DNA from: Methanimicrococcus blatticola
Lineage (GTDB): Archaea; Halobacteriota; Methanosarcinia; Methanosarcinales; Methanosarcinaceae
Assembly (NCBI RefSeq): GCF_004363215.1
Contig: NZ_SNYS01000007.1
Span: 62,001 to 126,000 of the forward strand
Length of the DNA: 64,000 nt
Reading direction: 5' to 3'
In this document: positions 1 to 64,000 of the stretch, in pieces
Numbering within the stretch: the first letter of the stretch is position 1
How the letters are laid out: each line of letters begins with the position of its first letter
Notes under the pieces: model-generated
Told to the model about the DNA's origin: nothing
The model's database searches: none
Seen by the model: the letters and a program-made list of their open reading frames with translations, nothing else
Translations under genes and position numbers: made by a program

Positions 1-1266
1 CTTGTTAACCAGCGTTTCAATGATATCAAACGGAATTTCACCCTCGGGGAAGTCTTTCCAATTCAAATCATCCAAAAATACAGGCTCATCGCCGATTTTC
101 TGATAAGCTTTCATTTCATCAGACGAAAGATTCGAAGCCTCATAACCGCTTCTTAAAACCAGCGTTGTCTTCTGCAAAAATTCACTCAAAGACATATTAT
201 GAGCTGCCCAATGATCTTTCAAAGTATCGGCAAATTTCGGATACATAACGGCAGCGCGGCAAATCGGAATGACACGTCTCGGCCCGATCATAACGGAAGG
301 AAGACGGGCGTCCACAACATTGTCTGCCTTAATCCAAATATGACTGTCACCGCCGGCAGCAATTGTTTCCATTTTAATTGCGCGCACTTTTGTTTTCCAT
401 CCGCCGACAGTTGCGCCGAGATCGGAAATCTGCGGAATGCCGTCTTCAATCATAGACACATCCGTACTCGTTCCGCCGACATCAATTGCCAAACAAGTTT
501 CTTTTCCCGAAAGGAAAGACGCGCCGAGAACACTGGCCGCCGGCCCCGAGAAAATCGTTTCGACGGGCCGATCCATCACTTCGCCGAACATGGCGACAGC
601 ACCGTTGCATTTAAGCATCGTTGTTTTCACTTTCATGCCGCGACGCTTTGTCTCTTCGGCAACGGCTTCTAAGAAAACGCGCGCAACCGGCAAAAGAGAC
701 GCATTCAGATAGGCTGTCACACCGCGCTCATACGCGCCAAGCGACTGCGCCAGCTCATAACCGCAAACAACAGGATAGCCCGTCAATTCATGAATCAGCT
801 GACGGGCTGCTTTCTCGTGATCCGGATTTAAAATACTGTAAAAAGAAGAAACCGCAAAAGCCGACACTTTGTCCTTCACAGACAAAACGTATTCCCGAAT
901 GCCGTCCAAATCAAGTTCTTCGTTTTCAGCACCGCGGTAATTGTGGCCGCCTTTGACGACAACGCAATTGTCTTTGAGATGTTCCGGAACTTTTTGGGAA
1001 CCGATGAGAATCAAAGAAACCGGCGCGCCATTTTTTTCCAAAATCGTGTTTGTCGCGAATGTTGTAGAAACCGACAACAGTTTGACTTGTTTTAAGATTG
1101 CAGGATCTAACAGGTCCAACACATTCTGAATACCGCGAAGCGGATTCGGGTAAGTTGTCAGCGCCTTTTGAGATTGCAGGATTCGGCGGTCATCCATGTC
1201 CACCAAAGCCGCATCCGTATATGTGCCGCCTGCATCAATTCCCAATGAAATGTTTGTCAAAAACAT
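1..1266 (-). CDS. Hydantoinase/oxoprolinase family protein (C-terminal part outside window)
   Basis: The minus-strand frame is open from an ATG at 1266-1264 to the left edge, giving the first 422 residues. The N-terminus reads MFLTNISLGIDAGGTYTDAA, the actin-like ATPase phosphate-binding loop typical of the Hydant_A_N domain, and a second such motif (AIDVGGTSTDVSMIEDG) near residue 260 starts the Hydantoinase_A domain. An AGGAG ribosome-binding site lies 4 bases before the ATG. Family members hydrolyse cyclic amides such as hydantoins or 5-oxoproline with ATP, but many archaeal members have no assigned substrate. No partner HyuB subunit is visible, though it could lie beyond the edge. The fold is clear; the substrate is unknown. 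Confidence 0.85.
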   Translation of the reverse strand, partial: MFLTNISLGIDAGGTYTDAALVDMDDRRILQSQKALTTYPNPLRGIQNVLDLLDPAILKQVKLLSVSTTFATNTILEKNGAPVSLILIGSQKVPEHLKDNCVVVKGGHNYRGAENEELDLDGIREYVLSVKDKVSAFAVSSFYSILNPDHEKAARQLIHELTGYPVVCGYELAQSLGAYERGVTAYLNASLLPVARVFLEAVAEETKRRGMKVKTTMLKCNGAVAMFGEVMDRPVETIFSGPAASVLGASFLSGKETCLAIDVGGTSTDVSMIEDGIPQISDLGATVGGWKTKVRAIKMETIAAGGDSHIWIKADNVVDARLPSVMIGPRRVIPICRAAVMYPKFADTLKDHWAAHNMSLSEFLQKTTLVLRSGYEASNLSSDEMKAYQKIGDEPVFLDDLNWKDFPEGEIPFDIIETLVNK

Positions 1267-1430
1267 CAACCTCCTGATTATAATTTGGCAATTCTGTTTT
1301 GTTCAATTTCCCCCGAAATGAACGAATCTGCCGCCTTATTGTTAAAATGATAAATGAATAAATAGGATTGAACACAATTAAACCTTTTCAGATTGAAGAA
1401 CAAACAAATAATTGACAAAATGTAAACGAA

Positions 1431-1509
1431 TTATATATAAATCAGAAAATGCTTATGATGGAATTGATTTAAATTAAAAAAAGTTCAGAGCAGGCGAATT
1501 TATATAAAT
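1431..1509 (+). promoter_or_regulatory. Two TATA-box candidates before the nucleotidyltransferase gene
   Basis: The 264-bp divergent gap (1267-1530) carries two TATA-like sites, TTATATATAA at 1431-1440 and TTTATATAAAT at about 1499-1509. The second would start transcription within a few bases of the ATG at 1531, giving a nearly leaderless mRNA. The first would give a leader of about 70 nt containing AAAGGATGG as a weak ribosome-binding site. The sequence alone does not decide between them. Confidence 0.5.
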
Positions 1510-1530
1510 AAAAAGGATGGTATTAAGTTC

Positions 1531-2706
1531 ATGAAAGCATGTATCATGTGCGGCGGGACGGGAACGCGGCTTCGCCCTTTGACATTTAAGCGGCCCAAAC
1601 CGATGATCCCCATCTCCAACAAGCCGTCTGTCCTTCATCTCATTGAACACCTCTCAAAAGAAGGATTCAATGACATTGTCATCACGCTCGGTTACAAAGG
1701 CGAAGACGTGGAAGAAGAACTCGGCGACGGCAGCGTTTACGGCGTCCACATTGATTACGTTTATGAAAAAGAAAAGCTCGGAACGGCCGGCAGCGTTAAA
1801 AACGCGCAGGAGTTGCTCGGCAACGAACCGTTTATCGTTGTCGGCGGCGACCATGTTATGACGCTCAACCTGCGTGAAATGTTCCGCTTTCATCAAAATA
1901 ATGATGCTGATGTGACAATCGGCCTTCTTTCCATTGACGATCCGAGAGAATTCGGTATCGCCGACATGGATATCAACAACCGTATTTTACGCTTCTTTGA
2001 AAAACCCAAAGCCGGCGAAATCTTCAGTAACCTTGCCAGCACCGGTATTTACGTCTGCAATCCGTCCGTTTTTGATAAAATCCCGAGCGGTCAAAAGTTT
2101 GATTTCGCAAAAGATCTGTTCCCGATGATGCTCAGCAACAATGAGCGTATCAACGGCGTTTTGGTTCGCGGCAAATGGACAGATGTCGGAAGCGCCGGCG
2201 CGTACCGCGACGCTCAAAAATGGATGTTGGACGATATGACCGAAACGGTTTTAGAAGGAAAATTCATTTCAAACGGCAAGATTCAAGGTCCGCTTCATGT
2301 CGGAACGGGCGTTGCGGTCGGCGACAACTCTTCACTTGTCGGTCCGCTGGTCATCGGTGAAAACACAATCATCGGCGAACGCGTCTTAATCGGCCCGTAT
2401 TCCGTTATCGGGTCAAACTGCGTCATTGAAGATGACGTGAAAATTTTATCTTCTTATGTTTTTGACGGCACGAAAATCGGCAAAGGAACCACTTTATCGG
2501 GCGCGATTGTTGACAGCGACTCCGTTGTCGGTGCCGGCAGCAGCCTGGAAAACGGCACAATTGTCGGGCCGAATTCCCGCCTCGATGAAGATGTTACGAT
2601 TCACTCCGGCGTTAAACTGTGGCCGGAAACCGTGATTTCAAAAGGTGAAAACGTCAAAGATGACAAGCTGAATGAAAAATACGGAACAGATATCAGCGGG
2701 TCTTAA
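1531..2706 (+). CDS. Sugar-phosphate nucleotidyltransferase with left-handed beta-helix C-terminus
   Basis: The 391-residue protein starts with MKACIMCGGTGTRLRPLTFK followed by RPKPM, the NTP-binding signature of NDP-sugar pyrophosphorylases. Residues 1-230 form the nucleotidyltransferase domain (GGDHVM supplies the metal-binding Asp). Residues 250-370 carry isoleucine/valine hexapeptide repeats of a left-handed beta-helix. The family makes GDP-mannose, dTDP-glucose or UDP-sugars from a sugar 1-phosphate; mannose-1-phosphate guanylyltransferase or glucose-1-phosphate thymidylyltransferase is most likely, but residues alone do not settle it. The next gene encodes a flippase-like membrane protein 68 bp away, so a role in surface glycans or glycolipids is inferred. 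Confidence 0.85.
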   Translation: MKACIMCGGTGTRLRPLTFKRPKPMIPISNKPSVLHLIEHLSKEGFNDIVITLGYKGEDVEEELGDGSVYGVHIDYVYEKEKLGTAGSVKNAQELLGNEPFIVVGGDHVMTLNLREMFRFHQNNDADVTIGLLSIDDPREFGIADMDINNRILRFFEKPKAGEIFSNLASTGIYVCNPSVFDKIPSGQKFDFAKDLFPMMLSNNERINGVLVRGKWTDVGSAGAYRDAQKWMLDDMTETVLEGKFISNGKIQGPLHVGTGVAVGDNSSLVGPLVIGENTIIGERVLIGPYSVIGSNCVIEDDVKILSSYVFDGTKIGKGTTLSGAIVDSDSVVGAGSSLENGTIVGPNSRLDEDVTIHSGVKLWPETVISKGENVKDDKLNEKYGTDISGS

Positions 2707-2740
2707 ATTAATACAAAAACGGAACAAGGGTAAAGGAACA

Positions 2741-2777
2741 GGGGAAAATAACGAAATGAGGGGAAAATAACGAAATG
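2741..2777 (+). repeat. Tandem duplication of a translation start region
   Basis: The 18-base sequence GGGGAAAATAACGAAATG occurs at 2741-2758 and again at 2760-2777, separated by one A. The second copy ends in the ATG of the downstream membrane protein. The first copy's ATG at 2756 opens the five-codon frame ATG AGG GGA AAA TAA, whose stop lies just before the true start. Confidence 0.9.
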
Positions 2778-3863
2778 GTGGATTATAAGAAATTTTTCAT
2801 AATCAGCCTGGCAATCAGTTTGATTTCGGCTGTCGCAATCATCTTTTTGACGACAGATGCCGACACCATCGAATCGCTCAAACAGATTCGTTTAGAATAC
2901 ATCGTTGCGGCCCTCCTGCTTCAGGTCTTATCTTACGTATTAACGGCGCGGAAAACGAAGTTTTTACTGCGCTCACTCGGCTATCAAATCAGAACGCGCC
3001 ACGCGCTTGAAAATGTGCTGACCGGCATTTTGTTGGCCTCGCTGACACCGTCATCCGTCGGCGGTGAGCCGGTCCGGATTTTGCTGCTTCGCAAAAATTC
3101 AAAAGTTCCTGTCGGGAAAGCCACCGCCGTTATCTTTATGGAGCGGTTTTTGGACGCGTTTTTCATCTTCTTATGTCTGATTCCGTCTATGTTTGTTCTT
3201 CGTTCTTTCTTAGCGAGCGAAGAAGGCAAAGGCATTTGGGGCATTGACACGCTTTTGATGATCGGAATCGCGGTTTTATTTGTCCTTTTGGCTGTTTTGA
3301 TTTACGCGATCATTCGGCCGGAATTCGCAAAAAAGCTTTGCCGCAAGATTTTGATATTTGCGGAAAAGAAAGCGCCGGCAAAATATAAACCGAAAATCAA
3401 TAAGTGGATTGTTGTGTCGGAAAATGAAATTGATCTTTTCCAATCCAGTTTCAAACGATTTGTTTCCGTCGGAAAATTGAATTTGATTGTTGCCGTTGTC
3501 TATACCGTTCTTTACTGGGCTGTTCATTTCTCGGTTCTTTGGCTGATTCTGCTCGGCTTAAACGTTCATCCGGATTTGCAATTGATGTTCGCGACGCAAA
3601 TCGTTCTTTCAATCATCATGGTCATCCCGGCAACGCCCGGTGCCAGCGGCATTACGGAAATTGCGGCTTACACATTGTATTCCCTGTTCATTCCGTCATC
3701 TCTTGTCGGCGTCACCGTCATCGCTTGGCGCGCAATTACATATTATGTCAATATCGCCGCCGGTTCGCTTGCCAGTTTGAAAGTGATTCGAAAATACGGC
3801 ATCAACGCGTTCGGTTCTTCAAACGGCGAAATGGAGATATTGGATCCGAACAACAATACATAA
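2775..3863 (+). CDS. Lysylphosphatidylglycerol synthetase/flippase-like integral membrane protein (UPF0104)
   Basis: The 362-residue protein has about eight hydrophobic segments, starting with residues 8-28 and 43-60. It carries the family hallmarks SSVGGEPVRI (near residue 96) and PATPGASGITE (near residue 283), typical of LPG_synthase_TM / YbhN-type proteins. Bacterial relatives form the flippase half of MprF; archaeal members stand alone and are often beside glycosyltransferase or sugar-nucleotide genes, as here. A role in moving or modifying membrane lipids or lipid-linked sugars is inferred. The ATG at 2775 was chosen because it follows the second copy of the duplicated start region and retains the first membrane segment. 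Confidence 0.8.
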   Translation: MVDYKKFFIISLAISLISAVAIIFLTTDADTIESLKQIRLEYIVAALLLQVLSYVLTARKTKFLLRSLGYQIRTRHALENVLTGILLASLTPSSVGGEPVRILLLRKNSKVPVGKATAVIFMERFLDAFFIFLCLIPSMFVLRSFLASEEGKGIWGIDTLLMIGIAVLFVLLAVLIYAIIRPEFAKKLCRKILIFAEKKAPAKYKPKINKWIVVSENEIDLFQSSFKRFVSVGKLNLIVAVVYTVLYWAVHFSVLWLILLGLNVHPDLQLMFATQIVLSIIMVIPATPGASGITEIAAYTLYSLFIPSSLVGVTVIAWRAITYYVNIAAGSLASLKVIRKYGINAFGSSNGEMEILDPNNNT

Positions 3864-4042
3864 TCGTCATCTAATCATTACAACAATGCAACAATGTGCA
3901 ACCGTTTATATTGGAAAAACGGATCTTGAAAATGATACATTTTTATATGAAGTCAAATAAGTATGGCTTCATCTCACTTTTTCATATTTTTAAACGTTAT
4001 TCTGCTTCAGTGCAGACGAAAAATTAATCGGTGTATTATAAA

Positions 4043-4210
4043 ATGTATGTCAATAGTAATTGTGTCGGCTGCAGCCAGTGTGTTGCGTTTTGCAAACACG
4101 GTGCAATCACTGCCAAAGGACGCGCGGTGATTTCGGAGAAATGTAAAGAATGCCGCGTTTGTCTTTCTTATTGTCCGATGAAAGCGATTCAACCCGGAAA
4201 GGAGGCTTGA
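4043..4210 (+). CDS. Small 2[4Fe-4S] ferredoxin
   Basis: This 55-residue protein has two clusters of the CxxCxxCxxxC type, at Cys 7/10/13/17 and Cys 34/37/40/44; the second ends in CP as usual, while the first lacks the proline. Its stop at 4208-4210 is one base before the ATG of the next gene, and GGAGG at 4200-4204 inside its own 3' end serves as that gene's ribosome-binding site. This tight coupling marks it as the likely electron donor of the following FAD enzyme. A second ferredoxin-flavoenzyme pair with the same layout occurs at 11599-12965. Confidence 0.88.
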   Translation: MYVNSNCVGCSQCVAFCKHGAITAKGRAVISEKCKECRVCLSYCPMKAIQPGKEA

Positions 4211-4211
4211 A

Positions 4212-5561
4212 ATGACGGAAATGGAACAAAAGAAAGCGGTTGTCATCGGGTCGGGTCTTGGCGGTTTGCTGACGGCGGCGCAATTGGCCAAAGACGGCTG
4301 GTCAGTTGAAGTTTATGAAAGATTATCACTGATCGGCGGTCGTTTTGCAAACATCGAATACAACGGCTACCAAATGTCAACCGGCGCGCTTCACATGGTT
4401 CCGCACGGCATCAAAGGTCCGCTTGCGACGATGCTTCGCGAACTCGGCGCGGATTTTGACATTGTTCAATCGGATCCGATGGCAATTGTTCGAATGCCCA
4501 AAGATTTGAGCCAAACAAATTATAAAGACGGTTTTGAAGATATTTCTTATTTGGATTTTAAGAAGCATCTGACATCTAAAAACAAAGTGATGATGGTTCT
4601 TTTAACGCTCGGCTTCAAAGTCGGTCTCATCCGCCCCAAGAAAACGGGATTCAAAACATGGTATTCCAAGTATATTCAGGATGACAGAATCGACCGCTGT
4701 GCCGACTCTTTTGCCGGCTGGGCGCTCAGCACAACCGCTGATGAAGTCACAACACGCGAAATGTTTGAAATTTTCCATAATGTTTACAGATACGGCGGCC
4801 CGGGCATTTTGGTCGGCGGCTGTCAAACCGTGATTGATGAACTTGTCAGAATCATTTCATCCTATGGCGGCACAATCACAACCGACACTGAAGTGACAAA
4901 AATAATTGTCAAAGATTGCAAAGCGACAGGCGTTGTTGCCGGCGGCAAAGAGATTGCGGCTGATTTGGTGATCAGTGACATCGGCCACAAAGAAGCCTGG
5001 GAAATTTGCACCATTGACGGCGTTGAAGGGGAATGCGCGTCTCATGTTTTGGCATTGTCTTCTTCGGTTTTCAAAGATTACGAAGAAAAGCTGGATGCGA
5101 TGAAACCATCTGCCGGTTTGAAAATTTGTTTCGCGTCTGATGAGCGGATTTTGCCGGAAGGATGCAGCCTTATGCTGACGCCTTATTCGAACAGAATCAA
5201 CGGTTTAAACGAAGTGACAAATGCCGACCCCGGCTTGGCGCCGCCCGGAAAGCATTTGGTGATGTGCCACCAGAGAACGGCGCTTGACAGATTGAGCGAA
5301 ATTGATGAGGAAATCGAACTCGGCCTTCAGGATGTCAAAGATATGTTCCCCGACAAAAACATTGAAATTTTAATGGTTCAGGTTCACCACGGCAGATGGC
5401 CGGTCAACCGCGCTTTCTCGGGAACGGATTTCGGAAACAAAACGCCTGTCTCAAACTTACTTGTCGTCGGCGACGGCGCAAAAGGCGAAGGCGGCATTGA
5501 AATCGAAGGCATTACGCTTGGTGTCCGCGACGCGATGAAAATCATCCGCGACATGAACTGA
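4212..5561 (+). CDS. Phytoene desaturase-like FAD-dependent oxidoreductase, possible hydroxyarchaeol synthase
   Basis: The 449-residue protein begins with a dinucleotide-binding fold (VVIGSGLGGLLTAAQLAKDG then YERLSLIGGRF) and ends with the FAD-contacting VVGDGAKGEGGIEIEGITLG. This is the phytoene desaturase/carotenoid isomerase branch of the amine oxidase superfamily. No carotenoid synthesis genes are present. In Methanosarcina acetivorans a phytoene desaturase homolog has been reported to make hydroxyarchaeol by hydrating a double bond of the unsaturated ether lipid. That is the best functional guess here, supported by the coupled ferredoxin and the nearby geranylgeranyl reductases. The exact reaction is an inference. 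Confidence 0.7.
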   Translation: MTEMEQKKAVVIGSGLGGLLTAAQLAKDGWSVEVYERLSLIGGRFANIEYNGYQMSTGALHMVPHGIKGPLATMLRELGADFDIVQSDPMAIVRMPKDLSQTNYKDGFEDISYLDFKKHLTSKNKVMMVLLTLGFKVGLIRPKKTGFKTWYSKYIQDDRIDRCADSFAGWALSTTADEVTTREMFEIFHNVYRYGGPGILVGGCQTVIDELVRIISSYGGTITTDTEVTKIIVKDCKATGVVAGGKEIAADLVISDIGHKEAWEICTIDGVEGECASHVLALSSSVFKDYEEKLDAMKPSAGLKICFASDERILPEGCSLMLTPYSNRINGLNEVTNADPGLAPPGKHLVMCHQRTALDRLSEIDEEIELGLQDVKDMFPDKNIEILMVQVHHGRWPVNRAFSGTDFGNKTPVSNLLVVGDGAKGEGGIEIEGITLGVRDAMKIIRDMN

Positions 5562-5588
5562 GATTTAAAAATAAGAATCGGTGAAAAA

Positions 5589-6602
5589 ATGAAAAACCGT
5601 CCGATTACTTATTCTAAAAATATTTTTATTCCCGTCACGAATGTTTGCCGGAACAAATGCGCCTATTGCGGTTTTCGGCGTCCGGCAGAACATCAGGACG
5701 CTTTTTTAATGACTGAAGAAGAAGCTGCGGCTGTTTTAAAACGCGGTGCTGACGCGGGATGTACGGAGGCGATGTTTGCTTTCGGCGAATCTCCCGAACA
5801 AAATCCGGAATTTAACAAGAGATTCGGAAAACAGCTGAAGGATGCCGGTTTTGAAACAGTCATTGAATACACGGCGCATCTTTGTCGGTTGGCTTTGGAT
5901 TTCGGATTGCTGCCGCATGTTAACGGCGGTGTTTTGTCTTTTGAAGAATTGAAAATGCTTGCGCCGCTGAACGCGAGCATGGGTTTGATGCTTGAGACAA
6001 CGGCGGATGTTCAGGCGCATAAAGACTGCCCCGGAAAAGTGCCGGCGGCGCGTTTGGAAATGATTGAAAATGCAGGGAAGCTGAAGATGCCGTTTACGAC
6101 GGGGCTGCTCATCGGAATCGGTGAAACACGAAACGATTGGGTTGAATCTCTTCAGGTGATTCAAAAACTTCATGAAAAATACGGTCACATTCAGGAAATT
6201 ATTTTGCAGAATTACACGCCGAATTCGGGTCAGGAAAATATTATCCGTGATTTGAAACCGCCTTCAAAAGAAGATATGATTGACTTGATCCATTTGACAA
6301 AAAACATATTGACGCCGGACATTTCAATACAGGTCGCGCCGAATTTAATGCCGCCGCTTGAATTGATTCAATACGGCGTGACGGATTTGGGCGGCATTTC
6401 TCCCGTAACGATTGATTTTATTAATCCGGAATCCGATTGGCCGGAAATTGAAGAATTGAAAAATCTGCTGAGTTCTAAGGGATATGAGTTCAAAGAACGC
6501 CTCCCTGTTCATCCGCACTATGTGAAAAAGGGATGGTACGGCGCGGAAACTGAAGCGCGGATTAAAGAATTGGCAGACGTTAACGGTTATAGAAAATATT
6601 GA
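5589..6602 (+). CDS. cofG: 7,8-didemethyl-8-hydroxy-5-deazariboflavin synthase subunit CofG
   Basis: This is a 337-residue radical SAM enzyme with the CxxxCxxC cluster motif at Cys 20/24/27 (CRNKCAYCGFR). Family-specific stretches include FAFGESPE, the MGLMLETT segment and the LQNYTPNSG segment. With CofH, CofG joins a tyrosine-derived intermediate to diaminouracil to form F0, the chromophore of coenzyme F420. The GGTGA ribosome-binding site at 5580-5584 fixes the ATG at 5589. cofH is not in the window. cofC, a later enzyme of the same pathway, lies 4 kb downstream. F420 is the substrate of the Frh hydrogenase encoded at 21.7-25.2 kb. Confidence 0.92.
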   Translation: MKNRPITYSKNIFIPVTNVCRNKCAYCGFRRPAEHQDAFLMTEEEAAAVLKRGADAGCTEAMFAFGESPEQNPEFNKRFGKQLKDAGFETVIEYTAHLCRLALDFGLLPHVNGGVLSFEELKMLAPLNASMGLMLETTADVQAHKDCPGKVPAARLEMIENAGKLKMPFTTGLLIGIGETRNDWVESLQVIQKLHEKYGHIQEIILQNYTPNSGQENIIRDLKPPSKEDMIDLIHLTKNILTPDISIQVAPNLMPPLELIQYGVTDLGGISPVTIDFINPESDWPEIEELKNLLSSKGYEFKERLPVHPHYVKKGWYGAETEARIKELADVNGYRKY

Positions 6603-6700
6603 AATGATTCCCTTTTTTGTTTTCTTTTTTGTTTTTTTCCTGTTTTCTTTCTTGTTTTCTTTCTTGTTTTCTTTCTTGTTTTTCTGATACATTTTTTATT
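6603..6700 (+). terminator. T-rich transcription terminator after cofG
   Basis: Directly after the cofG stop the plus strand becomes almost pure T/C, with three copies of a 12-base unit close to TTTTCTTTCTTG at about 6640-6680. U-rich tracts are the normal intrinsic terminators of archaea. Similar tracts follow many genes in this window. Confidence 0.6.
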
Positions 6701-6814
6701 TTGTTTTTAAATTTCAATTTCTTTTTTTAAATTTGTACTTTCACTCCGCTTGGTGCCGTCATATATATTCTTGCGTTGAAATCAAACGCAAAAAGATATG
6801 ACGGAGCTTTGAAA

Positions 6815-8158
6815 ATGGAATATGAATTATTAATTTTGATTTTACTCGGCACCGCCGTTTTGCTTCTTTTGATCAATTTGTTTTTGACAATATTCAAAAA
6901 AAGCGGCGGTGCTGCCGGAATCTGCGGCGATTTTCAGGATTTTTCTAAAAAACTGGATGAACAGACCGCGTTTATTCGCAGTGAATTTGACCGCGACCTT
7001 TCCCGATTGGATTTGAATCTTCGAAATGAAATTGCTCAAAATCGTGAAGAACTTGGCATTTCTTTGAATCAGAATCGAAAGGAAATGACAGCAGCTCTTT
7101 CTTTGTTTCAGACGTCTCAGGAAAATAAATTTCAGACTTTTGAAAAACGCCAAACGGAATTGAATCAGATTACGGAAGCGAAACTTGAAAAGATCCGTGA
7201 AACAACGGAAATCCGAATTGTTCAAATGCAGTCGTCTAATGATAAAAAATTGGATGAAATGAAAAATATCGTTGACGAAAAGCTTCAGGAAAGTGTCGAG
7301 AAAAGATTTAATGAGTCATTTAAAGGAATCAGTCAACGTCTTGATGATGTTTTCAAGGGTCTTGGAGAAATGCAGACGCTTGCAAACGGTGTCGGGGATT
7401 TGAAAAAGGTTTTAACGAATGTAAAAACACGCGGCAATCTCGGCGAAATTCAACTCGGTGCGATTTTAGAAGAAGTACTGGTGCCGGATCAGTATGATAA
7501 AAACACGCCGATTCAGCCGAATTCGGCGGAGCGCGTGGAGTTTGCCGTCCGCCTCCCGGGAAAAGACGGGGAAGGGCCGATTTATTTGGCAATCGATTCG
7601 AAATTTCCGATTGAAGATTATCAACGCCTTTTGGATGCTTATGAAAATAATCCCGAAGAGATTGAATCCTGCGGAAAACAATTGGAAACGGCGGTTAAAA
7701 GAAACGCGAAAACGATTCAGGAAAAATACATTTGTTTGCCGTACACAACGGATTTTGCGATTATGTTTATCCCGACGGAAGGGTTGTACGCTGAAATTCT
7801 GCGCCGTCCCGGTTTATTTGAATTTGTTCAGCGCGAATATCGTGTCACAATTGTCGGTCCGACGACTTTGGTCGCGTTTTTGAACAGCCTTCGAATGGGA
7901 TTCCAAACGCTCGCCGTTGAAAAAAGAACCGGTGAAATCCAAAAACTTCTCGGTGCTATCAAAACCGAATTCATCAAATTCGGTGACCTGCTTGAAAAAA
8001 CACGCAAAAAACTGGATGAAGCGGCAAGCGTTTTGGACACGGTCGATTCTAAAACAAGAAACATCAACCGCAAACTCAAACAAGTCCACGAACTCCCGGA
8101 AGCCGATTCAACAAAATTATTGGGAACCGGAGACGATTTTGAATTGTATGAAGTTTAA
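6815..8158 (+). CDS. rmuC: DNA recombination protein RmuC homolog
   Basis: The 447-residue protein starts with one membrane segment (residues 3-27). A long predicted coiled coil follows (about 45-185, rich in Glu, Lys and Gln). The conserved RmuC domain follows (about 200-400), with TRGNLGEIQLGAILEEVL, YLAIDSKFPIEDYQRLL and TDFAIMFIPTEGLYAEIL. RmuC-type proteins have a nuclease-like fold and limit inversions at short inverted repeats in bacteria. The frame is open from a TTG at 6776, but a TATA box at about 6760-6769 and GGAG at 6803-6806 favour the ATG at 6815. The palindrome-rich region just downstream makes an inversion-suppressing protein of interest, although that link is speculative. 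Confidence 0.85.
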   Translation: MEYELLILILLGTAVLLLLINLFLTIFKKSGGAAGICGDFQDFSKKLDEQTAFIRSEFDRDLSRLDLNLRNEIAQNREELGISLNQNRKEMTAALSLFQTSQENKFQTFEKRQTELNQITEAKLEKIRETTEIRIVQMQSSNDKKLDEMKNIVDEKLQESVEKRFNESFKGISQRLDDVFKGLGEMQTLANGVGDLKKVLTNVKTRGNLGEIQLGAILEEVLVPDQYDKNTPIQPNSAERVEFAVRLPGKDGEGPIYLAIDSKFPIEDYQRLLDAYENNPEEIESCGKQLETAVKRNAKTIQEKYICLPYTTDFAIMFIPTEGLYAEILRRPGLFEFVQREYRVTIVGPTTLVAFLNSLRMGFQTLAVEKRTGEIQKLLGAIKTEFIKFGDLLEKTRKKLDEAASVLDTVDSKTRNINRKLKQVHELPEADSTKLLGTGDDFELYEV

Positions 8159-8308
8159 ATTAAACATCCGTTCTCCAAATAAAATAAAAAATCATTTCCC
8201 AAATTAAATAAAACATCATTCCACAAATTAAATCAGCCATCGTTTCCCAAATTAAATCGAAATATTTGTTTTCCAAACTAAACCGAAACATCCGTTCCCT
8301 AAAAAAAT

Positions 8309-8690
8309 CAAACCCGAACGCCCGTTAAAACCCAAAATAAAAAACCGGTTTTTATTTTAAGGTTTAACCGGCGTTCATTTTTTCTGAAATTGAATAAAAC
8401 GATGTTTTGATTCAAATAAAATAGATGAAAAACAAAAGCAACCACCTCCAACGACGCGTTTCACGAGCGAAGCGAGTGAAAGAAGGAGTTGGAGATTCGC
8501 CCCACTCGTTGAATAAACACCAGAATCTGCTATATTAAATTGTAAATTATTCGTTGACTTGGTTTCGTCGACGGCGTGGTATAATCCGCAATTTTCAATT
8601 TCATTCGCTTCGCTCATGAAATTTCAATTGCGGTCGTTCTTGAACTTTTCACATATTAAACCAAAAATGAAACATCGTTTTTCATTATTT
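8309..8690. repeat. Palindromic repeat family R1, copy 1 of a 382-bp tandem duplication
   Basis: The 1,080-bp gap between rmuC and cfbA (8159-9238) has no credible gene. This copy contains three ordered hairpins. A 61-nt near-perfect palindrome spans 8316-8376 with GAACGCC/GGCGTTC at its ends. A hairpin with the stem CTCCAAC/GTTGGAG (8446-8452 with 8488-8494) encloses GAGCGAAGCGA. A third hairpin has the outer stem CCGCAATT/AATTGCGG (8586-8593 with 8626-8633). Upstream, 8159-8308 holds several degenerate repeats of an ATTTCCCAAATTAAA-like phrase. Confidence 0.85.
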
Positions 8691-9060
8691 TCAAACCCGA
8701 ACGCCCATTAAAACCTAAAATAAAAAACCGATTTTTATTTTAAGGTTTAATCGGCGTTCATTTTTTTCAGAAATTGAGAAAAAACGATGTTTTGATTCAA
8801 ATAAAATAAATGAAAAACAAAAGCAACCACCTCCAACAGCGCGTTTCGCGAGCGAAGCGAGTGAAAGAAGGAGTTGGAGATCCGGACCCATAAAATTAAT
8901 TAAACCATGTGAGAAGGACTTAATGTAATCAAATTTAAGCCAATTTAATTGGTTTCATCAACGGCGGGGAATAATCCGCAATTCTGCAATTTTGTTCGCT
9001 GATGCTCACAAAATCTTGAATTGCGGTTGTAAGTGAACTTTTCTTGAGTACGAATAAACT
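8691..9060. repeat. Palindromic repeat family R1, copy 2
   Basis: This is a direct repeat of the preceding element with the same three hairpins in the same order: 61-nt palindrome at 8699-8759, CTCCAAC/GTTGGAG at 8831-8837 with 8873-8879, and CCGCAATT/AATTGCGG at 8976-8983 with 9019-9026. Stem differences between the copies are compensated: a G-C pair in copy 1 becomes A-T in copy 2 in the long palindrome, and the inner stem of the third hairpin changes from AATTTCAT/ATGAAATT to ATTTTG/CAAAAT. A degenerate third copy of the first palindrome may lie at about 9088-9150. Confidence 0.85.
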
Positions 9061-9238
9061 AAACATCTTTTTTGAATTGAATTTCAAATTTGAACGCTCA
9101 TTATTATTTAAGATTCAAAATGAGAAGATTTGAAAATACAGCGTTCGCTTTTTGATTAACTTACGAAAAATGATGTTTGTTTTTGCTCAACATAACGAAA
9201 AAAAGAAAAAAAGAAAATTGAAAGTCAAAACTTTCAAT

Positions 9239-9760
9239 TTAAGAGTTTAAAGCGCGCTCCATGACGATGTCAACAATTCTATCGTCAGCGCCGAGCGGTT
9301 TTTTGTAAATAATTTCAACGTCTTCCGGAATGTCAACGGGGTCGCCGTGGTGGTGACCGTGGTGATGTCCGTGACCGTGGGCGTGACCATGCTCATGTTT
9401 GTGATCGTGGTCATGGTGGTGATCATCGTGACCGTGATGGTCATGACCGTCATGATCATGCTTATGTCCGCTGCAAGCACATTCTTCTTCTTTCAAAAGA
9501 CCGAGGATTCTCGGAATATCTTTTTCCGTGTGCGTTCCGGGAGCCAAAAAGACAGGGACAACAATGATTTTCTTGGAGCCGCCGTCAATGATTTTTTTGA
9601 GCGCATCGGGAATGGAAGGTTCATTGAATTCCATTAAACCGATTTCAACATTTTCAAATTCATTTCTTGCTTTCACTTTTTCGGCAACATCCAAAATCAA
9701 CTGCTTCGAATACGGCAACTTGCTACCGTGTCCGACCAATAATAAAGTTTCTTTGACCAT
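9239..9760 (-). CDS. cfbA: Sirohydrochlorin nickel/cobalt chelatase CfbA (short CbiX) with His-rich insert
   Basis: The 173-residue protein matches the small archaeal CbiX family that inserts nickel into sirohydrochlorin, the first committed step to coenzyme F430, and can also insert cobalt. LLVGHGSK at residues 7-14 has the first metal-binding His, and PVFLAPGTHTEKDIP near residue 70 the second. Between them and the C-terminus, residues about 97-138 form an insert with more than 20 histidines mixed with Asp and Gly. His-rich inserts are known in some archaeal CbiX proteins and probably store or buffer metal. The gene diverges from a DtxR-like regulator, suggesting metal-responsive control. 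Confidence 0.88.
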   Translation of the reverse strand: MVKETLLLVGHGSKLPYSKQLILDVAEKVKARNEFENVEIGLMEFNEPSIPDALKKIIDGGSKKIIVVPVFLAPGTHTEKDIPRILGLLKEEECACSGHKHDHDGHDHHGHDDHHHDHDHKHEHGHAHGHGHHHGHHHGDPVDIPEDVEIIYKKPLGADDRIVDIVMERALNS

Positions 9761-9833
9761 AATGATTCTACCATTTCAATTAACTCGAAAAGAGATATGT
9801 AAGAGATAAGTAATGCATCTGAAGAGGAATTTA

Positions 9834-9870
9834 TGTTATATAAGAGTTGTGAATTCACATGAAGTGTGAA
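9834..9870 (-). promoter_or_regulatory. Candidate cfbA promoter with flanking palindrome
   Basis: On the minus strand a TATA-like CTCTTATATAAC sits at about 9845-9834, roughly 75 bp before the cfbA ATG. Immediately upstream is the perfect inverted repeat TTCACA-N5-TGTGAA at 9854-9870, well placed for an activator or repressor. The rest of the 303-bp divergent gap (9761-10063) is A/T-rich with no gene. Confidence 0.4.
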
Positions 9871-10014
9871 AAAAATGACTGAAAATAACATTCCTGTTTA
9901 AAAAGATAAGATTCAGATTTAAAAAAATGACAAATATTCGTCTTGGTGAAAAACGTTTAAATAATTAGAAACAGTGATATATGAAATAAATTTCTATGCA
10001 AAGAAAAAATTTCG

Positions 10015-10038
10015 TCAACCTTTAAAAATGTTGGTTGA
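10015..10038. promoter_or_regulatory. Inverted repeat before the DtxR-like regulator gene
   Basis: TCAACC at 10015-10020 and GGTTGA at 10033-10038 form a perfect 6-bp inverted repeat with a 12-nt spacer, 26 bp before the regulator's ATG. Dyads of this size are typical operators for dimeric DtxR/MntR proteins, so autoregulation is possible. It differs in sequence from the dyad at 9854-9870. Confidence 0.35.
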
Positions 10039-10063
10039 TGATTAAAACATAAGAGGAAAAAAT

Positions 10064-10528
10064 ATGACAACCGAGAGGAAAGAAGATTATCTGAAAAAAA
10101 TTGACAAAATCGTTGCCGAGAAAGGATATGCCCAAGTCAAAGACATTTCACGTGAATTAGATGTCGGACCGTCAAGCGTGACAGGAATGCTCAAAAAATT
10201 GACGGATGAAGGATACATCAATTACGAAAAATACGGCGGCGTCACATTAACGCAAAAAGGAAAGGAAACCGCAAACAGCACTAAGAAAAAATACACTACC
10301 ATCAAAGGCTTTTTGATGGCGCTCGGCGTTTCCGAAGCCGTCGCCGAAGACGATGCCTGTAAAATGGAACACGTCATCACGCCCGACACATACGACATCT
10401 TCCTCAGATTCTGCGAATTTTCAATCACGGAAAAAGGCACCAATCAAATGGAACACTTTAAAAAATATTGTGAAACCGGCGAAGTTGAAAAATGTATGTG
10501 CGGTGCGCCTAAAGTTCAAAAACTTTAA
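10064..10528 (+). CDS. DtxR/MntR-family metal-dependent transcriptional regulator
   Basis: Residues 1-65 of this 154-residue protein form a winged helix-turn-helix (KDISRELDVGPSSVTGMLKK then LTDEGYINYEKYGGVTLTQKG). Residues 75-125 match the metal-binding dimerisation domain with the signature CKMEHVITPDTYD, whose Cys, Glu and His are ligand candidates. The C-terminus adds CETGEVEKCMCGAPK, a Cys cluster that could be another metal site. Regulators of this type sense Mn, Fe or other divalent metals. Its position opposite the nickel/cobalt chelatase suggests control of metal use, possibly nickel. It may start from the ATG at 10064, preceded by AGAGG. Confidence 0.85.
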   Translation: MTTERKEDYLKKIDKIVAEKGYAQVKDISRELDVGPSSVTGMLKKLTDEGYINYEKYGGVTLTQKGKETANSTKKKYTTIKGFLMALGVSEAVAEDDACKMEHVITPDTYDIFLRFCEFSITEKGTNQMEHFKKYCETGEVEKCMCGAPKVQKL

Positions 10529-10537
10529 GCAACGTCA

Positions 10538-10660
10538 TCTTTTTTCAATCTTTTTTAATTTCTTTCCAATCTTTTAATCTTTTTTCAATCTCTTTTTCAA
10601 TCTTTTTTTCAATCTCTTTTTCAATCTCTTTTTCAATTTTTCTAATCTCTTTTTTTATCT
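10538..10660 (+). terminator. T/C-rich tandem repeats after the regulator gene
   Basis: This tract repeats a 12-base unit close to TTTTTCAATCTC about seven times and is nearly free of G. It follows the stop of the DtxR-like gene and fits an extended archaeal U-rich terminator. It also forms a short minisatellite. Confidence 0.55.
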
Positions 10661-10742
10661 CTTTGAACTCATCAATAATTTTTAACGATTCATTCACGCT
10701 GTCCGTTAATGTTATATTCATTTACCGTAAATAGAAAAACCG

Positions 10743-11396
10743 ATGAGAGCAATCAAAACCGTTATTCCCTTTAAACCCGACAATCCTAAATCGAGATTAG
10801 CTCCCGCTTTAACGGAAGAAGAACGGAAAATTTTTGTCGGGCTCTCGCTCGAAAATGTTCTTTCGGTTTTAAAAGAATCCGGAATAAAACAGGTGGATAT
10901 CTTGTCCAAAAGCGCATTAGACGCGGAAGATGAAAAACGCCTGAAAACAATTTCAGAGACCGGTTTTGAAATCACCATCATGATTGATGAATCTGATTTA
11001 AACACCGCCGTGAATGCATATTTAAGATCCTCAGAAAATCCGGTTTTAATTGTTATGGCGGATTTAGCACTTTTAACAAAAGAAAATATCGAAGCGATGA
11101 CCGCACCCGCCCGGAACACCAAAAAAACGGATTACATTCGAATTGCGCCGGGAAAAGACGGCGGCACAAACATGATGTTTATCGGCGCGCCGGACGTTTT
11201 TGAAGTGAATTATTACGGTGAAAGCTTTAAAAAGCATAAAGAAGAAGCAGAAAGAAAAAATTTAATATGTGAAATTCATGAATCTTTCTATGCGGCTGCC
11301 GATATGGACGAGCCCGAAGATTTAAATGACATCTTACAGCACGGATCCGGAAAAATTCGTGATTTCGTCAATGAGATACTTATCGATAATGATTGA
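10743..11396 (+). CDS. cofC: 2-phospho-L-lactate guanylyltransferase CofC
   Basis: The 217-residue protein opens with MRAIKTVIPFKP and NPKSRLAP, the GTP-binding start of CofC, and carries the VLIVMADLALL segment around residue 100. DGGTNMMFIGAP follows near residue 138. CofC activates 2-phospho-L-lactate with GTP to make the precursor that CofD joins to F0 during coenzyme F420 synthesis. Length is normal for archaeal CofC. cofG lies upstream at 5.6 kb, but cofD and cofE are not in the window. The gene stands alone, with a T-rich tract before it and a TATA-like sequence after it. Confidence 0.92.
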   Translation: MRAIKTVIPFKPDNPKSRLAPALTEEERKIFVGLSLENVLSVLKESGIKQVDILSKSALDAEDEKRLKTISETGFEITIMIDESDLNTAVNAYLRSSENPVLIVMADLALLTKENIEAMTAPARNTKKTDYIRIAPGKDGGTNMMFIGAPDVFEVNYYGESFKKHKEEAERKNLICEIHESFYAAADMDEPEDLNDILQHGSGKIRDFVNEILIDND

Positions 11397-11598
11397 AAAG
11401 GTAAGATAGAGCTCTATATAAAATAGATAGAATTAAATAGATTCCGTTTCATTTGAAAAATGTCTAAAAGCGTGCCCCATTGACAAGAAAGGAGCATCAT
11501 TCAAGGACAATGAATATATAAAAGAATGAAGAATCACTCTTTCAACTGTATCATATTTATTATCTTTTTATTTTAAAATCCCCATTCAGGTGACATAA

Positions 11599-11775
11599 GT
11601 GACAGTAATTATTAATAGAAACAAGTGCGGCTATTGCGGTGCGTGTGTGGCAGTTTGCCCGACAATGGCACTTGATTTAAAAGAGGTCTGGATTGACGTT
11701 GATGAGAGTCTTTGTAACGGCTGCTCAACGTGCAAAAAAGTATGCCCGATCGGCGCAATTGAGGTGCAAAGATGA
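11599..11775 (+). CDS. 2[4Fe-4S] ferredoxin coupled to geranylgeranyl reductase
   Basis: This 58-residue ferredoxin has two complete CxxCxxCxxxCP motifs, CGYCGACVAVCP and CNGCSTCKKVCP. It starts at GTG 11599, with AGGTGA at 11588-11593 as the ribosome-binding site; an earlier GTG is followed at once by a stop. Its final TGA overlaps the next start as ATGA. In Methanosarcina acetivorans a ferredoxin gene upstream of geranylgeranyl reductase has been reported to be required for full lipid saturation when both are expressed in E. coli, and this pair has the same arrangement. Confidence 0.9.
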   Translation: MTVIINRNKCGYCGACVAVCPTMALDLKEVWIDVDESLCNGCSTCKKVCPIGAIEVQR

Positions 11776-12965
11776 AAGACGCATATGATGTCATTGTTGT
11801 CGGCGGCGGCCCGTCCGGTGCCGTTGCAGCCAGATTCGCAGCAGAAGGCGGCGCATCTGTTCTTTTGATTGAAAAACGCCAAGAAGTCGGTGACCCGATT
11901 CGCTGCGCTGAAGGTGTCGGAACAGGCGACTTGGACAAATATTTGGACATTGAAGACCGCTGGATTGCAGCGCCGATTAAAGGCGCAACGATTTATGTCC
12001 CGGGCGCAGCACCGATTAAAATGCGTGCCAAAGATGAAAACCAAATTTACGGTTACATTTTGGAGAGAAAAATTTTCGACCGCGCGCTTGTCGAAAGAGC
12101 CGCAAAAGCAGGCGTTGAAGTTTACACAAAAACATCCGCAACCGGTTTGATTATGAAAGACGGCAGAGTTGCCGGCGTTAAAATCAAACGTTTGGGCGAA
12201 GAAAAAGAAGTTATGGCAAACGTTGTTATCGGTGCCGACGGTGTTGAATCCAAAGTCGGCAGATGGGGTGGCATTAACACGACCCTTAAACCGGCAGACA
12301 TCGAAACCGGCGTTCAGTATTTGATGACCGGAATTGATATTGACGAAGACAATGTCGAATTCTTTATGGGCAGCGAATATGCACCCGGCGGCTACGTTTG
12401 GATTTTCCCCAAAGGAAAAGGACGCGCAAATGTCGGCATCGGTCTTCTCGGAAGCAAAATCAAAGAAGGCGGACGCCCGATTGATTTCCTGAACAGATTC
12501 GTTGAAAGCAGATTCCCGAACGGAAAAATCATTGAAATGAATTACGACGGTGTCCCTGTTTCCGGCGGCATTGACAAAATTTACGGCGCAGGTTTGATGC
12601 TTGTCGGCGATGCGGCGCAGTTGTCAGATCCGATCACAGGCGGCGGCATTAAACACGGTCTTTGGTCCGGTGAATTGGCAGGCAGAAATGCAGCGGAAGC
12701 TGTTGCGTCCGGTGATTTCTCCGAAAAATCCATGAAAAAGTATCAGAAAGCCTGGGAAGAGAAAGGCGGAAAAATCATGAGCCGCGATTTAATTTTGAAG
12801 AATTATTACATCGACATGAGTGACGAAGAAGCGACAAAGGTTGCTCAGGCGGTCGAAGGCGTTGACTTCACCGGCGTTTTGGATGTCTCACAGCTCGTGA
12901 AAATCCTTGCCAAAGTCGATAAAAAATTGTTGCTCAAGTTGGGCGCAAATCAGCTCGGTTTGTAA
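11772..12965 (+). CDS. Digeranylgeranylglycerophospholipid reductase (geranylgeranyl reductase)
   Basis: This 397-residue flavoprotein has an N-terminal FAD-binding motif (VIVVGGGPSGAVAARFA). It has the conserved RCAEG with Cys45 and the substrate-pocket signature PGGYVWIFPKG near residue 208. A second FAD motif, LMLVGDAAQLSDPITGGGI, follows. It reduces the double bonds of geranylgeranyl chains to give saturated archaeol-type membrane lipids, taking electrons from the coupled ferredoxin. Its ATG overlaps the ferredoxin stop by 4 bases. A paralog follows 68 bp downstream. Confidence 0.93.
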   Translation: MKDAYDVIVVGGGPSGAVAARFAAEGGASVLLIEKRQEVGDPIRCAEGVGTGDLDKYLDIEDRWIAAPIKGATIYVPGAAPIKMRAKDENQIYGYILERKIFDRALVERAAKAGVEVYTKTSATGLIMKDGRVAGVKIKRLGEEKEVMANVVIGADGVESKVGRWGGINTTLKPADIETGVQYLMTGIDIDEDNVEFFMGSEYAPGGYVWIFPKGKGRANVGIGLLGSKIKEGGRPIDFLNRFVESRFPNGKIIEMNYDGVPVSGGIDKIYGAGLMLVGDAAQLSDPITGGGIKHGLWSGELAGRNAAEAVASGDFSEKSMKKYQKAWEEKGGKIMSRDLILKNYYIDMSDEEATKVAQAVEGVDFTGVLDVSQLVKILAKVDKKLLLKLGANQLGL

Positions 12966-13033
12966 TAAACCGGCTGACATTTCTTTTTTTATTTTCTTTG
13001 ATTTTTCTTTTTTTACTATTTTTCGGTGTCAAT

Positions 13034-14242
13034 ATGAAAACGGAATACGATGTTATTGTCGTCGGCGCCGGACCCGCCGGATCAATTGCCGCCAAAACTG
13101 CTGCTGAAAAAGGTTGCAGCGTTCTGCTGATTGAAAAGCGGCAGGAAATCGGTGTTCCGATTCGATGCGCGGAAGGAACATCCAAAACCGAGCTGATGAA
13201 ATTCATTGATATTGATCCGTCTTTTACTTGCAACGAGCTTCACAAAGCGGAAGTTCACGCACCCGGCAGCACTTCTTTTTCAATTACAACCAAAATGTCG
13301 GGCATTGACGGTGAAGCCGGCATCATTTTGGACCGAAAAATCTTCGACCGCCATTTGGCAAATCTTGCCGCAGCGGCCGGAGCGAATGTTTACACCAAAA
13401 CCCCTGCAACAAATCTGATAATGAGAGACGGGAAAGTCGAAGGCGTTGTTTTAAATCATCTCGGCGAAGAACGCAAAACCCGTTCAAAAATCGTCATCGG
13501 TGCGGACGGAGTTGAATCCAAAATCGCCCGAATGGCAGGGATTGACACCGCCTTAAATCTCAAAGAAATTGAATCAGGCGCACAGTTTTTGGTTTACGAT
13601 GAAACCATTGACCAAACAAAATGCGATATTTTCATCGGCAACGAAATTGCCCCCGGCGGCTACATTTGGATTTTTCCGAAAGGGAATCATACCGCCAATA
13701 TCGGAATCGGAATATTGGGAAACAAAAACAACGGAAAAAATGCGATTCAATATTTGGAAAAATTTATCGCAGGCAAATTTCCAAACGCTCAAATCCTCGG
13801 CACCGCATTCGGCGGTGTCCCTGCATCAGGCGGGCTGAAGCGAATGACAGCAGACGGACTGATGCTGGCAGGCGATGCCGCGCGGCAAACCGACCCGATC
13901 ACCGGTGCCGGCATCCGTTACGCGATGTATGCGGGCAAAATGGCAGGCCGAACGGCAGCAGAAGCAATCGCGGCAGGCGATTACAGCAATCATTTCCTCC
14001 AAAAATATCAAAACGAGTGGGATAAAACGCTCGGAAAAACCATTCGCCGCAATTACAAAATCAAAGAAGCGTACAATACATGGGCGGATGAAGACATGAA
14101 TCGGATTGCGCAAATGGCTGCCGGTCTTCCGCTTGAAGATTTTGAATTAAAGGAAGCCATAATCGCTGTTTTAAAATCTGATAAAAAACTGATGTGGAAA
14201 ATGAAAAGCGTTTATTACGACCTGTTAAAAGCCATGATTTAA
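13034..14242 (+). CDS. Second geranylgeranyl reductase paralog
   Basis: The 402-residue protein is clearly homologous to the preceding gene along its whole length: the same FAD motif (VVGAGPAGSIAAKTA), Cys45 in RCAEG, PGGYIWIFPKG and LMLAGDAARQTDPITGAGI. The ATG at 13034 aligns with the paralog start and follows GGTG at 13025; an upstream in-frame extension from 12998 is a run of hydrophobic residues encoded by the T-rich leader and was rejected. Tandem paralogs could act on different isoprenoids (for example quinone or methanophenazine side chains versus lipid chains) or at different stages; the sequence does not decide. Confidence 0.88.
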   Translation: MKTEYDVIVVGAGPAGSIAAKTAAEKGCSVLLIEKRQEIGVPIRCAEGTSKTELMKFIDIDPSFTCNELHKAEVHAPGSTSFSITTKMSGIDGEAGIILDRKIFDRHLANLAAAAGANVYTKTPATNLIMRDGKVEGVVLNHLGEERKTRSKIVIGADGVESKIARMAGIDTALNLKEIESGAQFLVYDETIDQTKCDIFIGNEIAPGGYIWIFPKGNHTANIGIGILGNKNNGKNAIQYLEKFIAGKFPNAQILGTAFGGVPASGGLKRMTADGLMLAGDAARQTDPITGAGIRYAMYAGKMAGRTAAEAIAAGDYSNHFLQKYQNEWDKTLGKTIRRNYKIKEAYNTWADEDMNRIAQMAAGLPLEDFELKEAIIAVLKSDKKLMWKMKSVYYDLLKAMI

Positions 14243-14357
14243 TCATTTCATTTTCCACTTAATGAATGCTTTAATCCAAACCGCACTCATCTGAAACTAT
14301 TAATAAGACCACGCTTGTTTTTAATATATTAAACATATGAATAAAAGGAGTATGACA

Positions 14358-15035
14358 ATGAAAAAAGCGGTTCCGATTTTGGTTTTATTAATCCTGTCAA
14401 TATTTTTAATTTGTCCGGCGTATGGTGATTCTCAAATCGCTCCCTATTCTTATTCGATTGAATTTGAAGAATACGGCACAGTTTTTTACATGACAACAGA
14501 CAGCGATTCATATCCGTTTATTGATACAAGTCACCTGCCTGAAACGGGTTTATACAAAATTGACACGCTTGAGAACATCTACACAATGGATGAATATTTT
14601 TATGAAACGGATTTGTATTTCACCCCTGACGGCATGAATTTCGCTGCAATGACTTGGCAGGAAACGAATGAAGAAAGATGTGTCCGGTTTTTTGAAAACG
14701 GAAAAGAGTATAAACATTACAGTGCCGCCGAATTGATGGAAGATCCGTCAAAGAGAAGTTTTTCTGCCTCCCATTATAATTGGAGAGAATATCAAGAACG
14801 AGAAGAGATATTTGATCAAAATAACAGTACGTTGTCGGTTGTGACATTAGACGGCGTTTATTGTCAATTTGACATTAAAACCGGAGAAATTCTCCAAAAA
14901 GAAGAGGCAAACCCGACGCCTGCAGAAATAATCTGCGGAAAAATGCCGCTGTGGCAGCTTGCGATTCCATTGCTGATCATTCTGTTAATCGGCGGCGGCC
15001 TTTATTGGTATTGGAAAAAGAGAAATAAGAATTAA
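14358..15035 (+). CDS. Exported, membrane-anchored protein of unknown function
   Basis: I do not recognise this family. The protein has an N-terminal signal peptide (MKKAVPILVLLILSIFLICP then AYG), an acidic Tyr-rich extracellular part, and a C-terminal membrane helix (about residues 196-217) followed by WKKRNKN. That topology places about 170 residues outside the cell. AAAGGAG at 14344-14350 lies 7 bases before the ATG at 14358, which I prefer to the ATGs at 14337 and 14352. The region after residue 45 mentions repeated Thr/Asp/Phe strand-like segments (for example ETDLYFTPDGMNFAAMT), suggesting a beta-rich domain. It stands alone, with A/T-rich flanks. Confidence 0.7.
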   Translation: MKKAVPILVLLILSIFLICPAYGDSQIAPYSYSIEFEEYGTVFYMTTDSDSYPFIDTSHLPETGLYKIDTLENIYTMDEYFYETDLYFTPDGMNFAAMTWQETNEERCVRFFENGKEYKHYSAAELMEDPSKRSFSASHYNWREYQEREEIFDQNNSTLSVVTLDGVYCQFDIKTGEILQKEEANPTPAEIICGKMPLWQLAIPLLIILLIGGGLYWYWKKRNKN

Positions 15036-15162
15036 ATTAAATTTTTTCATTATTTCCTTTCTTTTTTGAATTTCAGATGAATTCAGCTATTAATTTCACT
15101 GCATTCTGAATCTATTAATAAAATCGCATCGTTTAATTTGAAAAAACAATCGGAGTTAAAAG

Positions 15163-15471
15163 ATGCTGAATATGATAAGTCCCTGCGGTGTTGATTGTTC
15201 GATTTGTGATTATTATAAGAAAGATTGCGGCGGCTGTTTCGCAATTCAAGGAAAAGTTTTTTGGACGGAATATACAGGTGAAAAAAATCTGCGCGATTTA
15301 CGACTGTGCCGTCAACGATAAAAGTTTAAAACACTGCGGCGGCTGCGAAGAATTGCCATGTCACCGTTATTTCGACAATATGGATCCGGCGTATACAAAA
15401 GAAGAACATATCGCAGATACGAACCGTGTGTGATTTTGCTCAAAGAATTGAATGAAATCAAAAATAAATAA
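15163..15471 (+). pseudogene. DUF3795 cysteine-rich protein with two frameshifts
   Basis: Three reading frames together spell one DUF3795 protein. It starts at ATG 15163 (MLNMISPCGVDCSICDYYKK, then DCGGCFAIQGK and FWTEYTGEK). It shifts frame at a run of seven A near 15283-15289 to continue KICAIYDCAVNDKSLKHCGG and CEELPCHRYFDNMDP. It shifts again at GTGTG near 15427-15432 to end ILLKELNEIKNK with a stop at 15469-15471. One extra A and one extra TG would explain both. The Cys motifs are intact in the conceptual product, which in this family probably binds zinc or a metal cluster. Sequencing error, recent decay or slippage-based switching are alternatives. Confidence 0.75.
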
Positions 15472-15557
15472 AAAACAGCGGAAAAAGAAAAATGTAAGAT
15501 TTTTCGATTATTTTTCTTTTTTACTTTCCTTTTTTCGATAAGTTTCTTTTTTTTGGA

Positions 15558-17012
15558 TTATCTTTTCCAGAATTCTCTCGTAAACAGCAGAATCACGGTG
15601 TACAGTTCCAGTCTGCCGATCCACATGTTAAAGATGAGAATCAGGCGGGAAGCGGCCGGAAGCACGCTGAAATTGTCGAGCGGGCCGATGAGACCGAAGC
15701 TCGGGCCGACATTTCCAAGAGCTGTCAGTGCTGACGTAACAGCTGAGACCAAATCAAGGCCCAGGATGCCTAAAAGAACCGAACTGACTAAAAGAATCAC
15801 AAAATACAGAATCATAAAAGAAATCGTTGAGTGAACCGTTTCTTCCGATAAACTGCGTCCGTTGTATTTGACGGGTTTGACGGCGTTTGGGTGAATAAAT
15901 TTAAAGACATCGCGGCGGACGTATCTGAAAAGGATAATCCAGCGGACAAAAGTCGGGCCGCCGGATGTTGAGCCGGAACAGCTGCCCGTTAACATCGCTA
16001 AGAAAAGAATGATTTTTGCAGCATCGCTCCACATATTAAAATCAACGGTTACCAAACCGGTTGTCGTCATCAAACTGCTGATCTGGAAGAAAGCGTGTTT
16101 TATTGACATTATCAAATCGTAATCCGTGTCGCGCAGCAAAATGATTGCCAAGGCAGATGAAACGAGGAGGAAGAAAGCAATGTATACGCGGAATTCTTCG
16201 TCTTTTAAAAGATAACGAATGCCCTTTGTCATGGATTTGTAAATCAAAGCGAAATTGGTTCCCGCAATAATCATGAAAATGATGATGATAACAAATGTCA
16301 GCGGGTTGCTCAGTATCGGCAGAACGCTGTCAGTGTAAGGCGCAAAACCGCCGCTTGACATAACTGAAAAGGCGAACGCGAAAGAATCGTACGCGGAAAC
16401 GCCGAGCAGGAATAAAAGAATCACTAACAAAGCCGTGACACCGATGTAAAAGAGCCACAGAATTTTAGCCGTGCTGCTGATTTTCGGGCTCAGCTTGTCT
16501 TCTGTCGGGCCGGAAAATTCCGCTTTGTAAAGCTGGCGCCCTTTCATATTCACTTTCGGGATGACGGCAATAAACAAAGCGACAACACCGAGACCGCCGA
16601 GCCATTGAAGCAGGGCACGCCAAAACAAAAGGCTTTTCGGGAACAGTTCAATGTTTGCCATCACGGTGGAACCTGTTGTTGTCACGCCGGACATGCTTTC
16701 AAAAAACGCATTTATCGGAGACATGCCGGAAAGCAGGAACGGAATCGAGCAGACAAGCGCGCTGAAAAGCCAGCTGAGCGCGACAACCGAATAGCTTTCC
16801 CGAACAGTCCATTCATCCTCATCCGTTTTTTGAAATTTAATATGGCATATGAGGCCGATCATTCCGGTAATAATGATGGAAGCCAAAAACGGGCTGACCG
16901 GTTCATGATAATAGAAAGCGAGGGCTGCCGGAACTGTTTGGACAAGTGCCAGCAACAGCATAATTTTTCCGACAATTGAAAAAACATTATTGAAATTCAT
17001 GCCCTGCACCAT
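15558..17012 (-). CDS. trkH: Potassium uptake system membrane subunit TrkH
   Basis: The 484-residue membrane protein has repeated helix-pore-helix units and selectivity-filter-like segments such as SMSGVTTTGSTVM, SSGGFAPYTDS, TTGLVTVDFNMWS and GNVGPSFGLIGP. It is the ion-conducting subunit of Trk/Ktr systems that import K+ . It lies 8 bp downstream of trkA on the same strand. The ATG at 17012 is used, but an ATG four codons later (GGTG 6 bases before it) is also possible. Length is typical for TrkH. Confidence 0.93.
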   Translation of the reverse strand: MVQGMNFNNVFSIVGKIMLLLALVQTVPAALAFYYHEPVSPFLASIIITGMIGLICHIKFQKTDEDEWTVRESYSVVALSWLFSALVCSIPFLLSGMSPINAFFESMSGVTTTGSTVMANIELFPKSLLFWRALLQWLGGLGVVALFIAVIPKVNMKGRQLYKAEFSGPTEDKLSPKISSTAKILWLFYIGVTALLVILLFLLGVSAYDSFAFAFSVMSSGGFAPYTDSVLPILSNPLTFVIIIIFMIIAGTNFALIYKSMTKGIRYLLKDEEFRVYIAFFLLVSSALAIILLRDTDYDLIMSIKHAFFQISSLMTTTGLVTVDFNMWSDAAKIILFLAMLTGSCSGSTSGGPTFVRWIILFRYVRRDVFKFIHPNAVKPVKYNGRSLSEETVHSTISFMILYFVILLVSSVLLGILGLDLVSAVTSALTALGNVGPSFGLIGPLDNFSVLPAASRLILIFNMWIGRLELYTVILLFTREFWKR

Positions 17013-17020
17013 GATTGTTT

Positions 17021-18361
17021 TTATTTAAACAGCCTGTTTAATTTAGAATAAGCTTCCGGCTTGGAAAAGATGATGACGCGGTCTTCGGGAAGAATCGTTA
17101 AACTGCCGTTGGGAATAAGGGGCTCGTTGCCGCGGACAATCATACTGATAATGGCATCCGACGGGAAATGAAGGTCTTTGACAACCGTTCCTGCAATTCT
17201 GGATTTTTCCGTGACGGAATATTCCAATATTTCGGATTGGGCCTGCGGCAGCGCGCGCAGAGACTCGATGCTCGTGCTGAGCGTCAGGCGCAGAACCTCA
17301 TTGATCGTCGCATTTCGGGTGCTGAGCGCGATATCAATGCCGACCATTTCAAAGACTGGAATATAATCAGGATGTGTCGTCCGACCGATGATTTTTTTTG
17401 CGCCGAAATGTTTGGACATCAGTCCGCACAAAAGATTCTTTTCGTCGCTGTCCGTGACGGAAACAACAACATCTGAATTTCCGGCGCCTTCTTCTTTGAG
17501 AAGATCAATGTCTGTCGCATCGCCTTTTAAAATCAAAGAATGCGGCAGCAAATCCACGACTTCCAGACACCGCTCTTCGTTTTGTTCAATTATTTTCAAA
17601 TCAATTAACGGATCTTTATCAATGAGGTTCGCCAAATAGAAACCGACATCACCGCAGCCGATGAGTATAATTTTCTTTTTCCGCTTTTTGGAAGGTTCGG
17701 TTTCGGGAGAGAATAACGCTTCGACTTTGTCAACATCGCCGGTCTTGGCAATCACAATAACGTGATCATCCGGCATGACATAGCTGTCGCCGTTTGGGAT
17801 AATGACATCTTCGCCGCGAAGAATCGCGCTGACCGTACACACTTGATTTAAGCGGAGATCTTTAAACAGCTTGCCGATGAGCGGATTGGATTCCGAAATG
17901 ATGAATTCAATCATTTCGACTTTGCCTTCTGCGAAAACTTCAACGTCGACTGCGCCGCGGATGTAAAGAAGCTCGGCGATTTCAGAGGCCAGCGACAGTT
18001 CGGGACAGACCATGACATCGACGCCGACTTCCGGTTTTTGAGAAACGGGTTTTTTGATATAATCAGGATTACTGACACGCGCAATTGTTTTGGCTTTGCC
18101 TTGCGTGAGCGTTTTAGCGGCCAGACAGGAAAGAATGTTGATTTCATCGTTGCTGGATACCGCGACAAAAAGGTCAAACGCCGGCAATTCTCTCAAAAGG
18201 TCGACATTCGCGCCGTTTCCGACCATGACCTGAACATCTAATTCATTGGCGCGGGCCGCGCGTTCAGCGTCTTTATCAATGACGATAACATCATTTTTAT
18301 CCGACATGACTTTGGCGATATTATAACCCACTTCGCCGGCCCCGATCACAACCACTTTCAT
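17021..18361 (-). CDS. trkA: Trk system potassium uptake protein TrkA
   Basis: The 446-residue cytoplasmic regulator has two tandem RCK halves. Each starts with a Rossmann NAD-binding motif (VVVIGAGEVGYNIAKVM at residue 2 and IILIGCGDVGFYLANLI near 231) and ends in a TrkA_C domain (about residues 137-218 and 367-446). It binds nucleotides and gates the TrkH channel. It is the first gene of a two-gene operon with trkH. A 212-bp divergent gap separates it from the uracil-DNA glycosylase gene. Confidence 0.94.
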   Translation of the reverse strand: MKVVVIGAGEVGYNIAKVMSDKNDVIVIDKDAERAARANELDVQVMVGNGANVDLLRELPAFDLFVAVSSNDEINILSCLAAKTLTQGKAKTIARVSNPDYIKKPVSQKPEVGVDVMVCPELSLASEIAELLYIRGAVDVEVFAEGKVEMIEFIISESNPLIGKLFKDLRLNQVCTVSAILRGEDVIIPNGDSYVMPDDHVIVIAKTGDVDKVEALFSPETEPSKKRKKKIILIGCGDVGFYLANLIDKDPLIDLKIIEQNEERCLEVVDLLPHSLILKGDATDIDLLKEEGAGNSDVVVSVTDSDEKNLLCGLMSKHFGAKKIIGRTTHPDYIPVFEMVGIDIALSTRNATINEVLRLTLSTSIESLRALPQAQSEILEYSVTEKSRIAGTVVKDLHFPSDAIISMIVRGNEPLIPNGSLTILPEDRVIIFSKPEAYSKLNRLFK

Positions 18362-18573
18362 GGAAATCTTTCCGCATTTAATTTTATAAAATGAATTAAG
18401 TCCCGATTCAATAAGCCGTCATTGTTATGAATGATTTCGGCGTTAAGAACGAAATCGGGATAAATGTTAACAAACCGATGTGAAATAAAGAATGTTAATA
18501 TATATAATTTAAACCCATTTGTCATCAACATAAACCGAAAAGAAGAAACATTATCAAATAAACGGAGAAATAA

Positions 18574-19149
18574 ATGTCTGATAAAAATTCCCCTGTCGTC
18601 ACCGATTTGGTGAAAGGCGGCTTTCCGTATTTGGAGCAGAAAATTTTAGAATGCAAAAATTGCGCGCTTCATGAAACGGTAACAAACAAAGTCATTTCAA
18701 AAGGATCTGAAAATCCGAAAGTTGTTTTTATCGGCGAAGCCCCCGGCAAAAATGAAGATGAAACCGGCATCCCGTTCTGCGGCCGCGCCGGAAAACTCTT
18801 GGACAAATTTATTGACTATATGGAACTCAAAGACGGCGAATGGGCTGTCATTAACACGCTGAAATGCCGCCCGCCCGCGAACCGGACACCGACAAAAAAA
18901 GAAATTGAGATATGCCGCCCGTTTTTAACAACACAGATTGAATTGATGAAGCCGACCATTATCATTCTCCTCGGAAACACCGCCGAAAAGGCATATGGCG
19001 AAACCTTGGAATGGGGCGAATCCAAAATTGATGAAAACGGTACTCATATCGTTAAAATATTCCATCCGGCCGCTTTGATTTATCAAAGATCAAGAGAAGC
19101 CGAACAGTACGGATATTTGGATAAATATCGGTATTTATGGAATGAATAA
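18574..19149 (+). CDS. Family 4 uracil-DNA glycosylase with iron-sulfur cluster
   Basis: The 191-residue enzyme has the four cluster cysteines of thermostable-type UDG at Cys 27, 30, 98 and 114 (CKNC, LKCRPP, EICRPF). The active-site GEAPGKNEDETGIPFCG motif near residue 54 and the substrate-binding HPAAL near residue 169 are present. It removes uracil formed by cytosine deamination from DNA. TATATAATTT at about 18501-18510 is a plausible promoter. A DNA-damage-inducible gene (dinD) follows 275 bp downstream. Confidence 0.93.
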   Translation: MSDKNSPVVTDLVKGGFPYLEQKILECKNCALHETVTNKVISKGSENPKVVFIGEAPGKNEDETGIPFCGRAGKLLDKFIDYMELKDGEWAVINTLKCRPPANRTPTKKEIEICRPFLTTQIELMKPTIIILLGNTAEKAYGETLEWGESKIDENGTHIVKIFHPAALIYQRSREAEQYGYLDKYRYLWNE

Positions 19150-19424
19150 AATTCAAATCTTCAATTTATTTTTAAAATGTGTTTTTAAAATTTATTCAAG
19201 ATTAATGCTAAATTTATTTCAAGACCTGTCTTTAATGATTGGATTTTGAAATAAATATTCAACTATTTTTAAAAACGGATGCGTTTCTTTTAAAAGGTTT
19301 TTCATTTTAAAAATTTCACAACACTTATGGCATTTATTTCAAAATGAATGGTTCACACTCGAATTTTCGATAACATCTCCGATGTGTTTTCGTTTAATTC
19401 GTTGAATAAAATGCTGCGATTATT

Positions 19425-20300
19425 ATGAATTCAGATGTTGTCAAAGAATTGAAAAACCGTTTTGATAAAATCAGTCAATGCCTGCCTGATGAGAATATAG
19501 AATTTTGGTTTGCCCGTGACTTAATGGAACCGCTCGGGTATTCCCGATGGGAAAACTTTCAATCGGTTATCAAAAAGGCAATTGACTCCTGTAAAGCAGG
19601 AGGAGGAGAACCAAATAACCATTTTCGTAGCATTACGAAAATGGTCAATTTGGGCAGCGGAGCAGAACGTTCGATTAACGATTTCATGCTCACCCGTTAC
19701 GCTTGTTATCTTATTGCCCAAAACGGGGATCCGCGTAAAGAAAGCATTGCTTTTGCACAGAGTTATTTTGCGATTCAAACCAGAAAACAAGAAATGATTG
19801 AAGACCGAATGCGTCTTCAAATTCGAATGGATGCCAGGGAACGATTACGCGAGTCTGAAAAAACATTTTCTCAAAACATCTACGAAAGGGGTGTAGATTA
19901 TGCCGGTTTTGGCCGGATTCGTTCAGTGGGAGATACAGCACTTTTCGGTGGTCAAACAACACAGATTATGAAAAAGAAATACGGCATAACACAAACACGT
20001 CCTTTGGCAGATTTTCTCCCGACACTGACCATTGCTGCAAAAAATCTGGCAACTGAAATGACAAATCATAACGTTTTGCAAGAGGAATTACAGGGAGAAA
20101 TGCCCATAACCGCCGAACATACCCAAAATAATGTAAGCGTTCGAAACATGCTTGACCGACGCGGCATAAAACCGGAAAATCTTCCTCCCGAAGAAGATAT
20201 CAAAAAACTGGAGCGACGTGTGAAATCTGAAAAGAAAAAACTTGAAAACAAATCCGGAAAACTTCCTGAAACAGACAAAAATAAAAAAAAGGAAAATTAA
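19425..20300 (+). CDS. dinD: DNA-damage-inducible protein D (DinD)
   Basis: The 291-residue protein matches DinD along its length: the Bro-N-like N-terminus (EFWFARDLMEPLGYSRWENF), the YACYLIAQNGDPRKESIAFA segment near residue 92, the ARERLRESEKTF helix, and GRIRSVGDTALFGG near 164. E. coli DinD is SOS-induced and inhibits RecA. In archaea and bacteria it is scattered in distribution, which points to horizontal spread. The C-terminal 45 residues are highly charged (Lys/Glu). A long A-rich stretch follows the stop. Confidence 0.9.
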   Translation: MNSDVVKELKNRFDKISQCLPDENIEFWFARDLMEPLGYSRWENFQSVIKKAIDSCKAGGGEPNNHFRSITKMVNLGSGAERSINDFMLTRYACYLIAQNGDPRKESIAFAQSYFAIQTRKQEMIEDRMRLQIRMDARERLRESEKTFSQNIYERGVDYAGFGRIRSVGDTALFGGQTTQIMKKKYGITQTRPLADFLPTLTIAAKNLATEMTNHNVLQEELQGEMPITAEHTQNNVSVRNMLDRRGIKPENLPPEEDIKKLERRVKSEKKKLENKSGKLPETDKNKKKEN

Positions 20301-20370
20301 AAAAAGAAAGAAAAGAGAAAAAGAAATTTAAAAAAAAGAGAAAACAAAATTTAAAAAAAGAAAATGAGAA

Positions 20371-21072
20371 TTAGTCGGATTCGCCGACAATCATTCTCAA
20401 TCCGATAATTGTTTTCTCAATATCCTGCGCCGGAATGGAATAAAGCAATTCGCCCGGCATAATTTTGGTGTAAGCGCGGCTGCCGCTGCAACCGATCGTC
20501 ATATTGGGTTTGCCTGTTTTAACGACTTGAGCAACGGCATCGGAACAGACACTTTGTTTTCCGGAGAACTCCGCTGTGATGCGGCCGCCATCGCGGTATT
20601 CCCACCCTTGCGTCAAAAGCATGGCTTGCATCGGGTTGCAAATGAAAATGACGACATCCGGCTCAAACGAGGCTTTTTCAAGCGGACCGTAGAGTGCGAT
20701 TGAATTGGAATTCGGTGCCAAAAATGTAATCATATCAACTGTTTTTTTGGCGGCTTCAACGGTTTCAAAATGATGGAGACCGTCGCAATAAAATTCACCG
20801 CTCCTGACTTTATCAGACAATTTGGTCAGGCCGAGCGCTGCCGCACCACCTTTGCATTGATGATTTTCAAGTGTTGTATAAAACATTTCCCCGGTGCGGC
20901 GGACATGATCCGTTATTTGGCAGTGACGCATTTGACGGTCAATTTGTGAGAATTTTCCGGTCACTTCGTCTTCATTGCCTGCGGGAATCAGCTTAATGGC
21001 AACGGGAGATCCTTCCAATTGAAGAAGCGATTTCAATTCACTGCCGTAAGCATTCATTTGCTCCAAATTCAT
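20371..21072 (-). CDS. DUF169 family protein
   Basis: The 233-residue protein belongs to the DUF169 family, common in methanogens and often near redox or corrinoid genes; its function is unknown. Recognisable parts are LEGSPVAIKLIP near residue 20 and the Cys/Gly-rich ENHQCKGGAAALGL near residue 70. VVIFICNPMQAMLLTQG and NMTIGCSGSRAYTKIMPGEL follow. Conserved cysteines suggest metal or cofactor binding. The ATG at 21072 follows GAGGG about 9 bases upstream and matches the family's start; an in-frame 19-residue N-terminal extension was rejected. It diverges from frhA. Confidence 0.85.
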   Translation of the reverse strand: MNLEQMNAYGSELKSLLQLEGSPVAIKLIPAGNEDEVTGKFSQIDRQMRHCQITDHVRRTGEMFYTTLENHQCKGGAAALGLTKLSDKVRSGEFYCDGLHHFETVEAAKKTVDMITFLAPNSNSIALYGPLEKASFEPDVVIFICNPMQAMLLTQGWEYRDGGRITAEFSGKQSVCSDAVAQVVKTGKPNMTIGCSGSRAYTKIMPGELLYSIPAQDIEKTIIGLRMIVGESD

Positions 21073-21160
21073 GATAATTACCCTCTTTGTTTTTGATAAC
21101 TTGTTTTGATTGTTTTGATAATTCGGCACTTTGGTACCTTTCTGTAACTCGTTTTATCCA

Positions 21161-21175
21161 TGTAATTAAATTACA
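21161..21175. promoter_or_regulatory. Perfect 15-bp palindrome upstream of the DUF169 gene
   Basis: TGTAATT-A-AATTACA is a perfect palindrome 89 bp before the DUF169 start. It is a possible binding site for a dimeric regulator, or chance in an A/T-rich region. Confidence 0.35.
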
Positions 21176-21518
21176 CGCATTTATCAATTATTAAAGATGA
21201 TATTTAATTACTTTTCTGAAACGGCGGTTGACCTCAAAAATAGCAGAACAGAAAAATAAAAAAAACGAGTCGGAATTCAAAAAAACCCATTAATTGTAAT
21301 GATTTGTCATTGAGATGGAGAGATAATGACTGTGAAATGATATAATCCGTATATTGAAAAACAAATAGAAGTGATTGAAAACAAAATAGCCGGAGAATTA
21401 CCAATCGAGACATCTGCTTCGTATTTTGAATTAAATGATTTAAAATTTTTACCACAACATATTTAAATAGAGAAGAAATTCTGAAAAATACTGAATTTGA
21501 GAGACATGACTTCAAAAA

Positions 21519-21541
21519 TGATAAATTCGATTAATTTATCA
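21519..21541. promoter_or_regulatory. Inverted repeat in the frh upstream region
   Basis: TGATAAATT-CGATT-AATTTATCA is a perfect 9-bp inverted repeat 218 bp upstream of frhA. The 686-bp gap (21073-21758) otherwise contains A/T-rich sequence without a gene. Confidence 0.4.
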
Positions 21542-21618
21542 CGATAATTCATTCCGAATTAAACATGATAAATAATTTCGCCAAGCATATGAAATAAATA
21601 AGAGAAATGCGTAAGCGG

Positions 21619-21662
21619 TTTACTCATACTGATTTTGAATTCAAATGAGTAAAATTATATCA
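21619..21662 (+). promoter_or_regulatory. Candidate frh operator and TATA box
   Basis: TTTACTCAT at 21619-21627 and ATGAGTAAA at 21645-21653 form a perfect 9-bp inverted repeat with a 17-nt spacer. It abuts a TATA-like AATTATATCA (21653-21662). Transcription would begin near 21683, giving a leader of about 75 nt before frhA. The position directly upstream of TATA suits an activator or repressor acting on hydrogenase expression. Confidence 0.5.
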
Positions 21663-21758
21663 TTTTTGAAATCTAAGATCTCAGATTCAAAGGAAATTCA
21701 ATAAAAACGGTAGAGAGAGGATTTATCCCGAAAATTCCGGCGATAAAAAGGTGATTGA

Positions 21759-22994
21759 ATGAGTAAAACAGTAGAAATTAAACCGACAACCCGACACGAG
21801 GGCCACACGAATTTGGTTCTGACCGTTGACGATGAAGGCATCGTTGAGTCAGGCGCATATCACAGTGTGACGCCGGTCAGAGGTTTTGAAAAATTCTTAT
21901 ACGGAAAAGTTGCAGAATTCGCACCGATCGCGGTTTCACGCTTCTGCGGAATCTGCCCGACAGCACACTCGACATCCTCCGTTGAAGCGCTTGAAAGAGC
22001 CTGCGGCATGGAACCGTCAAAAGACGGATTGATTTTAAGAGAATTGACAGCAATCGGAAACAAAATGCATTCCCATCCGCTTCACCAGTTCTTGATTGCA
22101 CCCGACTACGTCCCCAAAGACGAATACGCCGACGTTGTCAAACGCATTCAGGAAATGAGAAAGATCGGACAGTACTTTGTTGACACAATCGGCGGCGAAG
22201 CCATCCACCCCCCGAACATCAAAATCGGCGGTATGGCCAAAAATATCACGCCCGAAGCAAAAGAAAAGCTCATCTCCCGCGCAAAGAACTATTTGGAACT
22301 CGCGGCTGTCCAGTGCGACTACATGATGAACCTTTACAACGAAAGAAAGCTCAATGACGGAACAGAAATTCCCGAAAAACTCGGCTACCACGACTATCCG
22401 CTTTTGGCAACCAGTTTGACCTACGGCGACATTTCAAAGTTCGACTATTCACAGGCTGTTGAATATTCTCCCTTTGAACACTACCCCAAGGAAGTCGCGC
22501 TTCAGGCCTGCACAAACATTCCGAAATACAAAGGAAGTTTGGTTGAAGTCGGACCTCGCGCCCGTATGGTTACATTTAAAGATTTCAAAGAAACAAAAGG
22601 CGCACTCGGCATTCACAAAGCAAGAGCGTTGGAAATGGCTCACTACGCTGAAAGAGCATTGGACCTTTTGGACGAATTAAACACAAGCGGTGCTCCATTC
22701 TGTACGGACCCGATTGTCGGCGACGGCGAAACAGTCGGTGTCGGCGCAATTGAAGCCGCCCGCGGTCACAATGTCCACGCGGCAGTCGTCGGAAAAGACG
22801 GCAGAATCGTTGAGTACAGCGCAATCGTTGCAACCACATGGAACATTCCGATTATCGGAGAAGCAACCGTCGGACACCACTACAAATTTGCCGAACACGT
22901 TGTTCGCGCATATGACCCGTGTGTCTCCTGCGCAACGCACATGATTGCAAAAGACTATGACGGAAACACCGTCGATGAAAAGTTGTTTAAATAA
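21759..22994 (+). CDS. frhA: Coenzyme F420-reducing [NiFe] hydrogenase, large (alpha) subunit
   Basis: This 411-residue large subunit holds the Ni-Fe site. The N-terminal ligands are in RFCGIC (Cys63, Cys66) and the C-terminal ones in DPCVSC (Cys388, Cys391). CATH after the last motif marks the usual protease site, so maturation should remove about 17 residues after His394. The enzyme oxidises H2 and reduces F420, supplying reduced F420 for methanogenesis. GGTGA precedes the ATG at 21759. Gene order frhA-D-G-B is the classical operon order. Confidence 0.96.
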
Positions 22995-23087
22995 ATGTCC
23001 CACAAAGTATTTTTCTAATGATTCCATATAATTAATCTCCATATAAATAAAAATGAGATTAATACATAGAATAAACCAGGTGAATTT

Positions 23088-23588
23088 ATGCCGGAATACC
23101 TTGAAAAAGAAACATTAATTCTGGGTTGCGGAAATATCCTATTAGCGGATGACGGATTCGGATTTGCGGTCGTTCAGCGTTTAAATGAGCTGAAAGAAAC
23201 AACACCGAAACTGAAATCGGAAACTGTCGGAATCATTGATGCAGGAACAGGAGCTTCACACTTCATTCTTTCTTTGATAGATGAAGAATCGAAAGTCAAA
23301 AAAGTAATCATTGCCGATATTATTGATTACGGTTTAAAGCCGGGGGAATTAACGAGACTTTACCCCGACGATTTGCCGAAAATCCCCAAATATCACATTG
23401 ATGCGCATGATATGCCCCTTGCGGGAATGCTGAATGATATCCATAACAGATACGGTATTGAAGTTGTCGTCATCGGATGCCAGTATAAGTATATGTCCGC
23501 ACCGGATGTTTGCGTTGAACTTTCAGAAGAAGTAACTGCCGCTGTTGATAAAGCCGCCGAAATGGTTTTAGAAGAATTGGAAAAATGA
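23088..23588 (+). CDS. frhD: Hydrogenase maturation endopeptidase FrhD
   Basis: The 166-residue protein has the HybD/HycI-type fold: LILGCGNILLADDGFGFAVV at the start with the conserved metal-binding Asp, and HDMPLAGML near residue 107 with the His ligand. It clips the C-terminal tail of FrhA once nickel is inserted. It is encoded between frhA and frhG, 93 bp after frhA, with AGGTGA 6 bases before its ATG. A TATA-like run in the gap could give internal transcription. Confidence 0.93.
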   Translation: MPEYLEKETLILGCGNILLADDGFGFAVVQRLNELKETTPKLKSETVGIIDAGTGASHFILSLIDEESKVKKVIIADIIDYGLKPGELTRLYPDDLPKIPKYHIDAHDMPLAGMLNDIHNRYGIEVVVIGCQYKYMSAPDVCVELSEEVTAAVDKAAEMVLEELEK

Positions 23589-23649
23589 CCGGGACAGAGT
23601 AGATGTTCTCTGCTTGGAGAACAATTGAAATGAAAATCGGGTGATTATA

Positions 23650-24378
23650 TTGGTAAAAATCTCACATGTCCACATGAGCGGATGTACGGGTTGCTTGATC
23701 TCGTTTGCTGACACATACGAGAAGCTGCTTGACATATTAAGCGCCGTAGATCTCGTTTACGCCATTACATTGGCAGATGAAGTGACAAAAGTAACGGAAA
23801 CGGAAGACAAAATCGTCATTGAACGTGTTTATCCGGATGAAGTTGATATCGCGTTAGTGGAAGGAAGCATTTGCTTAGACGACCACCACGCTGTTGAATT
23901 AATCAAAGAAGTGCGCGAAAAATCAAAAGTTGTTGTCGCGCTCGGCTCCTGCGCTGTAACAGGCGGCGTGACCCGCTTTGGTCGTGGCGGTCAAAACCCG
24001 CAGCCGACTCACACAGCATTCGTACCGGTCGCTGAAGTCGTGAAAGTTGATTTCGCGCTCCCCGGCTGCCCGCCCTCAACCGACTCAATCGTCAAATTCG
24101 TGATGGCGGCTCTTGAAGGCGACACGGATTACTTGGAAATGTACGCCGAATTCGTGAAATACACAGACGCCAGCGGTGAAAACCTCATCAAACAGGTCAT
24201 CAGCCAGGGTCTTTGTATGGGATGCGGTACATGCGCCGCCGCCTGCCAAATGCGTGCGGTTGCCATGTATGACGGCAAGCCCGACATTCGTATGGAAATG
24301 TGCATCAACTGCGGTTCCTGTGTTTTACAGTGCCCGAGAATCAGAATGCCTAAATCAAAAGGACTTTTGGAGGTGTGA
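23650..24378 (+). CDS. frhG: Coenzyme F420 hydrogenase, small (gamma) subunit
   Basis: The small subunit carries three [4Fe-4S] clusters. The proximal cluster uses CTGC near residue 12, GSCAVTGG and LPGCPPS. Two ferredoxin-type clusters near the C-terminus use CMGCGTCAAAC and CINCGSCVLQCP. It passes electrons from FrhA to FrhB. I place the start at TTG 23650 (MVKISHVHMSGCTGC, as in relatives), since the GGTGAT at 23640-23645 is then a well-spaced ribosome-binding site. The GTG at 23641 is part of that site. The product has 242 residues. Confidence 0.93.
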   Translation: MVKISHVHMSGCTGCLISFADTYEKLLDILSAVDLVYAITLADEVTKVTETEDKIVIERVYPDEVDIALVEGSICLDDHHAVELIKEVREKSKVVVALGSCAVTGGVTRFGRGGQNPQPTHTAFVPVAEVVKVDFALPGCPPSTDSIVKFVMAALEGDTDYLEMYAEFVKYTDASGENLIKQVISQGLCMGCGTCAAACQMRAVAMYDGKPDIRMEMCINCGSCVLQCPRIRMPKSKGLLEV

Positions 24379-24381
24379 AGG

Positions 24382-25239
24382 ATGACAAAACCCATCGGAG
24401 ATTATATTGAAATTATTTCAGCACGCTCCACCGACCAGGAAATCTTAAAGAGATCACAGGACGGCGGCATTGTAACGGCAGCTTACATTTACGGTCTTGA
24501 AAATGGTCTCTTGGACGGCGTTATCGTCGCCGACACGACAGAAGGCTTCAAACCGATGCCCAAAATCGCAAAGACCAGAGAAGACATTTTGTCCGCCCGC
24601 GGTACAAAATACTCCCTCAGCCCGAACATGTCTCTTGTTAAAGACGCTGTGAAAGAACACGCGCTTGAAAAACTCGGATTTGTCGGAACGCCCTGCCAAG
24701 TAATTGCCATGAAAAAGATGATGCAGTACCCGGCCGCATTCCGCGGAACGGTCAACAACATCGGTCTTGTCATCGGCATTTTCTGTATGGAAAACTTCCC
24801 GTACAACGGCATGAAAACATTGATTGAGGAGTATGCCGGCGTGAAAATGACAGACGTTTTAAAGACGGACATCGGCAAAGGAAAACTCTTTGTTTATCCG
24901 AAAGACGGCAGTGAACCGATTGCCATTCCGATCAAAGAAACCATGCCGTTTGAACAGAAATCCTGCCACGTCTGCATGGACTACACCTCCGAATACGCAG
25001 ACTTTGCCACCGGCTCTGTCGGATCACCCGACGGCTGGAGCACAGTGATTATCAGAAACAAACGCGGCAAAGATTTCATTGACAAAATGATTGCCGCCGG
25101 CAAATTGGAAACACAGCCGTTGGACATGGAAAGCAAATTCGGTTTCGCAATGATTGAAAAATTGTCAACGGACAAGAAGACCAAGAATGCAAAAGAAATC
25201 GAACACCGCATTGAAATGGGACTTCCTGTCCCTTATTAA
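24382..25239 (+). CDS. frhB: Coenzyme F420 hydrogenase, beta subunit
   Basis: The 285-residue iron-sulfur flavoprotein matches FrhB throughout: SQDGGIVTAAYIYGLENG near residue 25 and KLGFVGTPCQVIAMKKM near residue 94. GIFCMENFPYNGMK near 131 and SCHVCMDYTSEYADFATGSVG near 193 contain cluster cysteines and FAD contacts. It transfers electrons to F420. The start is 3 bp after the frhG stop with GGAGGTG at its ribosome-binding site, and the gene ends the operon. Confidence 0.95.
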   Translation: MTKPIGDYIEIISARSTDQEILKRSQDGGIVTAAYIYGLENGLLDGVIVADTTEGFKPMPKIAKTREDILSARGTKYSLSPNMSLVKDAVKEHALEKLGFVGTPCQVIAMKKMMQYPAAFRGTVNNIGLVIGIFCMENFPYNGMKTLIEEYAGVKMTDVLKTDIGKGKLFVYPKDGSEPIAIPIKETMPFEQKSCHVCMDYTSEYADFATGSVGSPDGWSTVIIRNKRGKDFIDKMIAAGKLETQPLDMESKFGFAMIEKLSTDKKTKNAKEIEHRIEMGLPVPY

Positions 25240-25698
25240 TGGATTGAATTTGCGAATAAAATTTGGAAAGGATTCGTCCTTTCCGCCTCTTATTTTTAAA
25301 TACATTTTTTAATGCCGTTTTTAATGCCGTTTTTAAATACCGGAATTCAATCGAATACTGTTTTTAAATTAGAAATTCAATTGTGTTTTGAATAGCGGCT
25401 GCAATTGTGAATTTTGATTGTGACGTGTTGTTGAATTGATAGAATTATAAATTACAGAATTCTGATTACAGGATTACAATAGAATTGTGTTTACAGAATT
25501 ACAATTATAGAAAATATGCCGAAATTGACAGAACAATATAAGAATTAGAAACCTGTTTCGAGTTATAAGATTGGAAAACGATTTTTTTGCAGGACTGAGA
25601 GGGAAAACTAAACTATATAAATATCAAAACAGTATCTTACAAGCATATTTTACACGTTGTAAACAAAAGCCTGTAAAAACAGAATTCGGTGAACGATT
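25240..25698. other. Gene-free interval after frhB
   Basis: This 459-bp stretch is A/T-rich. It has repeated TTTTTAATGCCG/TTTTTAAATACC phrases at 25303-25345 (likely the frh terminator) and several spaced TTACAGAATT-like direct repeats at 25450-25515. A TATA box, ACTATATAAATA, at about 25612-25623 precedes the next gene. No ORF is credible. Confidence 0.6.
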
Positions 25699-27054
25699 AT
25701 GGCAAATTTTTCAAAATATTTAGGAAAAGAAGAACGTGTCCTTAACTCTATTGATATGAAAGATGAGACGGTATGGTCAAACAATAATGTGGCTGCATCT
25801 GAATATAAGAGTTGGACAACGCTTGTACTGACAAATAAACGCCTTTTCTCGTTAAACAGAAGAAAACTCCACATGAGAGAATTCCGTTTGGAAGATGTTG
25901 TTTCAACAGGATGGACTTACCGCCCTCAATGGGGAAAAATTATTTGGGGATTCATATTTTTAATCATGGCGGCGCTCCTTTACATTAATTCGGCCGCGAT
26001 CGGCTATTATTTGGCGCAATACAGCGCCGTTTATTTCGGAACGCACACAGATGCTGAAGTCGTTTCAATGCTCAGTCAATGGGTTGTTTATTTTGCAGCC
26101 ATCGTCGGGATTTTGGCAATTATCAGTTTGTTTTCTTACTTCCTTTTGAAAAGAACAACATTTATGATGACAACCAAAGACGGACGCGAATACAAATTCC
26201 TGCTTCGCGGCAGACGCAGCCAAATTGATGACTTCCGCATGGCTGTTCAGGATGCCAAAGATTTATACTATGAAGAGACGGAAAACCGCTACTTCGACAA
26301 GATGAGAACGGTTTTGTTCGACCAATCCAATTATGAATACGCTTTAAACAACGCAAATGCGAACAGTGTTCCGGTCAGCGAGCCTGACCAGGAAAAGCTG
26401 AAGAAAGAAGAATATTTGCTTTGGGAACGCAAAAATGCCAAATTAGGCGGCGCACCCGACAGAGAACAAATTGGCGGCGGCGGACACAATCTGCTTTCCG
26501 ATACAACCATGCAACTGAACACAGACGGCACCTTGCAGATTGAAGCAGGCGGCGCCTACCAACTGACCGCTGACGGACAATACCTCTTAGACGACAACGG
26601 CAACTATTTGCTGGACTCAAAAGAAAATTATTTGCTGAACGCGGACGGATCTTACCAACTGAATCCGGACGGCACACGCCGCTTGAATCCGAGTTCCGTG
26701 AAAGCGTTGTCAAACGGCGGTCACCAATTGAAATCATCTTCAATCCCGAGCGAAGCGCCGTTGGCCATGAAAGCAGCAGATATTTTCGAGCAGATGGGCT
26801 TTGACGTGTCCAAGTTAACGGCCGGTGATGCGGACATGCTCTTGTACAAAGACAATCTCCGCTACATTGTCATGATTGACAACGATGAATTCGGCACAAT
26901 TACAAACAGAAAAATCGAAAAAGCAATTGATGCCAAAAATCATTACAAGACCGATTTCGGGCTCTTTATTTCAGCCGGCGACATGACGGATGAAATTCAA
27001 GAATACGCCAACAGCAACAATGTGAAAATTATTTACATCAGAAAAGCGGAATGA
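25699..27054 (+). CDS. Membrane protein with split PH-like domain, octapeptide repeats and Mrr-like C-terminal domain
   Basis: The order of parts in this 451-residue protein is unusual. Residues 38-72 and 153-187 look like two halves of a bacterial PH-like domain, separated by two membrane helices (about 81-108 and 127-150). A charged linker follows. Residues 273-343 hold about nine imperfect eight-residue repeats such as LLDDNGNY, LLDSKENY, LLNADGSY and QLNPDGTR. Residues 354-447 resemble the Mrr-type restriction-endonuclease fold (AADIFEQMGFDV, FGLFISAGDMTDEIQEYA). The Q/ExK catalytic strand is replaced by IVMIDND, so nuclease activity is doubtful. GGTGA at 25689-25693 sets the start. The function is unknown. 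Confidence 0.75.
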   Translation: MANFSKYLGKEERVLNSIDMKDETVWSNNNVAASEYKSWTTLVLTNKRLFSLNRRKLHMREFRLEDVVSTGWTYRPQWGKIIWGFIFLIMAALLYINSAAIGYYLAQYSAVYFGTHTDAEVVSMLSQWVVYFAAIVGILAIISLFSYFLLKRTTFMMTTKDGREYKFLLRGRRSQIDDFRMAVQDAKDLYYEETENRYFDKMRTVLFDQSNYEYALNNANANSVPVSEPDQEKLKKEEYLLWERKNAKLGGAPDREQIGGGGHNLLSDTTMQLNTDGTLQIEAGGAYQLTADGQYLLDDNGNYLLDSKENYLLNADGSYQLNPDGTRRLNPSSVKALSNGGHQLKSSSIPSEAPLAMKAADIFEQMGFDVSKLTAGDADMLLYKDNLRYIVMIDNDEFGTITNRKIEKAIDAKNHYKTDFGLFISAGDMTDEIQEYANSNNVKIIYIRKAE

Positions 27055-27098
27055 TTTCCGTTTTCTCTCTTTTTTTTCTTTTAGTTCTTTTCTTTTCG

Positions 27099-27225
27099 CT
27101 CTTTTTTCTTTTCTCTTTTTTCCTTTCTCTTTTTTTCTTTTCTCTTTTTTCCTTTCTCTTTTTTTCTTTTCTCTTTTTTTCTTTTTCTTTTCTTTCTTTT
27201 TCTTTTTCTTTTTCTTTTTTCTTTT
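27099..27225 (+). terminator. 127-nt uninterrupted polypyrimidine tract
   Basis: No purine occurs from 27099 to 27225, and the surrounding 27055-27240 is nearly as pure. It includes two copies of a 29-nt unit built from CCTTTCTC and CTTTTCTC phrases. It starts at the stop of the preceding gene and probably terminates its transcription. The ORF that can be translated from it is low-complexity Phe/Leu/Ser and is not a gene. Confidence 0.7.
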
Positions 27226-27309
27226 ATTTTCTTTCGTCTTTTAAAATCGTTTTTCACTTTCATCAAATCGTGAAGAAATTTTATAAATCCGTCAAGCCTT
27301 ATTTGAGCT

Positions 27310-28170
27310 ATGTCAATTTATAATCAATTACAAGTTCTTCAATATGAATTCGAAAAATACAGAGATGCTGATACAGACAAACCTTCTTTCTTCTATTTTG
27401 TCGAGCATTGCGGAAAAGTCAAAGGCGTTACCGACACTTTTTTTGAAGATGTTTCGGAGATGACTCCGATTGAAACGCCGGTTGCCGGAAACAATCTTCA
27501 AACCGTTCAGATCATTCGAACGGTTGCCCGAAAAACAATGGCGGAGCAGAAATTGGTTGCCAAAGCGTCAGAACTGCCGATCAGCAAAGCGTGGACCGCA
27601 AACGGCATTTCAGAAACAATGGTTCGAATAAAGAAATTGGAACAAAACGCAGCCGTCAAAACCGAAAATTTGACAAAAATTGAAACAATGATTGCGACAA
27701 CAATGACTGTCGGAAATTACAAATCGATTAAAAAAGTGGTTGTCGAGAGTTTAAGAGAAAAAATAAAGAATCCGAAAGCATCTGTTGAATCACATATTCC
27801 GGTGAAATACCGCGTTTTTATCGGCAAAGAAGATATTCAAACCGCCAATATGATTTTAAATTTCATCGTGCCTGAGATGGAAGAAGCGAATGTTGATGAA
27901 ATTGAAAACATGAATTATGTCAGTTTTAAATATTCTATTTTGATGCTGATAACGGCATTGCGCCTGACATATGAATTCCCGCCGAATTATGAAATATACC
28001 GGTTCTGCGCAACGCTTCCGAAAAACCCGAATGAAAATTCCGAACTGATTCAAAAATTGGAAAATATGATTGTGTTTACGGATTCCAAAATGTCCAATGT
28101 CATGAAACTGGCAAAAATATATGAAAAATATGAACAGTACGAATCCAAAGTTCTCGGCGAAAAGGATTAA
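27310..28170 (+). CDS. Uncharacterised cytoplasmic protein
   Basis: I recognise no family. The 286-residue protein lacks membrane segments and a signal peptide. It is helix-rich with many Lys, Glu, Met and Ile. A central section (residues about 75-165) contains Lys/Val/Thr helices (MVRIKKLEQNAAVKTENLTK). The C-terminal half (about 175-275) includes FKYSILMLITALRLTYEF and ends in a charged helix. Codon use looks like that of neighbours. It follows the long polypyrimidine tract and precedes the DNase-fold lipoprotein cluster, but spacing (112 bp) does not make an operon certain. Confidence 0.65.
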   Translation: MSIYNQLQVLQYEFEKYRDADTDKPSFFYFVEHCGKVKGVTDTFFEDVSEMTPIETPVAGNNLQTVQIIRTVARKTMAEQKLVAKASELPISKAWTANGISETMVRIKKLEQNAAVKTENLTKIETMIATTMTVGNYKSIKKVVVESLREKIKNPKASVESHIPVKYRVFIGKEDIQTANMILNFIVPEMEEANVDEIENMNYVSFKYSILMLITALRLTYEFPPNYEIYRFCATLPKNPNENSELIQKLENMIVFTDSKMSNVMKLAKIYEKYEQYESKVLGEKD

Positions 28171-28282
28171 AGCAGTCGATTTCAACTGGCCGAAATAAAT
28201 ATAAAAGTAATTAATTAATAGTCATTTGTATTAATAATATGACAATTAAATTAAAATATAACATTAAACTTTGATAATACTC

Positions 28283-29191
28283 ATGAGTATTAAACGGGTT
28301 TTTATCCTTTTGGTCATTATACTGCTGCTGTTCAGCGGTCTAATCGCTTCCGGTTGTATCGAAGAAAACGAACCGAAAAATGAAGTGAAAGCGAACCGTG
28401 TCATCAGAGGCGCCACTTTTTACATTGATAATTTTGATGAAGAAAAGGCATCTGACGAGGAAGTCGTCAAGTCCCTTGCAAAAATCATTCGAAATTTCGA
28501 TGTCATCGGCCTTCAAGGAATAAAAGACCCCGACGGCAAAGCCATGCAGATTCTGATTAAAGAAATGAATAACGGAACGCATGAAAACGGAACGCCGTAT
28601 AACTACCAGTTCAATTTAAGCGAAATGGTCGGTCGAACAACTTGCTGCGAAGAACAATACGCTTACATTTATGACAGAGATGTCTTGTATCCGTCTTCAA
28701 CCCCGCGCATGTATTCCGAACCGGATGGCGATGTTTTTAACAGAAATCCGTATTTAATCGCCTTCAGAGCCTATGAAGGACAAGGCCAGGTTTTGTTTGT
28801 TCTGCTGACGACAGATAAAAACAACACGAAAGAGGAAATTGACGCGCTTCCGCAATTGATTGAAAATATCAAAAAGGAATATGCCGGCCATGAAAATATT
28901 ACAATTGTCGGCAATTTGTATTCGGATGAGCCGTATTATGACAAAACAACAGACTCCCCATTGAAATCCGATGAATATGTTTGGATTATCAGAGATGATA
29001 TGCCGACAACGACGGACGGTTACACATATGACAGAATTATCGCAACGTCGAACTTAAAAGGATCTTATGCCGGAAAAGCAGGCGTTTTCAATTTCAGCGA
29101 AGAATACGGATTGAATAAAACACAAACCGAAGCAATTTCAACGCATTATCCGGTTTATGTGGAATATTGGACATATCCGCCGAATTCTTAA
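28283..29191 (+). CDS. DNase I-fold lipoprotein 1, active site degenerate
   Basis: The 302-residue protein has a lipoprotein signal with lipobox ASGC (Cys25) and an endonuclease/exonuclease/phosphatase (EEP) fold shared with two downstream paralogs. Compared with the intact paralog at 30749, the position of the N-terminal catalytic Asn is Tyr47. The metal-binding Glu is Gly79 (LQGI), the catalytic His is Thr176 and the GDFNAD motif is GNLYSD. Only YDR and THYP retain key residues. It is therefore probably not a nuclease and may bind ligand or partner outside the cell. The ATG at 28283 is used over a TTG at 28271; the TATA spacing suggests a nearly leaderless mRNA. Confidence 0.8.
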   Translation: MSIKRVFILLVIILLLFSGLIASGCIEENEPKNEVKANRVIRGATFYIDNFDEEKASDEEVVKSLAKIIRNFDVIGLQGIKDPDGKAMQILIKEMNNGTHENGTPYNYQFNLSEMVGRTTCCEEQYAYIYDRDVLYPSSTPRMYSEPDGDVFNRNPYLIAFRAYEGQGQVLFVLLTTDKNNTKEEIDALPQLIENIKKEYAGHENITIVGNLYSDEPYYDKTTDSPLKSDEYVWIIRDDMPTTTDGYTYDRIIATSNLKGSYAGKAGVFNFSEEYGLNKTQTEAISTHYPVYVEYWTYPPNS

Positions 29192-29441
29192 ATGAAGCGA
29201 AAAATTTGCGTTTTCTTTTTTTCATTTTTTTCTTCTTTTTTTCCTTTTCCTTCTTTCTTTTTTCCTAATTCTTCTTTCTTTTTCCTTTTTGTCCTTATTC
29301 TTCTTTCCATTTCCCCATTCTTTTTTCGTCTTTCTCTTTTTTATTAGAATGTTCCCGTTCGGAATTATTACATGACAGATATGAAGGAATAGTTTCGTTT
29401 AGACAAAATAAATAAATCCTATAAACGAATAATTGTAAAGC

Positions 29442-30365
29442 ATGGGAATCAAAAACAAAACGTTTTACGGTTTGATTTTATTGATACTGTTGATTTCTGT
29501 TTCCCTGTCGGGCTGCTTGGCAGAGTCGGCAGAAAAGAAATCAAATTACACGAAGAACGATGCCGGCGAAGGTGTCGTTGTAGTGGCTACTTATTACATA
29601 GAAGATTTCAATGAGAAAAAAGTATCAGATCCCGAAATTTTGGACACGCTTGTCAAAACCGTTCATCATTTTGATATTATTGCCGTACAAGGCATTGACG
29701 ATCCGAACGGAACCGCAATGGAAAAACTGGTGACGGCATTAAATAACGGCACGGACGACACAGGAAAGAGCTATTATTATCAGTATAATTTAAGCACGCC
29801 TATCGGACCGGCCAGCGACCAAGAGCAATACGCATTCATTTACAACAGAAATGTTGTGTATCCGGCAAGCATTCCGCGCATTTATTCAGAGCCGCACGGT
29901 GATGTTTTCAAGTGGGAGCCGTATATGTTGGTGTTCCGCGCCCATGAAGGAACGGGAGACATTCTGTTCATCAACATTCACACAGACCCGAACAACACCG
30001 CAAGTGAAATTGATGAATTGTCAAAAGCGGTCGACCATGTCAAAAATGTTTATACCGGTCAGCTGAACATGACAATTTTAGGAAACATCAACGCGGATGA
30101 GCCGTATTACAATAATACGACAACGGATTCGCCGTTAAAATCGGATGAGTTCTATTGGGCAACAACAGACAAATGTTTGTCAACAACAGATGGAAAAGCG
30201 TATGACAAGATTGTTGTCACTGAAACAACCAGTCATTTCCTGATCGGCTCAAAGGGTGTCTTTAACATTACAAAAGAATACAATTTGACGCAAGAGCAAG
30301 CGGAAATCATCTCAACACACTATCCGGTTTACGCCGAATATTGGAGATATGCGCCCAAAAAATGA
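29442..30365 (+). CDS. DNase I-fold lipoprotein 2, active site partly degenerate
   Basis: This 307-residue paralog has lipobox LSGC (Cys25). Its EEP domain keeps the catalytic His180 (NIHTDPNN), Asn217, Asp255 (YDK) and His293, but has Tyr52 for the first Asn. It also has Gly84 for the metal-binding Glu (VQGI), Asn215 for the catalytic Asp in GNINAD, and Thr292 for the Asp before the last His. It is intermediate between copies 1 and 3. The two E-to-G and D-to-N changes are shared with copy 1, so they were probably fixed before that duplication. A T/C-rich tract (29205-29340) separates it from copy 1. Confidence 0.8.
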   Translation: MGIKNKTFYGLILLILLISVSLSGCLAESAEKKSNYTKNDAGEGVVVVATYYIEDFNEKKVSDPEILDTLVKTVHHFDIIAVQGIDDPNGTAMEKLVTALNNGTDDTGKSYYYQYNLSTPIGPASDQEQYAFIYNRNVVYPASIPRIYSEPHGDVFKWEPYMLVFRAHEGTGDILFINIHTDPNNTASEIDELSKAVDHVKNVYTGQLNMTILGNINADEPYYNNTTTDSPLKSDEFYWATTDKCLSTTDGKAYDKIVVTETTSHFLIGSKGVFNITKEYNLTQEQAEIISTHYPVYAEYWRYAPKK

Positions 30366-30557
30366 AAAGAATGCTTAATCGCATTCTCCTTTATTTCCAT
30401 TTATCTTTTTGCTGATTCAACTTTCATTTTTTCATTTCCACGCTTCATTTTTCATATTCAAATTCATAAACGCCCCCCGATTAGTTCTAATTTTGAAAAA
30501 CGAGTGACTCACACGCGACCGCCCCGACAGACGATCGAATTGTACACTGTATTCAGA

Positions 30558-30710
30558 TACGGCGAAGCCGTACAAAATGCGAAGCGTTTCACAAACACCA
30601 CCCTCCAATCGAAGGCAAAGCCATTAAAATGGCGAGCGAAGCGAGACATTTTCTGCAAACACCGCCCAAAAAGCACCCATGAAAAATCGTAAGCGAAGCG
30701 CACGATTTTT
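30558..30710. repeat. Cluster of GCGAAGC-tipped hairpins
   Basis: The 383-bp gap between lipoprotein genes 2 and 3 (30366-30748) has four hairpins. TACGGC-GAA-GCCGTA is at about 30558-30572, and AAATGC-GAA-GCGTTT is at about 30576-30590. AAAATG ... CATTTT, enclosing GAGCGAAGCGA, is at about 30625-30652. A perfect 9-bp stem AAAAATCGT/ACGATTTTT is at 30682-30690 with 30702-30710. The tip of each contains GCGAAGC. No gene is seen; a short ORF on either strand here is an artefact of the hairpins. Confidence 0.75.
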
Positions 30711-30748
30711 GACGAAACAAATAAATCAAGTGAAACCGTTTTGTTTTT

Positions 30749-31786
30749 ATGAAATCGAAATCCGCGATTTTAGTCGTTCTTTTATCTGTATTGCTTTTAA
30801 CCTCCCTTTTTGCCGGCTGTATTGATGGCGATATGCCGGATTTGAATAATTCAACCGGAAATACGACGGAAAATATAACGCCGCCCGTTGAGAATGAAAC
30901 AAACAACACCACACAAACGCCGCCTTCTGAAAATGTTTCTGAAAAAGAGCAGATTTCAATTGCTGCGTTTAACATTCAGATTTTCGGTCAATCCAAAGCG
31001 GCCAAAGATGATGTGATGGATGTTTTGGTGAAAACCATCCGCCGTTACGATGTTGTCGGCGTTCAGGAAATCCGCGACTCAAGCGGCACATCCCTCCCGA
31101 AACTGGTTGAAATGATTAACAACGGCACCGATGAAAACGGTAAACCGTACAATTACGATTATGTTGTCAGCGACCGACTCGGCCGTTCTTCCAGCAAGGA
31201 ACAATACGCTTACATTTACGATGCGAACTCCGTTTTTGTCGCAAGCGAACCTTTGGTCTACCCTGAGCCGGACGGAACAGACCCGTTTGAGCGCGAACCG
31301 TACATGGTAACATTCAGAACGCATGCCGGCGACTTTGACGCGCTTTTTGTTTTGATTCACACCAAACCCGATGACGCGAAAAATGAAATTGATGAATTGG
31401 ACAGCGTTGTTCAATATGCCAAAACCATTTACAAAGACCAGGAAAATTATGTTGTAATGGGCGACTTTAACGCTGACGGCTCTTATTTCAATGAAAAAGG
31501 CGACTCCGCTTTAAAATCCGATGAATATGTCTGGATTATCGGAAATGATGAAGTGACAACCACCAAATCGAAAAACACATACGACAGAATTGTGATAACA
31601 AAGTCGCTGGAAAAATATTTCACAAACACGTCAGGTGTTTTTAATTACACCGCCGAATATAACTTAACGGCAGAAGAAACGTATGCGGTTTCCGATCATT
31701 ATCCGATTTACGCGGACTTTTGGACAGTTGCAGCCAATTGGTTCGCCGGCTTGTTCAAACATATGCAAACCGAAAATGTATTCTGA
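30749..31786 (+). CDS. DNase I-fold lipoprotein 3, predicted active nuclease or phosphatase
   Basis: The 345-residue lipoprotein (lipobox FAGC, Cys24) has a Thr/Asn/Pro-rich linker (residues 30-65) and a complete EEP domain. The catalytic set is Asn75 (AFNIQ), Glu107 (VQEI), His204 (IHTKP), Asp239 and Asn241 (GDFNAD), Asp279 (YDR), Asp316 and His317 (SDHYP), as in DNase I-like enzymes. The outer-surface location suggests degradation of extracellular DNA or another phosphodiester, perhaps for nutrients or defence against foreign DNA. The substrate is unproven. It is the only one of three tandem paralogs with all these residues. Confidence 0.85.
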   Translation: MKSKSAILVVLLSVLLLTSLFAGCIDGDMPDLNNSTGNTTENITPPVENETNNTTQTPPSENVSEKEQISIAAFNIQIFGQSKAAKDDVMDVLVKTIRRYDVVGVQEIRDSSGTSLPKLVEMINNGTDENGKPYNYDYVVSDRLGRSSSKEQYAYIYDANSVFVASEPLVYPEPDGTDPFEREPYMVTFRTHAGDFDALFVLIHTKPDDAKNEIDELDSVVQYAKTIYKDQENYVVMGDFNADGSYFNEKGDSALKSDEYVWIIGNDEVTTTKSKNTYDRIVITKSLEKYFTNTSGVFNYTAEYNLTAEETYAVSDHYPIYADFWTVAANWFAGLFKHMQTENVF

Positions 31787-31887
31787 AATGGGTCTGAATT
31801 TTAATTTTAAAAAAAGAAAAGACGCTGATATATTATCAGCGTTTAAATTTAATTTTTGTTTTCGTTTATTAATTTTAGTTTATTATT

Positions 31888-32724
31888 TTAAGAAATAATC
31901 GCGCCTTGTGAGATAACCGCGTTTTCTGAAACGGTTGCGCCGGGCAAAATAATAACGCCCTGATCAATCACGGCACCGCTTCCGATAACAGCGTTTGACA
32001 TCACGACAACGCCTTGTTTAATCACCGCGTTTTTGCCGACTGTGACGCCGGACCCGATAACAACGCCCTGGCTGATGCGCGCGCCGGATTCGATGACGAC
32101 ATCTGACCCGATAGTAACGCCTTGTTCAACAATTGCGTCCGGCGCAATGCTGACGTTTTCGCCGAGTTTTGTTCCTTCGCCGACTCCGCCGCTTGGCACA
32201 TTCTGAGTTTGGTTTGCGTTTGTCGAATTGACAATTTCGCCTTGCGTGAGGACAGATCCTGCAGGAACTGTAACGCCCGGAAGAACAATAACGCCCTGAT
32301 CAAGAATAGCACCTTCGCCGATAACAGCGCCGAACATGACAATGACGCCCTGTTTGATGACGGCGTTTTTACCGACTGTCACGCCGGTGCCGATGACAAC
32401 GCCCTGATTAATATGCGCGCCGGATTCGATGACCGAATTGGAGCCGATTGTGACACCGTGTTCGATGACGGCATCAGATGCGATACTGACGTTTGATCCG
32501 ATTTTTGTTCCTGCGCCGACAGAAATATTTTGATTGATATTTGTACTTTGATTTGTGTTTGTGCTTTGATTCTGTTCGCCATTGATCGAATTGCTTTCGT
32601 TGTCTGCAATTTGACTGTCATTAAGCGTACTGTTGTTCAAGCTGCCGGCATCAGAACTGATACAGCCTGCTGCCGAAACGAACAAGATAAGTGTAATAAA
32701 TAAAACGAATCCCATATTTTTCAT
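31888..32724 (-). CDS. Lipoprotein with duplicated left-handed beta-helix
   Basis: The 278-residue protein has a lipobox AAGC (Cys21), then a Ser/Asn/Thr/Gln-rich linker. Two similar halves of hexapeptide repeats follow (residues about 70-163 and 182-275), each with the VTIGS / VTVGKNAVIKQGV pattern of left-handed beta-helix proteins such as gamma-carbonic anhydrases and acyltransferases. No catalytic residues are recognisable, and both halves are almost entirely repeats, so a structural or adhesin-like surface role is inferred. Its start uses GAGGTGA, which contains the stop codon of the upstream TPR gene. Confidence 0.8.
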   Translation of the reverse strand: MKNMGFVLFITLILFVSAAGCISSDAGSLNNSTLNDSQIADNESNSINGEQNQSTNTNQSTNINQNISVGAGTKIGSNVSIASDAVIEHGVTIGSNSVIESGAHINQGVVIGTGVTVGKNAVIKQGVIVMFGAVIGEGAILDQGVIVLPGVTVPAGSVLTQGEIVNSTNANQTQNVPSGGVGEGTKLGENVSIAPDAIVEQGVTIGSDVVIESGARISQGVVIGSGVTVGKNAVIKQGVVVMSNAVIGSGAVIDQGVIILPGATVSENAVISQGAIIS

Positions 32725-32728
32725 AATT

Positions 32729-33877
32729 TCACCTCATTGTCTGACCGGATTGCGCGTCAAATATTTCTTTGTAACGCGGATCCAATTCAAACGCCTTTTC
32801 AAATGCTATATCCGCTTTTTCTTTGTCGCCAATAACCTGAAGCGCAACGGCTTTGCCGAAATAAGCTTCGGCTGTCGGCTCAAGCGCGATGGCTTGATCG
32901 TAAAGATTTATCGCTTCATCAGGAAAGCCGGTTTGAACATAAACGAATGCGGCTTCCATGTAAGCGGGCACAAAAGTCGGATCGATTTCAATCGCTTCTC
33001 TGAAAGAGCCGATTGCATCATCAAATTGCCCCAAAACAGCGTGTGTATAACCGCGATTGAACCAAACATCCGCTTGGTCGCCGTCGATTTCAGAAGCTTG
33101 AACAAAACATTCAACCGCTTCATCAAAGCGGCCGAGTGCATTTAAGAGAATGCCCAAATTGTTCCACGCGTCATCATATTCGGGACGAAGCTCAACAGTT
33201 TTTTTGTAAGCGGCAAGCGCGTTATCAGCATCACCGATTGAATCGAGTGCCAACGCTTTGTAATACCAAACATCCGGATTTTCCGGATCGGATTCCAAAG
33301 ATTTATCAAATTCAAAAATCGCGTCATCGTATTTCCCAAGCGCGCCAAGTGCCACAGCTTTTCCGAAATGCGCTTCTTTATAATCAGAGCGCAGTGCGAT
33401 GGCTTTGTCATACGCTTCAATCGCTTTTTCGAAATGACCGAGTTCACCGTAGGCAATCCCTTTGCCGAGCCACGGATTCGGGAATTGCGAATTGGCAGCA
33501 ATACTTTTATCGAAATATTGAAGCGAATCAAGAGCGCGGCCGCTTTCCATTAAAACATAGCCGGCACCGTTTAAGAAAACAGCGTCATCCGGATAGTAAG
33601 AAATCGCTTTTAAATAAACCTGATATGCATCCTCTTTTTTGCCGAAACGGCTCAAAACAGCGGCTTTGCTGCGCAAAAGCATCGCGTTTTCGGGCTCGAG
33701 CTCAAGACCGCTTTCAAATGCCTGTAAAGCCTCATCCAATGCGCCGTCTGCCGCCAAATCCATGGCGATCTTATGCCATTTTTGAGCATTGACTTCTTCG
33801 CCGCCATCCGCATACGGACACGAAAAAGCCTCGTCATCCGGCGGAAGAAACATATTTAATTTGTTTTCATCAGACAT
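32729..33877 (-). CDS. Tetratricopeptide-repeat protein
   Basis: The 382-residue protein is built of about ten 34-residue TPR units from residue 33 onward (for example AWNNLGILLNALGRFDEAVE and VWFNRGYTHAVLGQFDDAIG). There is no signal peptide, so it is probably cytoplasmic. TPR proteins act as scaffolds for protein assembly. Its TGA lies within the GAGGTGA ribosome-binding site of the downstream beta-helix lipoprotein gene, with a 4-base gap, so the two are translationally coupled. The partners are unknown. Confidence 0.85.
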   Translation of the reverse strand: MSDENKLNMFLPPDDEAFSCPYADGGEEVNAQKWHKIAMDLAADGALDEALQAFESGLELEPENAMLLRSKAAVLSRFGKKEDAYQVYLKAISYYPDDAVFLNGAGYVLMESGRALDSLQYFDKSIAANSQFPNPWLGKGIAYGELGHFEKAIEAYDKAIALRSDYKEAHFGKAVALGALGKYDDAIFEFDKSLESDPENPDVWYYKALALDSIGDADNALAAYKKTVELRPEYDDAWNNLGILLNALGRFDEAVECFVQASEIDGDQADVWFNRGYTHAVLGQFDDAIGSFREAIEIDPTFVPAYMEAAFVYVQTGFPDEAINLYDQAIALEPTAEAYFGKAVALQVIGDKEKADIAFEKAFELDPRYKEIFDAQSGQTMR

Positions 33878-34124
33878 TTTAAACCTCTTTAAAATACAAA
33901 ATACAGTTAAGGTATAAGTAATAAATCGGAGAAAAATCGAAGAAGGAATAAAATCGAGAAAAATAAATCAGAGAAAAAAACAGAGAAGAAATAAAATCAG
34001 AGAAGAAAAACAGGGAAGAAATAAATCGGGGTTATCAATATAAATCATGAAAACCTTTTGACCATATAAAATCAAAAGGAACAGACTGAAATATTTATAA
34101 AATCAAAACCGGAGAAGATTTTCG

Positions 34125-35021
34125 GTGGACGTTAAAATCAAAAACTTGACATTTGAAGCCGTATCCGACGCTGTTGCGGAAATATTGAAAATATCGGAAA
34201 CAACGCTTCCAAAAGACACGCTTGCCGCCATTAATCGCGCAGCTGCCAAAGAATCCGATACAATTGCAAAAGCCCAATTGGAAGCCATATTAAAAAACAT
34301 CGAAATCGCCGGCGAAAAAAGCGTCCCGATTTGCCAGGACACAGGCATTTTCATTTTTTTCGTTGAAATCGGACGCGATCTTCATTTAAATTTTGATTTG
34401 GAAGGCGCAATCCGCAACGGATGCGCAAAAGCAACAGAAACCGTTCCGCTTCGGCCCAATGTCGTTGATCCGCTGACACGACACAACACAAAAAACAATC
34501 TCGGCGACGGATTGCCGGAAATGAATTATGCTTTTGTTCCCGGAAACAGTCTGAAAATTACGGTTGCCCCCAAAGGCGCCGGCTCGGAAAACATGAGCGC
34601 GTTAAAGATGTTTACACCGACTGAAATTCCGAAAATTAAAGAATTTATTGTCAAAACCGTTTTAGACGCAGGCGGCAAACCGTGTCCGCCCGTCATACTT
34701 GGAATTGGAATCGGCGGTTCGTTTAATCAATCCGCGAAATTGGCAAAAGTTGCCCTTTTGGAAAAATTGAGAGACCCCGATGCCGAAAAAGACCCAACTG
34801 CTGAAAACGATTCCGATATTTATGATGAGTTTGAAAAGGAAATACTGGACGCTGTCAATGATCTCGGCATCGGATGTATGGGACTCGGCGGAGACACAAC
34901 CGCCCTCTCCGTTCGAGTGAAAAAAGCGTCATGCCACACAGCATCGCTGCCGGTTGCGGTCAACGTTCAATGCTGGGCGAATCGTCACGCAACCGCCGAA
35001 TACAACGGAGGCGGCAACTGA
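34125..35021 (+). CDS. Class I fumarate hydratase, alpha subunit
   Basis: The 298-residue protein matches the N-terminal domain of class I fumarase and tartrate dehydratase, which in archaea is a separate subunit. Three cysteines suited to bind the catalytic [4Fe-4S] are in PICQDTG near residue 69, [16 protein letters not shown] near 186 and [12 protein letters not shown] near 247. It hydrates fumarate to malate in the partial citrate cycle used by methanogens. It starts at GTG 34125, with GGAG at 34111-34114, following a TATA-like TTTATAA at 34094-34100. The stop overlaps the beta start (TGATG). Confidence 0.92.
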
Positions 35022-35608
35022 TGTCAAAAACCCATTATCTCAAAACACCGCTTTTTGAAACAGACATCTCTGAAATCAATGCAGGCGACGTCGTTTACAT
35101 ATCGGGTACAATTTACACCGCCCGTGACGAAGCTCATCTTCGAATTTTGGAATACGATGAAGAAAGCAAATCGCTTCCGTTCGATTTGGAAGGAGCGGCG
35201 ATTTACCACTGCGGACCGGTCATGGAAAAAAAAGAGGACGGTTGGAAAGCTGTTGCTGCCGGGCCGACGACAAGTGACCGGATGACAAAGATGACGCCGG
35301 CTGTTTTGAAAAATCACGGCATCCGCGTTTTAATCGGAAAAGGCGGTATGGAAGGGCTTGCCGAAACAATGAGCCGGCAAAAATGCATTTATCTTTCATA
35401 TACAGGCGGATGTGCGGCTTTGGCAGTTGATATGATTCAAAAAGTTAATGGTGTCGCGTGGGAAGATTTGGGAATGCCCGAAGCCGTTTGGGAACTTCAA
35501 GTTGAAAAATTCGGTCCGCTGATTGCCGGAATTGATACAAAAGGAAACGACCTTTTCAAAGACGTCAAAGAAAAAGCAATTGCATCATTTCAAAAACAGT
35601 TTAAATAA
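35021..35608 (+). CDS. Class I fumarate hydratase, beta subunit
   Basis: The 195-residue protein matches the C-terminal domain of class I fumarase: INAGDVVYISGTIYTARDEA near residue 19, AAGPTTSDRM near 85, VLIGKGGM and WEDLGMPEAVWELQVE near 145. It completes the active enzyme with the upstream alpha subunit. The ATG shares its A with the alpha stop TGA, and GGAGGCGG at 35008-35015 serves as ribosome-binding site. An upstream in-frame extension overlaps the alpha gene and was rejected. Tartrate dehydratase activity is an alternative. Confidence 0.92.
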   Translation: MSKTHYLKTPLFETDISEINAGDVVYISGTIYTARDEAHLRILEYDEESKSLPFDLEGAAIYHCGPVMEKKEDGWKAVAAGPTTSDRMTKMTPAVLKNHGIRVLIGKGGMEGLAETMSRQKCIYLSYTGGCAALAVDMIQKVNGVAWEDLGMPEAVWELQVEKFGPLIAGIDTKGNDLFKDVKEKAIASFQKQFK

Positions 35609-35622
35609 ACCCGAAGAGAATT

Positions 35623-36723
35623 ATGGCAGCCGATAAAATCATTATGCATATTGATATGGACAGCTTTTTTGCATCCGTTGAAATACGTGACAATACGGAT
35701 TTAAAAGACAAGCCTGTTGTTGTTTGTTCAAAAACATTCCATCTCCACAAAGACACAGCCAGAGGCGTGATCAGCGCAGCGTCTTACCCGGCACGCAAAT
35801 TCGGCCTTCACTCGGCAATGCCGCTCGCGGAAGCCAAGCGTCTCTGCCCGGATGTCGTCTGCCTTCCGATGAATAAAACCCTGTACAAGCAGGTTTCAGA
35901 CAACATCATCAAGATTATCCAAAACCATGTCAAAACCGTCCAACAGGTCAGCATTGACGAAGCGTATGTTTTGTTCAAAGACACTGTCAAAACATTTGAT
36001 GAAGCGGCAGAATGCGCCCGTGAGATTAAAAAGGAAATCGAAGCCGTTGAAAGAATTACATGCTCCGTCGGAATCGCGCCGAATAAATCCGTTGCCAAAA
36101 TCGCTTCAGGTTTTCAAAAGCCGAACGGTCTGACAGTCGTGCACCCGGAAGAAGTCGCTGATTTCCTGTCACCACTTCCGGTCACCAAGATTCCGGGTGT
36201 CGGCAAAAAAACATCTGAAACGTTTGACATGATGCGTATTCAAACCATCGGCGATCTTGCAAAAGCGGATAAACGTCAAATTTATGAAAAACTCGGCCGT
36301 CAGGGAATGGCTTTTCAGGAGATTGCAAACGGCATTGATGTCTCCCAAGTGATGGAAACAGCCGACGTCAAATCAATCAGCCGTTTTTATTCGTTTAATC
36401 CGTACACGAATGACTCTTCTGCCGTTGCACTGGGAGTAGAATCTGTTTCCGAAGAAGTGCATATGATTTTAATGCAGAAAAGAATGTTTTTTAAAACAAT
36501 AACCGTCGGCATCAGATATGCGGATTTCACAACGCTTACAAAATCCAAAAGCCATACGGTTCATACATCTGATATTTTCTTTTTAAAAAGGCATGCCAAA
36601 GACATGATTGAAGAATTGATGGCAAACAATGAAACCAATAAAAAGATCAGACAAATTAACATCGGCGTCTCAAATCTCAAAAAAACAGATGTCAACCAAA
36701 TGCAATTAACAGACTTTTTTTAA
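35623..36723 (+). CDS. dinB: Y-family DNA polymerase IV
   Basis: The 366-residue polymerase starts with IIMHIDMDSFFASVEIRDN, which holds the first catalytic Asp and the steric gate region, and has the SIDEAY catalytic motif near residue 107. KIPGVGKKTSE near residue 188 is the helix-hairpin-helix of the thumb, and the little-finger domain follows. It copies past DNA lesions. GAAGAGAATT precedes its ATG 14 bp after the fumarase beta gene. dinD and the uracil glycosylase at 18.6-20.3 kb are other DNA-damage genes in the window. Confidence 0.95.
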   Translation: MAADKIIMHIDMDSFFASVEIRDNTDLKDKPVVVCSKTFHLHKDTARGVISAASYPARKFGLHSAMPLAEAKRLCPDVVCLPMNKTLYKQVSDNIIKIIQNHVKTVQQVSIDEAYVLFKDTVKTFDEAAECAREIKKEIEAVERITCSVGIAPNKSVAKIASGFQKPNGLTVVHPEEVADFLSPLPVTKIPGVGKKTSETFDMMRIQTIGDLAKADKRQIYEKLGRQGMAFQEIANGIDVSQVMETADVKSISRFYSFNPYTNDSSAVALGVESVSEEVHMILMQKRMFFKTITVGIRYADFTTLTKSKSHTVHTSDIFFLKRHAKDMIEELMANNETNKKIRQINIGVSNLKKTDVNQMQLTDFF

Positions 36724-36749
36724 AAACGCTTTCAACCCATTTATTAAAA

Positions 36750-36980
36750 AACAAAAATATTGAAAAACAGCAATACCAGCTAGAAAAATATTGAAAAACA
36801 GAAGCAACGGCTAAAAAACATTGAAAAACAGCAGTAACAGCTATAAAAATCATTGAAAAACAGCAATAATAGCTATAAAAATCATTGAAAAACAGCAATA
36901 ATAGCTATAAAAATTAAAAACAACAGCAATAGCTATAAAAATTAAAAACAACAGTAACCTCTATAAAAATCATTGAAAAG
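36750..36980 (+). repeat. Minisatellite of about eight degenerate 28-32-bp units
   Basis: Between dinB and the next gene, units related to CTATAAAAATCATTGAAAAA plus CAGCAATAATAG are repeated: 32-bp at 36841-36872 and 36873-36904, 28-bp variants at 36905-36932 and 36933-36960, and more divergent copies upstream from 36750. The unit length is not constant and the ORF in one strand is low-complexity, so it is not a gene. It may be a slippage product near the dinB terminator. Confidence 0.8.
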
Positions 36981-36992
36981 CGAAGTGTGAAT

Positions 36993-37658
36993 TCACGTCT
37001 TGGATTTTCGGATGAAAAGAACGACAACCAAAGACAAGATAACACAGGCTGCCAATCCGACGCCCGGAATTGTCTTTTCAGGCTCTCTTGTTTGTGTTTG
37101 TGGAGAAGGAACAGCAGAACAGTTAATGTATCCCTGAGGATGTGTGTTTAATTCCACAACAATCGGGATGTCATCAATGCCGTATGATTTGCCGGCATTT
37201 TGAATAATTTGAACAATCGCGTTGATATCTTCTTCAGAATAATCAGATTCGGAATAAACATAAATATGAACAAAAGAACTCGGACATCCGTATCCGATAA
37301 CAAATCCGCCGTTATCCCAAAGATACGGATCTAATTCGCCACTATTGTCAACCTTTTTCATGACGCCTTGAAGCAGAACAAACCATTCATACGATTCACG
37401 GCCTTTTGCTAAAACAGGAACGGTGCCGGAAACGACAATCACGTTTTCAGAAGATTTGGCGCGTTCAAAAAGAGCAGAGTCAGTTGCGGGCGTATCATCG
37501 ATAATTCGTCGGATATAAGCATCTGAAAAATACTCGCCCGTATACGATTCTGTTGCTCCGGCAGGAAGCACGGAGGAGAATGCCAAAGAGAGCAGCATTA
37601 TTAAAACAAACAGACGGCTGATTATTTTTGTGAGTTTGCTTTTCCGGATGTCAGCCAT
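36993..37658 (-). CDS. Membrane-anchored stand-alone protease N-terminal domain, paralog A
   Basis: I know no named family for this domain. The 221-residue protein has a signal-like N-terminus (about residues 11-34), an extracellular domain (43-168) and a C-terminal tail IPGVGLAACVILSLVVVLF followed by IRKSKT. The tail resembles PGF-CTERM archaeosortase signals but with PGVG. The domain shares IIDDTPATD, VSGTVPVLAKG and NGGFVIGYGC with its neighbour, and in weaker form (VYGVIPDKAKG, NGGVVIGQG) with the N-terminal domain of the secreted serine protease at 38805. Location outside the membrane, anchored at the C-terminus, suggests binding of the protease or another partner. Confidence 0.75.
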   Translation of the reverse strand: MADIRKSKLTKIISRLFVLIMLLSLAFSSVLPAGATESYTGEYFSDAYIRRIIDDTPATDSALFERAKSSENVIVVSGTVPVLAKGRESYEWFVLLQGVMKKVDNSGELDPYLWDNGGFVIGYGCPSSFVHIYVYSESDYSEEDINAIVQIIQNAGKSYGIDDIPIVVELNTHPQGYINCSAVPSPQTQTREPEKTIPGVGLAACVILSLVVVLFIRKSKT

Positions 37659-37864
37659 AATTATCTCAGATGATCATATGTATAATAATTATTTAACAAC
37701 AATTACAGTCAACGATTTTAAAAAAATATCGATTAACTAGTAATAGTGAATGTTTATAAAATGCAGTAGATATATATATACATTTCCGAATGAAAATAGC
37801 AACACTTATCGTAATTGAAAATGAACACGAATTAGAAAAAGAATAGAAGAAGAAAAGAGAAGGA

Positions 37865-38518
37865 TTATTTTCTCAGTTTTCGGGCGGATAAAACAACCGC
37901 GGCAACAAGCAGAATGCTGATACCGAGACCAACGCCGGGAATGGTTTTGACTTCATCCTGGGGCTGTGTTGACAGATCGGCAGGGAAACTCTGCGCATGT
38001 GTCTTCTTTGCGACAACAACGGGAAAATCCTTAATGCCTGCCTCTTTGCCGGCATCCTGAACAACTTTTATGACTTGTGCAATATCTTCATCCGAATATT
38101 CGGAATCGGCATTGACGAAGATTTGAATGTGATCGCCGGGGCAACCGTAGCCGATAACAATGCCGCCGTGGTCCCACTGATAAGGAACTAACAACCCTTT
38201 TTGATCTATATTCTTCAAAACATCCTGAAGAACAAGACTCCAGCGATATGCGTCTTCACCTTGAGAAAGAGCCGGAATTGTTCCTGCAACTGCAACGGTG
38301 TTCGGATCGGATCGGACCTCATCAAGCAATGCAGGATTTGTCGCAGGTGTATTATCAATAATAGATTGGATGTATTCGGCAGGTAAATAACTTGAAGTTA
38401 CTTCGCCTTCCGCCGCTGAAACAAAAGAGACGGAAAGGAAAATGAGTAACAGCAGAACAAAAAAGACGGACACTCGTCGTAAATAACGGCTCCGCAATAA
38501 TATTTCTGCATTCATCAT
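37865..38518 (-). CDS. Membrane-anchored stand-alone protease N-terminal domain, paralog B
   Basis: The 217-residue protein has the same layout as its downstream paralog: signal-like segment at about 15-36, domain at 44-169 with IIDNTPATN, VAGTIPALSQG, HGGIVIGYGC and SDEDIAQVI, and C-terminal IPGVGLGISILLVAAVVLSA with RKLRK. It lies between paralog A and the protease gene on the same strand, each with its own upstream region of 200-290 bp. Independent promoters are therefore likely. Confidence 0.75.
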   Translation of the reverse strand: MMNAEILLRSRYLRRVSVFFVLLLLIFLSVSFVSAAEGEVTSSYLPAEYIQSIIDNTPATNPALLDEVRSDPNTVAVAGTIPALSQGEDAYRWSLVLQDVLKNIDQKGLLVPYQWDHGGIVIGYGCPGDHIQIFVNADSEYSDEDIAQVIKVVQDAGKEAGIKDFPVVVAKKTHAQSFPADLSTQPQDEVKTIPGVGLGISILLVAAVVLSARKLRK

Positions 38519-38804
38519 AAATTCCTTCGATTTTTGTTTTCAACATCTGTCGACATGACATGAAAATGTTAACATTCATGAAGAAATGCTGAACAAATTC
38601 ACTTACAAATATGATTTAATGATGAAGTATTATAAAAAGATTCTCGTAAAAAGGAAAGATAACGACGAAATGTAATGATAATTAGATATAATTATAATCG
38701 CAATCTAAAGAAAGGTTTTAGAATACAAAGAATTTAAATTTTTCAAAAAAGTGATGAATGGGAGCTCTTTAATAAAAGATATTCCCAATTAAATATTTAT
38801 TTTA

Positions 38805-40262
38805 TCAGCGATCATTCAGCGTTAACGGAACAACACCCAAACGATCTCTGATTTCTGTGCACGGAACATAATAGACTGTACCGTCACCGTCGCCGCCTTC
38901 AAGAATGCCGAGAAGAACTGCAACATCTTGCTCGGTTCCGTTGACAATTGCTCTGGTTTTAACATAAATCGGACCGCCGCTGTCACCAGGGACGGAATAA
39001 GATTCTGTAGACAATTCCTTGATGACACCGACATGATTAACAGTATAATTAATTGTGCCGTTTTTAACAGTGAATGTTTGATTGTAGCGGACACCGTAAT
39101 ACGTCCCTTCCGTATTGCCGGAAACGACACCGGATTTGCACAAAGGCATACCGCTGCTGATGGCACCCTCATAACCGATGACATCCAACAATTGATCGTC
39201 TCTTTCGCCGGTATAAATGGCTGCTTTAACATCAGACGCGTTCAGCGGAATGAAAACAGAGTCTCCTTCCTTGCTCATCTTTGAAAACGTACCGATTGCG
39301 TTGCTGTTACCGTAAGCTTGTCTCGGTTGATAAGAAGTTGCATTTTCGAAGTGGAAAACGTGGGCGACCGTGACGATGCCGCGAGAATCAGAATCGTTGA
39401 CCTCTTTGGCCGCATAGCCGATGGTTCCGCCGCTTGTGGAGGTTGCAATCATCAACCCGCCGACCATCGGCCTGACTCTCTCGGTTGCCAATCCGTCGTA
39501 ATTGCTTGCGGAAGACAATTTGACAGTTTCCGCAGAGCCGCCGAAAATGGAACGGATGCGAGTCATCAAAGACGGATCGCCGGAAAGACCTTCGTTGTCA
39601 AAAGCGTAATTATTAGAAGACATTGAAACAGTTTCGAAATCACTGCGGAGATCGGTTAAATTTTCAATTCCGTCATAAATTCTGAGACCTTCGTATCCGG
39701 AATCATAAAGATACAAAAGCTGCTCTTCGGTCAAATAAGAATCAATCATTTTTCCTTTAAAAAAGACCAACGGCGCATCGTTGAGACCTTCCAGTGAAGC
39801 GTAGTAATCAACGCGTGCTTTTATGGCGAGCATATCTTTTTCCGTAAGCTCGTCAATACGTTCGTCTAAAACCATAATAGATGTATAACAAACACACTGC
39901 GTGCCTTGACCAATGACGACACCGCCGTTTGCGTAATGGTAGCTTTGCATGACTTCGTCGTCTGCCAAAGCTCTCGAGATGTTACCCATTTGGAGCCAGT
40001 ATTCGTAAGCCTCAATTCCTTTTGCTTTATCGGGGATAACGCCATAGACAGCTAATACATCCGGATTATTTTCCAGCATGAAATCAAATCTGTCTATTTG
40101 AGTTCCGGTTGTTTCGTCCACGATTTTCTGAATTTCTTCTGCCGTCATATTGTGGTATGAAGAATATCTGAGATCGTTGATAGCGAAAGTCGGAGTTATA
40201 AATCCGCCAATCACGAAAATTAATAATGCAACGAAACATACCCTTTTTAATTGTACCCGCAT
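38805..40262 (-). CDS. Secreted chymotrypsin-like serine protease with N-terminal pro-like domain
   Basis: The 485-residue precursor begins with a signal peptide (residues 1-27). Residues 37-168 form a domain homologous to the two stand-alone membrane proteins next door. A linker leads to a chymotrypsin-fold protease domain (about 265-480). The catalytic triad is visible: His301 in VTVAHVF, Asp334 in KEGDSVFIPL and Ser428 in VPGDSGGP. A TAHC-type motif is reduced to VAH, as in bacterial alpha-lytic-type enzymes. Those enzymes use an N-terminal propeptide that folds and then inhibits the protease. A similar role of the 37-168 domain is inferred. No C-terminal anchor is present, so the mature protease is free. 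Confidence 0.85.
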   Translation of the reverse strand: MRVQLKRVCFVALLIFVIGGFITPTFAINDLRYSSYHNMTAEEIQKIVDETTGTQIDRFDFMLENNPDVLAVYGVIPDKAKGIEAYEYWLQMGNISRALADDEVMQSYHYANGGVVIGQGTQCVCYTSIMVLDERIDELTEKDMLAIKARVDYYASLEGLNDAPLVFFKGKMIDSYLTEEQLLYLYDSGYEGLRIYDGIENLTDLRSDFETVSMSSNNYAFDNEGLSGDPSLMTRIRSIFGGSAETVKLSSASNYDGLATERVRPMVGGLMIATSTSGGTIGYAAKEVNDSDSRGIVTVAHVFHFENATSYQPRQAYGNSNAIGTFSKMSKEGDSVFIPLNASDVKAAIYTGERDDQLLDVIGYEGAISSGMPLCKSGVVSGNTEGTYYGVRYNQTFTVKNGTINYTVNHVGVIKELSTESYSVPGDSGGPIYVKTRAIVNGTEQDVAVLLGILEGGDGDGTVYYVPCTEIRDRLGVVPLTLNDR

Positions 40263-40347
40263 TCCAAATACTCCATAATAATGGAAACCATTTCCAATTG
40301 AGTCTTCTATCGAATAAGAATGTATTCATAATTAAATATTTTATACG

Positions 40348-40367
40348 TTCTATCTTTATAGATAGAA
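40348..40367. promoter_or_regulatory. Palindrome upstream of the serine protease gene
   Basis: TTCTATC-TTTATA-GATAGAA is a perfect 7-bp inverted repeat, 86 bp before the protease start and between two minus-strand TATA-like runs. It is a candidate operator. The gap between uvrB and the protease gene (40263-40614) has no gene. Confidence 0.4.
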
Positions 40368-40477
40368 TATATATTTAAATTTTTTGAAGCTAAAGCGACC
40401 TTATTAAGAATAAAACCGAATAGGGTGAATTTAATAATACACCTTTTATGAAGCACGGTTTATAATCACCATAAATA

Positions 40478-40498
40478 TACTAATAAAGTATATTAGTA
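40478..40498. promoter_or_regulatory. Second palindrome between uvrB and the protease gene
   Basis: TACTAATA-AAGTA-TATTAGTA is a perfect 8-bp inverted repeat, about 117 bp past the uvrB stop. It could be part of a uvrB terminator or an upstream regulatory site of the protease. The sequence does not decide. Confidence 0.3.
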
Positions 40499-40614
40499 GG
40501 TTATTCAACAAACAGAATATTGATACACATCATATATGAACTTATTTCTTCGGACCGCTATTAAATAGAATATATAAAATATAGACCTTGAGAAAAGCGG
40601 AGATCAATTTGGAA

Positions 40615-42702
40615 TTATGTTTCATTCAATTCGGCATCGGCTTTTCGTCGCCAGCCTTTCTTTTTGCCCTTTGTTTGTTCCATATTTTTGTCAGATTCAT
40701 TGTTTTCCGCATTTTGGGTACCGGAATCGCCGCGAAGTTTTCGCTCCAAATCCCGAATAATATCACGCATTTGAATCGCCCGTTCAAAATCCAACATTTC
40801 GGCAGCCAAATTCATTTCGGATTCGTATTGAATAATTAAATTCGGAATTTCCGCTTTCGGGACATATTTGACATCTGAAATTTCAGCGACCTGTTCACGA
40901 ATCGGTTTTCGAATCGTTTGCGGTGTGATGCCGTGTTTTTTATTGTAATCCATCTGAAGAGTGCGACGTCTTTCTGTCTCCCCCATTGCATTCTTAATGG
41001 AATCCGTCATTTTGTCGGCATAAAGAACGACTTTGGAGTTTGAATTACGCGCCGCGCGGCCGATAATTTGAATCAGGCTTCGGGCATTGCGCAAAAATCC
41101 TTCTTTGTCCGCGTCTAAGATGCCGATGAATCCGACTTCGGGAATGTCCAACCCTTCTCGAAGAAGATTGATTCCGACCAACACGTCAAAGTTGCCGAGA
41201 CGGAGATTTCGAATAATTTCCGTCCGCTCAATCGTTTTAATATCGGAATGCAGATAGCGCGTTTTAATGCCGGCTTCGGCCAAATATTCCGTCAGCTCTT
41301 CAGCCAGCCGTTTGGTTAATGTCGTTACAAGCGCGCGATCACCGTTGGCAATCACTTTATTAATTTCAGAGATAATGTCGTCCACTTGCCCTTTAATCGG
41401 GCGGACTTCGACAATCGGGTCCACCAATCCGGTCGGCCGAATCACTTGTTCAACAACTTGAGCGGATTGTTCGATTTCATAATCGCCGGGCGTCGCAGAT
41501 ACAAAAATTGTGTGTTTCATGTATTGTTCGAATTCTTCAAAACGGAGCGGTCGATTGTCAAAAGCACTCGGAAGTCTGAAACCGTAATCGATCAAAGATT
41601 TTTTACGGGCGCGATCGCCGTTATACATACCATGAATCTGCGGCAGTGTCTGATGGCTTTCATCAATAACAACTAAAAAGTCATCGGGGAAATAATCAAT
41701 CAAACAATACGGCTGTTCGCCCGGCTTTCTGCCGTCAAAGTGCATTGAATAATTTTCAATTCCTTTACAGCTGCCTGTTTCTTGAATCATTTCCATATCA
41801 TAAAGCGTTTTTTGTTTGAGGCGGTGTGCTTCAAGCATATCCAATTCAGGCAGACGCTCTTCCAATTCAGCCAGAATGCCTTCGATTGCGCGATCTTTGA
41901 CATCATCGGGAACGACGTAATGGCGCGCAGGATAAATAAAAAAGGAATCCATATCAAAATTTTTCGTGGCGTTCAAGCCGTCTATTTCTGAGATTTTATC
42001 AATTTCATTTCCGAAAAACTCAATTCGAATAATATTTTCATAATAACCGGGCATGACATCAACGATATCCCCTTTGACGCGGAACCTTCCGGGCGCAATT
42101 TCTAAATCGTTGCGCTCGAACTGGCTGTCCACAAGCCTGCCGATTAAATCGTTGCGCTTCATGTGCATGCCGACCGTGACTTCAACCCCCATCTGCTCGA
42201 AGCGTTCCGGATTGCCGAGACCGTAAATGCAGGAAACGGAAGCAACGACAATAACATCGCGGCGGGAAACAAGCGAGGCGGTTGCTTCAAGGCGCATTTG
42301 CTCGATTTTCGGATTGATTTGAGCGTCTTTTTCAATATACTGATCCTTGGCGGGAATATAAGATTCCGGCTGATAATAATCATAATAAGAAACGAAATAT
42401 TCAACGCGGTTTTCGGGGAAGAATTCTTTAAATTCATTATAAAGCTGCGCTGCCAATGTTTTGTTATGCGCGATAACAAGCGTCGGTCGCTGAACTTTTT
42501 CAATGACATTTGCAATCGTATACGTTTTTCCGGAACCGGTCACACCCAAAAGTGTTTGGAAACGGTCGCCTCGGTCGACACCTTCGGCTAATCGGGCGAT
42601 AGCGTCCGGCTGAGAGCCCTTCGGCGTCAGTTCCGAAATTAATTTTAACGGCGGAGAATCGCGTTTTCGCGTCTTAATTTCCAAATCCTTTTTAGAGTTC
42701 AT
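40615..42702 (-). CDS. uvrB: Excinuclease ABC subunit B (UvrB)
   Basis: The 695-residue protein has a Walker A motif (GVTGSGKTYTIANV) near residue 53 and the beta-hairpin Tyr-rich segment YYDYYQPESYIP near 105. The DESHQTLPQI helicase motif is near 345. Helicase motifs such as RLAEELTEYLAEAGI, LREGLDIPEVG and QIIGRAARN follow. The C-terminal UVR domain, LAAEMLDFERAIQMRDIIR, binds UvrC. It opens DNA at bulky lesions during nucleotide excision repair. Methanogens acquired uvrABC from bacteria; uvrA and uvrC are not in the window. The C-terminus ends in a Lys/Arg-rich tail. Confidence 0.96.
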   Translation of the reverse strand: MNSKKDLEIKTRKRDSPPLKLISELTPKGSQPDAIARLAEGVDRGDRFQTLLGVTGSGKTYTIANVIEKVQRPTLVIAHNKTLAAQLYNEFKEFFPENRVEYFVSYYDYYQPESYIPAKDQYIEKDAQINPKIEQMRLEATASLVSRRDVIVVASVSCIYGLGNPERFEQMGVEVTVGMHMKRNDLIGRLVDSQFERNDLEIAPGRFRVKGDIVDVMPGYYENIIRIEFFGNEIDKISEIDGLNATKNFDMDSFFIYPARHYVVPDDVKDRAIEGILAELEERLPELDMLEAHRLKQKTLYDMEMIQETGSCKGIENYSMHFDGRKPGEQPYCLIDYFPDDFLVVIDESHQTLPQIHGMYNGDRARKKSLIDYGFRLPSAFDNRPLRFEEFEQYMKHTIFVSATPGDYEIEQSAQVVEQVIRPTGLVDPIVEVRPIKGQVDDIISEINKVIANGDRALVTTLTKRLAEELTEYLAEAGIKTRYLHSDIKTIERTEIIRNLRLGNFDVLVGINLLREGLDIPEVGFIGILDADKEGFLRNARSLIQIIGRAARNSNSKVVLYADKMTDSIKNAMGETERRRTLQMDYNKKHGITPQTIRKPIREQVAEISDVKYVPKAEIPNLIIQYESEMNLAAEMLDFERAIQMRDIIRDLERKLRGDSGTQNAENNESDKNMEQTKGKKKGWRRKADAELNET

Positions 42703-42864
42703 GATTACCGTTGCACTCGTTTGAATGAGATAAATAAATTCAACTGAATTTAAAAATTACACAATATAGTATATTAATCTTTGATAACCGAAGTGAAAGT
42801 GTCAAAAAAATGAAGAAAAACAAAAGGAAGAAAAACAAAATAAATGTCGTGTTTAAAAATAAAT

Positions 42865-43277
42865 GAAACCCCAAACAACCGCCCGCTAATTTTCGTTTTT
42901 GAACGGAGCGAAGCGAAGAGAGAAAACGGAAATTTGCGGATTCGTACCCCGCCGATACAGCAAAAAATGAACAATCGACTTTACATCCGGATTCGCCTTA
43001 AGTATCAGCTTTGCTGCGTGCATCTGCTCTTTCTTATCACATCCGTTCGCTTGCGCGAACGTGGCCACTGTTACCTGCCGTTTGCGTTACTGCCGTTACC
43101 TGCCGTTTGCGTTACTGACGTCACCTGCCATTTGCGTTACTGCCGCCACCTGCCGTTTGCGTTACTGCCGCCACCTGCTGTTTGCGTTACTGCTGTCACC
43201 TGCCGTTTGCGTTACTGCCGTTGCTGTCGTTTGTCACTCACCTCACCAAAACCACGCGCCGCGCGCGAACCGCACCA
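42865..43277. repeat. Dispersed repeat family R2, copy A
   Basis: This element fills most of the 685-bp gap between uvrB and the Ppx gene. It starts AACCCC/CGAAACA-like, then has a hairpin with arms at 42888-42900 and 42922-42934 and the loop GAACGGAGCGAAGCGAAGAG. Next come the conserved strings GCGGATTCGTAC and CCGATACAGCAAAA, TTTGCTGCGTGCATCTGCTC, and a second hairpin CGTTCGC-TTGC-GCGAACG (43044-43061). It ends with GCGCGCGAACCGCACCA. Copies B and C occur at 50.3 and 59.4 kb in the same orientation. Confidence 0.88.
43076..43225 (+). repeat. 25-bp minisatellite inside R2 copy A
   Basis: Six contiguous 25-bp units begin at 43076, 43101, 43126, 43151, 43176 and 43201. Each is close to TGCCGTTTGCGTTAC plus TGCCGCCACC. 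The unit length is not a multiple of three, so it cannot encode a regular repeat peptide. It is absent from R2 copy B and replaced by a different 18-bp array in copy C. Confidence 0.92.
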
Positions 43278-43387
43278 ATTTTCCAAAAATACAAAAAATT
43301 GAGGAACAATTTCAAAAAATAAAAAGAACAGAAGAGGGAAGTTTTAAAAATAAAAAGAACAGAAGAAGGATTTTGTTAATCAAACAA

Positions 43388-44272
43388 TTATTCCATAAAT
43401 TTTTTCTTATGTTTTGAATACAGCTCATGCACCATCCCATCCGACAAACCGATAATCGGCGCGTGAATGGTTTGGATATGACAGACATTTAAAATATGAC
43501 TGTAAATGTGACAGGCGTGAACGATAACATCGGCACGGTCCGGTTTTAATCCGAGTTCTGTTACGCGTTCTTCGACAGAATAATTGTGCAATAATTCATC
43601 AACGTCTTCGAGGTCGGTAATTTTCAAGGGTTCATTGTTGACTTTTCCGGCCAGCAGATACAAACTGCGGATGTTCCCACCGCTGCCGATGCCGATGACA
43701 TTGTTTCCGCGAACGGTTTTTCTCAACCATTTGTCCATTTCTTTTCGGGTTTCTTTCAAAACGAAGCCTTCTTTTAAACGAATACAGCCGACATTGAAGG
43801 ATTTGGATTTTCGAACACCGTTGCCGACGTAGGTGATTTCCGTACTGCCGCCGCCGACATCAATATAAAGATAAGAATAACGCGGGTCAAAGTTTTTCTC
43901 GATATGATTGGCATAAATCAGCTTCGCTTCCTTTTTGCCGTCAATGATTTTCAAATCAATTCCGGTTTTTTTCTTGATTTGTTTGGCAAGTTCTTTTCCG
44001 TTTTTCGCCTCGCGCAAAGCGGATGTTGCGCACGCCATCGTATCGGTGACATGGAACCCGTCAATAATTTCACGAAAGCCGCACATGGTTTTAATCAGCA
44101 TTTTCGCTTTATCATCTGAAATTTTTCCGCGTGAGAAAGCGTCTTCGCCTAAGCGGACCGGAACACGCAGCATTGTCATGCGCTCAAAAATAACTTCGTC
44201 CTCAACCGTGCGCACATCCGTCAACAACATGCGAATGGCATTCGATCCGACATCAATGGTTGCAAAAATCAT
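43388..44272 (-). CDS. Ppx/GppA-family phosphatase
   Basis: The 294-residue protein has the actin-like ATPase fold of exopolyphosphatases and guanosine pentaphosphatases: IDVGSNAIRMLL at residue 6, CATSALREAKNG near 86, and YIDVGGGSTEITYVGNG near 136 with GIGSGGNIRSLYLL near 193. It likely hydrolyses polyphosphate or a phosphorylated nucleotide. The C-terminal HD domain found in longer bacterial enzymes is absent, as in other short archaeal members. GGAAG lies 10 bases before its ATG. Confidence 0.9.
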   Translation of the reverse strand: MIFATIDVGSNAIRMLLTDVRTVEDEVIFERMTMLRVPVRLGEDAFSRGKISDDKAKMLIKTMCGFREIIDGFHVTDTMACATSALREAKNGKELAKQIKKKTGIDLKIIDGKKEAKLIYANHIEKNFDPRYSYLYIDVGGGSTEITYVGNGVRKSKSFNVGCIRLKEGFVLKETRKEMDKWLRKTVRGNNVIGIGSGGNIRSLYLLAGKVNNEPLKITDLEDVDELLHNYSVEERVTELGLKPDRADVIVHACHIYSHILNVCHIQTIHAPIIGLSDGMVHELYSKHKKKFME

Positions 44273-44511
44273 TTCATTCTTCCTTGATTAATGAAATGAA
44301 TGTTCTCTTTTTTAATCTTTTTTAATGTCCGCTTCAATAAATTTTATAAAAGGAAGCGCCTATCTATCAAGAATAATGTATGCTTTTTGTATACATTTCA
44401 TATACATTTTGTATTTTGGATACAGAATATTTGCATACAGAATGTATTTGCACACAGAATGAATTGTAAAAAACGTCTCAAAAACGTTACCCCATTAGGA
44501 GGTTTTAATTA

Positions 44512-45207
44512 ATGAGCTCAAATAACTATGCTCCGGACGCATCCGGAAATCAGTTTCTGTCAAAAGTCTATATGTGGATGTTTGTCGGAATGTTAATCAC
44601 GGCGGTCGTCTCATACGCAATTTACACGAGTCCGTCACTTCAGGCAATGTTTTTGCCGTACTACTTTATCTTATTAATTCTGGAACTGCTTGTTGTTATT
44701 ATTTTAAGCTGGAAAATCAAATCCATGTCGCCGGCAATGGCATCCGGAGCGTTTATAATTTATGCGCTGCTGAACGGAATTACCCTGACGGCGATTATAA
44801 TGTCCTACACAATTTCGTCCGTATTCATTGTCTTTGTTGTAACTGCCGGCATGTTTATCGGCATGAGTTTGGTCGGATTTTTCACAAAGAAAGATTTAAG
44901 CGGCATCGGACGCTTTGCAATTATGGCTTTAATCGGCATTATTCTTGCGATGATTTTGAACATGCTTTTGTATATGATTATGCCGAGCACGGCTGTTTGG
45001 ATTGATTTGGGCATCAGCATCATCGCTGTTTTAATCTTTGCCGCGTTAACCGCTTATGATACACAAAAAATAAAAGAAATGGGAAAATCCATCGAATACG
45101 GTGCGCCTTATTCACAGAATTTGGCAGTCATCTGCGCTTTGAATTTGTATTTAGATTTCATCAACCTGTTCCTTAATCTGCTTCGCATTTTCGGCGACAG
45201 GAGATAA
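44512..45207 (+). CDS. Bax inhibitor-1/YccA-family membrane protein
   Basis: The 231-residue protein has seven hydrophobic segments and matches the Bax inhibitor-1-like family (FLSKVYMWMFVGMLITAVVS at the start; FAALTAYDTQKIKEM near the end with the conserved Asp). Bacterial members can form Ca2+-leak channels or interact with membrane proteases; an archaeal role is not established. TAGGAGGTTT at 44498-44507 is a strong ribosome-binding site. The upstream region has repeated GTATACATTT / TACAGAAT phrases of unclear role. Confidence 0.9.
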   Translation: MSSNNYAPDASGNQFLSKVYMWMFVGMLITAVVSYAIYTSPSLQAMFLPYYFILLILELLVVIILSWKIKSMSPAMASGAFIIYALLNGITLTAIIMSYTISSVFIVFVVTAGMFIGMSLVGFFTKKDLSGIGRFAIMALIGIILAMILNMLLYMIMPSTAVWIDLGISIIAVLIFAALTAYDTQKIKEMGKSIEYGAPYSQNLAVICALNLYLDFINLFLNLLRIFGDRR

Positions 45208-45229
45208 AATATCGAGAATGTGAGTAATT

Positions 45230-45305
45230 GCATTCTTCTTTTTTCTTTTTTAAATTTCTTTTTTAAATTTCTTTTTTAAATTTTCTTTTTTATTTTCTTT
45301 TTTTA
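45230..45305 (+). terminator. T-rich tandem repeats before trmY
   Basis: TTTCTTTTTTAAA-like 14-bp units occur about four times between the Bax-inhibitor gene and trmY. U-rich composition fits a terminator for the upstream gene. Confidence 0.5.
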
Positions 45306-45350
45306 ATTTCGAACGGATACGGCTTTATATTTTCATTTCAGATTATCGCT

Positions 45351-45965
45351 ATGAAAGATTTCGTTATAATCGGAAACAAAGCTGTCAACGGCGGCAAAAT
45401 TTCTTTAAACGACCTCCCGGGATCTGCCGGAAGAATGGATGTTTTGTGCCGCTGCGTGACGTCCGCGCTTTTTATTTCATTTGGAATGAGACGCGACATT
45501 AATGTTTGGCTGATTTTAAAGGGCGAGCCCGGCCCGGATAAAATTGTTCGTTTTAACGGCGAAACTATGCGCTCGTTGAATCCGGATGAGAGAAGTTCGG
45601 GGTCGCTGATTCAAAAAGCCCTTTTGATTGACGCGTCCGAAATTGAAAAACAATCGACCCCGGGTGTTTTTGTCAGATACGGAAATTTAGCGCAGCTTTT
45701 GAATGAATTTTCAGAAGAAAAGCGGCCGCTGTTTTATTTGAAAGAAGATGGCGACGACGTGACAGAGATGATTCAAACGGAATCCGCCGCGCTTTTGGAA
45801 AACGGCGTTTATATTTTGGGCGATAATCAAGGCGTTTTTGAAGACGATGAAAAGATGATTGAAAACGCAGATGCATTAAAGATATCAGTCGGACCGATTT
45901 CACTGCTTTCAAGCCAATGTATTACGCTGATATTAAATGTGCTCGACAGGGCAACGAATAAATAA
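45351..45965 (+). CDS. trmY: tRNA pseudouridine-54 N1-methyltransferase TrmY
   Basis: The 204-residue protein matches the archaeal TrmY (formerly DUF358) SPOUT methyltransferase family: MKDFVIIGNKAVNGGKISLN, GRMDVLCRCVTSALFISFGM and the C-terminal knot segment with ILGDNQGV and ISVGPISLLSSQCITLILN. It methylates pseudouridine 54 in the T-loop of tRNA. The length is typical. A T-rich tract separates it from the preceding gene, and a small winged-helix gene follows 77 bp later. Confidence 0.92.
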   Translation: MKDFVIIGNKAVNGGKISLNDLPGSAGRMDVLCRCVTSALFISFGMRRDINVWLILKGEPGPDKIVRFNGETMRSLNPDERSSGSLIQKALLIDASEIEKQSTPGVFVRYGNLAQLLNEFSEEKRPLFYLKEDGDDVTEMIQTESAALLENGVYILGDNQGVFEDDEKMIENADALKISVGPISLLSSQCITLILNVLDRATNK

Positions 45966-46041
45966 ATATAAAAACAAAAGAAGAATAGTAAGAAAGAGCA
46001 AAAATTGTTCGTTTCAACATACACCATGAGGAGAAAATAAA

Positions 46042-46221
46042 ATGACCCCTGAAGAAGAAAAAGTTCTGACTGCAATGAAATCTATCGGAAAACCGCTCAG
46101 ACCGGGCGACGTCGCCGTTGCAACGGGTATTGACAGCAAAGAAGTCAGCAAAATCATTGCTTCATTAAAGGACCAAGGCCTTGTCGACTCCCCGAAAAGA
46201 TGCTATTACGCCCCGAAATGA
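46042..46221 (+). CDS. Small winged-helix transcription regulator
   Basis: The 59-residue protein (MTPEEEKVLTAMKSIGKPLR...) is a single winged helix-turn-helix of the type with PGDVAVATGIDSKEVSKIIA as the recognition region. It is short for a complete regulator but matches small archaeal wHTH proteins, which act alone or as dimers. GAGGAG at 46028-46033 supports the ATG at 46042. Its target is unknown. Confidence 0.8.
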   Translation: MTPEEEKVLTAMKSIGKPLRPGDVAVATGIDSKEVSKIIASLKDQGLVDSPKRCYYAPK

Positions 46222-46473
46222 TTGAATCCTCAATCATTTTTCTATTTTCTTATATTTTTCTCATTTTCTTTTTACGTCGACCCGCTCCATTTTTCTGTTT
46301 TTTCGCGCTGGTTCACCCGCCCTTATCTTTTATATATCAGATGACTTATTCTATGAACAAGAAATCAATTGAAAGTGTGCTTACAAGAAGCCGGTTTCAA
46401 TAACAAGCAATATTTTTTCAAATTATTTTTGATTAATTGAAGAATTATTTTAATTTGTTTTTGGAGAGAAAGT

Positions 46474-47670
46474 ATGGCAGAAAAAGGCGTCGGCAATTTT
46501 TTAAGAAGAACATTTGCACTCAAAAAGAATGAAGAAGAAACAAAAGTCGAAAAGAAAACGCCGGCGCGAAGAACGCCTGCCAAATCAGCCGCAAAACCGG
46601 CAACCCGATCGACAGCAAAAACAACAACCAAATCGGCAGCGAAAACAGCAGCCAAGCCGGCAGCAAAAACAGCAGCCAAATCGGCGACAAAAACAGCAGC
46701 CAAACCGGCAGCGAAAACAACAGCCAAACCGGCAGCGAAAACAGCAACCAAGCCGGCGGCAAAAACACCCGCCCGACCTGCAACGAAAGCCGCACCTGCA
46801 AGACCCGCCGCTGCGCCTTCAACGCCGACTGCCGCGCCGAAAACAAAAACGCCTGTCGAATTATCAAAAACGATGACAAAAGCCGACAATGTCCGTCTTT
46901 ATATTTATCAGAATTATTTTAAGCCGGCCAAATTAAAAGGACAGAATAAAATTACATTGATTGCCGGCGATATTCATACCGATATGGGTTTAAAGTCGGA
47001 AATGCCGACCGTCACTTCAGCCATGAAAACGCGAATCGATCGGCTATATGACGTGGAAATTTTAGAAGTCAAGCCGCCGAACGGCGCAAATTCCAAATTG
47101 ACCGTCAGATATGATTTGAAAAATTTATACATGGAAGAAGAATCGATCAAGCCGGTTACTGAGAAAATCGAAAAGCTCGGAACGGAAACGGCGAGAAAAA
47201 CCGTTTCAACAAAGACAGCTGATTCCGAAAGCAGTTATTTGATTTTAAAAGAATTGGAAGAAAAGCTGCGCTTGTTTGTTTCTGACCGCGTTGAAGCGCG
47301 TTTCGGAAAAGAATGGTGGAAAGGCACCGACATGAGTTTTTTGGCAGACCGCTGGAATGAACGCAGAATCATGAATGACCGCACGAATCCGGATAAAAAA
47401 AGAAACACCAACGAACCGCTGATTAATTACGCCGGTTTCAGCGACTACCGCAGAATCATCAACAATCCGTTTGCATGGGACGCTTTTGAAGAATATTTCC
47501 CTGACCGCGGATGGATTATTCAGCGTTTGAAAGAATTGGATCCGATCAGAAACGCGATTATGCACCACACGCCGCTTGAAGAGGATGATTATATCCGCCT
47601 CAGTTTGTATTCCAGAGATATTTTAAAAATTATTGACAAGCCCGCCGGAAAAGGAAAATCCGCGAAATAA
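46474..47670 (+). CDS. HEPN-domain protein with histone H1-like Lys/Ala tail
   Basis: The 398-residue protein has a Lys/Ala/Pro/Thr repeat region (about 31-128, units such as AAKPAAKT) like the tail of histone H1. A compact helical section (about 136-215, NVRLYIYQNYFKPAKLKGQ then GDIHTDMGLKSEMPTVTSAM) is probably a winged helix. Residues 254-388 form a Swt1-C-like HEPN domain with the R-x4-H motif (RNAIMH, Arg359 and His364). HEPN domains often cut RNA or partner toxins. The tail would bind nucleic acid. No obvious antitoxin gene is adjacent. The exact function is unknown. Confidence 0.75.
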   Translation: MAEKGVGNFLRRTFALKKNEEETKVEKKTPARRTPAKSAAKPATRSTAKTTTKSAAKTAAKPAAKTAAKSATKTAAKPAAKTTAKPAAKTATKPAAKTPARPATKAAPARPAAAPSTPTAAPKTKTPVELSKTMTKADNVRLYIYQNYFKPAKLKGQNKITLIAGDIHTDMGLKSEMPTVTSAMKTRIDRLYDVEILEVKPPNGANSKLTVRYDLKNLYMEEESIKPVTEKIEKLGTETARKTVSTKTADSESSYLILKELEEKLRLFVSDRVEARFGKEWWKGTDMSFLADRWNERRIMNDRTNPDKKRNTNEPLINYAGFSDYRRIINNPFAWDAFEEYFPDRGWIIQRLKELDPIRNAIMHHTPLEEDDYIRLSLYSRDILKIIDKPAGKGKSAK

Positions 47671-47695
47671 AAACGAAAATAAAAGGAGAGGGAAA

Positions 47696-48310
47696 ATGCC
47701 GAAAGGAAAAATCAAAAACAGAGATAAGCTCAGTCAAACCGACAAAGAAAATGTCACGGTTTTGCTTCAGACAGCCAAAGAAGCCGGAGCGATTGAAGCA
47801 CTTTATATTGACTGCGAAGATGTGGTCGTTGACGACCGTGTCCGCCTGAAATGTTTTGTCCCCCTCTGCCGTCACTACGGCGATTTGGTGTGTCCGCCGA
47901 ATGTGCCGACACCGGACGAATTCAGAAAATATTTGAAGCTTTACAGATTTGCGCTTTTGGTTTCAACCCAATATGACAATCCGCCGAAACCGGCATCGTT
48001 GGCAGATTCCGAAGACGTTTCCAATGAAATCCGCAAAAAATCGAAAGATTTATCCGACATTTTACTTCGCTTGGAAGGCGTTTCCCTTCAAAAAGGATAC
48101 AGATTCGCGGCCGGATTTACCGGCGGCAGCTGTCATTATTGCGATTCCTGCGTCAAAACAGGCGGCGAATGTAAAACACCGTATCGGGCACGACCCTCTA
48201 TGGAAGCCGTCGGCGTTGACGTTGTCGGAACGCTTCAAAAAGTAGACATGGCACTCGAATTTCCCGTCAGCGATAAAGTAAAATGGTGGGGACTTTTGTT
48301 GGTGGATTAA
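47696..48310 (+). CDS. DUF2284 predicted metal-binding protein
   Basis: The 204-residue protein belongs to the DUF2284 family, found widely in anaerobes. It has cysteine groups at KCFVPLC, LVCPPN and GSCHYCDSCVKTGGEC, and ends with RPSMEAVGVDVVGTLQKVDM. These suggest an iron-sulfur or zinc site. The ATG at 47696 follows GGAG (47685-47688), 26 bp past the HEPN gene, so the two might be cotranscribed. A specific function is not known. Confidence 0.85.
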   Translation: MPKGKIKNRDKLSQTDKENVTVLLQTAKEAGAIEALYIDCEDVVVDDRVRLKCFVPLCRHYGDLVCPPNVPTPDEFRKYLKLYRFALLVSTQYDNPPKPASLADSEDVSNEIRKKSKDLSDILLRLEGVSLQKGYRFAAGFTGGSCHYCDSCVKTGGECKTPYRARPSMEAVGVDVVGTLQKVDMALEFPVSDKVKWWGLLLVD

Positions 48311-48395
48311 AATCCCCTTTTTTCTTAATTTGTATTCTTAATTTGTATTTTTACGTTGTAATTTCTGTATGTTATTCTTTTTTTGATTTTCTTGT

Positions 48396-49430
48396 TCAAT
48401 CCTGAACCGTAAAATCATCAAAATCTTCAGCGAATTCACCTTCTTCGAAATCATCTGTCGTCATCATTTCGGCTTCCGCCATATCTTCTGCCGTCGTCAA
48501 ATCTTCGATGCCGGGCTCGTTTGTGATATCGCCTTCGAAAGTCGTGTTTTCTAAAATATCTTTTAAAATTTCATCAACATCGCTTTCAACCATGTATTTT
48601 TTTGAGAAATGGTTGGTCACATTTTCGATATCGCGGCGCAGTAATTCTTCGGCGTGCGGGTGATCTTTTGTGATATATTGCGGCCAGTCGATGAGCTGAA
48701 CGCCTTCGTCCGATACGAAAATATTGTATTCGCTGAGGTCGTTGTGAATGATTCCTTTGGAATAAACCAAACGGATTTGTTTGAGAATCTCATCCAAATA
48801 CCATTCGGGATCAAGGACTTTTGTTTTGGACAGTTCGCTGCCTTTGGCAACTTCCATGATAATTGTGTGACGGTTTTGATCAATCGGTTTGGGAATTGAA
48901 ATATCCGGATACAGATTTTTCATGATCGTAAATTCGCGCTTTGCGGCCAAGCGGGCGGCGTAAATCCATGAAAAATGCTCTTTGCCAACCAAATGCTCGC
49001 GCGTTCTTTTGACCTGCTTGAAGCTGGTTCTCCCTTCGCGGTGTAATTTGAGAATCAAAACTTCGGGCTCGGCGATTTCAATTTCAGGCTCTTTGAGAAC
49101 TTCAACGACAACGGATTCTTTGCCGACGCCGATTTCACTGCCGACGGCAGCAATTGTTTTGCGCTGAACATAAGTATGAAGTGCGAGCGCGTCATACGCT
49201 TCAAAATAAATTTTATAGCCTTCATACGGATCAAGCGTTCCGATCACCATTTTTTTGCGGCGCAGACGCTCTAAATGAAAAGCCAATTTCTCGGTGGGAA
49301 GCCCGACATATTTCTTCAGTTCGGGAACGGGAACCCATTCATAATTTTTCATTTCGATTTCAATACCCGTTAAAATACGAAAATCGCGAGGAGATAAATC
49401 TTTGAAATTTCTCAGTGTATCATCAAACAT
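48396..49430 (-). CDS. rio2: RIO2-family serine/threonine protein kinase
   Basis: The 344-residue kinase has an N-terminal winged helix (about 1-85) and an atypical RIO kinase domain. Recognisable parts are GVGKESVVVEVL near 100, IIHNDLSEYNIFV with the catalytic Asp near 230, and LIDWPQYIT with the metal-binding Asp near 246. Rio2 acts in maturation of the small ribosomal subunit. The C-terminal 60 residues are strongly acidic. A stretch of T before the start (minus strand) and T-rich downstream sequence fit archaeal expression signals. Confidence 0.95.
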   Translation of the reverse strand: MFDDTLRNFKDLSPRDFRILTGIEIEMKNYEWVPVPELKKYVGLPTEKLAFHLERLRRKKMVIGTLDPYEGYKIYFEAYDALALHTYVQRKTIAAVGSEIGVGKESVVVEVLKEPEIEIAEPEVLILKLHREGRTSFKQVKRTREHLVGKEHFSWIYAARLAAKREFTIMKNLYPDISIPKPIDQNRHTIIMEVAKGSELSKTKVLDPEWYLDEILKQIRLVYSKGIIHNDLSEYNIFVSDEGVQLIDWPQYITKDHPHAEELLRRDIENVTNHFSKKYMVESDVDEILKDILENTTFEGDITNEPGIEDLTTAEDMAEAEMMTTDDFEEGEFAEDFDDFTVQD

Positions 49431-49572
49431 TGAACGAAGATAAGCGGTTCGAATATTAAATTGTTTTATTCTTTTTTCATTTGAAACTCTTTTTTATTTT
49501 TTATTATTGATTTTTTATTTTCGTACTTCAACCCCCGAAAAACTCATATGAAAACGAATCATTTTCAGTTTC

Positions 49573-50142
49573 ATGAGAGTTAACTGCGAAAAAGAAGCCG
49601 TCAATCAAATGGCTTTAGAAATTCTTGCCGCCGCGCGAACAGCACCGAAAGCAAAAGGCTTTGACAATATTGTGACTTACCTGTTAGAGGAAGAAGATGT
49701 TGAAAAAGTTGCAACTGCCATGGAAAATCTGGCCGAAAAGCTCGGCGCATTTTTAATCCGCGACGCTGAGAATATAAGAAATTCGGATGCCGTCATCATG
49801 ATCGGATTAAAAGAAACCCGCCCGATCGGCCTCAACTGCGGTGCCTGCGGTTTTGAAACTTGCGCTGATTTTAAAAATGCGGAAAAAACGAAAGAAACGC
49901 CGTTTAACGGTCCGATTTGTTCCGTCAAATCCGTTGATTTGGGAATTGCGCTCGGATCAGCCGCCGCCAAAGCCAAAGACATGTGTTTGGACAACAGAAT
50001 CATGTATTCCGCCGGCGCTGCCGCCTGCAAAACCGGAATGATTGACGCAGAATGCGCGTACGCGATTCCGCTTTCCATGTCCGGCAAAAGCATTTATTTT
50101 GACAGAGCGGAAATGGCTGCCGCGAAACAGATGAAAAAATAA
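49573..50142 (+). CDS. DUF2148 ferredoxin-domain protein
   Basis: The 189-residue protein has the DUF2148 pattern of methanogens and anaerobic bacteria: LGAFLIRDAENIRNSDAVI near residue 57, NCGACGFETCADF near 88 and GPICSVKSVDLGIALGSAA near 117. Further cysteines sit in DMCLDN and AACKTGM. The cysteines suggest an iron-sulfur cluster. The role is unknown. Confidence 0.88.
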   Translation: MRVNCEKEAVNQMALEILAAARTAPKAKGFDNIVTYLLEEEDVEKVATAMENLAEKLGAFLIRDAENIRNSDAVIMIGLKETRPIGLNCGACGFETCADFKNAEKTKETPFNGPICSVKSVDLGIALGSAAAKAKDMCLDNRIMYSAGAAACKTGMIDAECAYAIPLSMSGKSIYFDRAEMAAAKQMKK

Positions 50143-50202
50143 ATAATTGTTTAAAAAACAGAAAGCAATACATCAATTTAAAATCAAATTAAATTAAAAC
50201 CC

Positions 50203-50265
50203 GAACGCCCGATAAAACCCAAAAATAAAATGATCGACTTTATTTTAAAGGTTTAATCGGCGTTC
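50203..50265. repeat. R1-type long palindrome, third copy
   Basis: GAACGCCCGATAAAACCC ... GGTTTAATCGGCGTTC is a 63-nt palindrome matching those at 8316-8376 and 8699-8759. It lies directly before R2 copy B. The 614-bp interval 50143-50756 contains these two repeats and no gene. Confidence 0.85.
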
Positions 50266-50312
50266 GTTTTTTCATAAATTAAGAAAAACGGATGTATGAT
50301 TAAAAAATAACT

Positions 50313-50587
50313 AAAACCCGAAACATCCGCCCGCTAATTTTCGATTCTGAACGAAGCGAAGCGGAGTGAGGAATCGGAAATTTGCGGATTCGTACCACGC
50401 CGATACAGCAAAAACAAAAAGCTTCTTTTTAAGTCAAATTTATTCACAGGTACGTTCTTTGCCGCATGCATCTGCTCTTTTTTATCACATCCGTTCGCTT
50501 GCGCGAACGTGACTGCCGCTGCCGAAAAACTGACCGAAAAGCCGGCGGTATTCTGCCGCCAAAGCCAGCCGCCGCGCGAGCTGCACC
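50313..50587. repeat. Dispersed repeat family R2, copy B
   Basis: This copy has the conserved order hairpin 1 (AATTTTCGATTC at 50336-50347 with GAATCGGAAATT at 50371-50382), GCGGATTCGTACCACGCCGA, TGCATCTGCTCTTTTTTATC, and hairpin 2 (CGTTCGC/GCGAACG, 50492-50509). It ends GCCGCGCGAGCTGCACCA and has no minisatellite. Between hairpin 2 and the end is a different G/C-rich stretch. The changed hairpin-1 stem keeps pairing. Confidence 0.88.
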
Positions 50588-50756
50588 ATTTTACATAAAA
50601 TACACAAAATCGGAAATACCATTTTTCGTAAATGTTAAAGAAAAACAAAAGGGGAAATCAAAAAAAAAACAAAAAAGAAAACAAAAATAATAAAAAAAAT
50701 GCGGAAAACTCCGCATTGTTTTAAATTTGCATTCATTTTGAAAAATTAAATTTAAA

Positions 50757-51923
50757 TTAATCTTCAAGAGAATCTTTAATTTTCTTAAAGAAGCCGCCTT
50801 TCTCTTTTTTCTCTTTCTTTTTTGCGCCGGCTTTTGTGGTTGCTTCAAAACCGGAAGATTTGGCGAAATCCTCAAGCATCTTGCGCTGTTCCGGATTCAA
50901 CTTGTCCGGCGTAATCAAATTGACCGTCACATATTGGTCGCCGACGGATTTGCTGTTCACGTGCGGGAAACCCTTTCCTTTCAACCGGAAAGTGCTGCCG
51001 TTTTGCGTTCCTTCAGGAACCGTCATCGTGACGTCGCCGCCAAGTGTTCTGACTGTAATCTCCGTTCCGAGCGCTGCCTGAATAAAGTTCAAATCGACAT
51101 TGACATAAACGTCATCGCCTTCCCGAACGAAGTAGTTGTCGGGCGTGACGCGGACAATCACGTACAAGTCGCCTGCGGGAGCACCGGGATCACCGACATT
51201 GCCGTCACCGGGATAGCGCAAACGCATACCGTTTGGAGCGCCGGCCGGAACCGCGACAGACATTTTCTTTGTCGAGCGCACTTTCCCCTTGCCGGAACAT
51301 TTCGGACACGGCGTTTCGATCATTTGACCGTTGCCATGGCAAGTCGGGCAAGTGGATTGAGAAATCATATTGCCGAAAGGCGTTTGAATTGTTCTTGAAA
51401 CGGATCCGATACCGCGGCATTCAGGACATGTTTTTGCAATCGTTCCGGGCTTGGCACCGGTTCCCGAACATTTGTCACACATAATGATTTTCGGAACTTC
51501 AATTTCAACCGTCTTTCCTTTGTAAGCTTCTTCCAATGTCAAACGAAGCTCATATTGCAAATCGGCGCCGCGCTGAGGACCGCGTGAACGTGTTCCGCCG
51601 AATCCTCCGCCGAAAATATTGCCGAAAATATCACCGAAAATGTCACCGAAATCACTGAAATCAGCGCCGCGGAAAATATCTTCTTCTGAGTAGCGGCTGT
51701 CAAATCCGGCATGACCGAACTTATCATAAGAAGCGCGTTTTTCAGAATCCGATAAAACAGCATAAGCTTCAGAAATTTCCTTAAATTTTTCCTCCGCTTC
51801 GGGAGAATCATTCTTATCGGGATGGTATTTCATCGCAAGCTTACGATAACTCTTTTTAATCTCGTCGTCGGATGCGCCTTTTTGTACGCCGAGAATATCA
51901 TAATAATCTTTCTTTGTTGTCAT
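50757..51923 (-). CDS. dnaJ: Chaperone protein DnaJ
   Basis: The 388-residue type I co-chaperone starts [20 protein letters not shown] with the J-domain HPD (YHPDKND). A G/F-rich segment follows, then four zinc motifs ([32 protein letters not shown]) and the C-terminal substrate-binding domains. It delivers substrates to DnaK and stimulates its ATPase. The upstream 39-codon extension in the same frame is not part of the family and was rejected. The gene lies after dnaK in the same direction, but a 990-bp gap separates them. Confidence 0.96.
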
Positions 51924-52913
51924 AAAGAACCCTTTTTTGAAAATGAATAAATGATACTGATTATAATGAGCAGTAATAAAGATGATGGAAGATTTACAAA
52001 GTAATTGAATATCTTTGAATTGCGGCAGATGAATGAACAAGATTAAAAAACGAGATAAATTTTCGACTGGATGTTAACTAATTGTTCGATGATTGACGAT
52101 AAAAGATCAAATATAATCGGCATTTGTCTCGCTTAAACTACTATAATGACCTGAAATATTGAAATAGATGAAATATTTATTATAAGCCTGAATGCGGAAA
52201 AGCATTCGACAGGATTTACCCAAAAACACGAACATAAAATCCCGTCAAATAACCTACCTAATGAAAATATCCGCTGAAATACGGCGGATATCTTTCATGT
52301 AAGGCTTCTTCTATCGTTTTAGGATGTTTTTCGTTTTTGAGGGTTTTGTTGTTTCGTTGGTTAAACTTTGTTGTGTTTTTGGGTAGCGTTTTTGGTATTA
52401 TTCGATGTGATTAACGGTAACCCGGAAAGTCATTCAAATTTGGTTTGGTTTTACAGGGTGGTTTACATGATATTTTGTTGCATGGGTTTGCATATATCGT
52501 TGAATGATACCTAAAGTTTCCTCACGTCGAATAAGCGTGAGTTATGAAGACAATTCCGCGAACGGAAAAGTCATTTTGACAGACCTGTCGAATTTTAACA
52601 GAATTTCGGCAATCGTGAAAGTTTTAAAATTTCAATCGAATTTTTAATTGAATTTCAAGCTCAATCTTAATTGAATTTTTAAGTTCAATCATTAAATTGA
52701 ATTTCAAGTTCAATCTTAATTGAATTTTTAAGTTCAATCAAATTTTAATTCAATGAAATTTACAGTTTTCAAGAAAACCTTTTTCAATCCGTTAGAATTT
52801 ACGCCATAGAATCAGGCGCAGGTCGGTTGCATAAAAGGAGCAGAACAAATGTCCTGCACCCTTTTATCCAATTCCTCATAGTTCGTTTTACACATGCGAA
52901 CGCCGCTTTTAAT
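51924..52913. other. Gene-free 990-bp interval between dnaK and dnaJ
   Basis: No ORF is credible here. From the dnaJ side: A/T-rich 51924-52160, a hairpin GAATGC-GGAAAA-GCATTC at about 52189-52206, and a perfect 8-bp hairpin ATATCCGC/GCGGATAT at about 52268-52292. A strongly T/G-skewed tract spans 52320-52400. CTCACG-N9-CGTGAG lies near 52520-52540 and TTCCG-CGAA-CGGAA near 52554-52567. An inverted pair-rich repeat array spans 52634-52755. A minus-strand TATA-like CTTATAATAAATATT at about 52173-52187 could begin a dnaJ transcript with a leader of about 220-240 nt. It could also hold a noncoding RNA. Confidence 0.45.
52634..52755. repeat. Tandem/inverted repeats of TTGAATTTCAAGTTCAATC type
   Basis: TTAATTGAATTTCAAGCTCA, TTAATTGAATTTTTAAGTTC and related phrases alternate five or six times with a 35-45-bp period. 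Each phrase is itself nearly palindromic (TTGAA...TTCAA). The array lies past the dnaK stop on the minus strand. Confidence 0.75.
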
Positions 52914-54836
52914 TTATTTTTGGTCGTCGCTTGAGCCGTCTTCGACAGGCTCTTCATAATCATTGGCATCGTTGTATTCAACCGGTTCTTCATATTCGGC
53001 ATCGACAGCATCGTCGTTTGAAGCCGTATATTCTTGTGATGCGCCATAATCGGCAGCACCAGAATCAGAACCAGCCTGAGCTTCGGAAGCTTTTCTGTAC
53101 AATGCTTCTGAAATCGGATAAACAGCGGTTTCTAAGGCTTCGGATTTGGCTTTAATTGCCTCAATATCCGGACCTTCAAGTGCTGTTTTAAGTTCATCCA
53201 TTGCCGTTTCGACCGCTTTCTTTTGATCTTCGGTCACGATATCGGCAGGAGCTTGAGAGACTGCTTTTTCAGCCGCGTTCAAGAGAGAATCGGCGTTGTT
53301 GCGGATTTCAATTTCTTCCTTTCTCTTCTTGTCTTCTTCGGCGTGCAATTCAGCATCTTTGACCATGCGGTCGATTTCTTCATCGGAAAGGCCGCCCGGT
53401 TTTTGGATGGTGATGGACTGCTTCTTGCCGGTGCCGAGGTCTTTGGCATCCACGTGAAGAATACCGTTTGCATCGATGTCAAACGTCACTTCAACCTGAG
53501 GAATGCCGCGGGGTGCCGGCGGAATGCCGTCTAAGATGAATCTGCCCAGTGTTTTGTTGCCGGACGCCACACTGCGTTCGCCCTGAAGAACATGGATTTC
53601 AACGGAAGTCTGATTGTTTGCAGCCGTTGAGAAGATCTGGCTCTTCTTGGTCGGAATCGTTGTGTTTCTCTCAATGAGAGGCGTGGAAACACCGCCGAGC
53701 GTTTCAATGCCGAGTGTTAACGGAATAACATCCAACAAAAGAATGTCTTTCACATCGCCTGTTAAAACACCGCCCTGAATTGCTGCGCCGACGGCAACGG
53801 CTTCATCGGGGTTGATGTTTTTGTACGGCTTCTTGTTGGTGAATTTTTCAATCAGTTCAACAACGGCGGGCATTCTTGTAGAGCCGCCGATAAGAATGAC
53901 TTTGTCAATCTTTTCGATGTCTAATTTAGAGTCTTCCAATGCCTGGCGCATAGAGACAAGCGTCTTGTCAAGAAGATCTTCAGTCATCTTTTCAAATTGC
54001 GCGCGGGTAATGTCAACGTCCAAGTGGAGTTGGTCGCCGTCAGGCCCGAGTGCGATAAACGGTAAGTTGATGTTGGTTGTGGTCACGCCGGAAAGCTCAA
54101 TCTTTGCTTTTTCGGCAGCGTCCTTCAAACGCTGGAGAGCGGCAAGATCTTTGGATAAGTCAGTGCCGTGGGATTTTTTGAATTCTGTCACGAGGAAGTC
54201 GACAATTCTGTTGTCAAAGTCGTCGCCGCCGAGACTTGTGTCACCGCTGGTTGACAAAACTTCAAAGATACCGTCGCCGATTTCCAAAATGGAAACGTCG
54301 AATGTTCCGCCGCCCAAGTCGTAAACAAGAATTTTTTGGTCTTTGGATCCTTCTTCCTTGTCAAGACCGTATGCTAAAGCAGCGGCGGTCGGTTCATTGA
54401 TAATTCTTAAAACTTCCAAACCGGCAATTGTTCCGGCATCCTTTGTTGCCTGTCTCTGGGCATCGTTGAAGTAAGCGGGAACTGTAATAACGGCTTGGGT
54501 GATGGATTCGCCGAGGTAGGCTTCTGCATCTGTCTTCAATTTCTGAAGAATCATCGCGGAAATTTCCTGCGGTGTATATTCCTTGTCGTTTAATGTGACC
54601 CTGTAATTTGCGTCGCCCATATGTCTCTTAATAGACTGGACAGTGTTTTTGGAGTTGGAAACAGCTTGTCTTTTGGCGATTTGGCCGACGAGCTTTTCAC
54701 CTTTTTTAGAAAATCCGACGACAGAGGGAGTTGTTCTGCCACCCTCGGCATTCGGAAGAACTGACGGCTCGCTGCCTTCCATAATTGCCATACATGAATT
54801 GGTTGTGCCTAAGTCAATGCCTAAGATTTTTGCCAT
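52914..54836 (-). CDS. dnaK: Chaperone protein DnaK (Hsp70)
   Basis: The 640-residue Hsp70 begins [20 protein letters not shown] (phosphate-1 motif). It has the phosphate-2 loop [32 protein letters not shown] and the peptide-binding domain with the lid. The tail is acidic (ends SSDDQK) rather than EEVD, as in bacterial-type DnaK. Methanogens obtained dnaK-dnaJ-grpE from bacteria. grpE lies just upstream on the same strand. Confidence 0.97.
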
Positions 54837-54954
54837 ATATATTCACCTTTTGTTTTTGATTTGTAGAGAATTTACGATTTATTGATTTTTTTTGAATTTA
54901 TAAATTGGAAATTGAATGGAATGTGTGAAATGACTTGATAATGAAATGTGCGTC

Positions 54955-55596
54955 TCATTCATCAGGCTCAGTTGAAACCGTCACCGTTGCCGGGCGGATC
55001 ACTTTGGAATGCAGCGTATAACCGGGTTTGAAAACTTCGACAATCGTTTCTTCAGGGCAATCCGCCATCGGAATTTGCGCGACGGATTCATGAAGATGCG
55101 GGTCGAATTCAGTTCCGGGTTCTGAAGATATTTTTGAAAGCCCGCTTGATTCAAGATAATTCATAAATTGGCGGTATGTGTTTTTCACGCCCTCCATCAA
55201 TGAATCCTTGTCCGCCGATTCTTTTTCGGCAGAAGCAATCGCGCGTTCGAAATTATCGGCGACTTCGATCATGTTTAACATAAGCGGTTCGCTTGCAAAT
55301 TTCTTAATATCTTCAATATGTTTTTGATTGCGTTTTTTATAATTTTCAAAGTCAGCCGCAAGTGTGAGATATGCAGAAGTTAAATCTTCCACCCGTTTTA
55401 ATAAGGCGGCGTTTTCTTCCGATAAAGCATCGGATTGGACACCCTCGCTTTGTCCGATGTTGCCATCGGTCTCGGCAGTTGTTCCGCCGTCTTCTTCGGG
55501 GATGCATTCTGACATGAAAGAATCGTCTTCCGCCGATTCGGCAGAATCGGATTGAACGGCTTCATCATCATATTCTGTGTGACTCATGTTTTTCAT
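54955..55596 (-). CDS. grpE: Nucleotide exchange factor GrpE
   Basis: The conserved product starts at M-K-N-M-S-H-T-E-Y (ATG at 55596, or ATG three codons later). It has an acidic N-terminus of about 75 residues, a long coiled-coil helix (about 80-130, with YLTLAADFENYKKRNQKH), and the beta domain with EVADNFERAI and GTEFDPHLHESVAQIP. GrpE releases ADP from DnaK. A TATA-like TTTATATACC at 55643-55652 precedes the start by about 50 bp. An upstream in-frame extension to 55737 is not conserved in the family. A dnaK start is 118 bp downstream. Confidence 0.93.
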   Translation of the reverse strand: MKNMSHTEYDDEAVQSDSAESAEDDSFMSECIPEEDGGTTAETDGNIGQSEGVQSDALSEENAALLKRVEDLTSAYLTLAADFENYKKRNQKHIEDIKKFASEPLMLNMIEVADNFERAIASAEKESADKDSLMEGVKNTYRQFMNYLESSGLSKISSEPGTEFDPHLHESVAQIPMADCPEETIVEVFKPGYTLHSKVIRPATVTVSTEPDE

Positions 55597-55835
55597 CCTA
55601 AATTCCAAAGGAGTAATAATTGAACAAATCATAAATATGTCAAAGGTATATAAAGGTTTCTTGCATCGAGGCAATTTTTTGAAAATAAACGAGCTCGGCT
55701 GAAATAATAACCAATGGTTAGTATTCAAATAAGCCAATTTAACTGAACAAAATAAATTAGACAGATTGCATGAATAAAGCCCCGGTTATAATACATGATA
55801 GAAATGAAAAATAAGATTTACAGACGAACTGCAAA

Positions 55836-56336
55836 TCAGAAATTTTCAAAGTATTTTAAAAGGATGACAGAGCCGATTAAACAAAATGCAACGGCCACTA
55901 TGAATACATCCCCGCCGATACCTGCTACAGTTCCGTCGTAAGCCATAAAGACAAATTTAACGAGTGCCATAACCAAAATAGTTAAACAAAACGCAACCAA
56001 AAAAGCGACGACGACAGCAGTTGTTCTGCGAACGAAACGTGAATTGAAAAACTCATATCCGATGACGAATAAAACGGCAAAGATTAACAGAACCAACGCG
56101 ATCGGAATCGGTTGTGCCCCTCGGTCGGAAATCATTCCATAGATACCATAGAGGGAAAAAGTCAAAAACAATGCCATTGCGAGTGAGATTAAAAACGTCC
56201 TTAAATAACTGTTTTTCAGTTTATTATTAAATGACGGAAGTGCAGGGAGACTCGATTTATTTTTCTCTGTATATTTTCTCGGCGCTATAAAAACACCACC
56301 TATTGAATTGTGTGAAATAAAACTAAAAGCCGGCAA
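55836..56336 (-). CDS. Four-helix membrane protein of unknown function
   Basis: I do not recognise this family. The 166-residue protein has a polar N-terminus (about 45 residues) and four membrane helices (about 46-68, 78-96, 107-127, 139-160). It is next to grpE-dnaK on the same strand but 240 bp from the grpE start. Its start is not fixed by a clear ribosome-binding site. A link to the heat-shock genes is possible but not shown. Confidence 0.6.
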   Translation of the reverse strand: MPAFSFISHNSIGGVFIAPRKYTEKNKSSLPALPSFNNKLKNSYLRTFLISLAMALFLTFSLYGIYGMISDRGAQPIPIALVLLIFAVLFVIGYEFFNSRFVRRTTAVVVAFLVAFCLTILVMALVKFVFMAYDGTVAGIGGDVFIVAVAFCLIGSVILLKYFENF

Positions 56337-56606
56337 ATATGGCGAACCGACAAGTGAAGTAAAGTAATTGATAGAAATACAACTATTAAAAATTTAGCCT
56401 TTATATCATTGATTCATTTTTCACTTCCAATCAAGACGGAGATTTTTCAAACGCATTTGGAAAAACAATTCTGCAATAAACTTTAAATCATAAGATATCT
56501 TTTCAGAGTCATTATTGCAGACATTCAGGCTGACGGCTTTCATGCCTGCAGTCTTATGAATTCTAATTATTCTTAATTTTATCAATAATTAAACAGGAGA
56601 TAGAAG

Positions 56607-56771
56607 ATGACTAAAGTCGATAACTGTACAACATGCGGCAAAAATCTCGTCGAAGACGGAAGCGTCAGATTCCCCTGCCCGAAATGCGGCGAAGGAATCG
56701 GAAGATGCCAGAGTTGCCGTGTCCTCGCCAACACCTACGAATGCACAAAATGCGGATTCGTCGGACCCTGA
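56607..56771 (+). CDS. Small zinc-ribbon protein next to aEF-1beta
   Basis: The 54-residue protein has four CxxC pairs: CTTC, CPKC, CQSC and CTKC. This matches small archaeal zinc-finger proteins (the HVO_2753-type family in haloarchaea), which are commonly encoded directly before aEF-1beta. GGAGA at 56596-56600 precedes the ATG at 56607. The downstream gene follows 51 bp later on the same strand, making an operon likely. Nucleic-acid binding is suspected but the molecular role is unknown. Confidence 0.88.
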
Positions 56772-56822
56772 GCGAGATTGAAGAGAATTAAAAACATACA
56801 AATTATTAAAAAAGGTGAAATT

Positions 56823-57092
56823 ATGAGCGGTGTTGCAGCAACAATTAAAGTTATGCCGGCAGATGCTGACACAGACTTAAACGCACTCAAAGAAGCAATC
56901 AAAGCAGCCATCCCTGCAAGCGGAAAACTCAACGGTGAAATCATTGAAGAACCGATCGCGTTCGGCTTAAAAGCATTGATGGTGACCGTCATCGTTGAAG
57001 ACGATGAAGGCGGCATTGAACCCGTCGAAGATGCATTAAACGAAATTCCCGAAGCGGAAAGCGTGAGTGTCATCAACCTCGACAGAATTTAA
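56823..57092 (+). CDS. Translation elongation factor 1-beta (aEF-1beta)
   Basis: The 89-residue protein matches archaeal EF-1B: MSGVAATIKVMPADADTDLN, EEPIAFGLKALMVTVIVEDD and the C-terminal IPEAESVSVINLDRI. It promotes GDP/GTP exchange on EF-1alpha. AAAGGTGAAATT precedes the ATG at 56823. An in-frame 15-codon upstream extension was rejected. It is likely cotranscribed with the zinc-ribbon gene. Confidence 0.95.
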   Translation: MSGVAATIKVMPADADTDLNALKEAIKAAIPASGKLNGEIIEEPIAFGLKALMVTVIVEDDEGGIEPVEDALNEIPEAESVSVINLDRI

Positions 57093-57442
57093 GATTAATA
57101 CAAACCAAATTACTGAAATCGGATTATCCGGTTTCACTCTTTTTTAATTTTTAAGACAGGAAAGAAGACATTCTTTAGTTTTATGACTTTTTTGGAATGG
57201 CTTTTATTTATGATTGCGGCATCCGTCGCGCGCGAGACAGGATTTCCCGAAAATATTAAAAGAATAGTCCGATTGAAAATAAAAAGAAGAAAAGAACGAA
57301 AATAAAAAAAGAGTGAAGATAAAGAAAAAGCGAAGATAAAGAAGAGTGAAAATAAAAAAGCAGAGATAACAGAAGAACGAAAATAAAAAAGAGAAGAGTG
57401 AAGACTCAAAAGAGTCTTCAGTCATGATTTTCGATTTATCAT
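57093..57442. other. Convergent intergenic region between aEF-1beta and thermosome
   Basis: A T-rich run at about 57136-57150 probably ends the aEF-1beta transcript. The 57280-57415 stretch is almost entirely purine on the plus strand (GAAGATAAAGAA-like repeats), which is a polypyrimidine terminator for the minus-strand thermosome transcript. Nothing else is seen. Confidence 0.6.
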
Positions 57443-59092
57443 TTATCTGCGTTCGTTCATTTGCGGCGGAGCCATGCCGTTGTAGGTGGCGGCCATATGA
57501 GAAGCCGGCGCATCCGGAATTTCACGCGTGACGGTTGCGCGAAGCATGTCATCAATTCTGAGAATCATAATTGCAGCTTCGGTTGCGGCTTTAATTGTGT
57601 TGGCTTTAACGCGGTACGGATCAACAACGCCTGCTTCAAGCATGTCCGTGATTTTTCCGGTGAACACATTAATTCCCGCATTTTTGTTTTTCGTGTGTTC
57701 GGCGCGAAGTGCCAATGAAAGATCAATGACATCCAAGCCGCCGTTGCGGATAAGCGTCTTCGGGAGTTCTTCCAATGCGTCTGCGTATGCGGAAATGACA
57801 CGCTGGTCGTAACCGCCTGCCTTCGGGGCGTAAGCGGAGAGGCCGAGTGCGACTGCCATTTCGCTGGCACCGCCGCCGGCAACAATCTTGCCGTCTTCGA
57901 TGACGGATTTGATGACCCAGAGCGCATCGTCAAGTGCTGTGTCAACGCTGTCAGCGTGCTGAAGCGTTTCACCGCGGACAACAATTGTCGCAACCGTTGA
58001 GTTGTGACCGCCGCGAATGTAGGTTTTGCCGCCGCCGTTTCGTGTGTCGCGTTCAAGCAAATCAGCACTGCCCAAATCATTTTCTGTGATTTCTTTAGGG
58101 TTGCGGATGATTTTTGCGCCTGTTGCGTAAGACACGTTTTCGATATCTTTTTCTTCCATCGGGCGGGAAACGAAAACATCATGCTTTTCAAGGTATTCCA
58201 AAACAGGACCTCTGACAACTTTCGTTGAGAAAACAGCGGTTGCGCCGGTGTCAACGATTTTCTTGGCAATTGCGGTCAAATCGTTTCTTTCGCCGTCAAT
58301 GATTTTTTGGCGTTCTTCAGGAGAACTGACAACCATGACGGAATTGGCTTTCGTTTTATTGGCAATGATTTCCGTATCCAAAAGCGCGATTTTCGGGTTT
58401 TCGATTCTTTTCGGTGCTTTTCTGCTGAGCGCGCCGGTGTTTAACGCGATGCCTTCAATGACTTCGGATTCGTCAATTCTTCTCTGAAGCTCGACAACAC
58501 GAATAATTTTAGTTCTGACATCCACAAAACCGTCTTCTTCAACGATTTCTGCGGCTTTGACACAAAGGTCTGCTAAGAATTCTTTGTGAACATCAGGTGC
58601 TTTTCCGGTAATGGAAGTCATAGCGACTTTCTTTAAGATGTCTGCACGATCGCCTTTTGCCACATCAATAGCAGAGTTTTCCAAAAGCTCAAGCGCTTTG
58701 GTTTCGGCGATCCGGTATCCCTTAACAATTGCGGACGGATGAATTCCTTTGCGAACAAGTTTTTCGGCTTTGTCCAAAAGCGCGGCGGAAAGGATAACAG
58801 AACTTGTTGTTCCGTCGCCTGCTGTAGATTCAACGGATCGGGCAACTTCGACAACCATTTTAGCTGCCGGATGTTCGATGCCGATGTCTTTTAAGATATT
58901 GACGCCGTCATTTGTCATGCTGACTTGACCCATTTTATTAATCAGCATTTTATCCATGCCTTTGGGGCCGAGCGTACTCTGAACAAGACCGGCCACCGCT
59001 TTTGCGGCGTTGATGTTCATAAAGAGCGCTTCGTTTCCTTTTGTTCTTTCTTTTCCCGGGTCTAAGACAATAATCGGACCTGTTTTTGCCAT
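57443..59092 (-). CDS. Thermosome (group II chaperonin) subunit
   Basis: The 549-residue protein has the chaperonin signatures KGMDKMLI near residue 43, [18 protein letters not shown] near 88 (ATP site) and [20 protein letters not shown] near 402. It assembles into the double-ring folding machine of archaea. The C-terminus ends [12 protein letters not shown] and lacks the long Gly/Met tail seen in many homologs. R2 copy C lies 240 bp upstream of its start. No second subunit gene is visible in the window. Confidence 0.97.
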
Positions 59093-59418
59093 TCTTATGT
59101 CTCCTGATTTTGAATAATAGAATAATAATTAAAGTTAAAACAAACTTTTCAAGATGCATCGCGATGTTTTAAAAACAAAAATAACTTGAAAAAGATGAAA
59201 TTTCAGATAGAAATCTAACAAATAACTGATTAAAGTTCTATAAAAAACCATCGGTCTCAAAAAACAGATGAGCGGCAGGTGAAGAGAGTATAAGAGCCGC
59301 AAAAGAGCAGTAAAAGAGCCATAAAAAGAAGCGCACAAAAATGATATTTTCATTCATCGTTTTCTCATATTTTTCTTTCATGAAAAAATGAGATCACCGT
59401 TTTTCTCAAAATAGATTA

Positions 59419-59836
59419 AACCCGAAACAACCGACCGCTAATTTACATTCCGAATTGAGTGAAACGAAATGAGGAATGGAAATTTGCGGATTCGTACTCA
59501 TCCGATACAGCAAAAATGAGAAACAGTTTTTCAAGAAGTTGACTTCATTTACAGCATTTGTTTTACAGCATATATTTGATTTGCAGCGTGCGTCAAGTTT
59601 GCGACATTTAGTTTGCTGTGTGCATCCGATTTGCCGTATGCATCCGATTTGCTGTGTGCATCTGATTTGCTGTGTGCATCCGATTTGCCGTGTGCATCCG
59701 ATTTGCCGTGTGCAGTTGGTTTGCTGCGTGCATCTGCTCTTTCTTAGCACACCCGTTCGCTTACGCGAACGGAACCGCCGTCACCCGTCGTTTGAGTTGC
59801 TGCTTGTGTCTGCCTTGCCGCGCGCGAGCCGCTCCA
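59419..59836. repeat. Dispersed repeat family R2, copy C
   Basis: This copy occupies much of the 976-bp divergent gap between the thermosome and pheT genes (59093-60068). Hairpin 1 has arms AATTTACATTCC (59440-59451) and GGAATGGAAATT (59473-59484). The conserved GCGGATTCGTAC and CCGATACAGCAAAA follow. The TTTGCTGCGTGCATCTGCTC segment (59720-59739) precedes hairpin 2 (CGTTCGC-TTAC-GCGAACG, 59754-59771). The end is GCCGCGCGCGAGCCGCTCCA. The remaining 59837-60068 has TCGAATTATAA direct repeats and a TATA box at about 60033-60040 for pheT. Confidence 0.88.
59612..59737 (+). repeat. 18-bp minisatellite inside R2 copy C
   Basis: Seven contiguous 18-bp units start at 59612, 59630, 59648, 59666, 59684, 59702 and 59720, each close to TTTGCTGTGTGCATCCGA. 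The last unit is the conserved R2 segment present once in copies A and B, so the array is an expansion of part of the element. Confidence 0.92.
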
Positions 59837-60068
59837 GTCGTATAAAAAATAAAAACGCTAACCCGAAATTATAAAAAATAAAAATCGACCATGAATTATA
59901 AAGAAATAAGAAAAAGAAACGAACTCGAATTATAACTCGAATTATAAACGGAATAATTCATATATCAAAGGAAGCGTTTAATAAATCCGATTCATTGAAA
60001 TTAATCATATTTCTATTATTATTCTACTCTACATTATATCTAAATTCATCTTTCAAATCTGATTCATT

Positions 60069-61712
60069 ATGCCTGTTATTACTGTTGATTCAAAGGATCT
60101 GGAGACGCTTTCCGGCATTGACCGGCAGAAAATTATTGACAATGTCTCTATGATCGGTGCCGAAGTCGAACGTGTCGAAGAAGAAACAATCGATATCGAA
60201 TTTTTCCCAAACCGCCCCGACCTTTACAGCGTTGAAGGCGTTTCTCGTGCAATGAAAGCGTTCTTCGGCATGTCGCCCGGCCTTAAGAAATATACCATTA
60301 ACCCGCCGCAGATTGAAATCACGATTAAAAAAGAAGTCAAAGATGTACGCCCCGTTCTCGGCTGTGCTGTCGTCCGCGGACTTTCATTCACTTCCGCATC
60401 CATTAAGTCACTCATGGATTTGCAGGAAGATCTGCACTGGGCACTCGGTCGCGGCCGCAAAAAAGTTTCAATCGGTGTCCATGATATGACCGGCATTACC
60501 GCGCCTTTTACATACACAACAGAATCACCGGACTATGCATTTGTTCCGCTGGATCATACCGAAAAAATGACAATGACGGAAATCTTGGAAAAGCATGCCA
60601 AAGGCGTCAAGTTTGCCCACCTTGTTAAAGATATGACCAAATATCCGATTATCAAAGACGCGAACGGAAATGTTTTGTCATTCCCGCCGATTATCAACGG
60701 AACCTTGACAACCGTCACCGAATCAACGAAAGAATTATTTATCGACGTTACCGGCACGAGCAAAGAAGTGTACACGGCATTAAATATTGTCGTTGCCGCC
60801 CTTGCCGAACGCGGCGGCATTATTGAAGCCGTTAAAATTATTGATGAAAGCGCAAACAAAAAAGAATCGGAAACAATTCTTCCGAACCTGGAACCGTTGG
60901 TACAGATTATTGCGCAGGAAGAAATCGAAACCCACCTCGGATTTAAATTATCAGCCGACGAAGTGATTCAATCCCTTGCGAAAATGGGATTTGACGCGAC
61001 CTTGATTTCGAAAAATCCTGCCGCTTTTGAGGTTTTAATTCCGGCATACCGCGCTGATATTTTGCATAAATATGATGTGATTGAAGACGTGGCAATCGGA
61101 TACGGCTACGCCAACATTCCGGCAAAGCTGCCCGAAAATTACACAGCAGGCAAATCCAATCCGCTTTCAGTTTCAAGACTTGCCGCAAGCGAAGCGATGA
61201 TCAGTCTCGGCTACAGTCAAGTTATGCCGTTTACGCTGACGAGCGAAAAGATTCATTTTGAAAACATGCGCCGCCCCGTGACAAACGATGTGACGTACGT
61301 GATACATCCGATCAGCGAAGACCAGACAATGATTCGAACAACGATTTTGCCCGGTCTTTTGGAAATTTTAGCACTCAACCGTCACAGAGAATTACCGCAG
61401 AAGATTTTTGAAGTCGGCGAAGTGGCTGTCAACGCTAAAAACAAACAAAAAATCGCGGCGGTTTCAATTCACCACGCGGCCAACTTTACGGAAATGTCTG
61501 AAGTTGTGGATGCGTTTTTAAGAGAAACGAAAACGGAATACGAAATCAAAGAATCCGACGATCCGGCTTTCCTTCCGGGAAGAGTGGCAGACATTTACGT
61601 CGGCGGCAAAAAGGTCGGCGTTTTCGGCGAATTGCATCCCGGCGTTTTAACAGCGTTTGAACTCGGATACGCCGTTATCGGTTTTGAAGCGGATATGTCT
61701 TTGATTTTCTGA
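60069..61712 (+). CDS. pheT: Phenylalanyl-tRNA synthetase beta subunit
   Basis: The 547-residue subunit matches archaeal/eukaryotic-type Phe[40 protein letters not shown] near residue 46, the B5 domain ([18 protein letters not shown] near 287) and [19 protein letters not shown]-type sequence near 420. It holds the editing site (B3/B4), while PheS carries the catalytic site. pheS is not in the window. A TATA box near 60033-60040 would place transcription within a few bases of the ATG, so the mRNA may be leaderless. Confidence 0.96.
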
Positions 61713-62039
61713 TATATTCCTGACTTTTTTTAATATTTTTTAAAATTTTTATTTTTAAATTGTTTTTTAATTAGATTCTAATTATTTTTAATTATTTACG
61801 AATTATTTTCCGGTTATTTAGATAATAATTAAGAAAGCGGCAGCTTTGAATTTTTCAAAGAGAAGCATGGTTGGAAAACGGAAACGGCCCGGATATTTTG
61901 TGAAAGTGTTTTTGAAAATATTGTGAAAAATATAAAAAATGAAAAACTCAATTTTAGTTGAATATCAAAAAACCGATAAATAAATAGAAAAACGAATAAT
62001 GCCGACGAATATCGAAAAAATAATCTGAATTTTTGAAAA

Positions 62040-62220
62040 GAAAGAAGGATTAAAAGCTGTCGACGGAGTGTGTTTTGGGGATTTCCCGCCGACAAATAAA
62101 AAGAATCAAAATGTTGTTGGGGGTCAACATTTTGTTTAACGGTTTGATAAGGATTGTTTTACGGAGGTTGTGTCGTCAGACAAAAAAGTGTAAAACAACT
62201 TACGTTTACCTAACCCTATT
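62040..62220 (-). ncRNA. Candidate structured small RNA (minus strand)
   Basis: Between convergent pheT and larC (61713-62454, no gene), a minus-strand TATA box CTATATATAC lies at 62250-62241. About 25 nt downstream begins a segment with three stem-loops. Stem 3 is GTAAAACAA/TTGTTTTAC (62190-62198 with 62154-62162). Stem 2 is CAAAATGTTG/CAACATTTTG (62107-62116 with 62125-62134), with an ACCCCCAA loop. Stem 1 is at 62058-62066 with 62086-62094. In stem 1 the only irregular pair is G-U on the minus strand but A-C on the plus strand. A T/C-rich tail at 62040-62056 (minus) suits termination. The first loop exposes ACCTCC, complementary to Shine-Dalgarno sites. Confidence 0.5.
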
Positions 62221-62454
62221 TCTTTCTAAATATTTCAGGTGTATATATAGTTATCGGATTTTTGAAACCGCCGACCGCTTTTAAAAAAACGATAAAACAG
62301 ATACAGCAGATTATATGAAAAAGAAGGCATGGGTCAAACAAAAACATAAGCGGTCGAAAAATAAATTGTAATAAAAAATCGAAAAGAAAAAAAGTAAAGA
62401 AGAAAAATAAAAGAAAAAAAGTAAAAGAAAAAATAAAGAAAAGAAAAAATAAAT

Positions 62455-63660
62455 TTAAGAAAAATGCTGTCTCCCGACTTCTTCGGCGCGTTGAAGAACG
62501 GTTCGAAGCGGCAATCCTGTCTCAGCGGCGATTTGTTTACAATTATCATATTCTGCCGTGACAGTAATAAGTTCGCCGTCGGTGAACCGGGCGATTTTAA
62601 ACGGAATTTCGTAAGACTTGTTGTCGATTGAAACCGGTATTGAAACAATTTCGCGTTTGACAGACAATCTGTGTTTGGTCGGCATAACGCGAACGCCTAA
62701 TGATCCGGTTTCCCGAATAATTTGCCGCGCCAATTTTTCAGAATCCCCGACTTTTGAAATGACTTTAATCATGTGAGCCGGGCGACCTTTTTTCATATAA
62801 ATCGGAAAAACGGAAACATCCAATGCGCCGGCACTCATTAAATTTTCAACCAAATTCCCGAGAACTTCGCCTGTCACGTCATCCACATTTGTTTCCAAGA
62901 CTTCGATTTGATCTTTTTGAAACGGCAGGCAGCCCGAATAATCAATCAGCGAAGCACGCAAAACATTCGGAGATTCTGTTTCAGCATCACCCGCGCCGTA
63001 ACCGATGCAAACAGTTTTGCTTGTTTGAAGTTGCGCCGGCGCGGCAAAATGAGATAAAATCGCAGCGCCCGTCGGTGTCAACAATTCACGGCTGCCATCA
63101 GAATAAAAAGAAAGACCGCCGGATTTTAAGATTTCAAGCGTTGCCGGTGCCGGAACGGGAAGTTTGCCGTGGCAGCAATTCACAAAGCCGCCACCGACAT
63201 TAACACCGGCACAGATGATTTCATTGTAAGCGGTTTCGGGGTTTTGTTTGAGATTATAAAAAGCGAGACACACGCCGACAACATCGGCAATCGCGTCGTC
63301 CTGACCGGTTTCATGAAAATGTAATTTATCAAGCGGTTTTCCGTGAACGACGGATTCGGCTTCTGCAATGATTTTAAAAACGGCAAGCGCGTTTTGTTCA
63401 ACTTCTTTCGGCAAGCCTGCGCTTGAAACGATATCGCAGATTTCGGAAAAATGGCGCTCGTTGTTTGGTGAATTTTCGGAAATCGAAACATTTGTCGCGG
63501 CAATGCCGCCCTTGTTGACTTTTTCAACAGTCATTGAAACATTGGCAAGCGATTCAATATGTTTTTGAATAAAAGATGCTGGTGCTCCTAAATCAATCAG
63601 AGTTCCGAGAATCATATCGCCGGAAGCCCCCGAAAACGGCTCGAAATAAATCGCTTTCAT
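62455..63660 (-). CDS. larC: Nickel-pincer cofactor biosynthesis protein LarC
   Basis: The 401-residue protein matches LarC (TIGR00299): IYFEPFSGASGDMILGTLID at the start, LHFHETGQDDAIADVVG near residue 115, and LETNVDDVTGEVLGNLVENL with the metal-binding Asp pair near 263. LarC inserts nickel into the pincer nucleotide cofactor of lactate racemase-type enzymes. Here it is a single uninterrupted reading frame. Its ATG overlaps the larB stop as ATGA, so both form an operon. No larA or larE is visible. Nickel is also used by the nickelochelatase and hydrogenase encoded in the window. Confidence 0.93.
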   Translation of the reverse strand: MKAIYFEPFSGASGDMILGTLIDLGAPASFIQKHIESLANVSMTVEKVNKGGIAATNVSISENSPNNERHFSEICDIVSSAGLPKEVEQNALAVFKIIAEAESVVHGKPLDKLHFHETGQDDAIADVVGVCLAFYNLKQNPETAYNEIICAGVNVGGGFVNCCHGKLPVPAPATLEILKSGGLSFYSDGSRELLTPTGAAILSHFAAPAQLQTSKTVCIGYGAGDAETESPNVLRASLIDYSGCLPFQKDQIEVLETNVDDVTGEVLGNLVENLMSAGALDVSVFPIYMKKGRPAHMIKVISKVGDSEKLARQIIRETGSLGVRVMPTKHRLSVKREIVSIPVSIDNKSYEIPFKIARFTDGELITVTAEYDNCKQIAAETGLPLRTVLQRAEEVGRQHFS

Positions 63661-64000
63661 TGATGTTCACCACCGCGTTTGCCGGCTCTTGCCGCTTGCA
63701 TGCGGTTGGCAATTCTTGCTGCGTATGCGCCGGCAACAAATCCCGCATCAATGTTGACGACACTGATGACGGAACAGGATTGAAGCATAGACAAGAGAGC
63801 TGCTTCGCCGTTTGCACCCGCGCCGTATCCGGAAGAAACCGGAAGGCCGATGACAGGCGCATCAATAATTCCCGCAACAACTGTCGGGAGTGTCCCCTCA
63901 CGTCCGGCGGCAACAACAATCGCATCAGGACGCGCTTCTTTTAATTTTTCCATTTCCAGAATAAGACGGTGATATCCGGCAACGCCGACATCATAAATTT
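63657..64000 (-). CDS. larB: Nickel-pincer cofactor biosynthesis protein LarB (N-terminal part outside window)
   Basis: The C-terminal 113 residues are visible, open to the right edge; the first visible residues read YDVGVAGYHRLILEMEKLKE. The PurE-like core has VVAAGREGTLPTVVAGIIDA and GLPVSSGYGAGANGEAALLS near the C-terminal end. LarB carboxylates and hydrolyses nicotinic acid adenine dinucleotide in the first step of pincer-cofactor synthesis. The ATGA overlap with larC indicates coupling. An internal ATG at 63953 is not the start. Confidence 0.92.
   Translation of the reverse strand, partial: IYDVGVAGYHRLILEMEKLKEARPDAIVVAAGREGTLPTVVAGIIDAPVIGLPVSSGYGAGANGEAALLSMLQSCSVISVVNIDAGFVAGAYAARIANRMQAARAGKRGGEHQ

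Follow-up and report, generated by a model that had tools for sequence, protein, structure and literature searches.

In the stretch analysed here (64,000 nucleotides, the window) of the genome of the gut methanogen Methanimicrococcus blatticola, a secreted chymotrypsin-fold serine protease of the S1 type, similar to alpha-lytic protease and the streptogrisins, is encoded next to two small membrane-anchored proteins, each of which carries a copy of the protease prodomain. In the same family of archaea, such stand-alone copies are usually encoded directly downstream of the protease, and the domain has switched repeatedly between the fused and the stand-alone form. The anchored proteins may be prodomain-derived inhibitors that shield the envelope of the producer from its own protease, which would itself be made as a proenzyme. 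We regard this explanation as about an even bet.

The protease and its N-terminal domain

The protease gene (38805..40262, minus strand) encodes a protein of 485 amino acids. The catalytic triad consists of H301, D334 and S428, which follow each other in this order, with the serine in a GDSGG motif. The same three residues had been picked out in the first-pass annotation, which was made from the sequence alone, and the choice was right: among 25 relatives, none departs from H, D and GDS at these positions (alignment columns H273, D306 and S400, since the first row of the alignment begins at residue 29). In Pfam, the catalytic domain of the window protein is detected weakly, through Trypsin and Trypsin_2 matches that fall short of the curated cut-offs. 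A profile built from 23 relatives and compared with the PDB matched alpha-lytic protease and streptogrisins with E-values of up to 2.9e-11 (2sfa). The Foldseek search with the AlphaFold2 model of the protease led to the same group (2sfa, E 1.3e-12, target TM 0.83; 2lpr, E 7.9e-12), and also to plant NAL1. Both the chymotrypsin fold and the profile similarity thus place the enzyme with the alpha-lytic protease and streptogrisin members of S1.

The catalytic domain extends from the mature-start motif VRPMVGG to the end of the protein (38805..39485, minus strand). In the profile search, the mature N-terminus of alpha-lytic protease and the streptogrisins aligns at this I-x-G-G motif. The N-terminal domain (residues 37-168; 39759..40154, minus strand), which comes after the signal peptide and before the mature I-x-G-G start, therefore occupies the position of a propeptide. 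The full-length AlphaFold2 model has a mean pLDDT of 74.6, with values below 50 in the inter-domain linker. Relatives with short linkers have only about 20 residues between the last strand of the N-terminal domain and the I-x-G-G motif.

Two stand-alone copies of the prodomain

The three open reading frames lie where the first-pass annotation had placed them, all on the minus strand. Copy B (217 amino acids; 37865..38518, minus strand) begins 286 nt downstream of the protease gene, and is followed by copy A (221 amino acids; 36993..37658, minus strand). Each consists of a signal peptide, one domain and a PGV-type C-terminal membrane tail. In pairwise BLASTP comparisons, the small proteins match the protease N-terminus with 27% over 174 amino acids (E 3e-13) and 28% over 123 amino acids (E 2e-12), and are 44% identical to each other. 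A search of the whole genome recovers the same relations, and the prodomain is also matched by the domain profile, which together exclude a chance likeness. The homology, far beyond chance already by pairwise BLASTP, bears out the first-pass view that two adjacent genes on the same strand encode the N-terminal domain of the protease alone, followed by a C-terminal membrane tail (IPGVGLAACVILSLVVVLFIRKSKT and IPGVGLGISILLVAAVVLSARKLRK). Both small proteins are homologous to the protease prodomain and encoded alone.

The tail of copy B (37865..37942, minus strand) reads IPGVGL, hydrophobic helix, ARKLRK, and that of copy A (36993..37070, minus strand) IPGVGL, hydrophobic helix, IRKSKT. The tripartite arrangement of PG motif, hydrophobic helix and basic end resembles the signal for PGF-CTERM/archaeosortase A anchoring (PMC8559796), and the window genome, G000, has a gene for archaeosortase ArtA (TIGR04125; G000:C4:113807-114616, E 7.4e-67, above the curated cut-off). 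Unlike PGF-CTERM, the window tails read PGV(G) and not PGF, and the NCBIfam scan found no match to the PGF-CTERM model (TIGR04126) among the window proteins. The same model found none at E 0.1 among the scanned relatives with stand-alone domains, most of which have PGF tails. In view of the ArtA gene and of other proteins of the same genome that end in PGFG or PGIG tails, the PGVG tails of copies A and B may be sorted, or may simply be kept as membrane helices.

Among the stand-alone proteins encoded next to a protease, 44 of 47 have a C-terminal hydrophobic and/or PG[FV] tail, and the three that lack it are all from outside the window's family. By inspection, the proteases have no C-terminal anchor; in the two cases where the hydropathy rule flagged one, the protein stops within the catalytic domain.

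On another contig, the window genome (1.78 Mb, 82% complete) encodes a third stand-alone copy (G000:C4:59440-59922, L081), an apparent lipoprotein, near which no protease domain was found. A fragment of the same type of catalytic domain in an open frame of 69 amino acids (G000:C1:284737-284937) is likely the remnant of a second protease gene.

The domain matches no known prodomain family

The first-pass annotation had drawn on the propeptides of alpha-lytic-type enzymes, and on this point it needs correction. None of 76 domain members matches the alpha-lytic prodomain (PF02983) at E 0.1. More generally, there was no consistent family match in Pfam, none in NCBIfam and PADLOC, and no convincing match among PDB sequences. 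The domain of copy B was modelled by AlphaFold2 with high confidence (mean pLDDT 94.6, pTM 0.85). Searches for the domain gave no match to PDB folds at E 0.001 (the best hits, at 0.08, being unrelated proteins), and none among viral structures. The I9 propeptides, which represent the subtilisin propeptide fold in MEROPS, have the same order of secondary-structure elements (PMC6993865), but agree with the domain in this order only, and match it neither in sequence nor in fold. By any test applied, the domain is thus neither an alpha-lytic-type prodomain nor an I9 domain, and the searches taken together speak against a known prodomain or inhibitor family.

Distribution and gene pairing

Occurrence was surveyed in 112 genomes of the window's family, the Methanosarcinaceae, and in a phylum sample of 394 genomes. 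In the family, the domain is present in 73 of 112 genomes and the catalytic domain in 35, and all 35 also carry the domain. Domain matches outnumber catalytic matches in 34 of them, the single exception being a fragment. A catalytic-domain match is lacking in 38 of the 73 domain-bearing genomes, with the proviso that absence counts depend on detection thresholds and on incomplete genomes. Those domain-only genomes that were inspected encode anchored proteins in which the domain is present once or twice, and the roughly 12 kb examined at these loci contained no catalytic domain. Whether protease-linked and stand-alone forms always occur together, as the first-pass annotation had asked, can thus be affirmed in one direction: in the family, the protease is never found without the domain, whereas the domain is often found without the protease. 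Enzymes and their inhibitors or immunity proteins typically show an asymmetry of this kind. The same annotation would have counted it against its own reading if the stand-alone genes occurred mostly without a protease; the 38 of 73 genomes touch on this point, yet fit orphan immunity or inhibitor genes.

A stand-alone gene lies directly downstream of the protease gene, on the same strand, for 44 of the 52 evaluable domain-carrying family proteases (full-length proteases, partner within 800 nt; 44 of 53 before exclusion of one case at a contig end). The gap between the two genes is 12-699 nt, with a median of 136 nt. Five of the eight real exceptions come from Methanimicrococcus genomes (G002 and G003). 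When genome contigs were searched with the catalytic domain, only two named Methanimicrococcus genomes matched. The G002 gene set (L064-L074) is expanded and partly broken, with 17 domain and 11 catalytic matches, several of them in fragments or in frames with stops.

In the phylum sample, the domain is present in 82 of 394 genomes, including several families beyond the window's own, and fused proteases occur in many of these. Outside the family, three of eleven proteases have an adjacent downstream stand-alone copy, and two genomes (G304 and G461) have no stand-alone copy at all. Many of the stand-alone proteins contain two domains or are encoded in tandem.

Interchange between prodomains and stand-alone copies

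In a tree of 238 domains, the resolution of which is limited by the small number of columns, the fused label changes 18 times, and at least 7 of these changes are forced by supported branches. Sister relations between the two forms are seen in G008, in G211 and inside a single clade from G128, G129, G132 and G148. In G008, the stand-alone gene product is 84% identical to the neighbouring protease over the first 150 residues, signal peptide included, diverges just before SRTSTWRPLIGG, the predicted junction of pro and mature parts, and then continues into an APGF tail. The stand-alone copies have repeatedly arisen from, or been exchanged with, prodomains, and the domain has moved between cis and trans.

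A natural split is found in G123, where two proteases without prodomain follow an anchored stand-alone gene, at gaps of 13 and 88 nt. At these two loci (L215:4675-7000 and L214:5602-7339), the prodomain-less protease has, by eye, dockerin-like sequence at the C-terminus. In G026, the N-terminus of a protease (L083:5866-6951) reads as if an HTH-like segment had been spliced onto the prodomain halfway along, perhaps by recombination.

For 38 pairs, the distances between catalytic domains correlate with those between the adjacent stand-alone domains (r 0.79; p 0.0005 by within-genome shuffles). Together with the pairing of the genes, this could reflect linked joint inheritance, without contact between the proteins. 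In three of four close species pairs, the stand-alone genes have omega values of 0.28-0.42 and the paired proteases of 0.07-0.14, whereas the values are about equal in the fourth pair (0.38 and 0.44); for the window genes, dS is near saturation in this comparison. All omega values are below 1, which indicates that the genes are kept by selection.

Possible function of the anchored copies

The arrangement suggests the following scheme. The S1 protease would be secreted as a proenzyme, while two proteins at the cell surface copy its prodomain. The prodomain most likely assists the folding of the catalytic domain, and then inhibits it until cleavage near the I-x-G-G motif. Mature enzyme that comes back to the surface of the producer would be bound and inhibited there by the anchored copies. 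In this way, the S-layer and other surface proteins of the producer would be shielded, and the freed enzyme would act away from the cell. Where a genome has orphan copies but no protease, these could protect against the enzymes of neighbours.

The position of the domain as a propeptide, its repeated copying-out, the anchoring at the surface, the pairing and the orphans are as expected of an inhibitor or immunity protein. The first-pass proposal of a propeptide with anchored copies that guard the producer agrees with the prodomain position, the downstream pairing, the repeated derivation of the copies and the constant company of the domain in protease-bearing family genomes; what needs correcting is the alpha-lytic type of the prodomain, and the fact that stand-alone genes are also common without the protease. 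We count several observations against the inhibitor reading: the domain resembles no known prodomain or inhibitor by sequence or fold, more than half of the domain-bearing family genomes (38 of 73) lack the protease, eight of eleven proteases outside the family are unpaired and G304 and G461 are without a stand-alone copy, and the PGV tails in the window do not match the curated PGF-CTERM model.

More broadly, the system may serve in conflict. The protease would be directed against competitors, and the anchored copies, often tandem or orphan, would protect producers and defend non-producers, in a widespread archaeal protease-immunity system built on a new type of prodomain with a history of repeated moves between cis and trans. 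We put this forward tentatively, as a possibility with the odds against it.

As a doubtful alternative, the anchored copies could act in trans as foldases, or as tethers that hold the enzyme so that it acts at the surface. Prodomains of alpha-lytic-type enzymes are foldases, and the split in G123, which leaves the protease without a prodomain in cis, implies that maturation may call for a domain acting in trans. Only these split loci favour the alternative, though. Since nearly all proteases carry their own prodomain, a second foldase would be redundant; orphans without a protease would have no function; and stand-alone proteins with two domains or in tandem suit capture rather than folding.

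It is rather unlikely that the domain serves for targeting or surface binding to an envelope partner, and is shared by the protease and the anchored proteins for location and not for inhibition. Such a role would fit the much wider occurrence of the domain than of the protease, often as one or two copies where the enzyme is absent. However, a prodomain is indicated by the fixed place directly before the mature start, by the interchange with prodomains and by the copy that stops at the junction of pro and mature parts, and a membrane-anchored protein has no need of a second surface-binding module. Least probable of all, and improbable in its own right, is that the stand-alone proteins are general extracellular inhibitors of mainly foreign proteases with the adjacent protease merely as their evolutionary source, which would suit the 38 protease-less genomes and the faster change of the stand-alone genes in three of four close pairs (as an arms race or weaker constraint would produce), but does not account for the downstream stand-alone gene kept by 44 of 52 proteases.

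Relation to known propeptide-like inhibitors

If the anchored copies are inhibitors of their own protease, their closest functional counterparts are found among unrelated enzymes. SUB1-ProM, a stand-alone propeptide-like protein encoded beside Plasmodium subtilases, is a potent inhibitor of SUB1 (PMC6993865). SUB1-ProM and the I9 inhibitors share with the proteins described here the stand-alone propeptide-like domain, and SUB1-ProM also the location beside protease genes. They act on subtilisins (S8) and are eukaryotic, whereas the partner here is an S1 enzyme and the copies are membrane-anchored; the window domain has no sequence or fold match to the I9 inhibitors. Moreover, the three I9 examples that are well characterised are said not to stem from enzyme precursors, in contrast to the repeated interchange with prodomains seen here. 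CTLA-2alpha, crammer and BCPI (I29) are likewise stand-alone relatives of a propeptide, that of cysteine proteases (PMC4089206), but they belong with papain-type enzymes of animals, and their domain is unrelated to the one in the window.

Alpha-lytic protease and the streptogrisins share with the window protease the catalytic fold, the triad, the GDSGG motif, the mature I-x-G-G start and a prodomain directly before it. Their prodomain (PF02983) is unrelated to the window domain by profile and gives no fold match. We know of no anchored stand-alone prodomain copies in this family and, to our knowledge, no stand-alone propeptide inhibitor has been described for chymotrypsin-fold proteases or for archaea, or in surface-anchored form. 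A literature search, in which subscription journals were mostly not covered, also found none in any of these three respects. The first-pass remark that no archaeal system of this layout has been described agrees with the literature search on methanogens, which turned up none. The novelty of S1 or archaeal stand-alone propeptide inhibitors is provisional. A case of protease-dependent antagonism in haloarchaea, in which a halolysin cuts a precursor (PMC12893001), is a different system.

If the proposed function is right, archaea of this family control a secreted protease by copying its own prodomain, anchoring the copy at the surface and keeping the gene next door, and a stand-alone propeptide inhibitor would be added for chymotrypsin-fold enzymes. 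Methanogens may then also compete by means of proteases and be immune to them. The cis, trans and split arrangements provide natural material for studying the action of prodomains.

Other features of the window

Scans for bacterial-type promoters and terminators gave results near shuffle levels, and such models do not apply to archaea. Between an upstream DNA polymerase IV-like gene and the gene for copy A, a unit of 32 bases is repeated in tandem 7.5 times (36753-36979). Three tandem genes on the plus strand (28271-31786) encode proteins with lipoprotein-like N-termini, the third of which has a match to Exo_endo_phos (PF03372, E 1.4e-11), so that the genes may represent a row of surface DNase-like enzymes. 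On the minus strand (31888-32724), a lipoprotein-like protein consists almost entirely of hexapeptide (left-handed beta-helix) repeats (PF00132, E 3.4e-34), which is unusual outside acyltransferases.

Follow-up and report, generated by a model that had tools for sequence, protein, structure and literature searches.

To our knowledge, only a few archaeal small RNAs (sRNAs) have known targets. Among Gram-positive bacteria, sRNAs with C-rich loops such as RsaE and RNAIII pair through these loops with Shine-Dalgarno sequences. Methanimicrococcus, the genus considered here, comprises gut methanogens of the Methanosarcinaceae that make H2-dependent use of methanol and methylamines. The closest described archaeal systems are those of Methanosarcina mazei, in which sRNA154 and sRNA41 mask ribosome-binding sites, that of glnA2 being covered by loop 2 of sRNA154 (PMC5867862). 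A third RNA, sRNA162, is a 191-nt intergenic transcript with three stem-loops that is concerned with the switch between methanol and methylamine; its contact with a ribosome-binding site is made by a single-stranded linker, and its action is indirect, by way of the regulator MM2441 (PMC3510493). The RNA described here resembles the nitrogen-regulated sRNA154 in being intergenic, in belonging to the Methanosarcinaceae and in carrying an anti-ribosome-binding-site sequence in a hairpin loop; it differs in that its predicted targets are methylamine rather than nitrogen genes and in possessing three C-rich loops compared with the two loops of sRNA154. With sRNA162 it shares the intergenic location, the three stem-loops and a predicted concern with the methanol/methylamine switch, whereas its contact with the target is predicted to be direct and made by loops. 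It also differs from sRNA41, which by its description targets the ACDS genes. The likeness to RsaE and RNAIII, the use of C-rich loops for Shine-Dalgarno pairing, is one of analogy, those RNAs being bacterial.

The window analysed is a stretch of 64,000 nt from the genome of Methanimicrococcus blatticola (G000, 42% G+C; contig NZ_SNYS01000007.1, positions 62,001 to 126,000), with which five other Methanimicrococcus genomes (G001–G005) were compared. It is close to certain that the minus strand holds a structured RNA gene at approximately 62216–62045, about 170 nt in length, with both ends placed from the spacing to a TATA box and from a T-rich tail. The TATA box, TATATATA (TATTTATA in G004), lies at 62249–62242, essentially where a preliminary description of this DNA had put it (62250–62241), and keeps the same spacing in each of the six species. 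Approximately 31 nt past the box an invariant GGGTTAGGTAAAC begins at 62216, and with it the first helix. The 742-bp gene-free interval between convergent genes that had also been described is real, pheT ending at 61712 and larC (62455–63660, minus strand) ending at 62455. Together, the conserved TATA box and this gap point to an independent intergenic gene with its own promoter. In each of the six genomes the RNA gene is adjacent to larC, downstream of it and on the same strand; on the opposite side, three species have pheT as the neighbour and the other three a different gene. The constant position behind larC could mean that the element belongs to larC, as its terminator or a 3'-UTR element, and is no separate RNA, but this is very improbable given that the conserved TATA box stands about 200 nt beyond larC and that the intervening spacer is not conserved. 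A AGTAAGTAAGCAGT tandem repeat fills the interval from larC to the sRNA promoter in G001 (L006:1677-2006). Another tandem repeat, between the thermosome gene and pheT of the window (59406–59874), contains frames on both strands with CTQQIGC / CCVHPIC units and is probably non-coding.

The three ordered stem-loops and T/C-rich tail initially proposed for the minus strand were recovered as three hairpins and a T-rich tail; the stems had been numbered from the 3' end, so that the former stem 3 corresponds to hairpin 1. The minimum free energy of the single sequence is −46.3 kcal/mol (z = −4.2 against dinucleotide shuffles, with none of 200 as good), and the consensus energy of the six-species alignment has a z of −10.8 against column shuffles, none of 300 being as low. 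Within this alignment 94.3% of cells pair, compared with 34–61% when the partner is slid. Covariation of the stems, which had been suggested as a check, is seen: both partners differ between species in five pairs, of which hairpin 3 holds four. When read on the minus strand, the paired columns hold 18 G-U cells and 3 A-C cells, which favours that strand and extends to the whole alignment the earlier argument from G-U in place of A-C. Species differ by gaps whose lengths are not divisible by three, ruling out a conserved reading frame; the element combines a conserved secondary structure with the lack of such a frame. A plus-strand open frame of 69 codons with a TTG start is present, yet the idea of a small protein-coding gene, or of a fold arising by chance, retains a negligible probability: it is largely refuted by the six-species comparison through conservation, covariation and the gap lengths.

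Hairpin 1 (62216–62140) shows little variation and consists of an outer helix, GGUU/GGUA with UAUC/AACC, and an inner helix, UUGUUUUAC/GUAAAACAA, that pairs in all species but is without proof by covariation because it is invariant. The apical region contains a U tract, an invariant GUCUGA and ACCUCC (GCCUCC in G002). As the 16S tail of G000 reads GGATCACCTCCTAA, hairpin 1 resembles an anti-Shine-Dalgarno sequence. The ACCTCC previously described as exposed in a loop is present at 62168–62163, although the loop is not plainly open, with a weakly supported 4-bp inner hairpin beside the motif and the GUAAA that follows CCUCC sitting in a stem. Hairpin 2 (62133–62108) is formed by AAAAUGUUG/CAACAUUUU and shows one U-A to C-G change and two G-U changes. 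Its loop, ACCCCCAA at 62124–62117, matches the C-rich loop of the preliminary description and is C-rich in five of the six species, the sixth, G005, having ACUUCCUA instead. Hairpin 3 (62094–62058) is G+C-rich and is followed by the T-rich tail (62055–62040), the two together being a probable terminator. It carries a third C-rich loop that had been missed, AAATCCCCAAAA at 62084–62073, and this loop (AAAUCCCCAAA) retains CCCC in every species. Comparison of the sequences thus gives a conserved putative promoter and a covarying minus-strand RNA of three hairpins and three C-rich loops.

At the 5' end of the RNA (62216–62205, minus strand), GGTTAGGTAAAC is invariant in all six species though only partly paired, and is a candidate protein site or a site for some other target. 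A structured RNA acting via a protein, as sponge or scaffold, with the invariant GGUUAGGUAAAC and the U tract as protein sites, would accommodate both this segment and the equally invariant GTCTGA, neither of which is fully explained by pairing, as well as the conserved U tract adjoining. Such a role is nonetheless improbable, since it leaves unexplained the conserved complements in three methylamine leaders that are described below.

Homologues were located by a DNA search without structure in all six Methanimicrococcus genomes examined, and a covariance model scored 163–195 bits in these genomes (E 3e-37 to 3e-45), the same six having been used to build it. Outside the genus, the model gave no significant match in approximately 180–186 genomes from the order (best E 0.3), and neither larC synteny nor short-word BLAST revealed relatives beyond the genus. 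The search in related methanogens that had been recommended found the RNA in one genus only. No relative was detected by the model in Methanosarcinaceae genomes outside the genus; the comparison with sRNA154, sRNA162 and sRNA41 is one of published features. Rfam covariance models run at both thresholds produced no match. A C/D box sRNA was rejected because the alignment contains no RUGAUGA and the conserved CUGA sits midway through hairpin 1 rather than near the 3' end, an H/ACA guide RNA because the ACA after hairpin 3 occurs only in G000 and is not conserved, and SRP RNA or RNase P RNA because both are located elsewhere in the genome. No publication on Methanimicrococcus small RNAs turned up in the literature searched. 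As far as was searched, this appears to be a previously undescribed small RNA gene specific to the genus.

For the target scan, almost the whole genome (1.776 Mb) was read in pieces, 1,607 genes were called by a simple script and 1,601 start regions were scored. The longest exact complement among all start regions is the ribosome-binding site of mtbC, UUUACGGAGGU, which matches over 11 nt the hairpin 1 segment ACCUCCGUAAA (62168–62158, minus strand) predicted to pair with the ribosome-binding sites of both mtbC and mtmC. The mtbC gene encodes a dimethylamine corrinoid protein (NCBIfam equivalog NF041607) and is followed by mtbB (TIGR02368) and then by mttB/mttC-like frames, with in-frame TAG codons in mtbB and mttB. 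Each of the six species retains 10–12 bp at the mtbC site, with a single G-U in G002, whereas the flanking bases drift. A pattern search for the 11-mer in the six genomes returned 14 exact copies, of which five are the sRNA gene itself, five are at mtbC, one is at mtmC of G002 and three lie elsewhere; in 32 further genomes from the family, comparison of coordinates placed none near an mtbC copy. The proposal that ACCTCC could pair with sites of the GGAGGT type gains independent support here, because the longest exact start-site complement of the genome is the mtbC site and is kept genus-wide.

The mtmC gene belongs to TIGR02370 (methyltransferase-cognate corrinoid proteins) and was taken as the monomethylamine corrinoid gene because an mtmB-like frame with an in-frame TAG lies downstream. 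Its ribosome-binding site carries UACGGAGGU in the six species and is complementary to loop 1. In addition, a hairpin in the mtmC leader presents GGGG as part of GGGGAUUU, which is complementary to loop 3 over 8 nt and occurs in all six species with a single A-C mismatch in G001. Two mtmC copies about 5.7 kb apart are present in G001 (C1:56607-57245 and 62349-62987; L238 and L240), each with a copy of mtbA; one mtmC copy keeps both sRNA-complementary sites and the other has lost both together. The start site of mtbA (NF041608 equivalog) contains UUGGGG in each of the six species and fits both UCCCCAA of loop 3 and CCCCCAA of loop 2. The hairpin 3 loop, AAAUCCCCAAAA at 62084–62073, is accordingly the predicted docking site for GGGGAUUU of the mtmC leader and for UUGGGG of mtbA. 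Across the genus, complementarity to the leaders of three separate mRNAs is conserved in all six species, and at the level of sequence mtbC, mtmC and mtbA are the probable targets.

A joint score, combining the match of the ribosome-binding region to loop 1 with that of the leader to the better of loops 2 and 3, put mtmC at the top of the 1,601 genes with mtbC next; in an earlier version that used longer segments, the two ranked first and fifth. Three of 13 corrinoid/methyltransferase genes fell within the top 20, a result matched by none of 28 full and 28 C-core-keeping shuffles, although the 13 were picked after the first hits and the third of the three, a fused corrinoid/methyltransferase gene (C7:67755), owes its rank to a strong loop 2 match that resembles one arm of a cis pseudoknot and is not kept. 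Because conservation and outgroups were used to test a target idea that the hits themselves had suggested, the ranking statistics are partly post hoc. Nested co-folds pairing the full-length sRNA with every start region did not single out the targets (mtmC 604, mtbC 640 and mtbA 1138 of 1601); kissing loops cannot form in such folds, which also charge for the opening of hairpin 1, a real cost. Between sRNA and target, no clear compensatory changes were found.

These unremarkable co-fold ranks, the high scores of many well-expressed genes and the presence of ACGGAGG in 22 start regions (0.7 expected) would suit a trans-acting sRNA whose C-rich loops bind Shine-Dalgarno or G-rich sites of different genes, or of a much larger set, the fit to the methylamine genes being a by-product of strong ribosome-binding sites. 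This reading is, however, rather unlikely. By anti-Shine-Dalgarno strength alone mtmC ranks 64 and mtbC 63, compared with 1 and 2 by the loops, and both the conserved UUU extension at the mtbC site and the conserved GGGG hairpin of the mtmC leader lie beyond the Shine-Dalgarno sequence. A point against the methylamine targets is that UACGGAGG also fits ordinary 16S pairing. A global regulon of loops 2 and 3 was rejected, the genome-wide enrichment of UUGGGG before starts being too modest to make the case.

We therefore favour, with moderate confidence, a trans-acting small regulatory RNA of Methanimicrococcus that would act on the leaders of methylamine genes by its C-rich loops. Given that these loops fit the ribosome-binding sites of methylamine genes, the sRNA is probably a switch for that pathway. 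The C-rich loops would dock on the G-rich leader sites of mtbC, mtmC and mtbA, loop 1 might then invade its target further through GUAAA, and the docked loops would block ribosome entry. The methyltransferase systems for mono- and dimethylamine could thereby be made in smaller amounts, for example with methanol available, both this trigger and the sign of the effect being guesses. By analogy, the mode of action is most likely that of sRNA154 and sRNA41, and the masking of ribosome-binding sites suggests repression, although the mRNAs may instead be stabilized, as reported for other targets of sRNA154. More tentatively, one sRNA may coordinate the methanogenesis substrate regulon by docking at multiple sites, hairpin 1 on the mtbC and mtmC sites and hairpin 3 on the mtmC GGGG hairpin and mtbA, which would constitute a post-transcriptional methyltransferase switch; this fuller scheme is possible but doubtful. 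Should the predicted direct sites at three methylamine genes, conserved across the genus, hold true, this sRNA would offer a well-defined example of an H2-dependent, methyl-reducing methanogen of the gut choosing its substrate post-transcriptionally. It would contrast with sRNA162, the archaeal sRNA tied to methylamine use, for which the link to the methyltransferase genes was indirect.

Several features of the leaders were recorded apart from the sites described above. In the mtbC leader, UCAGACAAAAA forms an 11-nt match to the U tract/GUCUGA segment and was set aside because it is kept in only three of the six species. A loop 3 match in the mtbC leader of G001 (−21 kcal/mol) overlaps a cis helix and was not counted as covariation. 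The mtbC leader of G000 (C7:41560-41773; L194-L199) contains a conserved, partly covarying element, GTACAATTC/GAATTGTAC, interleaved with GGTTTTTC/GAAAAACC as a possible pseudoknot, and an invariant GGGGGGA ahead of a GATGCAA/TTGCATC hairpin; this element could itself act as a cis-regulatory leader. The leader of the fused corrinoid/methyltransferase gene, in G000 (C7:67680-67755; L209) and in G002 (L203), shows the arrangement GGGG(G)...GGTCT(C)...CCCC...(G)AGACC, an apparent conserved pseudoknot by the start site.
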